From the NCBI GenBank assembly GCA_010405405.1, contig MU004236.1:727717-791716 (forward strand): a stretch of 64,000 bases of DNA. Direction: 5' to 3'. The notes under the pieces are model-generated. The model was not told the origin of the DNA and made no database searches. It was given only the letters and a program-made list of their open reading frames with translations. Both the position numbers and the translations under genes were made by a program. Positions 1 to 64,000 of the stretch are shown here, piece after piece. Source of the stretch: Microthyrium microscopicum (taxonomy: Eukaryota > Ascomycota > Dothideomycetes > Microthyriales > Microthyriaceae). Numbering within the stretch: the stretch's first letter is position 1; every line of letters starts with the position of its first letter.

Positions 1-1
1 A

Positions 2-757
2 AGCGATGCTGAGAAGCCGGCGGTAGCCATGTCATACATGGGCGAAGGCCGCGCTCCGTTTTCTCAACTGTTCAACCCCGTTCTTTCGACCATGGCATAT
101 TTGGCTGGAATTGCTGATCCCAATGTCACTGCCGCTGCCGTTGGCAAATCTGTTCAGCAAATGCAAGAAAATATGCGAGCTCGCATTGAAAATGGTGCAA
201 CCAAGAGTCAAAAGGGCAAGGAGAAGGCTGCCGCTAGTGGCGCGACTGCAGAAGGCGACAAGTCTAGTGATGCAATGGACATTGAGGAATCGAGCGCTGT
301 TGTCACAAAAGACAAGAACTCACTGGCAACACATCCAATGACAACTGTCCCGTTCGCCCTTGCCTCCGCTCGCGCTTCTGCCTTGGCTTCACATGAGGAG
401 CGAAACCTGACCCGCCTTGTACATACTGCCACCAATCTCCAGACACAAAAACTAGAGCTGAAGCTACAACAATTCTCCGAAATGGAGAACCTCCTCAAGC
501 TCGAACGCAAAGACCTCGAGCGCCGCCGACAATCACTCTTCCTCGAACGTCTCGAGTTCCAGCGCCGCATGAAGCTCGTAGAAGAGTCATTTGAGAAGGC
601 GCTTTCTCTTGGCCCTGACGAGGGCATGGCTGCTGTTCGCGAGACTATCAAAGGGGCTGTTAACAAGGGTAATATGACTGTTGATAAGGCACGTGGAGTC
701 GATGAGATAGAACCTCTTGGATCTGATGATACAGGCTTCAAGCAATTCACAGTTTGA
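2..757 (+). CDS. Rsc8/Swi3-type SWIRM-SANT subunit of a SWI/SNF-RSC remodeller, C-terminal part
   Basis: The reading frame is open from base 2 through the ATG at 29, so the window cuts the gene and the SWIRM and SANT domains lie upstream. About 251 residues remain. Visible are the conserved APFSQLFNPVLSTMAYLAG segment, an acidic Ser/Lys-rich linker, the block SARASALASHEERNLTRLV, and a long charged helix (LQTQKLELKLQQFSEMENLL, then ERKDLERRRQSLFLERLEF) predicted to form a coiled coil. This arrangement is that of the C-terminus of Rsc8/Swi3/Ssr proteins, which dimerise through this coil and scaffold nuclear chromatin-remodelling complexes. Which paralogue (RSC or SWI/SNF) it is cannot be decided without the N-terminus. 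Stop is TGA at 755-757. Confidence 0.85.
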   Translation, partial: SDAEKPAVAMSYMGEGRAPFSQLFNPVLSTMAYLAGIADPNVTAAAVGKSVQQMQENMRARIENGATKSQKGKEKAAASGATAEGDKSSDAMDIEESSAVVTKDKNSLATHPMTTVPFALASARASALASHEERNLTRLVHTATNLQTQKLELKLQQFSEMENLLKLERKDLERRRQSLFLERLEFQRRMKLVEESFEKALSLGPDEGMAAVRETIKGAVNKGNMTVDKARGVDEIEPLGSDDTGFKQFTV

Positions 758-1552
758 GTAGATTAGACCATCAGGATAATGATCTTGAGAGTGTTGCGGC
801 GAAAGACTGTTGCTGTACGATGATTGCGATTGGGTTAAAAGGGTTGGCTGGGCATTGTTTAGGCTCGCTGTAGAAGTATTACAACCAACTTGAATGTATA
901 ACTGTTTTTTGTCGTCAACGATTAATTACAATGCTTTGCATACCACATTTGGATGTTAGACGAAAATCACACTGAGCCTCATCTGAGCCAACTACATTTC
1001 GTAACGTCCAACGCATGCAATCGGCTGTTTTGCCCCGTTTGGGGCGCAGTGGTAAGGCTGCACTTTCAGTAAGCAATCATCGATCCCGCTCCAACTAACT
1101 CCCCGTCAAACTGGTTCCACACCTTGCCAATTTCTTCCGGCTAGCCCGACCGAATGCACGTATTTCTAGCCTTGCCTCGAAATGGGAATGCCTGTCGCAC
1201 TGCTTGCATGACCAAAGAAGCCAGTTGCATGCCTACCAACAGCCCAACTTCAGTAGTGGTTGGAGCAGCGTGCATCTCCCCACCACTTGATCTGCTACTC
1301 CGCGTGAGCTCAGCCCGCGGTCCTGCGCGGTGACTTTCAGCTGGTGGAACAAGCTGGGATGCTGTTACTGGAGAGCATGCAAACGCAACTGGTTTACCTG
1401 GGCAAAAGCTGGGCAACCTGATCTTAATGGTGTGCTACTTAAAGAGCCCAAGATAGCCTTTTAGTTCGCGCTCTATCTTAGTACTCAACTAAACTTTACT
1501 TACTCCCTCAAATCTATTGAAAACTGCCTGATATCCATTGAAGTCTATCGCA
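758..1552. other. Intergenic, no gene seen
   Basis: This holds the 3' flank of the Rsc8/Swi3-like gene and the promoter of the glycine-zipper gene. A TC-rich stretch precedes the ATG at 1553. The ORF on the minus strand at 1141-1416 has no recognisable protein features. Confidence 0.6.
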
Positions 1553-2480
1553 ATGTCTAACAACGATTACTACGGAGGTCAAGGCCATAACAATGGTCCT
1601 CCTCAGCCATCCTACGACAACAATCAGAACCCCCCATACCATCAAGGCGGTTCGCCATATCCTCCCGTAAGGCGTAATGCTATCAAATCTGTGTTTCACA
1701 AGCTAACAACTTCCCCAGACTCAACAAGGTGGTTATCCTCCACCAGCGCAGCATGGCGGCAACTACGGCCCGCCCGCGCCAACATATGGCGAACATAACC
1801 AACATAACCAGCAGACTCCCTATCCCCAAGGAGATGGTCCAATTCCTCAGCCGTCGTATCCCGGTGAGCAGCGCGGCCGCGACAACTCATCATATCCGCA
1901 ACATGGCGGCCAAGCCGTGCCTGGCATCAACGAGCCAGGCCAATATCCTCCAGGAGCAGAAGGTCCTGAGGGCGCTGAGGGAGAACGTGGATTTGGCACA
2001 AATATGATGGGCGCTGCAGCTGGTGGCATTCTAGGCCATAAGTTCGGTGGCCATGGACTCCTTGGTGCGGCGGGTGGTGCTATTGCGGGCCACTTACTCG
2101 GCAAACACAAGTATGTTATACTTACCTAGTCCTCCAAATAGTCAATATACTAATGTTCTTCCAGAGACGAGAAGAAGCATCGCAAGCACAGCAAAAGCCC
2201 ATCAGGCAGAAGATACGATGACGACGACGGCCTCGCATACGGAGACGATCACTCTTCGTACGGAGGATCGCACCATTCTGGCTCACACCACTCGAGCTCA
2301 CATCATGCTTCTTCGTACGGTGGTGGATCAGCGGCTTTGGGCGGCTTGTATGCTGAGTCGCAGGGCAGTCATGGAAGCCATGGAAAGCACCATAAGCATC
2401 ATAAGCACCATAGAAGCCATAGTCGGGGGGAGCATCGTAGCAGGAGTCGTGGAAAGGACTCTTCGTCTGAATCTGACTGA
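1553..2480 (+). CDS. Glycine-zipper protein with Gly/Pro/Tyr-rich N-terminus and His/Ser-rich tail
   Basis: Three exons (1553-1666, 1719-2110, 2165-2480) give 273 residues, with GT..AG introns of 52 and 54 bp. The N-terminal half is low complexity, rich in Gly, Pro, Gln, Tyr and His (MSNNDYYGGQGHNNGPPQ). Around residues 130-168 lies a glycine-zipper block: MMGAAAGGILGHKFGGHGLL followed by GAAGGAIAGHLLGKHK. Such blocks form paired short membrane-inserting helices. The tail is highly charged, with Asp runs, HHSGSHHSSSHH, and KHHKHHKHH ending in an SR-like segment (SRGEHRSRSRGKDSSSESD). Proteins of this composition are common in filamentous fungi and mostly uncharacterised. No signal peptide is seen. 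A membrane-associated or aggregation-prone role is only inferred. Confidence 0.75.
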
Positions 2481-2994
2481 TTGTTGTTGGTGTTCTTCTT
2501 TGCTATGATACTATGGGTTTGATGAGATATGTGGGAATATGATATATTGACAGGCAATAGGTACTGGATTGGAATGACTGATGACTATACTGATGTTATA
2601 CCTACCTTATCAATTTCGAAATCGACTGCTTGTTTTACCATGTCCAGGTCTTATCTTTGACTGCTTTGTAACAGGTAGGGTCGTAGCTAGACTCAGGAGA
2701 AGTCCCTCAGTCACTTCTAGAACCGTTAACTCGTCCTAGTTTCAGCCTCATATTTGAAAAGCACAAACCCAAATAACGCCCCATTGAAAGAATCCAATAA
2801 CAACATGTATTATTCGGGCCGTGATAGACTAAATACCAGGCTTGGTTTAGTTTTAAACCCTGGGGACCATTCCTAGACTTCGCCATCACGCGCTTAAGAA
2901 TGCCATTGTTGTCCATGGTCTCTTCAACTTCGACTGTTCTTTAGTTTGTTCGTCGTTCTTTTTCAGTTTATACGTTCTTTATACTACATTCGCT
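2481..2994. other. Intergenic, no gene seen
   Basis: This is the 3' flank of the glycine-zipper gene and promoter of the PAN-domain gene. A T-rich stretch (about 2940-2990) lies just before the ATG at 2995, as is common in fungal core promoters. Confidence 0.5.
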
Positions 2995-5323
2995 ATGCTA
3001 TCACGTTCGCTACTGGGCATTTTCGCCTTGCCACTCATTTCTGCTGTTACTTTTGATATTGACTCAGTCAACCCAAAACTCGCCAAACGTGCTCAAGTTT
3101 GTGAGTCTTCTGTGTGAATTTTGAAATCATCAAAGTGCCTGTTGGTGATTCTCTAAGTCACTGTTCGGTCAGACTGCGGCAGGTTGAACTCTTGGGAGAT
3201 CCATAGGCGTTGGCCAACAATGTACGTGCTATAATGATCATATACTGACAAGCTTCCAGGTGGCTCCAAAGGCTACGACAAAAGCACCAATGCTTATTTC
3301 GGGTCGACCACCGCTTCACTTAGGACTGCCAGTGCTTGTGGAGCTCACTGCCTAGCTGACAGTAAATGCCAATCTTATGCTGTTGGCAGCAATAACTGTC
3401 TACATTATACCGTCGCAGTGTAGGTTCGGCGCATATTGGGGATGACTTGGGATAACTTTGCGATACGTGTTGACTGATAATAGGACGGGGAACTTGAATG
3501 CAAACACGGCAAGCCCCTATGCCTTCTACGACCGTAGCTGCGCTGGGAGCAGCGCCTCCAGCTCCATTTTTGTGACCTCGAGCTCACGCGCCGTGACGTC
3601 TATCCCAGCATCATCTTCATCTGTGCCAGCTTCCTCTTCTGCGCCAGCTTCTTCGTCTGCGCCAGTTTCTTCGTCGTCTGCGCCAGCTTCTTCATCATCA
3701 ACTCCAGCATCTTCAGCATCATCTGCATTGTCGCAGCAGTCGTCGTCGGTCACTTCCACTATCAGCAGCGCAGCTACATCTTCCCGCTCGACAGTATCAA
3801 GCTCAGCTTCAAGTGCACCGATTCCGACTTGCAACGCTGCTGGATATGACACAAATACTCCACAGTCTTTCAAAGATTCATCCAGCGCTGCGTACCGCAG
3901 TCTTGCTGGATGCTCCGGCTTTTGCAAGGCTACGAGTGGATGCGTAAGCTTTGCTTACAGTAGTTCCATTTGCTACTTGTACAACAAGCCTCTGGCCGCA
4001 AATTTCAAGGCCGATGCCAGTTCACCTTATCGCTTCTACGACCTTTCTTGCGTTACTGTATCGTCCAGTAGCTCTTCATTCGTTACTTCCACGATCACTT
4101 CAAGCGCGACTTCTTCTGTGCTGTCTAGCTCTGCATCCAGTTCTGCCGTCGTGTCTAGCTCTGATATCGCAAGCTCGTCCTTCAGTTCAGGTAAGAACTC
4201 TACTTTCACAGTCACCCAGTCGTTTGTTCGACGGAGTCCTATGATGAGGTCGCGCGAAGTGGCTCCCATCGCGATACATGGCTTGCGCAAAACACTTCTA
4301 TCATACGAGCCTTACTCTATCAAAACTTACCACTAACGGTTATAGATGTCTCAAGCACCGCTTCCTCTTCAGCAGTCTCCTCTTCTGCATCATCCTCATC
4401 TGATACTAGCAGTTCTGTTACTAGCTCAGCGGTGTCATCTAGCTCAGATGTGCCGTCTAGCTCATCTACTGTTGTTTCTTCCAGTAGTATAGTAAGCGCC
4501 ACAGCCCCTACTTATACTGCAACCATTAGAGTCAAATCTACGGATGGCGCTAGCGACTATGGATATCTGTTGCCCGCATCAGGCTCATTCTCACATATTG
4601 GATCATTCACCCAAGATCCGGCCGCGGCACTTCAAGTCAGGTTCGTCGTAGACACAACAACCGGCTTAAGCACACAAGGAAATCTTGTAGCGCTGAATCC
4701 CGGCTCCAACACTGATATTCCAGACATTGGTGGCATTGTTGGCGTCAACAACGATAGCAATGATCTCGGTCCAGGTAAGTCATCTCCCAGCTTAGTTTAC
4801 TAGCTAAAAACGTACCTTTATATGATAGAAGCTAACAAATTCAGGTTCTGCCAAGTATGAAATGTAGATCCACGTGCATTAACACTCTTACTGATTATCT
4901 GTAGCTATCTTTTCCTGGGTCAATCAGCTGCCAGTAAGTGTTACCTGAGCTTCCCGACACTTGTTCATTTAATTACATCTAACCTTGATTAGCGCCGGCA
5001 GGAAGTCCGCCAGCAGCAGTCCATAACTCCTATCCAACGGTGGAGGATAGCGAGACGTCTATGGTAAGTCATCCATTCTCTCCAATGTCATTAAACTTCA
5101 CTCGAAATTGAGTACTGACAAAACAATCTAGTGGAGTGCAGATTCAGCAACCGGCGCTTTGACGCCCACTTGGATCAATACAAACGGCATTCATACTGTT
5201 ACATCCTTGGTTCTCGTTCCTGGCAGTAGCGCCATCGTTTTGGTTGGCGACGTGGGAATATTCGAAGCTACCTACTCAACAGGCACACAAGTATCTTTCA
5301 CTCTCACTAATATATCTTCGTAA
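2995..5323 (+). CDS. Secreted protein with two PAN/apple-like domains and Ser-rich linkers
   Basis: Eight exons (2995-3100, 3260-3419, 3484-4190, 4346-4774, 4845-4854, 4905-4933, 4993-5063, 5132-5323) give 567 residues in one frame. It starts with a signal peptide (MLSRSLLGIFALPLISAV). The first PAN-like domain is CGSKGYDKSTNAYF to FYDRSC. A Ser/Ala/Pro-rich repetitive linker follows, then a second PAN-like domain from CNAAGYDTNTPQSF to RFYDLSC, a second Ser-rich linker and a roughly 150-residue C-terminal domain beginning TYTATIRVKSTDGASDYGYL. PAN domains bind carbohydrate or protein, and the linkers are probably O-glycosylated, so a cell-wall or extracellular binding role is likely. No GPI signal is visible. 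One exon is only 10 nt. I do not recognise the C-terminal domain. Confidence 0.78.
3599..3730 (+). repeat. Imperfect Ser/Ala/Pro codon repeat in the PAN-protein linker
   Basis: Imperfect units encode variants of SSAPASSS, built from GCGCCAGCTTCTTC-like blocks. The tract is in frame and lies in the first mucin-like linker. Such tracts vary readily in length by slippage. Confidence 0.7.
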
Positions 5324-5689
5324 ACGAGAAGAGACATAGTCACCTTGGTAAGCTTCCCTCTTATACAACCTCCCACCTTAATTCGTTGATGCTACGAGGG
5401 TCATCAACTTGTTTTTTGAGACGCACATCAGAATTCGTTCCCAATATTATGCCATGAGATCTATGTCAAGAACGATTTAGCGCATTTGAATGTTGTCAAT
5501 GCACATGATAGTGATTTCACACTGACCCTATTCAGATCCAACAAAGCCCGGCAGCTGTACTGATATACCTGTCTTCAGGTGGCCCACTTCAGTATCGGAG
5601 CTGAATTGATCTGAAAAGTTCTTCCACGTTACTTGAAAACCCTCGAGTAGACTTTGGTTGTATTTGCATCTTTTGACTTCGTACAACAA
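5324..5689. other. Intergenic between convergent genes
   Basis: This is the 3' region shared by the plus-strand PAN gene and the minus-strand GH47 gene. No gene, tRNA or repeat is seen. Confidence 0.6.
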
Positions 5690-7724
5690 TCATTTTGTCA
5701 ATCGCTCATAAAACTTTTTAGTTCTCAATGGATGTGCCTCCGTGTTATACACCCACTTATTTGTTCCTGTCCCACTAACATGCCACTCGCCGTCCCCATC
5801 ATCGAAGATCAAGAACAGATACTTGAAAGTCTCGCTGAAAAGGAAGCTTTCCTGGTTATCGCCATACCATCTCTGGTCGTCCGGCACATTGACATTTCGT
5901 AGATAACTATAGCCATTCTCCAGTCGAGTGCCTTTATCAATCGCAAGCCATGCATCCCACGCCCAGTCGCGGTATTTCTGGTCTTTGGTTAGGCGGTATG
6001 CGTAGTAGTAGGACTCGAGAGTTTCAGGCCTCAGATTGTATGATGGCTCTGTGATCCAAATGCCACTGGCATTATTCATAGCTTGGTCTTCGGGATTTTG
6101 GGGTCCATCGCAACTCCAGGTAGGAGCGACCTGCTGCTGTTGGCATTGATTTGGCTCCCATTTGAACTGCTCTGGCCCGATTCCGGTTTTGGTGGAGGCG
6201 TATGTATGGTGACAACCATCGATGAGTCTCTACAATACGGTAAGTAAGAAGTGAGAGGGAACCGGATACACTACATGCTCCAATGGTCGCAGAGAGCACA
6301 TGTCACGTATTGTGTTTAGGATTTGGAGACATACTAGGCCGAATTCCGTGTATCTGGTTTCGTTGAGAACCGTACCCCCGAGAATGAAGTTACCACCAGC
6401 AAAGCACTCCATGTGTCCAGACTCGGGAATGAAACCATTCTGTCCATATCTTCCGATAAAAGTAATATTGGGGAATTTCTTGGGGCTGGAAGCTAGATAC
6501 CTAATCGTGGAATCTGCCGCTTGAACCCATCGGTCTCTGTAAAGCCCAAAGGATTTTGGATCATAGACGAACATTTTGAGTAAGTACTCGTAAAAAGAAT
6601 CGGCACTGCCACCCCAAGTGACTGTGCCTTTAAGAAAGGATCCGGAAGCGATATCAATTTCTGTAGGAACTAAACCAGGAAAGGATTCGGCCTTCTTTGG
6701 AGTAGGATTCATCAAAAAGCTTTGCGCAAGTTGTGTCAGGTTTGCATATGTTGAATTGCCCACGAGATTCGATAATATGGTCCATTCCAGAACCTGTAGT
6801 TCGTTAGCTTGGTCTCCAATTTATTGTCATATCTTCAGTAGTAGCAGACCAAAGAACCTGCGCCAGCTAGACTATTTTCCCCATTGCCTTGTAATGTTTT
6901 GGGGTCCAGCATGCCAGATGGTAAGTTCTTTCCCTCTCCAAATGCTTTTGACAGCAGATCTGCCAGGTTCACTGCTTTCTCTAACAAAATATTCAGATTA
7001 AACCCGGCAGGAACCTAGGATCTGTCAGTATAACATTCGATTGAAACTGACGCGCCTAGAAAAACCCTTGGGTCTTTTCGTGGTGGAAGAGTAGAAAACC
7101 CATCCCATTCGGTGGGATTCATAGCACTTGACCAGGAACGCACGCTATGGTAGCCATTGAGTGCGATAGGAGATGTGATTGCTTGGCTCTATCATATGTC
7201 ACGAAGAAATGTGATTTGATATGGGTGAATCATACCGATCGTTGGAATGGGCCACTCAAGAGCTCATAGGCTGACAGTAACCCGCCGATATATCGAATCG
7301 TACTTTCAAACACCGAGATTGAGGTGTTGGTGTGAGTGAAGTCTGTCTGCGCAACATGCTCCAAGACAATATTGATTATATTCTTCTTGTCCATCAGAAC
7401 TGCTGTTCCCAGCGCATCAACCGCCGTAGCGCCCCAGTCATTGCGACTGGTTCCAGGTGTGTTCGACACCGGCTTCAGCTCATCGTGAGGGAAAGCAAGC
7501 TTGTAGTATCCGTCCCAGGCAAAATCGAAAGCGGCTTTGATGGCGTCTGAGCGTTCCAGCGTGGAAGAGGGGGCTGTGGGAGGTTGATCCAGAGGTTGTT
7601 GGCTTGGGGTGATGATGTTGACGAATAGCACAACTATGAATATGCCGATTATGGGGAATGAGAGAGGGACAACGCGTTCAGGAGGCCATCGTCTACTCCA
7701 GCGCATCAATCGGCCCTCAGTCAT
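5690..7724 (-). CDS. Class I alpha-1,2-mannosidase, glycoside hydrolase family 47
   Basis: Exons on the minus strand (7724-7236, 7188-7066, 7014-6850, 6793-6335, 6229-5690) give 591 residues. The ATG at 7724 is used because the upstream in-frame codon is GTG. A type II signal anchor (VVPLSFPIIGIFIVVLFVNI) places the catalytic domain in the ER or Golgi lumen, where the family trims Man9 N-glycans with inversion and a calcium ion. Family blocks seen are RNDWGATAVDALGTAVLMD, ESTIRYIGGLLSAYELLSGPF, GSLVLEWTILSNLVGN, the SGHMECFAGG cysteine block, NLRPETLESYYYAYR and the terminal NTEAHPL, whose Thr is the conserved calcium ligand. Exon 2 adds about 41 residues (SQAITSPIALNGYHS...) after the GPFQR block that I do not recall in family members, and splicing there is the least certain part. 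Confidence 0.85.
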
Positions 7725-8516
7725 CTCGAGCACTTAGTCGGCATTGGCTCTTGGGGCTTGAAGAGGTTGAGTATGAGGCTTACGAATTACAACTGAACCA
7801 GCCGCTGAAGCTCAATTTGCGATTCAGAGGTCGCTAACCGCGTCAGTTTGTGTTACTGAATTTCAGGCAATCACATCCTTGCTATCAGACGGGTAGCCTG
7901 TCGATCCTGGATCCTGATCCTTCGCTGCTCCTAGGCGCCAAAATTGAAGTATTTCTGGGAAGGAGTGAACGATCAATGGCAAACTGCAATGGTGAACTTG
8001 CATTGAGTGCGACGCCTTTGAACCAGTGCGCTGTCCGCCATCTTATTCGAATGGGACCTTTTAATGATGCCAATAAACCATCAAGTCCCCAATCAGGCCC
8101 TGGCTTATGAAATGTGCTATTAATATCTACTCCATGGCCCGAAGTTCGAACATCTTTGATCCTGGTAGTTGATCGTAAGCAACATTTGTATTCTAGAAAG
8201 CTGCAGTTCTACACTTCCAAATCTATCTTTAATGTCATTAGATTGCTTTGCAACAGGTGGACAAAATAAGTGGCATACTCACATCAAGTACGGTGTCTAC
8301 CACCACCCCTTCCAAGAAGCATGTACTTTGATTCCAATCGTGTTCGATCAACCGTTCAGAAACGATCACCTTCTTTGATAGCACATGGGAGCCAGCGAAG
8401 TTGATGGGGCTAAGCCATTAATTTTTTCTATCCATTGTTTCAGTAGCATCTTGTACTACACTCCCTTCTATCAATTTTTCTTTCAGTTGCTCAAGTTGGT
8501 ATTGAGGTCCAGCTTC
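7725..8516. other. Intergenic, no gene seen
   Basis: This is the promoter side of the GH47 gene and the 3' flank of the phospholipase gene, both on the minus strand. Short ORFs at 7850-8110 and 8385-8600 lack recognisable features. Confidence 0.55.
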
Positions 8517-10723
8517 CTACCTGGTAGGAGCAAAGACCTCAGGAGCGCCATCCTTTTGTGCTTCTCTCTGGATTCTCTTCTTCTTTTTCTTTTCATATGA
8601 CTCTCTCAATACATTTCTAACGGTATTCTCGCCATCTCGCAGATTGGCAATGCATACTTTAACCAACGTCTCCACTTGCTCTGCCGTCCAAACGAGGTTA
8701 TAACTCCCCGAGAATTTGGCTGTACTTGGATCAAACCCTGGTACTTCTCGTTCATTAGGCAAGAGTGGTAGATACAACATTGAGCATTCGTGGTGAGAAA
8801 TGGGCGCTGGTGGGTTTTGGACCGTGTGGCCATAAGAATCAACAATAGTATCTGGTCGTGGACAGACAGTTCCATCATATATCTGCGCATAACATCCATC
8901 GAAGCGATTTGGGTCTCTTGCGTTTGAGCCAGCTTTGATGTTTGGATGTCTTTTAGTGAATTTCAGACCTCGACGTGAACCAATTTGATCGACACGTTCT
9001 TGAAATGTATCCTTAAGAACATCGCTAGATGCATCCATATTAATGATAACATCAACTTCTCGAGAAGGATGGAGCATCACATATGTCGGACAATTATTAT
9101 CCATTCCACTATCGATCAGCTGTATTCGAGGAGAGCGCTCAATGCCTGCAGGTCGGTCTCCATTCTTGTCTGCATATGTATAGTGAAACAGGGGATTATG
9201 TTCATCGCAAGCGTGTAGTGGATGGTGTTGTTGGAATTCCTCTTTCTTCTCAGCGCCCCACATGTTCGCAATGCGATGCGATATGTCGTGAATAGCATCT
9301 GCAATGAATCCTGCTGGTAAGGAACGCTTGATGGTGGCCAAATAGGAAGTCAATGGTCCCGCTGGCGCACTTGTACAAAGCCCGAGAAGTAGAGCCAGCG
9401 ATTGTTCTGGTAGTTGCATGACGGAACGGCCGCCTCTGAATGGACGTCCGAATCCCCAGATAGGCACCCAGGCTGAGAGCTCATCGCAGCCTACTTCAAA
9501 GGGCGTCATTTCGAACCACTGGAACCATGCATTTCTAGCAGAAGCATGTTGTTCAGCGGTTGAATCGCATGGTTTGAAAGGGCACTTTTCAGATTCCCAG
9601 TCCTTCCAGGGACGTTCGTGTCGTATTGCTGTCAAGATGGGAAGTGGTTCAGCACCGCCGTTAAGGTACTTCATGGCTTTCGACCATTTGTACCAATTTG
9701 GGTGGTGACCGGCTACTTCGGCAAGTGAGGCTTTATTTGGGCCTCCTGGTATGAGCATTGGATCGTTTAGAAACAAGTAATTTGTCGTAAAAAGAGAATA
9801 CAAATCCATTGCCACGTTCTCTAATCCACTGGCTTTCTTCTGAACTAGTGGTCCCAAGGTAGAGTAAGGACCTTCTGGAGAGTTGAGCAGGATTCTGATG
9901 GCATCTGGCGAAAGAGGATGATGAGGAGATAGTCTCTTTTTGCAGTGATCAATGACTTTCTTCATACTAGCTTCGCCAATGGTATAGTATGCCGCGATGG
10001 CCCAGCAAGAACCACTTACTCCAGCTGCATACGTGAGAGTGTCCTAATTGTCTTGTTAATCAGGTACCTTAGGACATATCATGCCGATGTCCGAATGGAT
10101 TTATGTGGTGTACTCACCCATAATCCAAATTGCTTCATCCCATCGCTGTATGCCAAAAAGCCAATCATGGCTCGGTACCCTCCACCACTTCCACCAAAAG
10201 CCACGATGGGAACGTCATCTGGATGAACTTCGCAGGGATCCAAACCGACATATTTCGCAAAGAAATCCTTTATCTTCCACCTTCGGTCGGACAAATATTC
10301 GCGCTCTTCCACACAAAGCTCAATCCCTCTACGGACTTCTGCGGTTTGTGATATTTCTGGATATTTGCTCGGGTCCTGAATATCTCTTTTGACAATCTCC
10401 TCGATTGACATCGCGCTCTTGATCATCGAAAACTCTGGCTTCACAACGTCCTGCCAGAAGCCTTTCACTTTACCTCTCACTGAACCTTCCCGTGATGAGC
10501 CATATTCATCTATAACTTGACCGGGCGGTGCGACAAAGCTGGAAGGATTCGTCTCGAGATTTTCACTGCCATCGGGATAGTGCTGCATATGAATCTGCCG
10601 CTCATGCTCCTGTTGCTCAGAGGTCTCGGACCTCCGCATTCTGTAATAAACTATTAGCTGTCAGAATCCGCTTAATTCGACAACATCTTTTACTCACATT
10701 TGAGGATGGAAGCTGTAATCCAT
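8517..10723 (-). CDS. Cytosolic phospholipase A2 (lysophospholipase catalytic domain)
   Basis: Exons 10723-10698, 10640-10118 and 10043-8517 give 691 residues. The ATG at 10723 begins a 26-nt first exon that splices in frame. The cPLA2 catalytic elements are visible: the oxyanion and arginine loop FGGSGGGYRAM, the nucleophile elbow YAAGVSGSCWA immediately after intron 2, and the catalytic Asp in LIDSGMDNNCP. There is no signal peptide and no C2 domain, matching filamentous-fungal cytosolic PLA2 (PlaA type) rather than secreted Plb enzymes. The family hydrolyses the sn-2 acyl chain of phospholipids, releasing fatty acid and lysophospholipid. A Lys/Arg run near the C-terminus (SYEKKKKKRIQREAQK) could aid membrane contact. 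The catalytic Ser and Asp are both present, so activity is expected. Confidence 0.88.
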
Positions 10724-11312
10724 ATTCGATCTAGAAGCTTTCCTCCAAGGACCATTCCTGCATAGGAAAGGGCGAGAGATTAACTGTGCACAAATCTTGC
10801 ATTAATTGCCATCTATTCAAGTTTTGGTGATATCGTACAAGCGGCTGACTTTCTACAGCGTTGTGATTACTCGCGAACTTCGACCACAGGTCATTCATGC
10901 CAAATTGGTTTGTACTGTTGATAACATGATGCCTGAAAAGTGTGATTAGCAGGGTGTTGGCGCGTTGAGCTGGGTCTGTACAGTATTACTTGTGTTAATA
11001 TTGGCGAATCGGGCTCTCCATATTACCACGTGCAAGCAACCAACAACGAGTAGGGTGTAATTATGTACCTTCTTGACTGCTCAGTGAGACCTAGCGCAGT
11101 AGTTGCAAATATATCATTGCAGGTATCCTAGTCCATGGTAGCAGCACGGGAATGGACTAGTAGAAAATGGAACACTTGATATTTCTGCCTCCGCTATGAA
11201 AGTTCTTGTTCTGTATCGTTCATGGACTCATTAGTTGAAAGATTTGTAAGGGTATCTACCTCCTTGATTTGAATATCTGCTAGCAATCTTAGCTTTTGAA
11301 GATCGGACTGTC
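10724..11312. other. Intergenic, no gene seen
   Basis: This is the promoter of the phospholipase gene and 3' flank of the AVL9 gene. No ORF or RNA gene can be supported. Confidence 0.55.
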
Positions 11313-13712
11313 TTATGTTTGATGTGTTGTGGCTGCAATTGCTTGAGCCCCAGCCTTATCATCACTCAAAGAAACTTCGGCCATCCCATCGTCTTTCTTG
11401 GCCGCAAGCTTGTCTGTTGTCGGTGGGATTTCGGCCAAGGCTGCCTTTTTGGCAACAGGTTTGTCATCACCCAGAGAGATTTCAATCATGCCATCTTTGC
11501 TGGGAGTAACCTCTTCCTTCTTTGGAAGCATCACCTCTTGCTTCGTAGGCTCCTCCTCTTTCTTTGTTGCTGGTGGTATAGCCTCAGAGGTCGCGGTGGG
11601 AGTTGCTTCCGTTGTATGAGGCTTTTCTGGTGTACTATCATACTGTGATGTTGATTCTTGAGAGAGCTTAGGGGAAGGATGCGATGTCGGCGTTGAGAAT
11701 GCATTGCTCTTGCTATCAAACCCTAATGTAGGCGATGGCGGAGTTGAGCTGGCAGGAGACTTGTTTCCCCAGCCAGTACGTCGCTTCTCAGCTGCCCATG
11801 AGCCCCATGACGAAAAATATGCGCCCGCGCGCTGGCCAGCGGCTTGCACGGTAGCCTGAGCTTGAGAAAAGTCGGGAGCTTTGGGAACTGAAGCTGGGTT
11901 AGTAGACTGAATGGATGCATCTCTGGTGGGTGGTCACTCACGTTTGATTGCCGATTTGTCGTTGCTCGGCGAACCTGAGCCGTTGGCAGGCGGAATAGCA
12001 GCAACAAGCCGCTGCTCTGCGGCGCGTTTGCGCTGTGCTTCCCGCATGACCTCGATATCGGCCCAAAGACTGTTGAATGCAGTTGATACCTTCTTCTGCC
12101 CTGACGCCAGATGTTTTCCGATAACTTCACGACTTGACTGTAACCTTTCATCGAGGTGAAGCTCAGCAACTTGTTGGGCAAGCCTACGTTGCACGTCTTC
12201 AATAGAAAGACCTCCACTACAGGGATGATTTGGCTCCACTATGTCAAAGATGTGGGAGTCTGTGTATTTATTAAAGATTCGGAAGTTCTCGGTCTGCATC
12301 CAGGCTTTGATCCAATCGGGGCCGAATTCGTTGACAGGCTCTCCTTCGACTTCAATAATTGCTTGCTTGTTATCACTCCTTTTGCTTTCGGTATATAGCT
12401 TGTACTTGACAGCAGATAGCAGAGCAAGTAGATACTCCTCAAATTGGAGTCTGATGAATTCCTCACTCCCAGCATATCCAAGAGTTTTCGGCCGCCCTGG
12501 ATTATCATCGTCCCAAGTGTCATTAACAGTTGCGGTAAGGAAATCTATCCAGCGGCGATCCGGCGTTGTAAGAACCAATTGTTGACGTAATGGTTGGGAG
12601 GATATAATAATTGTATCCTCATCAAGATTGACCAGAATATCGCTATATCTGTCCTTCTGCGCTAGAAGGAGAGAGTTGGTAGATCCGACGACATAAGATT
12701 TCGTCTCGTGATCCGCCAGCATGTCTAGTTGCTGTAAAGGCGTATATGGGCCAAAAAAGCTGCCTTTCCCAAACACTTGTAAGGGCAGCCCAACATACGC
12801 TAACAAGGAAGAACGTTCGCTTGTCCTCAGCGAAGTGGGCATTTCCATACTATCTGTCAAGGCATGAAATTGAGGATCTGCACAATCTTGAAGCTTGCGA
12901 ATCAAGCCAGGTATCAACGATATGAGTGAAAATTGCATCATGCATAATCGTTCGCAGTGAGATCCGAAAAAAAGCATCTGTTCATCGTTAGGAACCAGGC
13001 ACTGCGGTATCACGCGTCTCCTACCTTTGGTTCCAAAAGAAGGGCCTTGAACAACACCAGTGTCTGAAACTTGAATTCGTGTATCATTTCCCGCAATGAC
13101 ATGCCAAAAAACTGGTCTTTCTCTTCCTCCAGATCCTTGAAGCTTTTCGCCAGACTTTCCTGGAAGTCTTGGAGTATGACGATATCGGTGAAATCTTTTT
13201 GCGCAAACCAAGCCTTTGTCACGATAGACAGCTTTTCTCGTAACGCTCCAAAGTGTTGTGGGCTATCAGATATCACCACCACTGCCTTCTGAACTGTGGA
13301 ACGAGTGACATCGGCCGGCCGATTGATAAGGGTAGATGCATCTAGCTGCCGCGAACAGGCGATGCCGAATAGGGAAGTCGCAGAGACTTGATCGGATGAG
13401 GCTTTGCGCAATGTAAAGTATGAGAAATCTTCGATGCTTCTAAGCGCAATGGTAAGCATGTGCTTCTCTCAGATATGGCAATATGTGACGAACGAGTGTG
13501 CACCATCAGAGAGGGCGAGAAAGGGAAGAAGGGACCAGTCATTATCGAGGGCGGGATCGCTTCCCTCGTCGACGCCTATCCAGGTTTCAACTTCTGGACC
13601 TCTAGAGATCAGTTAGTGGCATCACTTGGAATGATATGAGGCGGATTACTTACCTTGCATGGTGAAATGCCACCACGCAGACAATAGGATTGAAGGGGGA
13701 GCTAGAGGCCAT
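11313..13712 (-). CDS. AVL9: Late secretory pathway protein Avl9 (DENN-type domain)
   Basis: Exons 13712-13654, 13601-13494, 13439-13025, 12977-11942 and 11893-11313 give 732 residues. The start MASSSPFNPIVCVVAFHHAR followed by GPEVETWIG and NDWSLLPFLALSDGAHS matches the Avl9 N-terminus, as do SIEDFSYFTL, SATSLFGIACSRQLDA and RPADVTRSTVQKAVVVI. These form a longin/uDENN-like module followed by cDENN-like segments (AYVGLPLQVFGKGSFFGPYT, SYVVGSTNSLLL). Avl9 acts late in the secretory pathway in vesicle exit from the Golgi and probably engages Rab GTPases. The last exon is a Ser/Thr/Glu/Lys-rich tail of low complexity, which is poorly conserved in the family. The gene is divergent from THG1 across 363 bp. 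Confidence 0.9.
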
Positions 13713-14075
13713 TATAAAATAGAAGAGCCACTATGGGCACTATAAGATCAGATTCTACGACATGCTGTGAGGCAGCGGAAGGAACATTTTCTGCAGTCCG
13801 AGGATGTAGAAAGTTCAAAGTTGAAGGAGTTCGGTTCTCAGGGGTCAGAGTGGTGGGGCGATCCTACCAACCTTGGTTCACGCCTTCTGAGTCTACTAGA
13901 GTAGCTTCTGAAGGCTTAATTATGATTTTTGCTGCAAAGCCCAGAGTCATTCTTAAAGAACAAAATCTCAATTGACACTGACAGTGTTTGAATACAGAGG
14001 GTCGAAAGTCTCTTCCGCTCTCAGTTCTGAATATTCCTGTCGTTTACCCCCTCCTGCACGGCACCACTGATCACC
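13713..14075. other. Divergent promoter region between AVL9 and THG1
   Basis: A 363-bp region separates two divergent start codons. No motif of high confidence is seen. Confidence 0.5.
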
Positions 14076-15225
14076 ATGGCCAACTCAATGTATTTTCATG
14101 ACAGTCATATCTACTTTTTACCTTACTCATACGATATGCAGGTATGAATATGTTCGGCTTTTTGAGCAACCAGATGTTCTTCTTCCGAATACCTGGATTG
14201 TAGTCAGAATTGACGGACGTGGATTCCACAAGTATTTACGCCGAATTCTTTCCATACACACTAACTAATGAAGCAATTAGATTCTCTGCAAAGCACGAAT
14301 TTGAAAAGCCCAATGATAGAAGAGCTCTGGATCTGATGAATGCTGCCGCGGTTTCAACAATGACAGAAATCTATGATATCGTTCTAGCATACGGCATCAG
14401 TGACGAATATAGCTTCGTTCTACATAAAAACTGCACTCTTTTCGAGAGAAGATCTTGGTAGCTAACCTAGTGTCTAACAGTGCAAATAAGCTGACTATAT
14501 GGTAGTAAACTTGTCACAACAATTGTGTCCACCTTTACAGCCTATTATATCCAGCTATGGTCAACTTTCTTCCCGACCAAAACCTTAAGCGCGCCGTTAC
14601 CAACTTTTGACGGGCGAGCCGTATGTTATCCAAGCGACCAGAACTTGAGAGATTACATGTCCTGGAGACAAGTGGATTGTATGTATTGCCATCAAATCAC
14701 TTCCTAGAGTGCTCACCGGAGATAGGTCATATTAACAACCTCTATAATACTACTTTTTGGGCATTAGTTCAGAAGGGTGGGATGTCTGCGGGCGATGCTA
14801 CTCAAGCACTTTCGGTAGGTCATTACAGAATACTCCCAAATCAAGACTCACATCACAGGGCACCCTATCATCAGACAAGAATGAAATTCTCTGGTCTAAA
14901 TACGGCATCAATTATAACAATGAATCTGAGATGTTCAAAAAAGGAAGTATCCTATATCGTGATGTTAGTATTATAGGTCGATTGTATCATGATCATTGCT
15001 GAATAGTAGTAGTTTGAGCTTGCTTCCGAATCACAAGATCCGCCAACAACAGAGGACGCCGGTGTCGAAAAGCCGGTTTCTAAGACAGCAGCAACTAGAG
15101 ACCGAAAAGCCAAAACCAAAGCAGGAGTGACTATCCAGTATGTTGATATGATTCAAAGCCTCTTTTGGGATTTGAGACCATGGATTTTATCAGGTAAAGC
15201 GGGGAAACCGAGAGAAACGATATAA
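14076..15225 (+). CDS. THG1: tRNA-His guanylyltransferase
   Basis: Seven short exons (14076-14089, 14142-14231, 14281-14457, 14506-14678, 14726-14814, 14859-14963, 15013-15225) give 286 residues. The enzyme adds the extra G at position -1 of tRNA-His, which histidyl-tRNA synthetase needs. Diagnostic blocks are [40 protein letters not shown] (split by an intron after the His), [10 protein letters not shown] and [19 protein letters not shown], then [17 protein letters not shown] and [20 protein letters not shown]. The Asp of RIDGRGF and the Asp-Glu of SDEYSF are the metal-binding residues. The start is fixed by a 14-nt first exon encoding MANS, as in the family. The C-terminus is shortish and ends in the third reading segment at TAA 15223-15225. 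Confidence 0.93.
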
Positions 15226-15963
15226 GACGCATTCATGCCAGACCCGATGAAGGTCACTCCATCAGGGAACCAGGTAGCAATGAGCATTTACTCAGCCTGT
15301 GCAGATGTCAAAAGGCGCTCTTCTCCATTATGACCAGCAGTGGCACGACAAACAGATGACTCCTTCATTAAAGGTGAGGCGGCATCTGAAGTTGCACCAC
15401 GGGTACTGTGGCGCCGTGCGACCTGGAGTGGATCTTCGTGGACTTTCGGTCTATAATACGACGTTTGATGCATAGAATGATGAAGCTGCGAAGAGCTGGT
15501 GAAATAAAAAAAGGAATGCCTCTTGAAGTGGCAGAGAAAGTGATCAGATCTACTAGCCAATCAGGATTCACGATGCAATCATCGCGTGGCTCCGGCCAAC
15601 TACACCTGATCGACACCCGTGGACGCTATCTTATCCTATCTCTATTCCAACTTCAGCTCTCCACACACAATCCGGCGATGACCTCTACATAGCACAGTCG
15701 TACTTGCGACTGGTAATTCAGTAGCCAGAAAGAACCGCAACCCACGACTCACGAGCCGCAAAGCGCGATCCGGACCTAGCCCTGCCACTTCACCCACGTT
15801 AAGCATCAACTCCAGCCTAGCTTAGGCCATATCAAAATGGGTCGCAATAGAGCGCAGTCGAACGCGTCATCTTCGTCGCCAACCAGAGACCAAGTATGTC
15901 GCACACATACGTAGATGATTGATAGACAACTGAACACTAAATATAAATCAGGAGTTAGGTACA
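15226..15963. other. Intergenic plus probable 5' UTR intron of the Rab gene
   Basis: No protein-coding feature can be supported. A GT..AG pair at 15894-15951 could be a leader intron of the Rab4-like gene. The ATG at 15838 does not join the Rab frame through it, because the join runs into a stop. Confidence 0.4.
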
Positions 15964-17050
15964 ATGTACGATTATTTGGCGAAAATTATATTGCTCGGCC
16001 CGAGTGGTAGCGGAAAGTAGGCTTGGCTTATATGCTCCTGGCGTAGAGCACTGCTGAGATTTTGCTCGCAGATCATGTATATTGCATCGCTTTGTCAAGG
16101 ACGAGTGTATGGTTCACCAAACCCCTTTTCCCCATATATTGGTCTAATTATTGACAGGGCGCATATTATCTTCCCAAACCATAGGCGTAGAATTCGCCTC
16201 CAAAGTCGTCAAGGTTGGGTCAGGCGCCAGAAGGAAGCGCATAAAGCTTCAAGTATGATGATCTCATTATCTAGCCGCGTGGTCACTGCTAAAACGACTA
16301 TAGCTTTGGGATACAGCAGGAACGGAGCGATTTCGAGCAGTGTCACGATCGTACTATCGGGGTGCAGCTGGCGCGATCCTAATTTACGACATCACGAACC
16401 ACGCCTCATTTCGAGCCTTGCCTACATTTCTCAACGACGCCAAAGCCTTGGCTTCACCCAATTTAACGGTCATACTTGCTGGCAATAAGGCTGATCTCTC
16501 CCAAGAGCATCAGGAAGAGGGCAGTCTACTGGACTTGGATCCCGATACTCCCATACCTTCATCATCATATAGCAGTCGAGCTTCATCCTTCCCGAATCCT
16601 TCCCAGTCATCCGTGTCTTCCTCTGTCAAAGACTCTCCAGGCTTTGGATCAACAAATACAGTCAGCAAGGCTCCAGAAGGGAGAGAAGTCCTCCCAGAGG
16701 AGGCATCAGGCTGGGCATCCACTCAACAAATCCCTGTATCAGTTGACGTCTCGGCATATTCCGGTGCCAATATCACAGAGATCTTCGAGCGCCTAGCCGC
16801 TATGATATTAACCAAAATTGAACTGGGTGAAATCAATCCAGATGACCCGCAAAGTGGAATTCAATATGGCGACAGCGGTTGGGGATTCTCGGATAATGCC
16901 AGCACCAAAAGTGGAATGACCGTCGATGATGGTCATTCAACGATGCGGCGAAGGCGTGGCAGACGGACAGGAGGCGGCTGGGGTGGAGGGCTTCGCGAAT
17001 GGGAAGAAGTATTTCGGTTGGATGGGCGGCGCAGGAATCGATGTTGTTGA
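15964..17050 (+). CDS. Rab4-like small GTPase with Ser-rich insertion
   Basis: Exons 15964-16016, 16072-16106, 16158-16252 and 16304-17050 give 309 residues. The start is MYDYLAKIILLGPSGSGKS, where the P-loop GPSGSGKS is complete. Switch I is SSQTIGVEFAS. Switch II is LWDTAGTERFRAVSRSYYRG, with Thr at the place of the usual Rab Gln (DTAGQE). The base motif is NKAD, and the SA-like motif is DVSAYSG. A roughly 55-residue Ser/Pro-rich insertion separates these last two, and the tail is Arg/Gly-rich, ending in a CC prenylation signal. A membrane-anchored role in endosomal or recycling traffic is inferred from Rab4 similarity. The protein is about 100 residues longer than standard Rabs because of the insert and tail. 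Confidence 0.87.
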
Positions 17051-18392
17051 TCTAGCCTTGGACTCCATCTATATTCACCCCAGCTTCGAAGCGGTCTAGC
17101 TCCACTATGGGCAATTCTTAGCCGGCCAAGATAGGCGACAGAAATAGATGAAAGTCGCTAAGAGGGGGAGATTTGTCAATGGTGAAGACCCGTGTGATGG
17201 GAACGGTGTTTTGGTTGGTATACCCCATGGCTTTTAATTTCCTAATGCGATAATGCCCCTTGACCGCAGTGTATGTCTGAGTGAAACAGTCAGCTGTAAG
17301 TGAATTTGCTTGAAGAGGCTCACGGAACACAAACAGGCACATCAATATCATAGAAACTGCCCATGGACTAGCCCGAGGAATCTGGCCTCGGGATAAGTCT
17401 CCAGTAGAGAAACCCTTGCCCAACCGAACAAGATCCACTTCCTATATTTCCCCAGAGGCGCATGCTCAAGATGTCCGGGGAACACTTGCGGGAGCAATGT
17501 CCTGCTATTGGCCCCTGACCTCTGTTTGTCTATCATATAATTTACGATGATCAATCTAACATTACTAGAATAGGAGAACCGTTCAGAGACATCGAAAACC
17601 ACAACGCTTAATACTAGCAAGGATAATTTGCCATCGATTCGAAAATCAGCCAGTAGTCATATTCAAATTCCGGCCCTACCACCCAAATTTTGAAATATCA
17701 TTTTTCTGATTGGCGAAATATTTGATTCAGACAGACGCTTCCATCTATAGGGCAGCCTTGCAGTTCTTCTACCTCTTGACAAAAACCATTCAATTAGCAC
17801 TGCGGATTATGCTACAATTTGACCTTTGTATCAGTGATACACGTCTATTCGAACTCGAAAGTGAAAGTTTCTACCTGGATCATTTCCAAATCGTACAGTC
17901 ACAAACTCAGCATCGTATTACTCCTCTTCTACATTTACCACTACATTGTCTATTTAGATGATTGAAGACCCATCGACCATCCTTCTCCTTTATCAAAGGA
18001 TGAAGGAAGTTACACAAATGCGGCGAAGTTCACACCCATCATGTCCACCGTACCAACTTGGGCGGCGAGCAGGACAGTACAAATCCAAGGGAATTGATTA
18101 TAGCGTCACGATGTCTGCTGTTAGCGAGATCTTAATAGGCTACTATCCCTGGATCTTTACCTTCCCGCGGTCCGTGCAATCCCTTAATCTTGTTTATATT
18201 TCAATATACCAGCCTTGGTTTAATCCTATACTTTGGTCACACTACCCGGAGAGCTGTTCTAGGTACTCTACCCTTTTAGATACATTTCAGATCTTAGATC
18301 TGCATATTTCCTTGCTGGTGTTGAAGATATATATCTCTTCCTAAGAATCGACGTGCGGATGTTGTTGTTTTAATTTTCTATCCTTCGCAAAA
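17051..18392. other. Intergenic, 1.3 kb, no gene supported
   Basis: Overlapping minus-strand ORFs at 17118-17438 and 17348-17620 begin at non-ATG codons or lack motifs. A long pyrimidine-rich stretch precedes the MFS start codon. No RNA gene was found. Confidence 0.5.
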
Positions 18393-20357
18393 ATGGCCCA
18401 CGGCCCTGACGATAAGACGGGAGGCGTCAGCTATGATAACTATCATACGGACAGCAATAATGATATCGACGGTCCTGAGTTCACTCCGGCGGAAGAGAAG
18501 AAGATATGGCGCAGAGTGGATTTGAGACTGGTGGTACTTATCGGATTCATGTATTGTGTGTCGTTGATGGATCGCGCAAACTTGAGTAATGCCAGTATGT
18601 TTGAGTCGAACATTTGTGTGAAGACTGAAGCTAAGCAAGCTCTTTTCTAGAGGTCGCTGGAATGGAGTCGGACCCCAGAGACCCCAAGTTCAAGCACGAG
18701 CAAGGACTTAACTTGATAGGCTTCCGATATGTAAGTTATTCGAATCAATGACAGTTAACCTTGAGTTCTTGAGTGCTAATCCGAGGCCATAGAACATCAT
18801 GTCTCTCGTTTTCTTTCCACCATACATTATTTTTCAAATCCCTTCCACTGTTATCGTACGAGCACTGGGCCCACGACTTCATCTGGGAACGATCACATTG
18901 CTATGGGGGAGCGTTATGGTCGCCATGGCTTTCGTTAACGATTGGCAAGTTATGGCAGGAATGAGAGTGCTACTCGGAATCTTAGAGGCAGGGTTCTTCC
19001 CAAGCTGCGTGTACTTGTTGAGTACTTGGTATACGAGATGTATGGAGCGGTCTAAGCAAAAAGCCTCAGTGCTGACGAGTTACAGATGAGATGGGTAAAC
19101 GGTATTCGCTATTCTACATCCTGGGATGCGTTGCCTCCGCATTTGCAGGTTTACTAGCTTATGGGGTAAGTAGAGGCTTGATATTGAGTGAGTTGACATT
19201 CAGGACTAACACTTCACAGATCATGAGTCTGCAAGGAAAGGCAAATATGGCCGCCTGGAGATGGATCTTTGTAGGTTATATGGAATGATAAGAGCCAGTT
19301 AAGCCAGCTTACTAACAGCTTGCGCAGCTTATAGAAGGACTAGTATGACCTTGCCTCCAGTTTGATCTTCCAAGAAGAATCTAACTTTCGCTAGCTCACC
19401 ATTTTTATGGCTCTCCTGGGCTATGCTCTGATTGTTGGCTTTCCCGATCAGTGGAAACCAAGGTATTTTTTGTCACTGCACGACTCTACAGGCTTTTCTG
19501 ACCATTTCAACAGCTGGCACTTCCTCAGTGAACGGGAAGTCAAATATGTCCTCAGCAAGGTGAATGAAGACCGTGGAGATGCAGTGGTCGAGCCCTTTTC
19601 CATGGGAGTATATTTGCGCTCCGCTCTTGACTGGAAAATATGGTGCTATGCGATGATCTTTTTCAACAACACGACAGTCACCTACGGTTTGGCTTACTTC
19701 TTACCCGATATTCTTCGTAAATCGTTGCATTATGACCAGAAAATGAGCCAGATCATGGGCGCTCCGCCGTATATCGCTGCTGGAGTCGTTATGTACCTCA
19801 CAGGCTGGATTGGAGACAAGTATCAGATTCGTGGGCCGATCATCATCTTCAACATGATTCTTTCCCTCATTGGGATTCCCCTACTTGGCTGGACCACAAA
19901 TGGCTCAGTCAGATATTTTGGGATCTTCCTTCTCGCTGCCGGTGTCAACGCAAACATTCCAGTTACTATGACATACCAGGTAAGATAAAATTCTGCAACG
20001 TAGGAGAACTTTGCACTGACGTATCTTTTCTCAGGCAAACAATATTCGCGGTCAGTGGAAACGCGCCTTTTGCAGTGCGACCCTCGTCGGATTCGGAGGC
20101 ATCGGTGGAATTGCAGGCTCTCTTGTCTTCCGGGCACAGGACGCTCCGGCATACAAGCCGGGCCTTTTCGCGTGCATGGCATGCTGTATTCTCAACATAG
20201 TAATAGTGACCATTCTCACTCTCAATTTTACGAAGCGCAATCGTGACGCGCGGGCAGGCAAAAAGTTCATTGAAGGAGCAGATGTAAGTCAAACTCAATC
20301 TTTGCCAGTGCTGAACTAATCTTGTCATTTTAGGATGGATTCTTATACACGATATGA
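18393..20357 (+). CDS. MFS permease, anion:cation symporter (Dal5/allantoate permease-like)
   Basis: Ten exons (18393-18594, 18651-18730, 18793-19039, 19086-19165, 19220-19270, 19328-19342, 19395-19462, 19514-19979, 20035-20283, 20334-20357) give 493 residues and about 12 membrane helices. Family signatures include the first helix LRLVVLIGFMYCVSLMDRAN with LSNAKVAGM, the helix-4 region GMRVLLGILEAGFFPSCVYL, STWYTRYEMGKRYSLFYI, and the late QANNIRGQW. These are typical of the fungal ACS family, which takes up small organic anions such as allantoate, nicotinate or related acids. The substrate cannot be read from the sequence. The very short exons (15 and 24 nt) are supported by frame continuity across every junction. 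The protein should sit in the plasma membrane. Confidence 0.88.
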
Positions 20358-20940
20358 TCCTAATTTTTACGACGATGAAAGCAGACAGTGGGAATGTTTG
20401 ACTATCCGCGAGGATAAATTGTATCGATGGAACATTGATAAAGACAGCGTTAAGCCTTCAAACATAGAGCACAACCGAATCACACTTTTTAAAGTAAGGA
20501 CAAATTCTGAACATTATCTCAGTCATGCCTTGTCAAACTCATTCATACAATTTTCTCCCCAACATTTTAATGTAACGACATGTTATGTGAATATATGATT
20601 GTGCTCGCTGTATATATTTTATCAGCGTTGCTTCGCATTCTGGATTAGGTACTTAGTTTATGGAAACCACAGAGCGTCGCTATTTCTTACCATTTACAAG
20701 TAATACAATTGCATATAATTGCTATGAGCTTGATGCTCCAACATGTGACATCTTAATGGAAAGTGCAACAAACCTAAGATACTACTAGTAGTAAGTAGCA
20801 CAACAAAAAGAGGCACCTCTTCCATCTCAACAGCAACAAAAAGGCATGCCACAAACACTTTTAAAAAAGAGAGAAATAATAGTATAGATTGCTCTCGGTT
20901 ATATCATTGACAAAAAAAATTGCAATGCAAGAAAGTTCTA
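20358..20940. other. Intergenic with AT-rich 3' flank
   Basis: This is the 3' flank of the MFS gene. Apart from the oligo-T tract read by the neighbouring tRNA gene, I see no further feature. Confidence 0.5.
20912..20919 (-). terminator. Oligo-T RNA polymerase III terminator
   Basis: Eight consecutive A residues on the plus strand read as T8 on the minus strand, about 21 bp beyond the 3' end of the tRNA-Asn gene. T4 or longer ends Pol III transcription. Confidence 0.75.
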
Positions 20941-21029
20941 CTCCTCCACGTGGGCTTGAACCACGAACCTCCAGATTATACATATGAATAGTAACAGTCT
21001 GACGCGCTAGCCAATTGTGCCATAGAGGA
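20941..21029 (-). tRNA. tRNA-Asn (anticodon GUU) with a 15-nt intron
   Basis: The minus strand folds as a cloverleaf. The acceptor arm 5' TCCTCTA pairs with TGGAGGA (one U-G pair), with a G discriminator. The anticodon stem TCAGA/TCTGG carries the loop CTGTTAA, giving anticodon GTT. The T arm is CGTGG-TTCAAGC-CCACG, a complete B box. The loop is interrupted after position 37 by a 15-nt intron (CTATTCATATGTATA), the standard place for nuclear tRNA introns. The D stem has one A-C mismatch (GCAC against GCGC), which is unusual but leaves the A box recognisable. A T8 terminator follows. The mature tRNA would be about 74 nt. Confidence 0.9.
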
Positions 21030-22201
21030 TTTAGAATTATGCTCCATTTCACAAAATTTGAATATGTTTAGCTAATTCAATGCCACAAAGCTGACACGGT
21101 CTTCGTGTTCATTGATCAAATTCATTGCTAATTTGACGACCTTCAAAGACGTAATATTTCGTACCTTGTCATTCCATAATTACCCTGCTACAGTTTGTTG
21201 AAATTTAGCTTCCAATGCGTGCCACACAACTCCGTGCAAGCCTCTACTCGAGTTCAAACACGTAACCTCCGACTTGCTTAACTTTCCACCACCCATTTTG
21301 AACCGTCAGCGTAGTTTTGACGTAGCCAGTAACTTCAATAGTAAGGCTGATCTAGGCCACATCCTCCAATAGGCCGTTCTACAGCCTTTTGACACGATTG
21401 ACGCGCTTGGCGTTGCTCAGTATAGCGCCCCCTCCCTTCAGTACGCGCCGTGGACTGTCATGACTGGCTCAATCGACCCCAGCACCAAAGCCCAGTTTTG
21501 CAACGCCGAAAAGGAGCGAGTGCCATCGAACTGAAGCCTACTGGCATTACTATTCTCATTCAGCCAAGAGAGTGAGGTTTCGAAGACCCCTCTCGTGGCT
21601 CTTCACCCGCCAGGAGCCCAGCTCAGGGGCTTGTTGGCCTTCCATTGCATATCTTTTCTACAGATTACCTGTTCCAGTATCCCATCGAGCGTCCGGATAT
21701 TATTGATCTGATCTACGGATTTTCTACAAGGTTCAGTACGAAGGCTCAAGGCTTTTGTGATGGCTGAGTTGCAAAGTGGCAGCGCATGTTTCTAGCGCTT
21801 GACCACAGGGAGCTATCAAAAGCTCGTCTTCTTGCACTCACAGTTTCAGAATCCCAACATGTCCACGCCCGTCCTAGGAAGCCGTACTTGGCAAGGCTTG
21901 TATGTTTCTTGAATTTTCCACTGTCATTAACCGCAGAGTAAAAAGCCTCTTGCTATATGTTAGGCCTCATCGTCGTGGAAACATTTGGTCATGTCGGGGT
22001 AGTTGTCATCCTACATTGGTACAACTGTATTCATTCTTTTCCTCTTCTACTAGGCGTGATATTCATTCATTCTTGCTGGCCAAGCTATATTCAGTCTTTT
22101 AAACCTCAAATATCGAAGCTTGTTCGGTTTCATTTCAACGGGCCGGCAGATCAAGTGCATAAACCTCCTAAACCATATTGAACAAAACATATACAAACAT
22201 C
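21030..22201. other. Intergenic, 1.2 kb, no gene supported
   Basis: All frames are broken by stops. No tRNA, repeat or recognisable protein fragment was identified. The last 150 bp form the promoter of the Kex2-repeat precursor gene. Confidence 0.5.
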
Positions 22202-23259
22202 ATGAAGACTATCTTCCTGGCTTCAGCACTGTTACCCATCCTAGCGTTTGCTAGAGATAACCCATTCGATCCAAAAACCAGTAAAGGCACGTTCGGTCCT
22301 TTCACACCGGCTAAGAAAGCACTCAAATCCGCAACCGGTGCTCCAGCAACAGTCGACGATGATACAGCTCAAGCCCTCCAGACCGCATGCGACAACTGGA
22401 CCGCAGACACGGGAAAAGTGTCCAATTTCCAAAACATTGGCTCATCCACTGCATCTGGCTCCCAGTTCACGAATGCCGCCAACATCGCCTATAAGGCTGA
22501 AGTCGACGAACTAACCCACAAAGCCAGTAAGTCTCACCCTCTTCCTCCTCCTTCAAGTCACTGTCTAACAATACCCTAGTTCTCGACAAGATAATCGGCA
22601 AAGACCCAACCGTCTCCATCGCCAACCAAACCCTCACCAACGGTGTCTTCCAAAGCGTAGTCGACAACCTCCAAATCATGAGCATCCAAGGCAAATCGCG
22701 CGTAAACCTTATCGACACGATAAACAGTGTACGCTGCACGCAGATTCTACCATCCATTGATGCCTACTGTGCCGTGGTCGCGCGCACAATTGGCGGAGGA
22801 ACACAAGCGAAGACAGCAGTTAGGCCTTCCGCTTGTGCAGCGATTGTCGCCGCAGACACGGATCCAGCAGACTATCCAAACGTGCCCAATGTCCCTGGAG
22901 GAACAGCGCTGGCATCTGCGCCGTCTTCGAGTGCCAGTGCCAGTGCTGGCGGCAATGGGGGAAGTAGTTCGAATGGGGGTAATGCAGGAAGCAGCACTGG
23001 GACGACAGGAGGAGGACACCATTCGCATAACAACCGGAAACGATATTTCGCTGGAACGGAATATATTGCAAGAGAAAAGACTCCTAATCGTAAGCGATAT
23101 TTCGCTGGAACGGAATATATTGCGAAAGAGAAGAATACCAACCGCAAACGCTACTTCGCAGGTACGGAATATATTGCCAAAGAGAAGAATTCTAACCGGA
23201 AGCGATACTTCAAAGGCAGCGACTATATCGCGAATGAACCTAGCGAGGTTTCTCATTAG
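22202..23259 (+). CDS. Secreted Kex2-processed repeat protein, candidate RiPP precursor
   Basis: Two exons (22202-22526, 22580-23259) give 334 residues. The ATG at 22202 is used because the upstream in-frame codon is TTG. A signal peptide MKTIFLASALLPILAFA is followed by an unrecognised domain (about residues 18-230) with four Cys (ALQTACDNWTADTG, SVRCTQILPSIDAYCAVV, SACAAI). A Ser/Ala/Gly-rich linker and a GGGHHSHNN hinge come next. Residues 261-334 hold four units, each preceded by Arg-Lys-Arg: YFAGTEYIAREKTPN, YFAGTEYIAKEKNTN, YFAGTEYIAKEKNSN and a divergent last YFKGSDYIANEPSEVSH. RKR is a Kex2 cleavage site, so the late Golgi should release short Tyr-containing peptides. This is the design of fungal KEP proteins and dikaritin precursors. 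It is not an alpha-pheromone. A UstYa-family gene lies about 4 kb away. The product is inferred. Confidence 0.85.
23035..23256 (+). repeat. Four tandem 54-bp units encoding RKR-bounded peptides
   Basis: Units are 23035-23088, 23089-23142, 23143-23196 and 23197-23256; the last is longer and divergent. Units 1 and 2 are nearly identical over the core. Unit 3 differs from unit 2 mostly at third codon positions while keeping YFAGTEYIAKEK. Unit 4 keeps Y-F-x-G-x-x-Y-I-A with conservative changes (T to S, E to D). Confidence 0.92.
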
Positions 23260-23630
23260 ATATGTAGCAATTGCACTGTTTTATCATGTTATCAAGACTG
23301 CATTTTGATATGTTTGCAGATTCGTTCTCTGAATGTATGTAAGTCGATTTGGATCACTAGAACAAAGCATAGTCCGCCCTCGGTAGAGCTATCAATACTT
23401 CGAAAATGCATTTCAGTAACAGAAATGATGAAATAGGAAGTATACACTGCATTTGAACTATATCCCGATGAGCACCAACTTCCCCAGCATTCGCAATGCG
23501 ATCCAAGCCATGCTTTTGTATCCATTATCCCATATGTCACTAGGAGAAAACGTTTCGCCAAACAAACATGCAAAAGTTTCGAGGACGTATTCACTGCGCA
23601 ATGTCGCAAATGCAATAAAACTCATTACAA
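23260..23630. other. Intergenic between convergent genes
   Basis: This is the 3' region between the repeat-precursor gene (plus) and MBP1 (minus). No further feature is seen. Confidence 0.55.
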
Positions 23631-26229
23631 TCATGCTCCCGTAACGGCCTCGACGCGCTTCAGAAACTCACGTACCCGTCCCACATCATTCTCTGGCTCA
23701 CTCTCCACCGCCTGTACGAGCTGTGGTAACACTGGATCGACTTCATCCTCAGCAACACCAGTACATAATGAGACAACTTTACGGTACTTGCTTTCAAGCT
23801 CAGTATCGCGCGCCTTGAGCGACATGAGGTGCGCGTTAAGACTCGCAAGCAGCTGGTTATACGTGCCAATCTGCGAATTCAGATTCTGCGGGTCTGGGGT
23901 ATCAGCCGGATCTTGGAGGTCGAACGCAGAAGAGTCAGGGAGGAGGTAGTCACTATCAGCATCACCGACAGAGAGCGAAGGAATGCCGCCACGCGCATTG
24001 CCAGAGTTGCCGATACGATCGCGGATTTCACCAACAGCACGTCGCAGGTTCTGGATTCGTTGCTTGCGTTCCTGGCGGCCTTGCAGTTCGGCAGTCTGAG
24101 CGTCGACTTGGGTGGTGAGTACTTTCTGTTTGCTGGAGAGATCACGAATTTCATGGGTGGATTTGTCAATTCGGTCTTGTAGGAGGCGAAGTTCGGTACT
24201 GAATTGGGATGAGGTTTGTGTCATGGATGTAGTGAGAGCTGGATGAAGTTGTTAGTCAGGTCATAATTATAGGCTTAGGAAACATACTTGGCATGAGCTC
24301 CTGGGAAACTTCTTCTGCTTTGCTTGGGACCTTGGACTTGGGACTTTCGGCTATCCTTTGAGATAAGCCTTCCGAGCTCTCTGGGTCTATTGGCTCAACA
24401 CCAAAGTCGACAGGCCGTAATCCTTTATGATTCGGAATGGTTGGGTCAGCTTGCACTTCGACGAGCTGTCGGATTATACTGCTATTCCCAATTCTTGCCA
24501 CTAGATTTAGCGCGGTGTTTCCTGCCATATCTCTGGCATTGACCATCTCGCTCATAAAACGCATGAGACCGATAGGCGCTTTTGGTTGGCTACTATTGCC
24601 ACCATCGAAAGAAGAGCTGGAGTTGTCATTGTTCGTTCTTCGTACAAGGAACTCGAGAAGTGCTTCCAGATAGTATTTTGAGCTTGTGTTTCGACCACGA
24701 ATGCCAGATGCTAAAGCAATGTGATGCAGGATTGTTCGTCCTTTCGAGTCCCTGATCTCTATAAGAGAATTCAGGAGCTCGAGAAGGTCAGGAAAACAAG
24801 TATGATCAAGGCAATTGTTCACTTGGACGGCGGCCATCAAAGGGGTTTCACCAGCGATATTTCCTCGGAAGATACTGGCTCCCTTGGCAATAAGCAGCTT
24901 CATTAGAGGAATCCTTGCGAGCGTTGCAGCCCAGTGGAGAGCGGTGTTTGCCGATTGATCTAAAGGTAGATCGAGATCAGGACCCGAAAGATGTAAGATA
25001 GCCGGATGATTGGTATAATCAGTTCGATGGAGATCGGCAAAGAGATCGAGAAGAAGCGATTGTTTCTCTTCACTAGACTTGTCTGAGGGATGAGGTAGTG
25101 GTGGGTAAGCAATTGGGACATCGCCGTCCGAAGCCATGGCTTGATCTGAAGGCCTGTAGAGGAAAGATTCGTTTGCTTCAGTGGGCGACCCATCACGAAT
25201 GAAAGATTGTGATTCTCCATTCATGTGTGAATAATCAGCATCTGGTGTGCTTGGTCTCATTCGTTTCCTTGGTGGTTCTTGAGAATCCATGCCTCGATCG
25301 AGTTGTTGGGTGATGTATGCAGAATCCGTACCATTGAAACTACGCTCATGATGTAACCCAGGATTACTCCGTTGGCTTGAAGGCTGCTGAGAATTCTGCA
25401 TTGATTCCTGACTATTAGGGAAAGACCGCGCAGCGGAGCCGGGACGTCTTGGAGCGCTTGCCGGCCTTTGGGGAGGAGTATTCAGTCGCGCCGCTCGATT
25501 CATAGCAGATATCGCATTTGATGCTGCGGAGGAGAGGTTGGAGAAGAATGTTCCAGTCCCTTGCGGCCCTTGAGGCTGGCGACCGTCCTGAGTCTGAGTA
25601 TATAGCCGTTTACGATTGGCAGCCATTGCCTGTTCTTTCGTTGGAGTATCGACACCATTTCCAGGTTGACCACTTCCATCGGCACTTAGATCATAGTCCA
25701 GGAGGGGTCGCAAGAGTTCTTCAACACCATACTGTCGGCAGAATTCGCGACCTCGGCGATAATTTATCCAGGTTCCTTGATATTTGCCATAGCCACCTTG
25801 CACTTTTTCATGTTCACCGGTGAGGATCTCTTTCTCTAGAACTTTTGTCCTCTTTCCCTTGTCAACGCCCGCGACCTTTAATATTTGAGTGGCATTGAGC
25901 CACGAGTCGGATCTGCGTCTCATTACAACAACTCTGTTGATAACCATTTCATATACTTGTACTCCGGAGTAAACAGCCTAGTGGGAATTTAGTGCATGCC
26001 ATCAACAAGCAGTGTTAACCAGTTCGCTTACAGTATAAATTTGAGGAGATGGAGCCATTTGCTGATGCGCTCCTCCATTCATATCAGGAAAACTGCTGCG
26101 ATAGCTGGACATGGCGCTCTGTTGGGAGCCATACATCATCTGGCCATTTCCATCTTGGGAGGATGTAAAGGAGGCAACATTACGAGGATCATATGGAGGA
26201 ATAGACATTGTCGGAGCGGTCCCCTGCAT
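23631..26229 (-). CDS. MBP1: MBF transcription factor Mbp1/Res-type: APSES DNA-binding domain plus ankyrin repeats
   Basis: Exons 26229-26032, 25977-24288 and 24238-23631 give 831 residues. The first in-frame ATG is at 26229. An APSES/KilA-N DNA-binding domain runs from IYTAVYSGVQVYEMVINRVV through MRRRSDSWLNATQILKVAGV and GTWINYRRGREFCRQYGVEE. A Ser/Pro/Gln-rich linker follows, then ankyrin-type blocks (LDQSANTALHWAATLARIPL, IAGETPLMAAVQVNN, GRTILHHIALASG, MAGNTALNLVARIGNSSIIR) and a C-terminal coiled-coil segment. Mbp1 with Swi6 forms MBF, which activates G1/S genes through ACGCGT elements. The complete DNA-binding domain makes this Mbp1/Res rather than Swi6. An ACGCGT lies upstream at 26483-26488, so self-regulation is possible. 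Confidence 0.92.
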
Positions 26230-26482
26230 TGCGACCGCTGGAGTATGGTAATGGTGAAGAGGCAGCAAAGGTAGTTGACTAGACGCAAAGGTGTGCGGAC
26301 TGCATGGGTGTTTGATATTAGGTGATGGCTACGAGCGCAAACTGGCAGAGAGAATGATAATGCGAATTCCGACAGATGAGAGGATCGGACAGTGGAACAG
26401 CGTAGAACAGCGCAAATAATGTTGAACTTGAAGCGATTGGAAGAAAGAGATGGCGTCGCGCGTCTTCAGCTTCGGGCTTGAG

Positions 26483-26488
26483 ACGCGT
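26483..26488. promoter_or_regulatory. MCB element (ACGCGT) upstream of MBP1
   Basis: This palindromic hexamer is the binding site of MBF, lying about 250 bp upstream of the MBP1 start codon. The same hexamer occurs at several coding places in the window, so the placement may be chance. Confidence 0.4.
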
Positions 26489-26703
26489 TTTCCAACTTTG
26501 CTCGGCCCCTCTTTCATTAATACAAAGCTAGCCCAGAGTAAGCAATCTTTAGCGAATTAAGATACATAAATTCTGAATAAGTAATTTCTGGGGTACTTTC
26601 CTTTACTCTGCTCGATAGACGATAATTTGCACCTTATCCTCGATTCCTCACCCTCTACTTCCTATCGACATCATCTTGGTCCAACTCTAGCCTGCCAGGC
26701 CAC

Positions 26704-27012
26704 TCATTTCAGACGATAAATCCATCGACTACGATCTCTACCATAAGACTTCTCGACGGAGGAAGGCGTCCGTCGCATCGAGCGCTTTGCATACCTACAA
26801 GATTGTCGAATGCGAAGGTACTTAGCGCCTTGCTTTTTCAAAAGTCTAGAGGTCTGGGTAGATTGATGGAGGACCTCAGTGGCTCTCGTAGTTTGATACC
26901 AGGTATATCGCGTCAACAATCGCGTCATCGCAAGCTCAACGTCGCGGATAAGCTTCTCAAGATCCATTCTGTTGCTGGTGAGGAGCCATGAAGGTGTAAA
27001 TGTGGGTATCAT
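26704..27012 (-). CDS. Small basic hypothetical protein, uncertain
   Basis: An ATG-initiated ORF of 102 codons starting MIPTFTPSWLLTSNRMDLEK is rich in Arg, Lys, Thr and Ser. It has no signal peptide, domain or membrane segment that I recognise. It sits between the MBP1 promoter and the 3' end of the UstYa-family gene. On the opposite strand, 26714-26818 is also open and flanked by plausible AG and GT splice signals, so even the strand is uncertain. Confidence 0.22.
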   Translation of the reverse strand: MIPTFTPSWLLTSNRMDLEKLIRDVELAMTRLLTRYTWYQTTRATEVLHQSTQTSRLLKKQGAKYLRIRQSCRYAKRSMRRTPSSVEKSYGRDRSRWIYRLK

Positions 27013-27090
27013 AATAATATTATCCGCATGATAAATCTGGTTTACGACTGCGCAAACTCCTGCTATGCTAATATTTCAGACAAAATGCGC

Positions 27091-28078
27091 TCAGTCAGCG
27101 TGAGGTCCATTTTCATGGTACTCTGATAACGTTCCCCTTTCTATTCTCCTCCTTTTCAACCAGTGTCTAATGTTGTTGAAGTTTCGGCAAGTATGAGTTC
27201 CTCCATGAGCAATATACATCTGCTCTCCATTCATAACCGCGCCTTCTTGTTTATACAATGGTATCGGAGTGAGGTCTCCATGGCACTCAACGACCTGTCG
27301 AACGTAGTCTAGACAATGTTCTTCATTGAATGTTAGCTGAATCGAGCGTCTCGTAGTTGGAGGACTTACCCATATGAACTTCCGAAAAATGTGGCGGAAA
27401 TTGTGGTCCATCCTGATGCAGTTTTCCGATACTTGTGTAGTAGTCTTTGAACATGTTGATTCTGAGCGCGTTCACACAATGTAAGCCGTGGACGACGCCG
27501 ACAGCAGCAAAGTAGTTGCCAGACTTGTTCTCTCCTTTTATCTTGACAAAGTCTTCTCTGGCAAACGGTTTTGCTTCTTCGTCTGTAAGACTAAAGAACT
27601 CGTCTTTCAAGATGTTCGCCCAGTTCTTGTCGATTTCCGGATAGACGGCTGGATTCCCGAAATATCGAGGCTCATTAGCTGGTCTCTCGTACCAGAAGTC
27701 TTTCGCCGTGTTGTTCCAGACTATGCCACCGGAAAACACTTTTTGCTCGAAATCAATGTATTGCCGTGCTTGTTCAAAGTCCGTCGCGAAGCCTGGCTTT
27801 TGCTCATTCACTTCAAGCTGTTTTGCTGCCAGATCAGTGAGAATCTTTTCCAGGTGCCATAAGCGGAAGAGTAGAGCCAGGACGACGATTCCTAAGAGAA
27901 AACATGATGCGGCGGCGAAAAAGAAGAGATTTCGGAATCTATCTGATCTCGAATGGCTGTATAAATAGTGTCCTTCTCTTGTTGGCGTGTCCACTTCAGT
28001 GTCGCTCTGATCATCTTCGCTGAAGTCCTCCCTTATCACTCGTAACGGTTTGCTTTCTTCCATGTATCGTGGGCTCAT
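27091..28078 (-). CDS. UstYa-family (DUF3328) membrane protein, candidate peptide-cyclising oxidase
   Basis: Exons 28078-27370 and 27320-27091 give 312 residues. The longer reading frame starts at TTG, so the ATG at 28078 is chosen. A charged cytosolic N-terminus (about 50 residues) is followed by one membrane helix LFFFAAASCFLLGIVVLALL at 51-70. The lumenal part carries both hallmark HxxHC motifs, HGLHC at 197-201 (followed by VNALR) and HMEHC at 235-239 (followed by LDYVRQ). The second motif spans the intron. The C-terminal block THTCRNFNNIRHW also fits the family. UstYa proteins install oxidative side-chain crosslinks on Kex2-released peptides in ustiloxin, phomopsin, asperipin and victorin pathways. 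The gene is divergent from the LYR gene across 561 bp. Its substrate may be the repeat protein at 22.2-23.3 kb, which is inference from proximity. Confidence 0.9.
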
Positions 28079-28639
28079 AATGTGCGCGGAGTGAGGACCT
28101 GTCAATCCAAGTTATGAACTTCGCTGTAATGTTGGCAAAACATGTGCCAGTGAAATGGTCATTGCGGGCGGAAACGAAAGGTGCCAAAATAGAGTTCGCG
28201 GAGGCGATTTCACCTGCTCTATCTATCTCTATATGAAACACCATTCTTCTATACTTTGTGGCTCCACAAGCTAGCTCGAATCACTCTACCCCAAGGTGAT
28301 GCGCTTTAGGGTACAGCGGCGTGGGCTGTACATGGCCTTCTCTGAGATGGCTTTATATTGATCTATACCACAACCCCTATCAACGATCTTCAAAGATAAC
28401 GGTTATGCCAAGGAGATCTTGATTTGCTTCTCCATCAATGAAGAATATAATCCTTGGTATTCGAGATCTTTCCTTGGCTCACAGTGTTCTCATCAAGTGA
28501 GGAAAGTATGGTGGCTTACTAAGCACATATCGTCAAACAACTTCTGTCTGAGCTTCAGAAACTTGCATCTGATCTTTCGTTTCCTGTCAAATGCCACGAC
28601 AGTGAACGCGCTCAAGCCTTTCTCCACTCAAATAAGCTT
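28079..28639. other. Divergent promoter region, UstYa-family gene / LYR gene
   Basis: A 561-bp region separates two divergent starts. No reliable motif is called. Confidence 0.5.
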
Positions 28640-29947
28640 ATGCCTGCTGCGTTCAATGCTGCAGATCACGCACGTAAATGCCTCCAACTCTATCGTAGTC
28701 TCCTACGCGCCTGCTCCTATCTACCCGACTCGGTAGCCCGAAACCACATTCATCGTCACATAGTCTACCGCTTCCGAAACTACAATTCCCGCGCAAAGGT
28801 TCTCGTTGCTGTCGCTGCACAGTCAAGATCATGGAATGAACGAAAAGATGCCGAGGAGACTCTTCAAACACGTTTGGGCAAGGCGCAAGCTTCGCTGAGG
28901 ACTCTTGAGAAAGCCAATGCTGGAGGCTTGCTCTCCTTGCAGTATGTTCTGAGATGGGCATATGGACGCGTTGGAAAGAGGAGATTTGAGCTTTTGAAGC
29001 CACTGCTGGAGCCAGATACAACGCCTGGAAATGGCAGTATTACAACCCGCCCAGCTCTGTCAGAGCCGCCCCAAAAACGAGGCTATGATTTGGCGATAGT
29101 TCCTATCTCGGATATATTCACGCCTCCAAAAGTGTCAAGGGAACACATTGTCTACGATATCTCTCCGAAGTATAGCAAGCTAAGGGCCATTATTTTAGCT
29201 CAGGTCAACCTCGGCAAGCTGCTACCACACAGCGAGAGAGTGCTCAGGAGCTATTTGTTGAAGATCCCAACCAAGAACGAATGGAATCGTCCCATGCCAC
29301 TTGTTAGGGTGAAAAATTTTGCCAACAAACATTATGCTTGGCTTCTGGAAAAGGTCCTCCCACCACTCCCTGACAAGGACTGGCTTTGGCTATACGAGTT
29401 GGCAACTGGAACTCGCAAATGGGAGGGCGTTCCAAAACGACGAAAGAGAGTTGTCGTTCAGCATCCAGAGAAATATAGCGCTCGGGATTTGGAGAGCATT
29501 CTGCACGTCGGCCGAGTACAGTCTCTTTCGCCAAGCGAACAGTCGACTCGTAGCCAATACTCTACGGACGACGTTGAGAAAGTCCTTGGTCGCCTACCAC
29601 AATCTTTGCACCATTTCGATTCCAAGGATACGTGGCTTGAAGATAGTCAGCTCTTTGAGCAATCCAAGAGCAACGTCTTGGAGGAGGAGCTCAATGTTGG
29701 TGGTCAATTTGCAGTGACAAGAAACTCTAGCGATGATCCTCACACCATCACTGAGCGATACATGAAAAGGCAACTGAAAGCGATACTGGTTGAATGTCCG
29801 AGGCTTAGCAAAGACAAACAGACAGGTGGATGGGAAGTTACTTCAGGTATCTTTGCCTCTAAAGAAGCACCGGATACTTCGACTTTGGCACCTCTTTTTG
29901 ATATGATGGAGCTTGGCACAAGCGCGCGAGAATCTGTAGCTCGATAG
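28640..29947 (+). CDS. LYR-motif protein (Complex1 LYR domain)
   Basis: This is a single-exon ORF of 435 residues. The N-terminus AADHARKCLQLYRSLLRACS contains the LYR tripeptide followed by the basic helix context of the Complex1_LYR domain, and the rest continues with NHIHRHIVYRFRNYNSRAKV. LYR proteins act in mitochondria as assembly factors for Fe-S cluster transfer and respiratory complexes, usually bound to acyl carrier protein. Most are about 100 residues, but a long fungal-specific class with a large C-terminal extension exists, and this protein fits it. The C-terminal 330 residues contain no domain that I recognise. No clear mitochondrial presequence is seen. Confidence 0.72.
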   Translation: MPAAFNAADHARKCLQLYRSLLRACSYLPDSVARNHIHRHIVYRFRNYNSRAKVLVAVAAQSRSWNERKDAEETLQTRLGKAQASLRTLEKANAGGLLSLQYVLRWAYGRVGKRRFELLKPLLEPDTTPGNGSITTRPALSEPPQKRGYDLAIVPISDIFTPPKVSREHIVYDISPKYSKLRAIILAQVNLGKLLPHSERVLRSYLLKIPTKNEWNRPMPLVRVKNFANKHYAWLLEKVLPPLPDKDWLWLYELATGTRKWEGVPKRRKRVVVQHPEKYSARDLESILHVGRVQSLSPSEQSTRSQYSTDDVEKVLGRLPQSLHHFDSKDTWLEDSQLFEQSKSNVLEEELNVGGQFAVTRNSSDDPHTITERYMKRQLKAILVECPRLSKDKQTGGWEVTSGIFASKEAPDTSTLAPLFDMMELGTSARESVAR

Positions 29948-30178
29948 TTCGTCAATACCAGAATTCAGCAACTCAAAGCCCTGAAACCTTCAACGTTGGT
30001 ACCTTGCATCCGATATCGGAATTATCCAGAATAGTTGGCATCACTTGAGGCTCTGTCCGGGTGAATATCACACTACATCTCTAGGGCGTCAAACAAATAT
30101 TCGAATTTTTTGAACAGTTTTAATCGACAAGGCATCCATCAACACCGCAAATCCAACTAGGCCAAAAGTGCTCTCGAA

Positions 30179-30952
30179 ATGTCCGACCAACCTATAATCC
30201 GCTTCGCAACAAAAGACGGTAGGCCGAGTCTCAACTCAGTACAATAACCATCTTACCTGTCTAGATGTCTCATCAATCCTCTTCTTGATCAAAGAGCTCG
30301 CTATTTTCGAGAATGCACTCGACTCCGTCGAAACTACTGAACAATCCCTTCTCGACACGCTCTCATTTCCAAACACCCCAGATGCAGTCAGCCTAAGCGA
30401 TTTCAGCCCAGGCTTTGCTCGAACATTCTTGCTCATAGTGCCCAACTCCAACGTCACTGATGTGCCCAAGGCACATGATGGCAGTGTTGCGGGCATGGCG
30501 CTCTTCTTCACCAACTACTCCACATGGCGAGGTAAGATTCCCCTGCACTAAATCACATTTCCTCACGACATGCAACGAATTCAAAAACAGCATATCTCCC
30601 TTCGCATTCGATGGCCGGTTTACCTTTTTACCAGGAAAAGAGCAAAGGGGCTTTTAGGCATGCTGGCTTCAATCGTAATGGGTCCTGACACATTCCAGGT
30701 GCACCGGGAGTATATCTCGAAGACTTGTATGTGCGCCAGCAGTTCCGTCGTAAAGGACATGCGCGTTTGCTGCTCGGTGCGCTGGCCAAGGAGACAATTA
30801 GGCTTGGAGGGAAACGCTTGGAGTGGAGTTGCTTGAATTGGAACGTCAATGCGTTGAAATTCTATGAAAGCATTGGCGCGGTGAAGCAGAGCGAGTGGAT
30901 TGGACTTAGGACGGATGGTGAGGCGTTGGAAAGGTTAGCGGGTGGTAAATGA
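30179..30952 (+). CDS. GNAT-family N-acetyltransferase
   Basis: Exons 30179-30218, 30265-30531 and 30699-30952 give 186 residues. The GNAT core is visible: IRFATKDD at the N-terminus, the strand VAGMALFFTNYSTWRG, then GVYLEDLYVRQQFRRKGHAR. The Q/RxxGxG/A-type acetyl-CoA loop is RRKGHA, and motif B is WSCLNWNVNALKFYESIGA. The pattern TWRGAPGVYLEDLYV resembles diamine N-acetyltransferases (spermidine/spermine or thialysine type), which would use a small amine, but the substrate is not decided by sequence. The 167-bp second intron is longer than usual here and its interior has an open stretch, so alternative splicing cannot be excluded. Confidence 0.83.
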
Positions 30953-31606
30953 GTATCAACCAAAGCGAGAGAATAAACGGCCCGCTCTCATCAATGATGA
31001 CTGCTACCGCCAAGGACACTAAACAAGATAGGTTATATTCCCCATAGTATTCTATGTAGGTCTGTGGTTTTGGACATCGATGAGCTAGAAAGTTAATGGT
31101 AATAAAGCATAACATACGGTCGACATCGAATTTTATGGGAGCGTATCATTTGTTTTGTCGACCTGCTGACAACAGTACTATCCACTAGCTCCTTTCTTTG
31201 TTGTACGAGAACGGTGAAGGACCAGTCAGGTAGCACTACGAATCTACATTCCTCTCGAGGCTCTACGAAACCACCGCCTACCTTCGAATACGACGGCCAG
31301 CGATATTTGGGCTGCTTGCAGAGAATCATCTCTGGCTTCCAACTGGCCAGATCTTGCCTCGCCGTCTATTCCCAAATCTGGACGCTCAAGAACAGCGTCT
31401 CCGGCTTCAGACTCCTGTAATGGGGTCCTCAAGTGCTAATAGTTTTGTGGAACTGGAATGGACACAGCTAGCTATGTGCTCTGCTATAAGCCGAATCTCA
31501 ATTCCCCAAGTATGTCGAACTAGACACACATCTTGAACGATTTCCTTCATTTGGGTGAGCTAACAGATAACTCTCATATATCTCTCTTCAAGATTATAAT
31601 TCCATC
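30953..31606. other. Intergenic, no gene seen
   Basis: This is the 3' flank of the acetyltransferase and promoter of the TNT-domain gene. No supported ORF. Confidence 0.5.
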
Positions 31607-32338
31607 ATGTTGCTGTATATTGCATTCATAAGCGCTTTCAGCATTACTTCTGTCCTAGCTATGCCGTTGAAGAAAAGAGATGTAGGTCCAGTTCAAAACC
31701 ATTTGGCATTCGCAGCCGAAACATAAATCTAACCATCCCAGAACGACCACAATACCTCCCGTTGTCCCAATTTTTGCGCCGGCACAAACACCACCAGCGA
31801 CCCTCTCTACATATGCGGCGACTCACGACTCGGCCCCGTCACTCTACCCACCGGCATCCCGCTCGACGGCATAGCCGGCCTCGACTCAATCTACCACCGC
31901 TTCGGCGCCCTATGTCCCGGCGAGTTTCTCGCCAAATACACCGATCCTACAACTGGCCAATTCGTCTATCCACCGTTCAGCGGCTTCCAAATCGACACCA
32001 CAGGAAAAGCATTCACGGCCAAAGTGACGCTCCCTCTGGGGATGGTCCTCGATCGCTTTGGCTCCGAGAATGGGACATACATGAGTCCTGGCGGTGCGTC
32101 ATATGCGCAGCGAGCGCTGCCGCCGACAAATCTGGACGCATTGCCAGGGGCGGCTTATCCATATAACTATCATGTATATACTGTTTCGAGGGTGATGGTT
32201 GTGGAGTCTGGAGTGATTGCGCCGTGGTTTGGACAACCGGGGTTTGGGGTACAATTCCTGATGCCTTTTAATATCACTTCGTTGGTTGAGCAGGGGTTTT
32301 TGAGCAGGCTCAATTTGACTGCGGATCCGGATTGGTAG
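31607..32338 (+). CDS. Secreted TNT-domain protein, probable NAD glycohydrolase
   Basis: Exons 31607-31681 and 31742-32338 give 223 residues. A signal peptide (MLLYIAFISAFSITSVLA) is followed by MPLKKRD, a likely Kex2 site. The domain has Cys-rich segments (SRCPNFCAG, LYICGDS, ALCPGEF) and N-glycosylation sequons. It ends in the TNT-like signature: LDRFGSENGTYMSPGG, YAQRALPP, YHVYTVSR, and APWFGQPGFGVQF. TNT is the fold of a mycobacterial NAD-hydrolysing toxin, and filamentous fungi secrete or display homologous NADases. The Arg of QRALPP and the Gln of GVQF match residues conserved in the fold. The presumed reaction is NAD to nicotinamide plus ADP-ribose. The role (defence, competition or host interaction) is inference. 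Confidence 0.82.
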
Positions 32339-32722
32339 GCTTGTTATGCATTGAAAAGCAGTACTCTATAGGGGCAATCTGTCGTACAGTGATAGACAGT
32401 TAATCAATTGACGAAATAAAGAGTCTGTCCCCTTCCGCTTCTTGACTCCAATTCGTTCCGTTCTGCTATTCTGCTATTTACTTCTGCTCCCATTGGGTGC
32501 GTAATAGCTTGGGATAGAAGAGGAAGTGCTGTTTATAAGGTCCAGTGACAGACGTCCCATACGATCAGAGCGTGTCTTCAAAATTGTGGATTCGTCGACT
32601 GCTACCTTAGGTACTGATCCGGAAACAGTATTTTGATGTCTCTTCAGCATGGAACTCTTAACATATCAATTTAATAATTATTGTCTCTTCACTCAATATA
32701 GTATTCAGACTGATACTAATAT
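32339..32722. other. Intergenic between convergent genes
   Basis: This is shared 3' flank of the TNT-domain gene and HIS4. Nothing else is seen. Confidence 0.6.
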
Positions 32723-35418
32723 CTACTTGCTGGACATCATTGCCAGCCGTATGCTCACCGCCCTTCTATGTGCTTCCAACTCTTCGACCTTTGCCAGTTG
32801 CATCACTGCAGGGCCGACTTCTTTAAGGCCTTGCTCAGTAAGATTGGACGCGGTAATGTGCTTGATGTATGAGCCCAGATTGACCCCAGAGTATTGACGA
32901 GCATATCCGTAAGTGGCTGGTAAAAGTATTAGCAAACTAGCTTCGAGACTTAAGCAATAGAACTTACGAAGTGAGTGATTGACACCAGCAGAGTAGTCAC
33001 CAACACTCTCCGGCGTCCATTTTCCAATGAAAACACTTCCTGCATTCTTCACCAAGCCCACAGCCTTTTCTGCATCCTTGATTTGAAGAATCAAGTGCTC
33101 AGGAGCATATACATTGCTCAACTCCATAGCCTCTTGGAGTGACTTGACGATGAGTGTTACAGAGTGATCAATTGCACCACGCACAATGTCGACTCTGGGC
33201 AGCGCGTTCGCCTGCTTGTCAACCTCCGTTTCTATGGCCTCAAGTTGCTCGGTCGTAAGATCGATAGCAATGAGCACCACCTGTGAGTCAACACCATGTT
33301 CGGCTTGACTGAGCAGATCAGCAGCAACGAAAGCCGGTTCGGCAGTCTCATCTGCTATGACGAGAACCTCACTTGGTCCAGCGGGCATATCGATACCAAC
33401 AGCCGCACTGGTATCATTCGACACCACCATTTTGGCAGCCGTGACGAATTGGTTCCCAGGCCCGAGGATCTTGTCTACTTTGCTAACACTCTCTGTGCCA
33501 TAAGCCATGGCAGCGATTGCCTGAGCACCGCCAGCCAGTACGATACTCTCGGCTCCTACTTTGTGGGCAACGTAGACGATCTCAGGGGTGACCGAGCCAT
33601 CTGCGCGAGGTGGACTAGCGAGCACAATCTTCTCACACCCAGCTACCATTGCTGGTACACCAAGCATCATGGCTGTAGAAGGTAGAACAGCAGTTCCTCC
33701 AGGCACGTAACATCCGACGCGCTCAATGGGGCGAGAAAATCTAGTACATACGACTCCTGGCATGGTCTCCACAACCAGTGGGCGCTCCTCTTTCTGTGCA
33801 GCATGGAATTTGCGGATATTCTCAAAAGAAATGTCGATGGCTTCGATAGTCTCAGGAGGCAGTTGCATCAGCGATTCGGGAAATGGTGCTTTCAGAACGG
33901 GTGATGTTAAGCTTGTAGCTTTCTCAAACTTGTGGGTATATTCGAGTAGTGCCTTGTCACCTCGCTCTTGGACGTCCTTGATGATGGGATTTACGATTCC
34001 CATAATCTTCTCTGTTGATCGCTGTGATGGTCGTTTGAGTGCTTCAATGATCACTGCACGATCATCCTTTGAAGCGTCGTATCTTGTGAGTGTGATTTTG
34101 CCTGAGGGATCAGCAGCTGCGCTTGCCTCCTTTGACTTTTGTATTATCGCCGCGGGTGTCGGAATAGCTAGTTCCTTTGTGTCCTCTGAGGCCGATGGTA
34201 ACCACTGTTCTTTTGCGTTGCCCGGCCTCCTCTTGACCTTTAGAGCTTTCATATCTAAATTTCTCTCCACGTCCTCGATACTAACCCCTGCAGCTACACA
34301 CTTGGTAAGAGCAAAGTATAAAAGATCAGCTGCTTCAAAGGCGATGTGTTCCTTTTCCGTAGCTTCACAAAGCTCACTCGCTTCCTCCATGATCTTCGCC
34401 TTCAACAGTTGAGAATCATTGAAAAGTCTCGCTGTGTATGACCCCTCTGGTGCTGAAGCCTTTCTTGACTGGAGAGTCTTTTGCAGTCTCGACAAGCCAG
34501 AGTAGTTTCCAAAACACGTCGAGGTTGCAAGATGGCAGAAGCCTATGAGATGTCAGTCATGGAGCCGCATTAGTAACGCCCAAACTTACCTCGTCCTTTT
34601 TGACGTACAACGAACAGCAAACAATCGCGATCACAGTCCATCGAAACACGAACCAGCTCCTGCGTATCACCACTGCTATCCCCCTTATACCAGAGTCCCC
34701 GCTTCCGGCTCTGATACACACCCCGGCCAAGCTTAAGACTCTCTTGCACGCTCTTCTCACTACTATATACCAGTCCTAGTGCCGTGCCTCGCTCATCCAC
34801 AACAAGTGTCGTAAACAAGCCATCCGGTCTGTCCGATTTGGCGCCAGCCATTAGCACCTTGGCCAGATTGATAGATCCAGTGGACGACGGCTCCGATGAA
34901 AGACTTGCAATAGGCAGAACCGGGATGCCACCCAGGGCCGATACTTGCGCAGCATCTTCCTCGTTCGGATTGCTGAAAGAGACGTATACTGGAGGATGTT
35001 CTTCGCCATACTCCTTCAGCCAAGCCGTAACGAAAGCAACGTCTGAGACATTGGATGTGAATATTCCTACACTTTTATCACCAATGGATTCAATGATCTC
35101 TTCTTTCGTCACGCCGGTAGTCCATAAGGCTACGCGGTCCTGGTCCAATGTCTTTGGGTCTAATTGGTGGAGCTGGGTGTTGTTGACGATAACCGTAGTT
35201 GCACCTGCATCCAGGACTGTGGTGATGTCTTCTATACTCTCCAATGCGGTTACGTCTAAGTATGTGGAAACGCGAGAAGTGGTTCGTTGTAGCAAGTCTA
35301 CAGCCTCTGTGACATTTTGTACGGAAAGGAAAATGCTTCCCAGAAAAGCGGCCGGTCCTGAAAGTAGTCCGTCTTTGAGCTCGCTCAGTTTCGTGGCAGG
35401 AAGAACCAGAGCAGACAT
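32723..35418 (-). CDS. HIS4: Trifunctional histidine biosynthesis protein His4
   Basis: Exons 35418-34590, 34542-32968 and 32916-32723 give 865 residues. The ATG at 35418 (MSALVLPATKLSEL) is used; the longer frame starts with TTG. An N-terminal portion precedes the phosphoribosyl-AMP cyclohydrolase part (RGVYQSRKRGLWYKGDSSGD, MDCDRDCLLFVVRQ, GFCHLATSTCFG across intron 1). The phosphoribosyl-ATP pyrophosphatase part follows (AKIMEEASELCEA, EAADLLYFAL). The C-terminal half is histidinol dehydrogenase (RVGCYVPGGTAVLPSTAMML, GIDMPAGPSEVLVIAD, LSQAEHGVDSQV, PESVGDYSAGVNHSLPTYGY). It therefore covers steps 2, 3 and the last steps of histidine synthesis. A TGAGTC (GACTCA at 35506-35511) about 90 bp upstream resembles a Gcn4/Cpc1 site, as expected for amino-acid control, but could be chance. 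Confidence 0.96.
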
Positions 35419-36154
35419 CTTGACGATCTTCTGCAAAGTAGTCGTGTTGTCTGGAAAGAAACAGTTGTGCAAGGCTGAAAAATTTCTCTAGGATGAGAGA
35501 GGAAAGACTCACACTTCGGATGACGAGATTTTGAAAAAATGCCCCACCAATCCTTGTCCCACACTCAATGCATGTTATATCACCAAATGACCAATAGCTG
35601 AGCTTAATTAGAGGACTTTCGATTATATTTGAAGTTTAAGAGTCTAGGCATCATGACATTGACAGAGAACTCTTGACGAACTTGGTTGATAAAGGCAGTG
35701 AGTGGACGAACCATGGGAAGGATTTCGTCTTGATCCTCGCTATCTCTTCTTATACAAACGTTTGCATATCGTTTTAGCACTCTTTAACACTGGAGAGACC
35801 TGACGATTTTCAAGCTATATCAAGCTTGGAAATATGTCTTGAATGGTAAATGTGATAGCTTGTAATTCACTGATAGACAATCGTAGCGCCAAGCCATGGT
35901 TAAACAAAGACAACTGAACGCCTGATACTTTTGACATTTCAGTTCGTCTGCCAATTCAATTGAAAGCAGACAACAAGAACAGAAATAAAAGAGCTTGATA
36001 GAGTACATAAAGCACTCATGTAGGCTCGCATACACTCTCGATCCTATGATAGTTTTGTGGTTCTTGCTCAGCACATGATGAGAAAGTTCATGCTAGAAGC
36101 AAAGAAAGAGTACCGTTGTTGATCAGCATCTCAGACCACAAGTGCTGGGGCAAC
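35419..36154. other. Intergenic, HIS4 promoter and 3' flank of the RGG gene
   Basis: This contains the possible TGAGTC element mentioned under HIS4. The rest is AT-rich with no supported gene. Confidence 0.5.
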
Positions 36155-37677
36155 CTAAGATCCCAGACTTGGGAACGCGCTCTCATCGGTCACGTTCGGG
36201 GCATTGGCACCAGAGCCTCCGCGTCCACGGGGTGCTCCACGGCCACGATCGCCTCCGCGGAAGTCTCCACCGCGTCCGCCACGAGCGCCATCACCACGGC
36301 CACGACCACGGAATCCGCCTCGTTCGCCACGGTCACCACCTTCGCCGCGAGGAGGACGATCGCTAAAGTCTCCGCGACCACGGCCACCACGGTCTCCGCG
36401 ATCACCAAAGTCTCCGCGAGGTCCCCCGCGTCCACGTCCACGGCGCTCGGTGCGATCAGTCTGGCGCATAGCTTCGCCATCCAGCTCAAGAATGTTCTTT
36501 TCCTTCTTGGCGCGTTCTCTACCCTTCTTGCCAGCAACACCAGTGATGAAGTCAGTCTCCTCCTCACGCTCCAACTCTTTTCCTTGGTTCAGCTTCTTGT
36601 TGCCGCCATCGTTTGGCTTGCGAGGAGCAAGAGATCCAGAGATTTGGAGGCGCTTTTCGGCCTGCTCAGCGAGATAGTCATCGTAGGTCTTGGTCTTCAC
36701 CTCCTCCTCAGCAGGTTCAGTTGGCTCGCCGTTGTCATCAATCTCTTTTTCGGCCTCTTTCTCGTCGGCTTGGGCAATTGCTTCACCTTCCTTTTCGTCG
36801 GTGTATTCGGCATCACCAGTGTTTCCACCCCAGCCACGGCCAGTCTGCTTGTCGTGATCGCTAACAGAATGATTAGCATACCTTCTTACAAGTAGCCGTA
36901 GTCTACTTACACAATACCAGTCTTGCTATGACGGTCATCAGAGTGCTGACCACCGCGACCACCGCGACCGCCACGTCCGCGGCCGCCGTCACGGCCACCA
37001 CGTCCTCGACCACGACCTTCACCGCCTGTGTCATCATTAGAAACTGTTGGTTAGATGGGGTTGTGATGCTTACGGTTCTCGTCAGTGCCACGTCCACGAT
37101 TTTGTTGAGAGCCAGCACCACGATCGCGGTACGCTAGAATATAAAATTAGCACGGAACCCATGTTTGAGGGGGTTTAATGGTGGAAGCGCAATCGCCTAC
37201 TTGCAAGATGACAGCAAGTAGGCAATTGAAAGAGACGAGTATAAAAGATAGTGTGTACGTACCAGCCTCGTTACCACTGGCACCGTCGCGATTGCCACGT
37301 CCTCCACGGGAAGCCTCGGCTGGCTTTACAGCGCCACGCTGAGTGCCCTTGGATGCAGAATTGGCGGCCTTGGAAGTAGCTGGCACTTGGCTTGAGTCTG
37401 CGGCATCGTCGTCTATATCAAGATGTTAGCATGCATGACTCCGATGGCGCATCCGATTGAAATCGTGTCTCAATCATTTCAAGACACCACAGATGACGCA
37501 AGACGTAAGCGATGAAGACAATGATGATATTCAATGTTGAGTAGTGTTATGGATGGAGCGATGCGGTTGGGCGGTGAGACATACCGAGCAGTTCGAAAAG
37601 GTTCTATCGGACAAGTAAGAAGACATTCCGTAATTTTCGATGGGAGGGAAGCTTACCTTGCTTACAATGCTAGCCAT
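36155..37677 (-). CDS. Stm1/SERBP1-like RGG-box ribosome-associated protein
   Basis: Exons 37677-37657, 37603-37585, 37412-37263, 37133-37074, 37025-36911 and 36860-36155 give 356 residues. The N-terminus MASIVSKNLFELLGDDDAAD, assembled from two tiny exons (21 and 19 nt), is the conserved Stm1 start. RGG-rich stretches (RGRGRGGRDGGRGRGG), the HDKQTGRGWGG segment and the KTYDDYLAEQAEK block typical of HABP4/SERBP1/Stm1 proteins follow. A long C-terminal RG/RGG tail ends in SAFPSLGS. Stm1 proteins bind idle 80S ribosomes and mRNA in the cytoplasm and help ribosome preservation in starvation. RGG arginines are usual methylation sites. The tail is highly repetitive in sequence, so long ORFs on the opposite strand are shadows. 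Confidence 0.86.
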
Positions 37678-39001
37678 GGTGGGCTAATTGCACGCGCGCT
37701 CCAGGGCGCTTTTACTCTGGATTAAACCAGGCTGTTGTAGAATGAAGAAGAAAAGCTGGGATCGACGACACAGCGGGCCCGATCCAAGCTTTTTGATGGA
37801 GTGCGGCCGGTAGACGCACGAGAGCAGCTGAAAGGTCGAAACTGTGATGGCGACCTGACAGATGGATGGAGCAAGAAGATTGAGGCGGATGAGAGGAAGT
37901 TGGAGACCTGGAGAGGTTGCAATGGACGAGCTCAGAACTGAATTTTGGTGTCGGTTCCAGAGCTGCACTGTGGCTCGAGCTAGTACAAATACGGAAGACT
38001 TTTGAATCACACCGGATTACGTATGCTAAAACACCAATGGGAAGCTCTTACCCCAGATCAATCCGTCCGCGCTTGCTTTTGAAAACTGGTGAGGTCTCGC
38101 TTCCAGTTTTAGTAAGATAGAGCAGTCAAATTCAAAATCTGAAGCCTCACTACTGATGTCAACGGGTACTTCGTGGGCAGATTAGCACTCCCATCGACTC
38201 TGAAATTCACCATCAAATACGTTGTTCAACCAAGGTTTATATCTTCCGAAGCAGACGTCAAGGCGTTGATGGTTTATCGAATACCCCCCATGAGCATTGC
38301 ATCATCTTGTGTTCAATAGCCTATGTGGGGCCATCGCAGCTGATGAGAACATTCGAGTTATCATGCCAATCGGTGACATGTCCGCATATCTACTGAGCAA
38401 TGCGACGCAGTACGATCTGATACTCACTTCATTGTTGCGAACAATTAACAAAACTGATCTCATCGGGTCGGGAACCGGTCGGTACTCGACCATTGCAAGA
38501 CATAGCTTGTCATTATGCTTGAAGTTGACTGACTCAATGACCAGTTGTTAGATGCTGAAATTAATCCTATAGATGTTCTTGCAGTGTCTCTTCAGAGTCT
38601 GCGTATAATTTACAACAAACATGGACCTAGTTATTATGTACAGGTATAGAGGCGTTATATACCTACCAGTACGTTATTCTCTTCATCAAAGAAACTTTTT
38701 ACCGCCAAAGCAAGCCACTTCTTGGCCATGCATCAAACGGTCATTCAAAAAAAGCAAAGAACACCACATGCTTTGCAATATGCCGCCCCATTCGTCGTCC
38801 TAATGCGAACCGACTGATAACAATGGGAAAATCAAAAGTGCTGAGAGAGACATATTCCCTGGGTATTCTGCACGAATCAAAAGCCAAACTCTCAAGCCTA
38901 ACCGTGTCCCCAAGAACCCCGTTCATAGCTCGAGATGAAGGGAAGTCAAGGTCCTAGAAAACAATAGATTGGTAAACAGGTGATGCGGATACAGTCAAAA
39001 A
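37678..39001. other. Intergenic, 1.3 kb, no gene supported
   Basis: This is the promoter of the Stm1-like gene and the 3' flank of the bZIP gene. ORFs here are short and without motifs. Confidence 0.5.
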
Positions 39002-40485
39002 TCATCGCTGCGCGTCGAAGGAATATGGTGTCGGGAAGTACATGCTTGCTGAGAGGCCAAAGGGATCGGCGTCTAGCATAGGATCTGCTGGATCGAAGCT
39101 GCTTGGTACACCGCCATTTTGGGCACCGGATGTTGCAGCTGGTTGCTGTGGTTGTGATTGAGGTAAATTTGGGTTTATGGGGGAGGGAGGTGGCATTCCA
39201 TGTTGGACTTGGGGAGGTACTGGAGGTGCGAAGGATGAGGCTGAAAATGTTGCATTATCAGGTTCTTGCTCATCGAGCATATTTGCTTGAGCATCATACT
39301 CTTGATCTATAATCACACATTAGCACCTGGGCGGAAAGACTGCTGCGGCCGCGAAGAGCGGACTAGCTGGTATTCACGCACCTAATTGATCGTAATGGCT
39401 TTGGAAGGGCGATATGAAATATTGTGATTGTGGATCTTTGGGACCTGAGCTTCCACTTAAAGACGAGTTGCCAGAAGCAGTCGATTGAGAGCTGGATATA
39501 GGGTGGTGTTGAGCGAAGGCGGGCCGTACTGGTTGGTTGAATTGTGCTCGAAGCTGTGGTTGGGGCCTTATATGTTGGCCATTTTGGCCTATTGGTCCAA
39601 ATGAAGGGGATATGGCTCCTCCTTGCTGTGGTATAAAATTAGGTGATCTTGCCATTGGTGCTATAGGCGATGGAAGATGTGATGCGGAGGTAGCTTGAGA
39701 AAGCGGCGATCTCGATTGAACTATCACATTCTCCCCTTGTCCATCGGACTTCGCAGATATAGAAAGTGGCCTACGAGCAGCACCATATTTGCCCATAGGA
39801 AACCGCCCAATGCCTTGATTTGCGCCTGGTCCAGGAGGTACTCGTGTAGGGACCAGATTTGGACTGGTTTTGGCGTGTAGTTCGGCTTGAACATCAATAC
39901 CTGAAAAGATGTCAGTCTACAATATTGACATAGCTCAATAATGTATCCATACCCTTCTCCACTAATATTCGCTCAAGCAACGAATTCTTATATCTCAGCA
40001 TCAAGCACTCATCGGCAGCAGTTCGGTGACTGGCTTGTAGGCTTGCGAGATTCTCCTCGTGTGTTTTTATAGTATTCTCTAATTGTTTGATGTATTCTGT
40101 TCGTCGTTCTCGAAAAGCTGCCTGTGCTTGCCGATTACGTTGTTTACGCTCTTCCGAAGTTGCATATATCTACCAACACCATACGTCAATAAATAGAATT
40201 CTGTAAAGCCAATGGCTTATGGGAATGTTCGCATACCGGTTTGCGACCGCCTTTTCGTTTTTGCGGTTGTGGTGGAAGTTCTTGTTGTGGGGTATGGCCG
40301 TCAAGGTCATGTTCATTGTCGAGGTCATGATCGGGTAGTTCGATTTCATTGTCTTGTTCTGGGTCGGGAGTGGATTCTGATGACGAAGGAGACCTTAGCC
40401 CATCTCCGTTTAAAGATGCAGAGAGGGCGGTCTCCTCGGATTTTCCTACAGCGGTGGGCATTCGTTGTGCTGGCATGTCACCCAT
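39002..40485 (-). CDS. bZIP transcription factor
   Basis: Exons 40485-40237, 40169-39953, 39900-39382 and 39306-39002 give 429 residues. The longer frame starts at TTG, so MGDMPAQRMP at 40485 is preferred. A nuclear-signal-like RKGGRKP precedes the basic region ERKQRNRQAQAAFRERRTEY, which has the Asn and Arg contact positions of fungal Yap/Pap1-like factors (NRQAQAAFRxR). A leucine zipper follows (KQLENTIKTHEENLASLQ, then DECLMLRYKNSLLERIL). The rest is Ser/Pro/Gln-rich and suits an activation domain; its second half is acidic (DQEYDAQANMLDEQEPDNA). No Cys-rich redox domain is seen, so oxidative-stress control of the Yap1 type is not indicated. The target genes are unknown. Confidence 0.88.
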
Positions 40486-42049
40486 GCTCTGCAGGCGCAC
40501 ACGTCTCCAGCTTTGGATCCACTGCTGAGACCTCACAGATTGAGGCTCAAGCTGCAAGCTCAACTAGACGGGAGCCAAGCGCGCGGAGAAGGAAATACAA
40601 GAAACGAGAGATCGAGGTTGGAGTTACGAAATCGAGAGCTGAGTTGGATGATGGGATGGGGTAACACTTAGAACAGCGAAACCTACGAAAGTAGGCTAAC
40701 CTGTGCAACCATCAAGTCAAAGTGTAGCCGCAGCTCAACGAAACGCTGCCTGGGGGGACGCGACAAGGTTGGCGCGCCGAGAAGCGTGGAATTCAGGACC
40801 CAAAGGGTTGGAGAACTGGCCGAAAATGGTGTTTATTTACGGCGAAGTAAGTCAGGAAAGTAGGTAATGGAAAGATAAGAGATCCACTGCCTAATGGAAA
40901 GATAACAGAAACTGCTGGGGGGAGGGCACTTTGGGCGACGAGCGGCGAGAAGCAAAAGAGGATGAAATTTTTTTACCTTATGGAATCAAGACTTTGTCCC
41001 CCTCTTAAGGACTCAGGGCCTGGCTTTACTGGCTGTGGGGCTTGTCCACCAATGATACTTAATTTTGTCTGGAGCGACTGGGGAGCGATGTGAACGTGTT
41101 CGGCCAACCTTACCGTAGTCTAGGTACAGTACATACTGTACGTGTCTCTGGACGGGCTTGATGGACACCACTCACGGGCTTCATAGGCGACAGATCAGAT
41201 CCAACCGGTTCTTGACCTTCTGGTCCGCTGACCTGGAATTTTATGCCATATGGTTTGTCTCAAGCCTCTACCAAGCTCTGCTCGGATAGCAACCGGGCGT
41301 CAACTACAAATACTAGGCAAGGCGAATATCGAATGCATCAACTGGTCTTGGGATTGCGCAGTTGAGCAGCAGCGGCGCACTCCGATGTACAAAGATGCCG
41401 ACGAAGCCGCAAAGGATGTGAAATCTCCGCAAGGTTTGGTACAATGGCGCCGTAGTTATGTGGGGTGATGGTATAGAGAACGAATCAGATCTATCATATG
41501 AAGACGTGGGCGTGCTTTGGTTGGCCATTTTCAGTGCGGAGCAGAAGAATTTAGTGCCTGCTCTGCATGATAGCGATGCCCATGTGCGGCAACGAATTGC
41601 TACCTGACTTCAACTTCATCAGACCTGAGTTGAGTTGATAATTCCAGATATTTATCCTATAAAGCGGCCAATACCGAATCAATGACAACTATAACCAGTT
41701 CGTACCCGTCGCGCTATTTCGGGTTTTCTTATAATCTCAGTAAGTTGGGGTACTGAGAGCGATGTACATCTTTTACCTGGCATGTCATCCGCGGAGATGC
41801 AATGAACGCCAAGAGTGCATCGTCAGGGTCAGCAGCAGCCCACAAGGCGTGTGGCATTATTTTGGAGACTTGCTTCAACCCACCGTCCTTTAACATGCCA
41901 TGGATAACCTTGTTGTCCATCTTGCGTTCTGCTCGTCAGTGGCTCGGGCTACCCGTTATGGTTTATGGTTAACTAGCGCAACAAGGCGACATGATCTTTT
42001 CCCTGTCATCCCTTCTGAGCAATGACTTCTTGCTGATAGCTTTCTGATC
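40486..42049. other. Gene-poor stretch upstream of the bZIP gene
   Basis: This is the promoter of the bZIP gene (40486-41300) and non-coding sequence. A minus-strand ORF at 41729-41920 (ATG start, 63 codons) reads smoothly but is unrecognised and may belong to the decayed coding tract next door. Confidence 0.45.
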
Positions 42050-42802
42050 ATTGTTTATCGGAACTTTTGACACTGTCGCCAATATCTTGGATCAGCAATC
42101 GCTGCCTCCAAGGATGCAAGCACTCGGACAGCTCGTATGTAGGAGATATACATTTCAAATCCACCTGGCGTGGGATATCTCAAACCTGCAACCTCCATAG
42201 TCGCAAGTATTACTATGCCATCCTCGATTCATGGTAAAGAGCTAGGAAGGCCATTACGGAAGATATCAATGGAGGCAACGGAAAGCTTATGCTCAAACCA
42301 TTCAACCATCTCGGATCCTCGGAATATTAGCTGGATTGAAAGCCCCATTGCTACTCGCGAGATCCTATTAAGGACATGTGATCTCACGATGTAACATGCT
42401 CTGACCCTTTGCCACTCCAATCAGAAATTTCCACCAAAATTGAAGAATTCCGAGCTGTTTGTCTGGCTTGACAAGCGCTAACTCAATCCAAGATTCATCA
42501 TCCAGCCGGAAGCTGCACGCGTGTAAAGCAATGTTAGCACCGATTAAGCAAAGAAGCAATGCCTTGAGGGAACATGAATCCAGCAATTGCTCTTTTAAAG
42601 TACCAACAAGCGCATCATTCAATATCTACCGGACTGCCATTAAACCCTATAATAGTAGACCTACTTAGGTATGTAGGTTGCTACATCAAAAGTACCATCT
42701 TATCGGTAGGCTCTCGGCCAGAGCCTGCATTTGACGAGACGTCGTTGGAATAGAGTAATCCGGGAGAACGCGTGGAACCTCGTGCTCCAGCGCTCCTTCC
42801 AT
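42050..42802 (-). pseudogene. Possible decayed unidentified gene
   Basis: Consecutive minus-strand fragments look protein-like but fall in different frames with stops between them. An ATG at 42802 starts MEGALEHEVPRVLPDYSIPT (continuing to a TGA). A second fragment runs LKALLLCLIGANIALHACSF...LALVKPDKQLGILQFWWKF to TAA at 42368. A third continues in a shifted frame: SHVLNRISRVAMGLSIQLIF, then GSEMVEWFEHKLSVAS to a stop near 42229, and beyond it YPTPGGFEMYISYIRAVRVL. No short intron cleanly repairs the frame shift near 42400. I do not recognise the family. Chance is possible. Confidence 0.25.
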
Positions 42803-43842
42803 TGTGACCTACCAAGTATAGCAATCGAGGCAGGAGCATGCTGTATGCACGTAGCAGTGCAGGAAGGAGCACCTCAACTACCTACCCATCCAAGCTCGAG
42901 ATCCCAACTTCAATCCTTCGGCCAAGATTCATTCGACACAAACGTCTAACCATCCCATTGAATTCAGTCATCTCTGCTCCCGTTCCACCAGTCGTAATAC
43001 TCTTAGAGATCTCGTCTGCGCCATGGCGTTTGGACAATAATAAGGATCTTGTACTACTGCGAGTATGAATTTGACAGGCGCAGACACCTCATCGGCAATA
43101 GCGATTGTCTGAAACACAAAAGCCTGCATGTAGGGAGGGGAGCGCCGAGCTCGTGAAGTAATGAAAGACAACCTGTCCCATTAAGAATGATAGCTACATC
43201 GTCTTTGACCAACGACAAGTGCCTGGTACTTTGTCCACACCTTACTTTTTCACCACGTCTGATGGAAACATATTATGCAACTTCAAGGCATTGCTCTATA
43301 CAGAACGCAACGAATAGATGTCAGCGAAGCGAGCACAGAGTAAGTCGAGAAGCTCAGACTTCCTGTTTCACCTCACACTCTTGAATTGCAAGCGCGATCA
43401 CGCAAAATCTATCCAGGCAAGTACTAATAAAAGGAGAGGTAAGTACAAACAGCATATGTTCCTGGTACTACCTATGTTCTGGAATCGACGCATCGATTCG
43501 ATCTATCTCGCTCGACTTGTACCATCTCAGCAACTAAGATGAACCATTCGATCCACATGTATTGTGCATCTCTCGGATGTTTGTTCATATAGTCATGACA
43601 GCCTCGCTTTTCAACGACAGCTCACAGGCACCTACCCTACAACTGGCCTCCGCGATACAACTTATCTGATCGACTGAAGCGCGAATCTTTGCACACTCAC
43701 TGCGCATCCTCCTTCCTAGAACAAGCTCTGTTGCGATAGCACACTTTGCCGTCTCTCGTTTCGAGGCCCATTCGAGGAGAGCTAGCTATTTGGCAGCATA
43801 GGCCTCGTTCGAGGCAAAAAGTGCAGAATATACTTAGACAGA
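42803..43842. other. Intergenic, no gene supported
   Basis: This is the promoter of the arrestin-domain gene and upstream non-coding DNA. A 67-codon minus-strand ORF at 42968-43171 is unrecognised. Confidence 0.45.
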
Positions 43843-46353
43843 ATGAAAAATCCCGCCCCTTTGCCATGGACAAACGGAAACGTGCCCCCATGGGCCGCCA
43901 AACTTCGACCACTTTCAGACATTCGGGAAATGACAGAGCCCAGCTTGATCGATACCGCAAACAGAGACCATGATTTGTCGCGAAAGCCATCTATCAGCCG
44001 CGCAGATTCGCTTAGTCGAAAGACTTCTCTCAAAAGGAAGAAATCATTAGCGAGGAATGGCTCTCAACATAGCCTTGCGCGATCTGGGCATACAATCGCG
44101 GAAGTGGAGGCGTCAGTCTCCCTACATAGCATTCAAGTGGAAACCCAGAGCGACCACTCCAGTGCTTACAGCCTTTCTCTGGAAAATGTGCCGCCCAGAT
44201 CATCTTCGCGACGGAATTTGGATATTCGAGGACGCAGTCTGCCACTCCTGAGGCAGCCGGATTCTACAACAGCTTTGACAGGCAGCCAAATATCATTGCT
44301 GGACCCAAAGCCAATGGGATATAGAATGCCAAACAAAGCTGCTCCAAGATCCCCCCTCAAAAAGATGATATCTAGGGACAGCCTTTCTCAGCTAGTCCCT
44401 GGACGACATCATGGACCCAGAACATTCATTCGAACGACAAACCCAAACACAGATATCATTGATTTTCCGACACATCGACACCCGCGAGTCTCTGCAGACT
44501 TACAAGTTGGATCTGCACTATTCTTTGGCGGTAGCACTATTGAAGGTCGCATCAAAGTCAATGTGCAAGACGTTTACCGCGCGAAACACAAGGCGCAATT
44601 TGCTATTGGTCGAGTCTCTTTAGATTTGCTTGGAATTGAGGAAATGAATGGAGCTAAAAGAAGTATATTCCTCAACCTGGCTACCGAACTGATCGATCAT
44701 GCCCATCCTCCACCTCATCAAATGGTTACTTCCTTGAAGCAAATTTCTCCGACGGATCCATTCTGGCTACTTGCTCCTTCTTTATCAAGCCTTCCATTCA
44801 TTTTAAACCTACCTGTGGATATTGGACCGCCTTCTTTTCAGTCAAAGCACGCAAGAATACGATATACGCTTGCGGTCACTATCCTTGTCCGTGATCAAGG
44901 GAAGCAATATCTGGTCCGGTCTTCTCAGGAGATCTCTGTTCTTCCAGTATATGATCGTAAGTTGTCGAGTTTCTGTCTCTGTATAATACTGAAAGGTAAT
45001 CAGCCGAGAAAGCTTTAGTGTCACTACCAATTCCTTTGACCGTCTCGGACGAATACACCCGAAGTCGCGACATTTCACAGAGAATTCATGTTACAGCTGG
45101 ACTTCATAGACAAGTTTGGGTGTGCGGCACCAGTATCTTTGTCGACACTCGCATCGAAAATCAGATGAAGAAGCCGATCAAAAGAATGGAACTACAAGTG
45201 GAGAGGAACATCCTCTTTTACAAACATGTGCGTAATCCACAACTCACGATACATCGACCTAATCATAGCGCAGACTGCTGCCACACTGGAGCGTACTGTG
45301 AATCAAGCTCGCGTTTTCGACTCGAACGAACGTATTGTATTAGGCAAAAAGCTGCTCAAGGCATCCCCGTCCTCTAACTGGGCTGGTGTCGCACCTGGCT
45401 CTACAGAAATACGAACCTTTGATCTCGAGCTCCCAAGAGGAAACGCCACTGTAAAATGTGGCAAATTCTTTGAGGTCCGATACTTTCTCAACGTGTTAAT
45501 CGGTTCTTCATCAAAACCAAAGCTGATCAATCTACAACTTCCTATTGTGCTGATCCACATGAATTCTCTCGACGTTGTCCCCAATGCAGTGGCCAACGTT
45601 GCCAACGCCTCCGAGGCCAAATCTTCCCGTGTTATAGTCCCTACAAATCGGTCACCAAAGCGCCTGAGAGCGACCGAGGGTGGGCCTATCCAGGGTCGAG
45701 CTTTCGCTGCACCTCGCAAGCAAAGTCAAGAGCGTGTACGAGAAGAGTTGGTGAAGGAGGACATTGCAGAACTGAGTAAGATTCTGGATGCCTCTCCACG
45801 ACGCTACAAACGAGATTTACAGCAGCGTCCTCCAGGAATTCGCCACAAACCAAACAGCAACCACGTCCACGGGAACTCATCTTCCTCAAATGTTATGCCT
45901 ATGAAGAAACTAGGGGAGCGACAGTCAACTGTGCTATCAAATGACCAATCCTCATCAGCACATCACCTCCAGCCACCATTCCGAGGCCCTGCGCCGAGGT
46001 GGCCTCCAAGAAGGGTATTGCTAGATCCACCGAACACTCCGTTTGAGGACGCCCGCAACCGGCTGAGGAGGATACGAAGCGCAGAAGTCTTCCGTAGCAA
46101 CTCATTAGTGCGACCGGGTCCACTTCCTAATCCTGGCAAAACACCGAATCGAGCTTTACAGGAGATACCACTCTCACGGGCTAGCAACAACAAACAAACC
46201 GAGACGACAATTCAGACTCAAGAATTCCATCGTATAACAAGGCGGCGACCACCTATGAAGACGGTGGAGAGGAGTGAGGTATCCGCAGCTTGGATCAAGG
46301 AGGGAGGGAAGACACCGCAAAAGAATCCGAGAAGGGATGGAAACTGGATATGA
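43843..46353 (+). CDS. Arrestin-domain protein (alpha-arrestin-like)
   Basis: Exons 43843-44956, 45019-45227 and 45274-46353 give 800 residues. A Ser/Arg/Lys-rich N-terminus of about 200 residues precedes an arrestin-like beta-sandwich. Its first lobe holds VSADLQVGSALFFGGSTIEG and VYRAKHKAQFAIGRVSLDLL. The second lobe has LHRQVWVCGTSIFVDTRIEN, KKPIKRMELQVERNILFY, and KFFEVRYFLNVLIGSSSKP, then LQLPIVLIHM. Arrestin-domain proteins link membrane cargo to ubiquitin ligases or sort signalling complexes; fungal members often recruit Rsp5 through PY motifs. I see no clear PPxY, only proline-rich APRWPPRR. The C-terminal 250 residues are basic, Ser/Pro-rich and probably disordered. Confidence 0.82.
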
Positions 46354-46802
46354 TATAGTGATTCAGATCAAAGGAACTATTCCTATCTGAGTAGCATATA
46401 TAGCGTTGGAAGTTCAGCAAGGCTGTTTTGGATTCTAGATGAGGTTTGTGCTGACAAGCACGCACATATATAGGATAATTTTAATGCAGTTTTGGGTATT
46501 ACTCGATCTGCCATTGATCATCAAAGAAATAGTATACACCTTCATAATAGATTCTGTCAAAAGCCGAAAGTATATTTTATCAACGAAATCTTATTCGTAC
46601 ATCGATATCTGCCCCCAGAGCTCTTTTGCAGCCCCCGCCAATTCTAACCATCTCTTTGCTTACCAGCCTCGTCTAATCTTTCGAAAGCTCTCAAAGCCAT
46701 CGAAAAGCAACTAGATAACCAATCTAGATTGCCTTCGATAATCTCTCCGGGACCCCAGGTCTGTTTGATCTCGTCACATGGCTGGCGAGCTTGTACTCGT
46801 CT
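46354..46802. other. Intergenic, no gene seen
   Basis: This is the 3' flank of the arrestin-domain gene and promoter of the second MFS gene. Confidence 0.5.
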
Positions 46803-48813
46803 ATGCCCTCTCGTGACTCCCCGGCTGCTGGTCTGCAACTTCACCGCCTCCCCTCGCATGGCGACTCCAACACCACTAATGGCCTCGAGAGCACAGAAAT
46901 GGACCGGATCTATCAGGATCCTCCTTTGAAACGTGACGATAGAGATAATGATGAACTTGATCGGAGAACAGTTCGGAAACTTGATCGAGTTTTGCTTCCT
47001 TTTCTAGCGCTTTTGTTCTTGTTCAATTCGCTTGATAGGTCGAATGCTAGTATTCCTTATCTCCTCATATGAAATCGCTTTACTAACTGTGACTAGATTG
47101 GAAACGCGGAGGTCAATCATTTTATTGTTTCTGCTGGATTGTACTAATCTAGCGCAGACAGCGGACTTCACGAAAGATATTGGGCTTGAGCCAGAAGATC
47201 TGAATACGGCTGTAGCCATATTCTTCGTGTTCTTCGTGGCACTTCAGCCCCTTGGAGCTGCTCTTGGTAGAAAGTATGGAATGGCTAGATATGTTCCGTT
47301 CTGTATGACGATTTGGGGCGTATGCACTGCTATGCATGTTTGGGTACGAGCAAAATGGCAGCTTATCGCCCTTAGGATTATCATCGGGTCTCTGGAAGGT
47401 AAGTAACAACATCAAGCCAAAAGACAACCTAAGCTGACCAAAGCTAGCTGGGTTTTATCCCACCACTGTCTCATATCTCTCCTTGTTCTATACAGAGCAC
47501 GAGTTTGGTAGGCGACTGGCACTGTTTTATGGTCAATATGCTATGGCTGGAGCACTGGGCGGAATACTATCCTATGCAGTATTTGCATATTTTCCAATCA
47601 GCTCGGGCGGTTCTCCCAATGAGGATGGACTGAGACCGTGGCAAGTCCTGTTCCTGCTGGAAGGTGGAGTCACTATCTGTTTGGCCATCACTGGGTTCTT
47701 CTGGCTCCCACATAATGCTAAAACTGCTTGGTTCCTGAAGGCCGATGAACGAGTCTGGGCAGAAGAAAGAATTCAGAAGGACAGAGCGAAAAAGACTTTG
47801 GCACAATCAACGAATCCTGCGCATGCTCAAGAGGATGAAGAAGATGGACCAGGGCCAGAGCTCGATGAAACTCGCAATCTTCTTGGTGAACAATCCGGGC
47901 AAGGAATTGCGAAGAGCTCCAAACGACTTCCTACTGATGATCGAGGACTCTCTCGACAGGATATCGTGGAAGCTCTACTGGACTGGAAGCTCTGGTATTT
48001 GCTATTTTGCAATATCTTATCCGCCATACCTGTCACTGCTTTTGGTATATTTCTACCGTTGGTCCTCAAATCACTTTCCGACTCTCCGGCTCATACGAAC
48101 CTCTTGACTGCGCCACCGTTTCTTATCGGAGCCGTAGTGCTTTATGCTTTTACCCACTGGAGTGATATCTCAAGGCGAAGAATACAACCAATTCTTTGGA
48201 GTCTTGGCTTGCTGCTTGTTGGATTAGTTGGAGTAGTTTTACTTCCATCCTCAGCATCTATCCTTCGATACCTGGCTCTTTGCGTTCTGCTCAGCGGAAC
48301 ATTCGTTGCCAGTCCATTGACAATTGCCTGGTTTGCTGGAAATATGCCAGAGACGGGCAAGCGAAGCGTTGTTCTTGGTATCAATGGATGGGGTAAGTTC
48401 AGAGCCAACTGCCAAAAGGAGCAAGATCAAGGCTAACATACATCTACCTAGGTAATCTTGCTGGAGTGTTTGCTTCACTTATCTTCCAGCCTCGTTTCGG
48501 TCCGACATATGCCACACCATTTTTTATCACGCTAGCTCTTGTGGCCGTAGCATTTATCGGCTATGCTTACTTTGGTCGAATGCTACTGGAAGTGAACAAT
48601 GCGCGTAAAGCTCAAGTAGGAGAATGGAGCCATTCAGAAATAGAAGACGAAGTCAAATATGGACGAGGGCCTATACCTGATGCTCGCGCACGATGGGTTA
48701 TTACCCTAGCAAGACGAGTAGTTGGTGAAGCTCATGCTCGTCGTCTGACGGACTTCCTGCATTTGGAGGGTCGTCGAGGAGATGACAAGATGACGTTCCA
48801 ATATGGTCTGTAG
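46803..48813 (+). CDS. MFS permease, anion:cation symporter family (second copy type)
   Basis: Exons 46803-47045, 47097-47111, 47158-47398, 47448-48392 and 48452-48813 give 601 residues. Conserved blocks are LDRVLLPFLALLFLFNSLDR with SN joined to IGNAE and TADFTKDIGLEPEDLNTAV, GAALGRKYGMARYVPFCMTI, and ALRIIIGSLEGAGFYPTTVS. Later blocks are GRRLALFYGQYAMAGALGG and LSAIPVTAFGIFLPLVL. About 12 membrane helices surround a long cytosolic loop with acidic and Ser/Thr residues. The substrate is unknown. The frame joins to the 15-nt exon IGNAE only if the first intron begins GCTAGT (47046) instead of GT. The ATG at 46803 is used because the longer frame starts at TTG. Confidence 0.84.
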
Positions 48814-51800
48814 AGATGGTTTTTTGGAGTTGATGTATCGCTGCCTTAGCGACACTGTTTTTGGTTGTTACAATAATGACTGCATGGCATATTTGATACC
48901 ACTAGCACGATCTGAACATTAATGCAGACATAATAGACTAATAAACGTGATCTGATACATAAATGCAAAGGGAATCTGCTGCTCGAAGATAGATGTCTTG
49001 AACAAGCATCAAGTTCCAAGCATCATACACTGATTCATTGGAAACACCGAATCACATCCGCAAATGAGCTGAACAGCATCGGACATACATCACCTTGAAT
49101 CTAGGATCCCATATGATGAAAATTCTAACACCCTAGGCCATTGGATTTACATAATTTCCATGCTACTCTGGATATTTTTGAGCACGATTGCCGATTCTGA
49201 TGTAAGCACGTGGCAAGAAGACCGAAACATGCTCGAAAGCACGCTGAATGGATCATTGGCTGTGAATATTCAGTGGGAATTTGAACTTTTGCATAACCTT
49301 GGACCGGACCGGACGAGCACAATATTTTGACGTGACCAAGGTGACCTATCCTCGGTTATTAGCTCTTTATCGCATTGGATTACCCTTAGAGGAAGGAGAA
49401 AGAAGCGTAAAGGAGTTACGAAAGAAATTCCACCAAACTCAGCAATAGACTTTTTTTTGGGAAGAGCTTGTTCAGCGACATGGGGCCATCTGCAGGTACA
49501 CGTTTACGTTGATCCCAACATTAGGTGATAATCCCATGATTCTCATCCAATCTAAACACGCCGGCCAGAAATAAATCTGATCGACTCGGATTATCGATCT
49601 TGACAAGAACGCGGGCGGCAAGACACGGGATTATCAATTCTAAGCTCCCGAATAGCCTTAGAAAAAAAAAGTTGTCTGTAAATCCTGCCGGATTAGAGCT
49701 CGAAACAGCCCCAATCTTGCAAGAGCTAGGATAGAGTAGCTTTGTGGTGTGTGTATTTTTAGCGGTGCGATATGACAGGCAGAACTGATACCGTAATTAT
49801 TGCGCCATCTGACGCCGCAGCCGGTAAGAGAATAGTTTCATCGCCAAACGCCTCGAATAGCCGCTTCTGGCGGCGCCACCAAAACTCGACGTCTGGTCTG
49901 TGGGGTAAGATAGGCGTCGTTCGGCTGAAGATAGACGTGTTTTCTTCGCGCTCTCACGATAATTGTTTATCGCCACGCGTTCTGGATCAAAAAGGTTCAT
50001 ACTAAGATGAAGGCAAGTGAAGAATCAAGGTCCCAATAACTTCCGGTTACAGCCTTTATCCTTGGGATTTTCTCTGGGATTGTGGGCTCAATGCACTGGA
50101 TCGCCATATCTGTTATCGTTCAGCTTCCAGATTAGGGGAGCATGTGGCCAGGTCCGAAAGCGGCAGAGGACTGGGGAGGATACACAGAAAAATATTATTT
50201 TTTGATTCCAACTACTTCTTCTCGCGTCCACATGGATTTTTGCATTGACCAGTAGGCATGGCAGCCTTACCACGAGGGTTGCTTTAGGCGTGCACGGGAT
50301 ATACTTCACCATCCAATCCGGTCTCTTGCTAAATGCTTGTGATAGAGGCCCGTAAGGCAGCTGATTGCTACCGAAGCTAGTTCTCGGTGTCTTCAAACCG
50401 TCAGTCGCTGAATCGCAGCCGATGAGCGATGAGATATTAAATCGGTAAGAATAGCACGTCGAACGGGCCAAGTCGTGATCTAAATGCCTGTGTGCTCTTC
50501 CTTTGTCAGGGCTGGGGGCATGCGAACTGTGATTTAGTGCGGGGGTTTCGACATATTGAATCGAAAGTAGTTTCGAAAAGATACACAAAGAATATTTTTT
50601 TGGGACGAGTCCAAAAAGTGAGGTTATCGTGCATGAAATAGTTCGAGAATCATTGTTTCAACTCAGACTATAATTCGGGATCCTGAATCTTCTGGTGGAC
50701 ACTGGAGCTTATTATTGCAGGGCTCTCAAGCCACAATGCAAGCCAACCTACAAACATTTGGCGTTGTACGCCCACACGCCTGTCATTTCGATACCGAAAA
50801 GTGTGGAGGAGAGCTGCACAGCGCAAACTGATGAGCACATGGGAAAGGTGGGAAGCATGGTCACGAGTGGCCCCAATACACACACAAAGCACAGTGAAGA
50901 AAAGGCCACCTGCAGCTCTGAACTCAAAAAGCCCTTGGTTTGTTTCCCCCCTGCCGGCCTACGGGAAAAAGGTATGAGAGATTATGATAATGGGAAACTG
51001 CGGTACTTTCCAGTTGTACAGTATGCATACATTAGCCAGGTCGCACTTGAAATGATTGCGATTAGTGTATGAAGAGACGATATGCTGCACCAAAGAGCGC
51101 ATGTAGTTGCGAAGTTGCGACAACGGCTTCGACAGTAATATTAACCGGATAGTGCTTCGTGGGCTGGTCAGCATCATCATACATGATGGCAATGACGAGA
51201 TAGGTATATTTCCATGGCTCCGCCTCCCCGTCGGTCACCGATGGTGCGGTCACGTACCTGCGGATCGCTTCTTGTTTATTGTGTGTTTTCCAGCGAGTAA
51301 AGCACGGTAAATCAAGCTTAAGCAAGGCAAGACAAGGGCTCATAACGGGTGAATCCTTGAGGCCAGCTGAACAACTTTTATTTCCCTCCCAGACATGGAA
51401 CTGGGAAGTTGGCAGTCTATCATTATCACCGTTGTATATCATAATATGTCATCAGATAGATCATGCTCACAAGACAATACAACTTGATTCCGTATACTCC
51501 GTACAGAGGTACAAGCTGGCCTGGAGATCGGTCATATAGATAGAAGATGGATCTCCAAATATAGCAGAGGATGATAAGGAGCATACGTCGTATATTGTTC
51601 TCTACCTATTACTAGGATTAAATAACTTTTGTCAATGTGTGCGAATGTTTCAATTGTTGCCATATTGCCATGTTGGCTGTCTGCCTTGCACCTTCCCAAC
51701 AACTTGAAAGCAATAACCACATGTCTTACGCTTCTCTTTGATCTGATTATCTACGTCTTTTTTTATTCTATTGCGATTCAGTCCCCGAATCTATTCAAGT

Positions 51801-52887
51801 CTAGACGCGGTGGGCCACAACACCACCATATCTCTATCATAATCGCAATCTCCCACTTGTGCACTCCAGCCGTCAGTCAACCGCCGCCAGACTCCAGTAG
51901 TGCAGCGATTGGCAACAACCACCAACACATAAGCGCGCAACTCTAGTCGGGCGGCGAGGCTTGAAAGATTTCGGGTGTGGAGCAATCAATTCACCCCCAA
52001 ACTCAGCTTGTTTCAACCAATTAATATTGCTGCCGTCTGTCCCTTGCCATCTTGATCCATTATTGCGCGGGGTCTTTGCGCTTTGACAGAGGACTGGTCC
52101 GCTCTCTTGTCTCTGCAGTCTGCAGTCCGCAGTCCGTCTGCTTGCAAGGTGCCTTGTTCAGATCCGTAATATTTGTTCCCTTTCCCCAATTTCTTATTCC
52201 TATTCTTGTTCCTGCTTTCGAATCTCTGTCAACTGCTTCACCATACATACACTCCCTCTTGGTTCTATCTGCTACTTGTTCCCTTCTCTCTGCGACCTGC
52301 CGTCTTGCTTACCCACTTCTCCGTGTGCTCCTTGCTTCTTCAGCCTGTACAGTTGCTCGTCCTGGTCTGTTCCTGCATCCGGATCCCGACCCGGACATTT
52401 GCGCCCGCCCACGACTTCGAGTGTAGTCAGCGTGGTTCAGGGCCACGGTGCTGGAGATCAACAAGCGGATCGATATTAGCTAGACCACCATTAAATCGAC
52501 GATCTCGCGGCCATCTTTTTATTCCACCATAATTTTATCAATAATCCAATATCCGTCTTCAAACGATTGGAATTCGGCCCCGAGCTGGTCGTGCTACATC
52601 AAACTTCCCACACCTGCCCACACACTGAGGTAAATACTACACCCATTAATCCGCATTCCTTCTTCCTTATCCTATTACTTCTGTCGCTACTACTGCAAAT
52701 GCTGCTTTTGCATTGCTCTAGAGCTCATGATGCACTGTTGCTGCCAATGCGTCAAGGCGCGCATTCCGGTTCCTCTGTTCCACCTCTGTCCACCCACGCA
52801 TTCCTTGTTCCCATGTTACTCCACTCCAACACAAGTTTTTTTTCAATGCCTGATCCAATCCTTCTTTTCACAGTCTAGGACTCCATC
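48814..52887. other. Long gene-poor region and leader of the C2H2 gene
   Basis: Over 4 kb no ORF has a recognisable motif. The longest ORFs (50088-50588 minus, 50695-51072 plus, 51062-51442 minus) start at non-ATG codons or lack features. From about 52050 to 52880 the plus strand is strongly C/T-rich and looks like a long transcribed leader of the C2H2 gene. Confidence 0.5.
52050..52887 (+). promoter_or_regulatory. Pyrimidine-rich leader/promoter of the C2H2 gene
   Basis: Long CT-rich blocks (such as TTCTTATTCCTATTCTTG and CTTGTTCCCTTCTCTCTG) run up to the ATG at 52888. Several short upstream ATG frames lie inside. In fungi CT-tracts upstream of the start mark strong promoters or long 5' leaders. 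A transcript start is not visible. Confidence 0.45.
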
Positions 52888-54169
52888 ATGAACACTCGCC
52901 CTTCTGCCAGCCGTGCTGCGGTTGGGACTATCCCCAATCCACATGCCCGCCAGCCCACCGGTCGAGCCCACTCGCACTCCCTGTCTGTCGGCTCAATTAA
53001 TTCGTCTCACCGAATTGACCGCCGGAGAAAAAGCACGTCGTCAAACGCGTCAAACGCTGCCGTACTCAGCCTTGTTGCAGAAAGCTTGGCTGAGCAATCG
53101 AGCCCGTCTACAAAACCGGCTCGTCGCGTTGGCTCCAAGGGATCATACTCGGCATTTGCTAGTAGTCTCCCTGCTGGCAATGGCTTTGGTCAAACTACGT
53201 TCGAAGCCAAGCCATCCAGTGCTGTGACAGACGGTCCGGGGCTTGCTACCTTGCCAGAAGCGGGCATACCAGTCAAGTCCCGAGCACGACGTGCAAGTGA
53301 CGGCTCCAGCCTGGCCAAGGTTGATGGCAAGCGTCAGGTTCATGGTGAGCTTAGATGCGAAACCTGTGGGAAAGGTTACAAGCATAGCAGCTGTCTGTAT
53401 AAGCATTTGTTAGTGTTTCACCCCCCCGTCAATCAAGTACCACTAGATTGGGCTTGTCCGTCTCTAGAAATACCGTTGACCATTAGCTAGATGGGAGCAT
53501 ACCCCAGAATGGGCCATCACGTCTAAGCTTCTAATTTCCAAGCACCAGCAAGTTCAATTGCTCGAAGCCGCTTCAGTGCTGCTTCTAATGAACAACAATG
53601 CAGTTGATAGTGACGCTTCCTCACCCGAAGCATCCAGCTCAGACCCTCAATCAGATGGCATCAGCTCCAAAGCCGACAGCCCTCCGCCGTTGACAGAAGA
53701 ATCATACTCTCAGAGTCTCGGTTCTGGTCGAGTTGATAAACGTCTCAGCAGCAACAGCTCCATGTATTCGCACTCTTATCAATCTTCCGTGTTCGCACAC
53801 TCCAGACAAATAAGTAGCGATAACCGACCGACAACTTCCGGCACCTCAGTAACTAGTTTTACTGACGAAGAGCGCGAAGAAATGTCTGCTGCCTTCAACC
53901 TTCTCAGTTGTAGTTACGGGACTCCCAAGACTGGACCTACTGCTCTTTCGGGTGATATTCCACCAGTGCCACCACTTCCGGCGCAATATATTGGCCAGAC
54001 GTCGTCAGAACATCTATCTGGAAGCACCATCACCGGTGTACCCAACGCGAAGCCCTCCTTTGTTCGCGGTCACCACGATGAGGATATTGACATGATGGTC
54101 GAGGATAATGTGCACGTACACCGCAGTGATGACGAAGAAGAAGGCATGTTTGGCAAGATGGAAGAATGA
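52888..54169 (+). CDS. C2H2 zinc-finger regulator with a WEHTPEW motif
   Basis: Exons 52888-53408 and 53491-54169 give 399 residues. The finger lies across the intron: CETCGKGYKHSSCLYKHL, then WEHTPEW after the splice, giving C-x2-C-x12-H-x3-H. The N-terminus is Ser/Arg-rich (RIDRRRKSTSSNASNAAVLS). After the finger comes a helical stretch SKLLISKHQQVQLLEAASVL, followed by Ser/Asp-rich low-complexity sequence with an acidic C-terminus (DDEEEGMFGKMEE). Single-finger proteins with LYKHLWEHTPEW are, as I remember, conserved across Pezizomycotina but little studied. A nuclear DNA- or protein-binding regulator is a reasonable guess. Confidence 0.8.
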
Positions 54170-55537
54170 GAACGGCAGCGATTACAGAAAGGGGAGCCAC
54201 GAACAATCGCAACATTGTTCAGACTCTTTTTCTCTTTTCACGCCGGCCTCACATTACATTTGCCTGGACAGTACCCCCTTTTTCGAACGCTTCGAACGCT
54301 CGCCCTTCGATCTGAGCCATCCCCGGAAGTACACAAGCCAATCGGCCGTCTGAACCCAAATACACAAAGCCCTTCGAAAATCTCACAAAAAAAGATTAAA
54401 ACCACCCACCATGATAACAACACAATAACCTCGTTCCCACACCTTAGCATTTGCAATGCACGATCTCATGTTACGATATCAAGCATGTATCTCCGCGGGC
54501 GCTTGCCTTGGCACCAATGAGATGACTCCTGACAGCTTTTGCGCTCGCATTTCTCCGAAAATTGTGTTCGTGCTGTCTCGGAGTCTTCGAGGTTAAAGCA
54601 AGGCTAGCTTAGATAAGAATATCACCCAAGCGTTGAGAACATGCTGTCCTTTGAAGATCTTTGACTCGTTGTAACCTTAAACATGACTTTCAACTGAAAG
54701 CAGAAGTAAAGATGTATACAGACGTTTTGAATGAAAGACGAATTGAGTAAAGAACCCACTTGAACAAAACTTTACCAAGACCCCAATTTCTGAATCGCCT
54801 TTTCCCATCAAACACGATCGTAACTTGGCTTTCTAAACTTTTCTTCCCCCCAGGGCTAGATTGTTCTAGAATCTAGCCTGCGTAGCCTCATGGGTGGTTA
54901 AAGGAAGATCGACGACGCCAAGTTTTGAGATTCATGGAGCTTAGCTTTGCGTGCTTTGCTGCTTGTCATCTAAGACGATCTTAGCTTACCTTTTCAAGCC
55001 TCGTGGCGTAAACTACTGTTCGTCACAGGTACATTTACCCCAGATTTTGACTAGCTTGTCTATTCTTGTATCTGGTACACTTGGGGAGGCGGTCAACACC
55101 TGGTCAAACATGGAATCTACGTTTGCCTCGTGATTCGCGCTAGTAGTCATGGACTGGAATGGCTGGTTGATCTTTGGTCAGGTGGTTTTGCGCGATTCGC
55201 ATATAAATGCTCCTTAGAGTTAGATCTTTGTATCTCTGTAGGATTTGAGGGCCGTCGTTGTTGATAGAGCATGCTATTTACCAATTACTGCTCATTCTTA
55301 TTGAAGTGGTAAATGCCAAAAGTCGACAGATTGCAATTGAGCGTAGTGTATGTTTTCTTCATAGAATGCGATGGTGGAACGTCCATGAGAGCCTGCCATT
55401 CATACTAATGATAACCTGTGGATATAACATATAACGTCTACTCCATATCAACACTCCGTGCCGCTCCAAACGCCCTTCGCGATGCAATAACCACACCAAA
55501 CAAATCGTCATAAAGGCGTAAGAATTCCCCTAGTCTC
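54170..55537. other. Intergenic between convergent genes, 1.4 kb
   Basis: This is the 3' flanks of the C2H2 gene (plus) and the CAP10 gene (minus). No supported gene, tRNA or repeat. Confidence 0.5.
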
Positions 55538-58470
55538 TTATGTCCCCGCAAACCCAATCTCCGCCCTCCGATCATCAATCAGCCGCCCATATTCCAACAA
55601 CAACCTAAAGAACCACACCTCCATATCCTCCTTCCTCAAACTCTTCTGTGCCCACTCGCGCCCCTGTTCCGCCACGCGCTTGCCCAGCTCTTCGCCTGTC
55701 CCCGTCCCACTATCATCACCGAGCAGATATCGCGTCGTTTCCAGCCACTCATCTCCGCGCAGTGAGAGTGGAACGTAGTGCACCCATGGCTTGATCCATT
55801 CCGCGTGCCATTCGCGAAAGACAGCCATTTTCAGTACCAGGCTTTTACTGCGTAGGAACGCGATAAAGCGGCCACTGAATGCGTTGCCATCCATGTCGAG
55901 GAGGAGCCGTGAGGACCAGGCGTCAGATTGAGGAGCAGCTGGGACGACGTGGAAGAATTCGTGTTGGGCGCGGCAGTCGGAGGGGTCACATTGGCCGATG
56001 TGGGAGAATGATACGTCTATTAGGGAGGCATAATCGTGTCGGTTGACAGTTTGGTTTGTCCACTCCTCAGAGCCTGGGGCCTTGTGTAAGACTGTTGCTG
56101 TGCCTTGCGCGTTGAGGTTGCTGACGATTCGTTGGCGGTGTTGGCGGCGCCAGCCGCCTTTGCGACTGAAACCGCCGGTCGTGGAGCCACGCCAGTAGAG
56201 AGTTGCGTTTTTGGATTCCCAGTCTGGGTCGGAGGCGGCATCGTAGGGGACTTTGTCGGCCCAGTACCAGGGGGAGGGGTAGAGGATATCTTGGAAGCTG
56301 GAGATTTTGCTTTGTGAGAAGATGGGGACGAGGTCTTGGATGATGTTGAAGACGTTAGGGCGGTCGAAGAAACCAAATGTGCCGCGGAGTGATGGGGTCT
56401 GGCATATGTCGGAGAAGGCGGTTGTGTTGTATATGAAGCCTAGGTCACCTGCTGCGAAGGCTGTGATATTGTCTTTGAGCGAGTCGGTGATGTCCCTAGA
56501 AGGTGCGTCGGGGGAGCAGGAAAGTCGCGAGTGGCTCCAAGTGTGCTGGCGAGCGAAGCGGTTGAATCTGGTAGCACGCATCTCAGGGATATGGTTTCCG
56601 GCTGTCATGTCGTCTGGCCGGGATGAGAACTCATTGGTAGTCTCGGATGATCGGGCAGCAGCAGGCATTGCTTCTGTCTTTGCAGTATTGACCATACGTG
56701 AGAGGATGTCGTGCGGTAAAATGACACGAGGCTCATCGTGTAAGTTGAAAGCAAGATCCATGTCCGGTAAATGGCCGATAAAAGAGTCCATCATCCGAAG
56801 AAGGCTCTCCTCATGCCATTGCAAGGTAGAAGAAGAGTTGCTTCCTTCGACGTGCTGGATACGACCGTCTCGAATGAGAACCGCCAGCAAGGAGTTTTCA
56901 AATCCAAGAACCTCCGAAACACGCGAGCGAAGTACAAAAGGCTCCAGTGCCCAAAAAGGAGTCAATGCCTCATGTATTGTATCAAACTCGTCAATAAGTG
57001 GAACATTGCGTTCTCTCGCAAACTCGTACCAGACTTCGAATCTTGGTGGCGGTGAAATACCATATCGTTTCTTGTATTCAGACACTGCCTGGCCGAGCGA
57101 TTTAGACTGTTTGCTGAGTATGTCCTCGAATTGGGCTTGTGATGAGTGAATCAGCTGCTCCATAGGATGCCTGGTATGGTCAATGACGGGAACTGGTCCT
57201 AGGCTCTCAAGCGGTGGATATATGTTGAATGTTGAACTTGTTGATCCAGTTGCAGTAGGATGAGCAGCAAATATGAGAATTGCCCTTCCTACTAAAATAC
57301 AACCAAACGAAATGGCCAATCCAGAAACCGCTTTGTTTCGCTTAGAAGCCCAGGGAAGAAGATGGCCATATCTCTTACTTGTCGATGCTGCTGTGTTAAA
57401 ATGCTTCGACATTAGAGTGTATAAGGCAGCTACGAGATAGATTACACAAATGAATAGGTTGTTCAAATTGAGCGGGCTAAAGTCAGTGGTAAAGGTTCGA
57501 CTAATGACTCCGCCCAAATAGAGCAAGGATATTGTCAAGAGGCTATTGCTTGCGAGCTAGAGACATAGTTAGTCATGGCTGGGTCTGACACTTAGGTTTT
57601 CGAAGGATTTATGGCACTTACTAACGAGAGGAGTGATACAATGTAGCCAAACTCGATCATGGTCCCAGCCATCAACCACAGTATTTCGTCGACGAGAAGT
57701 TTTGACGTCCAATCTAAACCAGTTACGGATTTGATCTGGGCAAGCGTTGGATATGTGGTCATCGACGACAAATAAGGGTATTCAACCAATACCGAAAGTA
57801 TCAATGTCACAAAAGACACCAACACTGCCAAGTCTCGGACTGAATGCTGTATGTAAGACGAGCTACATCGAGGCAACCATGAACATCGTCTTGTCTCCTG
57901 TCGCGCATTTGGTGCTTGGATATCGTCTTGTCGATCGCTTTCCTCAAACCGTTTCGACAGCAGCACCCATGTCATGGAAGTTGACAAGACCCCAATCGCC
58001 CCAAGCAAGAGTCCCTCTGCTCTGACATAGGTGGTAGCCAGTACCATAAAGCTGGTCGCAGTAGCAAAGACCAGGAAGGGCCAAGGATGTCCTTTCTCAT
58101 TGTTCTCCAGCTTCTCATCTGCAATTATCGAATAAGATGTATTGTAGGCGCCGAATGAAGTTTGTTGTAGCCAGCATATTACTGCTGGTAGAAAAGACCA
58201 TACCCAAGAGTAAGAGGCCGCACTTCCTGCTATCCTTGAGCATATCTCTCCGAATATGAGAAGTATCCCTATGACCCACAATGGAGTGCTCGTATCGACG
58301 GAATTATTGAGTCGTCGAAGGCCTAGTCGCAAGGACAAGTACAACGCGATGGCTGCCCATGCGAGTGAAGTATGTAAAAGGTGCGATCGGTGAGGTGTGT
58401 AACGTATGGAGGTGGCTTTGAAAAGGAGGAATGACGCCGGTATTATGATGCGGGAGATTTGAAGACGCAT
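55538..58470 (-). CDS. CAP10-type glycosyltransferase with multi-pass membrane N-terminus
   Basis: Exons 58470-57622 and 57556-55538 give 955 residues. The N-terminal 400 residues contain around nine hydrophobic segments (such as LWVIGILLIFGEICSRIAGS, FLVFATATSFMVLATTYVRA and LAVLVSFVTLILSVLVEYPY). The C-terminal region carries the CAP10/KTEL catalytic pattern: ATLYWRGSTTGGFSRKGGWR, HRQRIVSNL, VSFSHIGQCDPSDCRAQ, then LLLDMDGNAFSGRFIAFL and SKSLVLKMAVFREWHAEWIK with PWVHYVPLS. CAP10 enzymes transfer xylose or glucose in the secretory lumen; in basidiomycetes the founder acts in capsule synthesis. In ascomycetes the acceptor is usually unknown. Both parts join in phase across a 65-bp intron. 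Confidence 0.86.
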
Positions 58471-58747
58471 TGTTTACGGTTGCCAGAGTGCATGCCTTAG
58501 GCTTGCTAGGGTCGTTTGCAACGAAAAATGTAGCCGATCAGAATATTAATATTTTCTTATTGCTGTATTCGGATGGATGATTTGCTCGGAGAAGGTGCAA
58601 GTGAAGTATTTGGTTGATTATCAGACTATGAAGTTGTTGGAAACAGATTATAGATGAGGCTGAAAAACACCTGCACGGACCCCTGCAGTATCCAGTGCAA
58701 CGCCAATGACCTCGGACCAATTAAAATTGCCAAAACTCCAAAAACGC

Positions 58748-59470
58748 TTAAAGGCGGAGTTTAAGGGCAGATGATTCGCCTGTTTCTTTATCAAACACTC
58801 TGCAAATCTGAGCTGGCGGAGTGTACACTTTCAATTCTTATCAGTCCTCAGCATTACATTGCGTACAGATTCGAAAGCTTACGATGTAGAGATACAGCAA
58901 AGTCGTTTGCGTCAGGATTGGTCATTGAATGCAAGCCGATGGAATCTGATCTCGTTTTAGCACAGAACACACGTAAGAGTTGGTTTCAAAGCAGACTTAC
59001 TAGAGATATAGGCCACATCATTTTCCTTCAACATCTTTACCCTTTTGACGGTCGGGGGTGATTGCTCCCCACGGTTGATGACATCCTCATCTGGCCAGCT
59101 AAAGAGAGTCTCTTGGAGCTGACCTTTGAGCATTTTCATGCAGCAATGCAGCGAGTGGTCATGTATTCGACTACTTGATCCAGCTTTCCATATGAGTAGG
59201 AGCTTGATCATGTCAGAAACACTTCTTCAACTAATGTTTCCCATTTCCTACCAAGTTATATTTGCCATTGCCGCCATCAACAAGATTCCTGACGTATGGC
59301 GCTCCTTCTTCCTGCCAGGTGGAGATACATGGGGCCCATTCAACAGATTGGCTCTCATAGTCTTCCATAAGATCTAGGAGTTGACTAGGGTCAATGTTCT
59401 CGGAGTCGATACCGTCAGGTCCTAGCATGCGCGATAGCTTGTCGACTAGTTGTTGGAAATGATTGGCCAT
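58748..59470 (-). CDS. Cysteine dioxygenase
   Basis: Exons 59470-59252, 59202-59001, 58945-58883 and 58827-58748 give 187 residues. The family pattern is clear: APYVRNLVDGGNGKYNLLLL, IHDHSLHCCMKMLKGQLQET, LFSWPDED, ENDVAYISN, SIGLHSMTNP, FAVSLHLYTPP, and a C-terminal CRVFDKETG. The cupin iron ligands are the two His of HDH and the His of SLHLYTPP, and the Tyr of YTPP is the catalytic Tyr. A Cys at the position crosslinked to that Tyr in mammals is present in HCCMKM. The enzyme oxidises cysteine to cysteine sulfinate with O2 in the cytosol, controlling free cysteine. The gene is divergent from RBG1. Confidence 0.9.
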
Positions 59471-59893
59471 AGTGTTGTCAAGGCAGGCTGAGGAAAAGCA
59501 AAGACGCGTCTACGATGCTCCAGGCAAAGCTTCCTATTATATCATGTACAGTAGGTAGTCGCCGACCAAAAGGCGGTGTTTGGAGGTCATTTCGAGAAAG
59601 CAATTGGCCCGTTGCCAACCGACAATCTTGATCGCCGTTTGAATTGATTAGATTCGGAGCAATCAAGAATAGAAGGACATCCCTGCCCCACATGGCAAGA
59701 AATTGATTGCCCACAAGCCCCACTACTTCCGTTGCGTCCATCAAAAACATTTCTCCATCTGCAACTTCAACACTATCAGCGCTTACAGTGTAGATATATT
59801 TGTGGAAATCGTATCTCCAGATTAGCTGCATAGCCTGGCACGCCCTCACCATTCCTTGCGACTGCGCGCTGAACCACATACGCCACCTTCAAA
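59471..59893. other. Divergent promoter region, cysteine dioxygenase / RBG1
   Basis: A 423-bp region separates divergent starts. A 133-codon minus-strand ORF covering it starts at 59879 and is read as a shadow. Confidence 0.5.
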
Positions 59894-61367
59894 ATGTCGA
59901 CTACTGTAGAGAAGGTACCAATGCTCTATAAATTGTGGCAATGCGATAATCTTGCTGACAGCTATCTAGATCAAGCAAATCGAGGAGGAGGTGTGTTACC
60001 ACGCTGACCTATATCCCTCCATACCTAATCCCGTTTCTAGATGGCGAAGACGCAGAAGAACAAGGCGACGTCATTCCATTTAGGTACCGCCTCCAGAAGA
60101 TCTTAATCGACATCGTACTTAGTCTTATCCCTCAGGTCAACTTAAAGCCAAACTCGCGAAACTAAAGAGAGAACTTCTTACTCCAACATCGAGTGGTGGT
60201 GGCGGTGGTGGTAGGTTGAAACCCCAGTTCAGCCTTCCGCTTGTTCTTACAAAGCTATAATAGTTGGTTTCGATGTCGCAAGAACTGGAGTTGCCAGTGT
60301 AGGATTCATTGGGTTTCCATCTGTGGGCAAGAGTACTCTCATGAGTCGCTTGACTGGACAACATTCGGAAGCTGCCGCATACGAGTTTACAACATTAACG
60401 ACAGTCCCCGGGCAGGTTGTATATAATGGAGCCAAGATCCAGATTCTAGATCTGCCAGGTATCATTGAAGGTGCAAAGGATGGCAAGGGTCGAGGTCGTC
60501 AAGTTATTGCTGTCGCGAAAACATGCCATTTAATTTTCATCGTCCTGGATGTCAACAAACCATTGACCGACAAGCGAGTCATCGAAAGTGAACTCGAGGG
60601 TTTTGGTATCAGAATCAACAAATCTCCACCCAATATCACATTTCGAAAAAAGGATAAGGGTGGAATCAATATCACCAGCACACAACAACTAAATCATATT
60701 GACAACGACGTACGTCCTCACAAACTTGGAACTGAAGTATGCTGACCTGAAGTAGGAGATCAAAGCCGTTCTCGGAGAGTACCGTATAGCCAACGCTGAC
60801 GTTGCTATTCGTTGCGATGCTACTATCGACGATCTGATCGACATTATTGAAGCGAAATCAAGATCTTATATTCCGGTGATCTATGCGCTGAACAAGATTG
60901 ATCAAATATCAATCGAAGAGCTCGATTTGCTATATCGAATACCCAATGCGGTCCCAATTAGCTCGGAGCATGGCTGGAATATCGATGAGCTTCTTGAAGT
61001 CATGTGGGACAAGCTCAATCTGCGAAGGATTTACACCAAACCGAAAGGGAAAATGCCCGACTATGATCAGCCTGTGGTACTCCGCTCAACGGCCTGTACC
61101 GTGGAGGATTTTGTAAGTTGTTTCATCTATTAAAGGCACCCAACAAGTGACTGATATCTCTTAGTGCGGACAAATCCACAAATCTATTTTGGAACAATTT
61201 AAACAAGCCATTGTGTATGGCAAATCTGTAAAGCATCAGCCGCAAAGAGTTGGTCTAAGTCACGAATTGGGCGACGAAGACATCAGTGAGTATTCTCGTC
61301 TTCAATGCCGTCGTTATCGTCCAGTACTAATCAGCCCCTGCGTCTAGTCACTATCGTCAAGCGTTGA
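59894..61367 (+). CDS. RBG1: Developmentally regulated GTP-binding protein Rbg1/DRG1
   Basis: Eight exons (59894-59914, 59970-59990, 60041-60083, 60136-60210, 60264-60709, 60756-61112, 61165-61285, 61348-61367) give 367 residues, the same length as human DRG1. The start MSTTVEK is followed by [20 protein letters not shown] and [15 protein letters not shown] with a GGGGG run. The GTPase motifs are GFPSVGKS (G1), [11 protein letters not shown] (G2), [19 protein letters not shown] (G3) and NKID (G4). A C-terminal TGS-like domain includes [15 protein letters not shown] and [14 protein letters not shown], ending IITIVKR. DRG GTPases act with a Tma46/DFRP1 partner on translating ribosomes. Two 21-nt exons are supported by frame and family agreement. 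Confidence 0.95.
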
Positions 61368-62849
61368 AACTTCATCAGTCGGCTCTAGAGACTCCGCCTA
61401 TAGTCGGTCGATCCCAATGGAGGACAAGTCCTTCATCGATCACGAGGACTGCAATTGATATCATGAATGGTCCAAAACTACCGAATGAAAATGTCATAGT
61501 CGGGTACACTGCAGCACAAAACTTTTTAGACTACAGAGGAGTTGAAGAATCGGCGGCGAAGCGTCAAACTCTAGATGATCCTGGAATACCATTAATTGAC
61601 AGGTAGAGAATGACTGGTACGCCGCATTACCCCGTCAGCGGCTTGATACGGGATTCTTGTTGTCTCATTGCTCAGCGAAAGCGGAGGCACAGGCGTGACG
61701 AGCTCAATTGCGCGTTGCGATTGGTGTGCGCAACCAGGTACACTGCCAATGAATACTTTCACTATCTCCCCCAGGTTTATTTAGTCGTGTGGTTCAAGTG
61801 CTTACTCCACGCTATGGGGCTTATTGCGAAAAGGACAGGTTTCGCAACTTCGTGTGCCTTCTTCACGCCTGAAGAGATGCGCAAAATAGTACGGAGTTTA
61901 TCGTTGAAGAAGTCTTGGAGAAAATGATGGCGCAACAAGGCGCTGGACGATGGATTTCAAATGGCCGTTTTGCTCGACGCCCTGCCTGCCCCTGGGCCAC
62001 TGCGAAAGCCCCTTGATTTTTCCCAATTTTCTTCGGATTATTGGGTAAAATCAGCCAATCAAAATCAAGCGGTTGGCAGAAATTGATGCAAGATACATGC
62101 AAGCTCCGCAGTTCAAGGACCAGGCAAGCGTCTCCTTGACTTTAGATCCGGCGCTTAGATATATCCCATCTTTGAGGAATTTCCACGGCCTTTTGCGCTA
62201 CTTGATTGAAAACCACGTTGGACTAGTGTGGAGACTCGACAGTCTCAGAATATGTCGGCGAAATACTCGAACTCGAATTAGAGGAGCATGGACGGGGGCG
62301 AAATAGTTTCCGTATGGGGGGTTGGCTCCAAAGTACTTTGTAGATGCTTTTGTCGCGTAAACTCATGGTACCGTATTGTGACATACTAATCACAGAATCA
62401 CATTAACTTTATACAGTACTGTCTCTCCGTGACTGAGACAATACTCATCTTGAATTGAGTACAGTACCTTACTGGCGCGCGCGGGGAAGCAAGGCGCGAA
62501 AATCAGGCCCCATATTACCGCCAGGTTGCTTATACTTGTTATCGATATGGGGAAGGTTGAGAATAGGATGCATGTAGTATGCTGGAAGACGATCTGTGAT
62601 AATCGTCCGTTCGGAGCACTTCATTCATTTCCTATGCGCTTGAGATATTTAACTCATGTCTCAAACTGCTGCAAGATTGAGTCTGTTGGGTAAGGAAGTG
62701 CTGGCTGTCAGGTCGTGAGAAACGGCCTATCGTGCATTGCGTCCTGGAGCTTAAGCTGCACGTCAATTAATGATTTGAGAGATCTGAGCCAGCGCTTTGA
62801 CGCCGACTAGTCAGGCACGTATACTGTCTAGATCCGGATGAGAAGTTGT
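61368..62849. other. Intergenic, no gene seen, leading to AT-rich block
   Basis: This is the 3' flank of RBG1. The ORFs here are unrecognised. The base composition is normal until about 62,850. Confidence 0.5.
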
Positions 62850-63027
62850 AATGTACTACTTAGGTCTTTTGATATTAGATATTAGAATTGAAGTAGAAGA
62901 GGTAACCAGGGTTGGTAAACTATTTAGTCTACTCTATTATCAGCCAATACTAGTACTAGACTAGTTTTTTATTTTCAATACTAGTACTAAATAGTATTAG
63001 TATACTCCAAGAATAGTTAATAAATAG

Positions 63028-63108
63028 ACTAGTATTTTCTAATACTAGTTACTAACTAGTAATAATACTATTATAATAACTAGTATTTACTATTATTTAA
63101 TACTAGTT
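63028..63108. repeat. Cluster of ACTAGTATT/AATACTAGT inverted repeats
   Basis: Inverted pairs lie at 63028-63036 with 63041-63049 (spacer TTCT) and at 63078-63087 with 63099-63108 (spacer 11 nt). Further AATACTAGT-like copies occur at about 62945-62980. Confidence 0.7.
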
Positions 63109-63488
63109 TTTTAAATCTAATAAAAACTATAGCATTTAAACCAGCTAGTTACATAGATTCTAATGCTAGTCTTAGTTTTCTTCTCAGACTAACCATTCTA
63201 GGATAAAGTTTAAATTTAGTATTTTTTTAATATTATTTTAGTATTAAAGTTAATTATATAGTCTAGTATTAAGTAAAATAAGCTAAAATTTAGACACTAG
63301 GCTATTAAATTTATAAGAAATAGGAAAAAAAATAAATTAGAGCTATATTTAGTAATTATATATTAAAACGTTAAAAATACGTTATTAAGAACATAAAGTT
63401 ATAGAGATAAATTATTTAAATAAGATAAGAAAGAATAATAAAGGTAAAAAGATAAAATATAGTAGTTTTACTATAAATCTATATATAT

Positions 63489-63517
63489 TTAGACTCCTTA
63501 TTTTATAAGGAGTCTAA
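63489..63517. repeat. Perfect 12-bp inverted repeat (hairpin)
   Basis: The arms TTAGACTCCTTA (63489-63500) and TAAGGAGTCTAA (63506-63517) flank a 5-nt loop TTTTA. It contains the G/C bases that the surrounding block mostly lacks. Confidence 0.85.
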
Positions 63518-63520
63518 CTA

Positions 63521-63544
63521 TAGTATTTTTAGCTAAAAATACTA
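63521..63544. repeat. Perfect 24-bp palindrome
   Basis: The half-site TAGTATTTTTAG is directly followed by its own reverse complement, with no spacer. It begins 3 bp after the 12-bp hairpin. Confidence 0.9.
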
Positions 63545-63706
63545 AGTATATAAAAAGTTATAGAGGTTTCTAGATTAATAAAATATTAAAACTATTATAT
63601 TTTGTAAATATATAGCTATTAAAGCTATAATAGTAGAATATTATATTATATTACTATACTAATATATTGTAGTAAATATATAGTATATAGTAAAGCTAAT
63701 TACTAG

Positions 63707-63792
63707 TCTTATTTAGGCTTAATACTTAAGTTATAAAAAATATCTATATATATTATTTTATTTAATTATTTACGTACTAAGCCTAAATAAGA
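63707..63792. repeat. 15-bp inverted repeat with 56-bp loop
   Basis: The arm TCTTATTTAGGCTTA (63707-63721) is repeated in reverse complement as TAAGCCTAAATAAGA (63778-63792). Confidence 0.85.
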
Positions 63793-64000
63793 AACGAATT
63801 CTATATTATTATAAACTATAAACTCTAAGGTACTTATAATATACTTTAAATTTATTATATCTAGTATATAGAATTACTTATACTATATTATAAAAGATTA
63901 GAAAATTAAGATTTTATCTAAAATTAAATTTTATATAAAATAGTTCTAGACTAATATAGTAATATTTCTATATAAAAATATATACTATTAAAGTCTAGAA

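Follow-up and report, generated by a model that had tools for sequence, protein, structure and literature searches.

Organization of the precursor gene and its surroundings

The window, which here means the whole 64-kb stretch of DNA analyzed, lies on contig C7 of the 36.9-Mb Microthyrium microscopicum genome and contains a gene for a repeat-bearing precursor protein, a UstYa-family (DUF3328) gene and a transcription factor gene between them:

22202..22526, plus strand: precursor exon 1, encoding the signal peptide MKTIFLASALLPILAFA (22202-22252) and then the start of the helical domain
22527..22579, plus strand: precursor intron, 53 bp, GTAAGT...CTAG, whose splicing yields the public 334-aa protein exactly
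22580..23259, plus strand: precursor exon 2, encoding the remaining helical domain, the linker, the four repeats and the stop
22262..22899, plus strand: conserved four-helix-bundle domain of the secreted protein (residues ~21-215, split by the intron; from AlphaFold and alignment)
22900..23031, plus strand: Ser/Gly/Asn-rich linker ending in GGGHHSHN (residues 216-259; low model confidence)
23032..23085, plus strand: repeat unit 1, NRKR YFAGTEYIAREKTP
23086..23139, plus strand: repeat unit 2, NRKR YFAGTEYIAKEKNT
23140..23193, plus strand: repeat unit 3, NRKR YFAGTEYIAKEKNS
23194..23259, plus strand: repeat unit 4 and C-terminus, NRKR YFKGSDYIANEPSEVSH, stop
23631..26229, minus strand: KilA-N (APSES) and ankyrin transcription factor, with the coiled-coil ORF 23631-24238 as its last coding exon
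24239-24287, minus strand: intron of the APSES gene, whose putative start codon is at 26229
27091..28078, minus strand: UstYa/DUF3328 gene, exons 28078-27370 and 27320-27091, 312 aa, modeled by eye

The spliced product of 22202-23259 comprises 334 aa and is 100% identical, over its full length, to the hypothetical protein BT63DRAFT_456013 of M. microscopicum, so that the gene model of an earlier sequence-only reading of this DNA, with its single 53-bp intron, matches the public model. The signal peptide reported in that reading is also present; judged by hydropathy and by eye, it has a Kyte-Doolittle mean of 2.29 over residues 3-16. The protein bears the UniRef name 'Cell wall protein' and has no Pfam match at 0.01. 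Additionally, the profile of the fungal hydrophobic-surface-binding protein HsbA (PF12296) has 20 matches genome-wide, none of them at the precursor gene. The Ser/Gly/Asn-rich linker is probably disordered, judging from the structural model.

The UstYa gene is found 3.8 kb from the precursor gene, with one APSES-factor gene between the two. Its product matches PF11807 with E=2e-32 over profile positions 10-219 of 220, carries both HXXHC motifs (HGLHC at residue 197 and HMEHC at residue 235) and has a single hydrophobic segment, at residues 53-71, fit for a transmembrane helix. The intervening KilA-N-ankyrin gene, presumably MBP1-like, probably stands outside the peptide system. The ORF 23631-24224 was considered as a separate coiled-coil gene and rejected, since in-frame splicing joins it to the APSES gene; therefore, one gene and not two separates precursor and UstYa.

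Other genes nearby encode an MFS transporter (~18.8-20.0 kb, the sole transporter-like match near the precursor), a Ras-type GTPase, a LYR protein, a GNAT protein, a TNT-domain protein and histidine-biosynthesis enzymes. No tyrosinase match was found within the window, and neither a methyltransferase nor a peptidase was found among its 27 ORFs scanned with Pfam, a scan that short exons could escape. A single UstYa gene is present at the precursor locus, and ARAGORN detected no tRNA. The TNT-domain ORF, at 31733-32338 on the plus strand, matches PF14021 with E=2e-32, and this domain is one of fungal surface NADases. Elsewhere in the window, a Ser/Ala-rich ORF (3458-4336) with no Pfam match at 0.001 has short tandem arrays within and just beyond it (3458-4464), and, toward the end of the window (62970-63941), several tandem repeats rich in AT possibly mark an AT-rich island.

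Repeat units and selection

The sequence-only reading had described 54-bp tandem units with RKR before each of them and the consensus Y-F-x-G-[TS]-[ED]-Y-I-A-x-E, all of which holds in four of four units. The C-terminal array (23032-23247) consists of four 18-aa units of 54 bp each, every one preceded by Arg-Lys-Arg and sharing the core YFxG[TS][ED]YIA, with two Tyr and one Phe in each. Three units lie between dibasic sites and the fourth is C-terminal, an arrangement that agrees with the repeat criterion for Kex2-repeat proteins (KEPs), namely three or more similar dibasic-bounded repeats with a length of 8 aa or more, and together they cover 72 of the 334 residues (~22%). With Tandem Repeats Finder, the array scores 227 and 262, the top two of the 10 rows obtained for the window.

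When the six unit pairs were summed, pN/pS was 0.24 (48.5 synonymous and 43.5 nonsynonymous differences over 68 and 256 sites, respectively); the value was 0.18 for the YFxGxxYIA core and 0.50 for the spacer. In the NRKR codons, 15 differences were synonymous and 0 nonsynonymous. The low ratio and the invariant NRKR indicate that the array is not a chance frame; purifying selection acts between the units, most strongly on the cleavage site and the core. Between units 2 and 3, for example, nine changes are synonymous and one is nonsynonymous, and this predominance of synonymous differences fits selection on the peptide. Some homogenization between the units is possible.

When the repeat region (residues 252-334) was compared with the 203 candidates that share words with it in a database of 5.8 billion proteins, the only match was to the region itself. 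The core YFAGTEYIA was not found in the literature searched, a search that did not extend to the supplementary tables of PMC6339444 and PMC7329392, which may list the protein. The earlier claim that the core motif is undescribed stands within this scope. No literature was found on the secretome of M. microscopicum, the genome papers on the species not being, by title, on peptides.

UstYa genes and Kex2-repeat proteins elsewhere in the genome

A PF11807 search of the 36.9 Mb gave 22 exon matches, corresponding to at least 14 UstYa genes at no fewer than 12 loci. The chance of a random gene lying this near a UstYa gene is P ~0.003-0.004, a value computed after the pair had been seen and assuming random placement. 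A single P_proprotein (Kex2-type) gene match was found in the genome.

Dibasic-bounded repeats were scanned in six frames over ~20 kb around ten other UstYa loci, ~5 kb at the locus on contig C9 and the whole window. Because a hit requires three similar segments within a single unspliced ORF, KEPs such as spliced ones can be missed; the only control, one triplet shuffle, gave 0 hits. The 22 rows obtained correspond to five copies of the precursor (from overlapping loci), five of an out-of-frame ORF over the precursor, three other KEPs and nine discarded by eye. Among the latter, L012, L036, L037, L044, L047 and L048 lacked real repeats, being Arg-rich or coiled-coil ORFs; the remaining three rows were out-of-frame or antisense ORFs of L050. 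The three other KEPs are the following:

L035:7553-7946 (G000:C15 ~636552-636945): C15 KEP, five EGVVTWADVSKR units, ~2 kb from a UstYa match
L050:1766-2668 (G000:C12 ~497566-498468): C12 KEP with more than one kind of core, among them EPRDWSKWSFEIPA (four units) and GGWVAKL (two units), ~1.4 kb from a UstYa match
L024:2994-3290 (G000:C9 ~1835425-1835721): C9 KEP, ARDPHHAAAKGAKK repeats near two UstYa genes

Therefore, three of the 11 other UstYa loci have a Kex2-repeat protein ~1-2 kb from the UstYa match and, with the precursor locus included, a KEP is found within a few kb at 4 of 12, the precursor pair being the most distant of the four. These three pairs resemble the precursor locus in that Kex2-bounded repeats lie near a UstYa match, but their cores are different, and the C15 protein consists of a signal peptide and repeats only (a signal peptide and a short intron, identified by eye, precede its five GVVTWADVSKR units). 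The di-histidine cores of the C9 protein, whose open frame extends past the analyzed stretch, resemble the HH-type KEPs of PMC7329392. Within the 64-kb window, the scan revealed no other KEP, although spliced ones could escape it.

A conserved carrier domain with no repeats found in its relatives

The middle part of the protein had gone unmentioned in the sequence-only reading. AlphaFold, run with 80 aligned sequences, modeled residues 21-210 with block pLDDT values of 92-98, including four long helices at 53-82, 86-114, 118-149 and 152-179, with low confidence from about residue 220. Residues 53-200 have a mean identity of 64% to 79 aligned relatives, and two cysteines hardly vary, Cys161 being present in 79 and Cys194 in 78 of 80 rows. 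Two protein searches (96 rows each) gave 99 proteins in total, the precursor included, and residues 40-212 were matched at E<=0.001 by 96 of them. The relatives come from Microthyrium, Tothia, Venturia, Verruconis, Rhizodiscina and many environmental contigs. With Pfam at E<=0.01, only one of 80 scanned family members was matched, to an unrelated-looking family. In a tree of 79 rows and 147 columns, in which many forks were left open, the precursor branch is short (0.076), which suggests that its domain is as constrained as in the repeat-free relatives and is not a decayed leader.

Neither three similar dibasic-bounded segments nor YFxG repeats were found in any of the 98 relatives, 51 of which have at least 90 residues past the LPSI-type motif of the domain; about half of the 98 are short or truncated ORFs, and many rows are exon-limited ORFs, where the lack of a dibasic tail often means that the C-terminus lies outside the ORF. 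Homologues with unconserved repeats were the outcome that the sequence-only reading had named as speaking against it, and this is what was observed. Nevertheless, the homologues share the N-terminal domain and not the cargo, and we therefore read the YFxG repeats as putative lineage-specific cargo and not their restriction as a sign that processing is absent. Three paralogues of the domain occur in the same genome (C8:2378450, C5:867228 and C1:4220665, with P0051 and P0044 among the relatives' rows), none with repeats in the parts seen and each at least 262 kb from any UstYa match.

With the precursor included, 52 members extend at least 90 residues beyond this motif, and in 35 of them a [KR]R site precedes the C-terminus by 3-12 residues. 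When the last 60 residues were shuffled 1000 times, the mean was 4.3 and the maximum 10. The count of 35 is inflated by relatedness and is not one of independent events, since close relatives are among the rows, as are a few that appear misframed after an intron (P0022, P0023, P0045 and P0079). The precursor is among the 17 members without such a site, since its last dibasic site lies 17 residues from the end. Typical single tails are RRSMAFVA and RRSVKFAA, with KRWHPRLFQV in the closest relatives, and their distribution in the tree is scattered. P0002, P0003, P0005, P0051, P0067, P0068 and others terminate in this way, with one dibasic site and a short tail behind it.

These tails raise a wider reading, which we consider rather unlikely: the helical-bundle family could be made up of widespread carriers that release a short C-terminal peptide, four Kex2 cassettes having arisen in Microthyrium in place of the single-copy tail or by its amplification and come under a UstYa oxidase. 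If this were true, the locus would offer a snapshot of a RiPP precursor arising from an ordinary secreted protein. The relatives with a single dibasic tail provide a testable route for a possible origin of RiPP precursors.

Proposed pathway and alternative explanations

The reading that we favor, with confidence somewhat above even, is that the precursor is a Kex2-processed repeat protein whose peptides are probably modified by the neighboring UstYa oxidase in a dikaritin-like manner. The gene structure, the conservation of the repeats, the intact UstYa gene with both HXXHC motifs and the Kex2-type gene were observed in the sequence, and the expression and cleavage of the precursor, its pairing with UstYa, the chemistry and the biological role are inferred. 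The precursor would enter the secretory pathway, where Kex2 would cut after each Arg-Lys-Arg in the Golgi and a Kex1-type carboxypeptidase would remove the basic residues from the released peptides, giving the helical-bundle protein and the four peptides YFAGTEYIAREKTPN, YFAGTEYIAKEKNTN, YFAGTEYIAKEKNSN and YFKGSDYIANEPSEVSH. In the same compartment, the UstYa oxidase would meet the YFAGTEYIA/YFKGSDYIA cores, either released or still tethered, and oxidize them by cross-linking or hydroxylation, with Tyr1 and/or Tyr7 as the most likely sites, resulting in a dikaritin-like secreted peptide. The cross-linking of the cores through Tyr and Phe is putative.

According to PMC12435403, the DUF3328 protein CctR was found in membranes of Golgi, endosomes and vacuoles, with its catalytic part proposed to be luminal, and has a binuclear copper centre involving two HXXHC motifs; dependence on copper and O2 was also described for ApnU and AprY. 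The UstYa protein encoded at 27091-28078 has the same layout as CctR. The UstYa-family members characterized so far are copper-dependent. Regarding function, a role of the peptides against other microbes would be a guess by analogy, in line with ideas put forward for KEPs and dikaritins in PMC9769878 and PMC9632046.

Several observations weigh on the other side. An intervening APSES gene without evident biosynthetic role, a gap of 3.8 kb, larger than in the other three pairs, the lack of other tailoring genes among the ORFs scanned and the lack of repeats in the 98 homologues found count against the favored reading. The intervening gene, the lack of further tailoring genes in that scan and the lineage-restricted repeats leave room for linear peptides or for an uncleaved surface protein. 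In the former case, the protein would be a true Kex2 precursor whose peptides, pheromone-like or directed at microbes, are exported unmodified, with UstYa acting on something else. This is a possible outcome, if on the unlikely side: 78% of KEPs have no nearby DUF3328 gene (PMC7329392), and agaricomycetes have been found to yield KEP peptides in linear or minimally modified form (PMC9769878). In addition, an apparently unrelated gene separates the precursor from UstYa, and no other tailoring gene was found among the ORFs scanned. However, the proximity of UstYa, hardly expected by chance at the P value above, argues for a pairing, the window scan, within its limit for spliced KEPs, offered UstYa no alternative partner, and the retention of two Tyr and one Phe in all four cores also speaks against unmodified peptides.

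The N-terminal domain is conserved in its own right; the intact chain may therefore be secreted to serve some other function. Under such an explanation, the helical bundle would be the working part of a surface or cell-wall protein and the basic repeats a never-cut attachment or charge-rich tail, which would be consistent with the UniRef name, with the bundle being the conserved part (its identity to the 79 relatives and its short branch) and with the basic low-complexity tails of many relatives. Nevertheless, we regard it as quite improbable, since RKR is invariant in four of four units, the NRKR codons vary only synonymously, the units keep a defined hydrophobic/acidic core and not bulk charge, and a Kex2-type gene is present in the genome.

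Comparison with known systems

In PMC7329392, 7878 KEPs were assigned to 838 types plus 2560 stand-alone proteins; a DUF3328 gene lay within 15 genes of 22% of KEPs (~30% in Ascomycota), at a mean distance of 3.09 genes, and Tyr was commoner in the repeats of DUF3328-associated KEPs (65.6% vs 38.2%). KEP types with Pfam hits included Hydrophobin_2 (1/50 with DUF3328) and Chitin_bind_1 (0/11). Like KEPs as described in PMC6339444 and PMC7329392, the present precursor has a signal peptide and at least three dibasic-bounded repeats, with a coverage of ~22% that exceeds the 15% cut of PMC6339444. By the criteria given in both papers it is a KEP at the sequence level, the release by Kex2 itself being predicted. 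However, it differs from KEPs in that its repeats stand behind a conserved helical bundle of ~195 residues whose 98 relatives found show no such repeats.

The precursor shares with dikaritins (ustiloxin, phomopsin and asperipin-2a) the Tyr cores, the Kex2 sites and a UstYa gene within a few genes, but its core is YFxG[TS][ED]YIA, whereas theirs are YAIG, YVIG or YVIP (PMC7329392) or the asperipin core. The locus also differs in having a single UstYa gene (as asperipin-2a does, PMC7329392), no tyrosinase and one apparently non-biosynthetic gene between. The later definition of dikaritins rests on the DUF3328/UstYa enzyme and the older one on a tyrosinase, a methyltransferase, several DUF3328 genes and a transporter or peptidase, some of which are absent from certain functional clusters (PMC12048977). 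At the gene level, a UstYa with HGLHC and HMEHC and an aromatic repeated core agree with the later definition, and the older five-gene set was not found at the precursor locus, hence the term dikaritin-like. The dikaritin likeness drawn in the sequence-only reading is thus strengthened by a complete UstYa-family gene one gene away, which that reading had missed. To our knowledge, no characterized dikaritin precursor has such a conserved helical-bundle domain. Additionally, the cores of the epichloecyclin precursor GigA and of the victorin precursor presumably differ from the one described here. Both precursors are multi-core and secreted, like the present one, and their cores are cyclized via aromatic and aliphatic side chains, a likeness of description (PMC9233826).

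The possible new RiPP family proposed in the sequence-only reading is upheld in its core, which is new, and not in its class, since KEPs with a UstYa neighbor and highly diverse cores were already described (PMC7329392); among thousands of such diverse KEPs, a new core alone is ordinary. If only linear peptides were made, the precursor would be one more KEP among thousands. If the peptides were made and cross-linked, they would extend a little-studied family of copper oxidases by a new core, on a precursor whose Kex2 cassettes follow a conserved folded secreted domain and not directly the signal peptide. Thus, in comparison with the known systems, the unusual part is the placement of Kex2 cassettes on a conserved helical-bundle carrier and not a new RiPP class.
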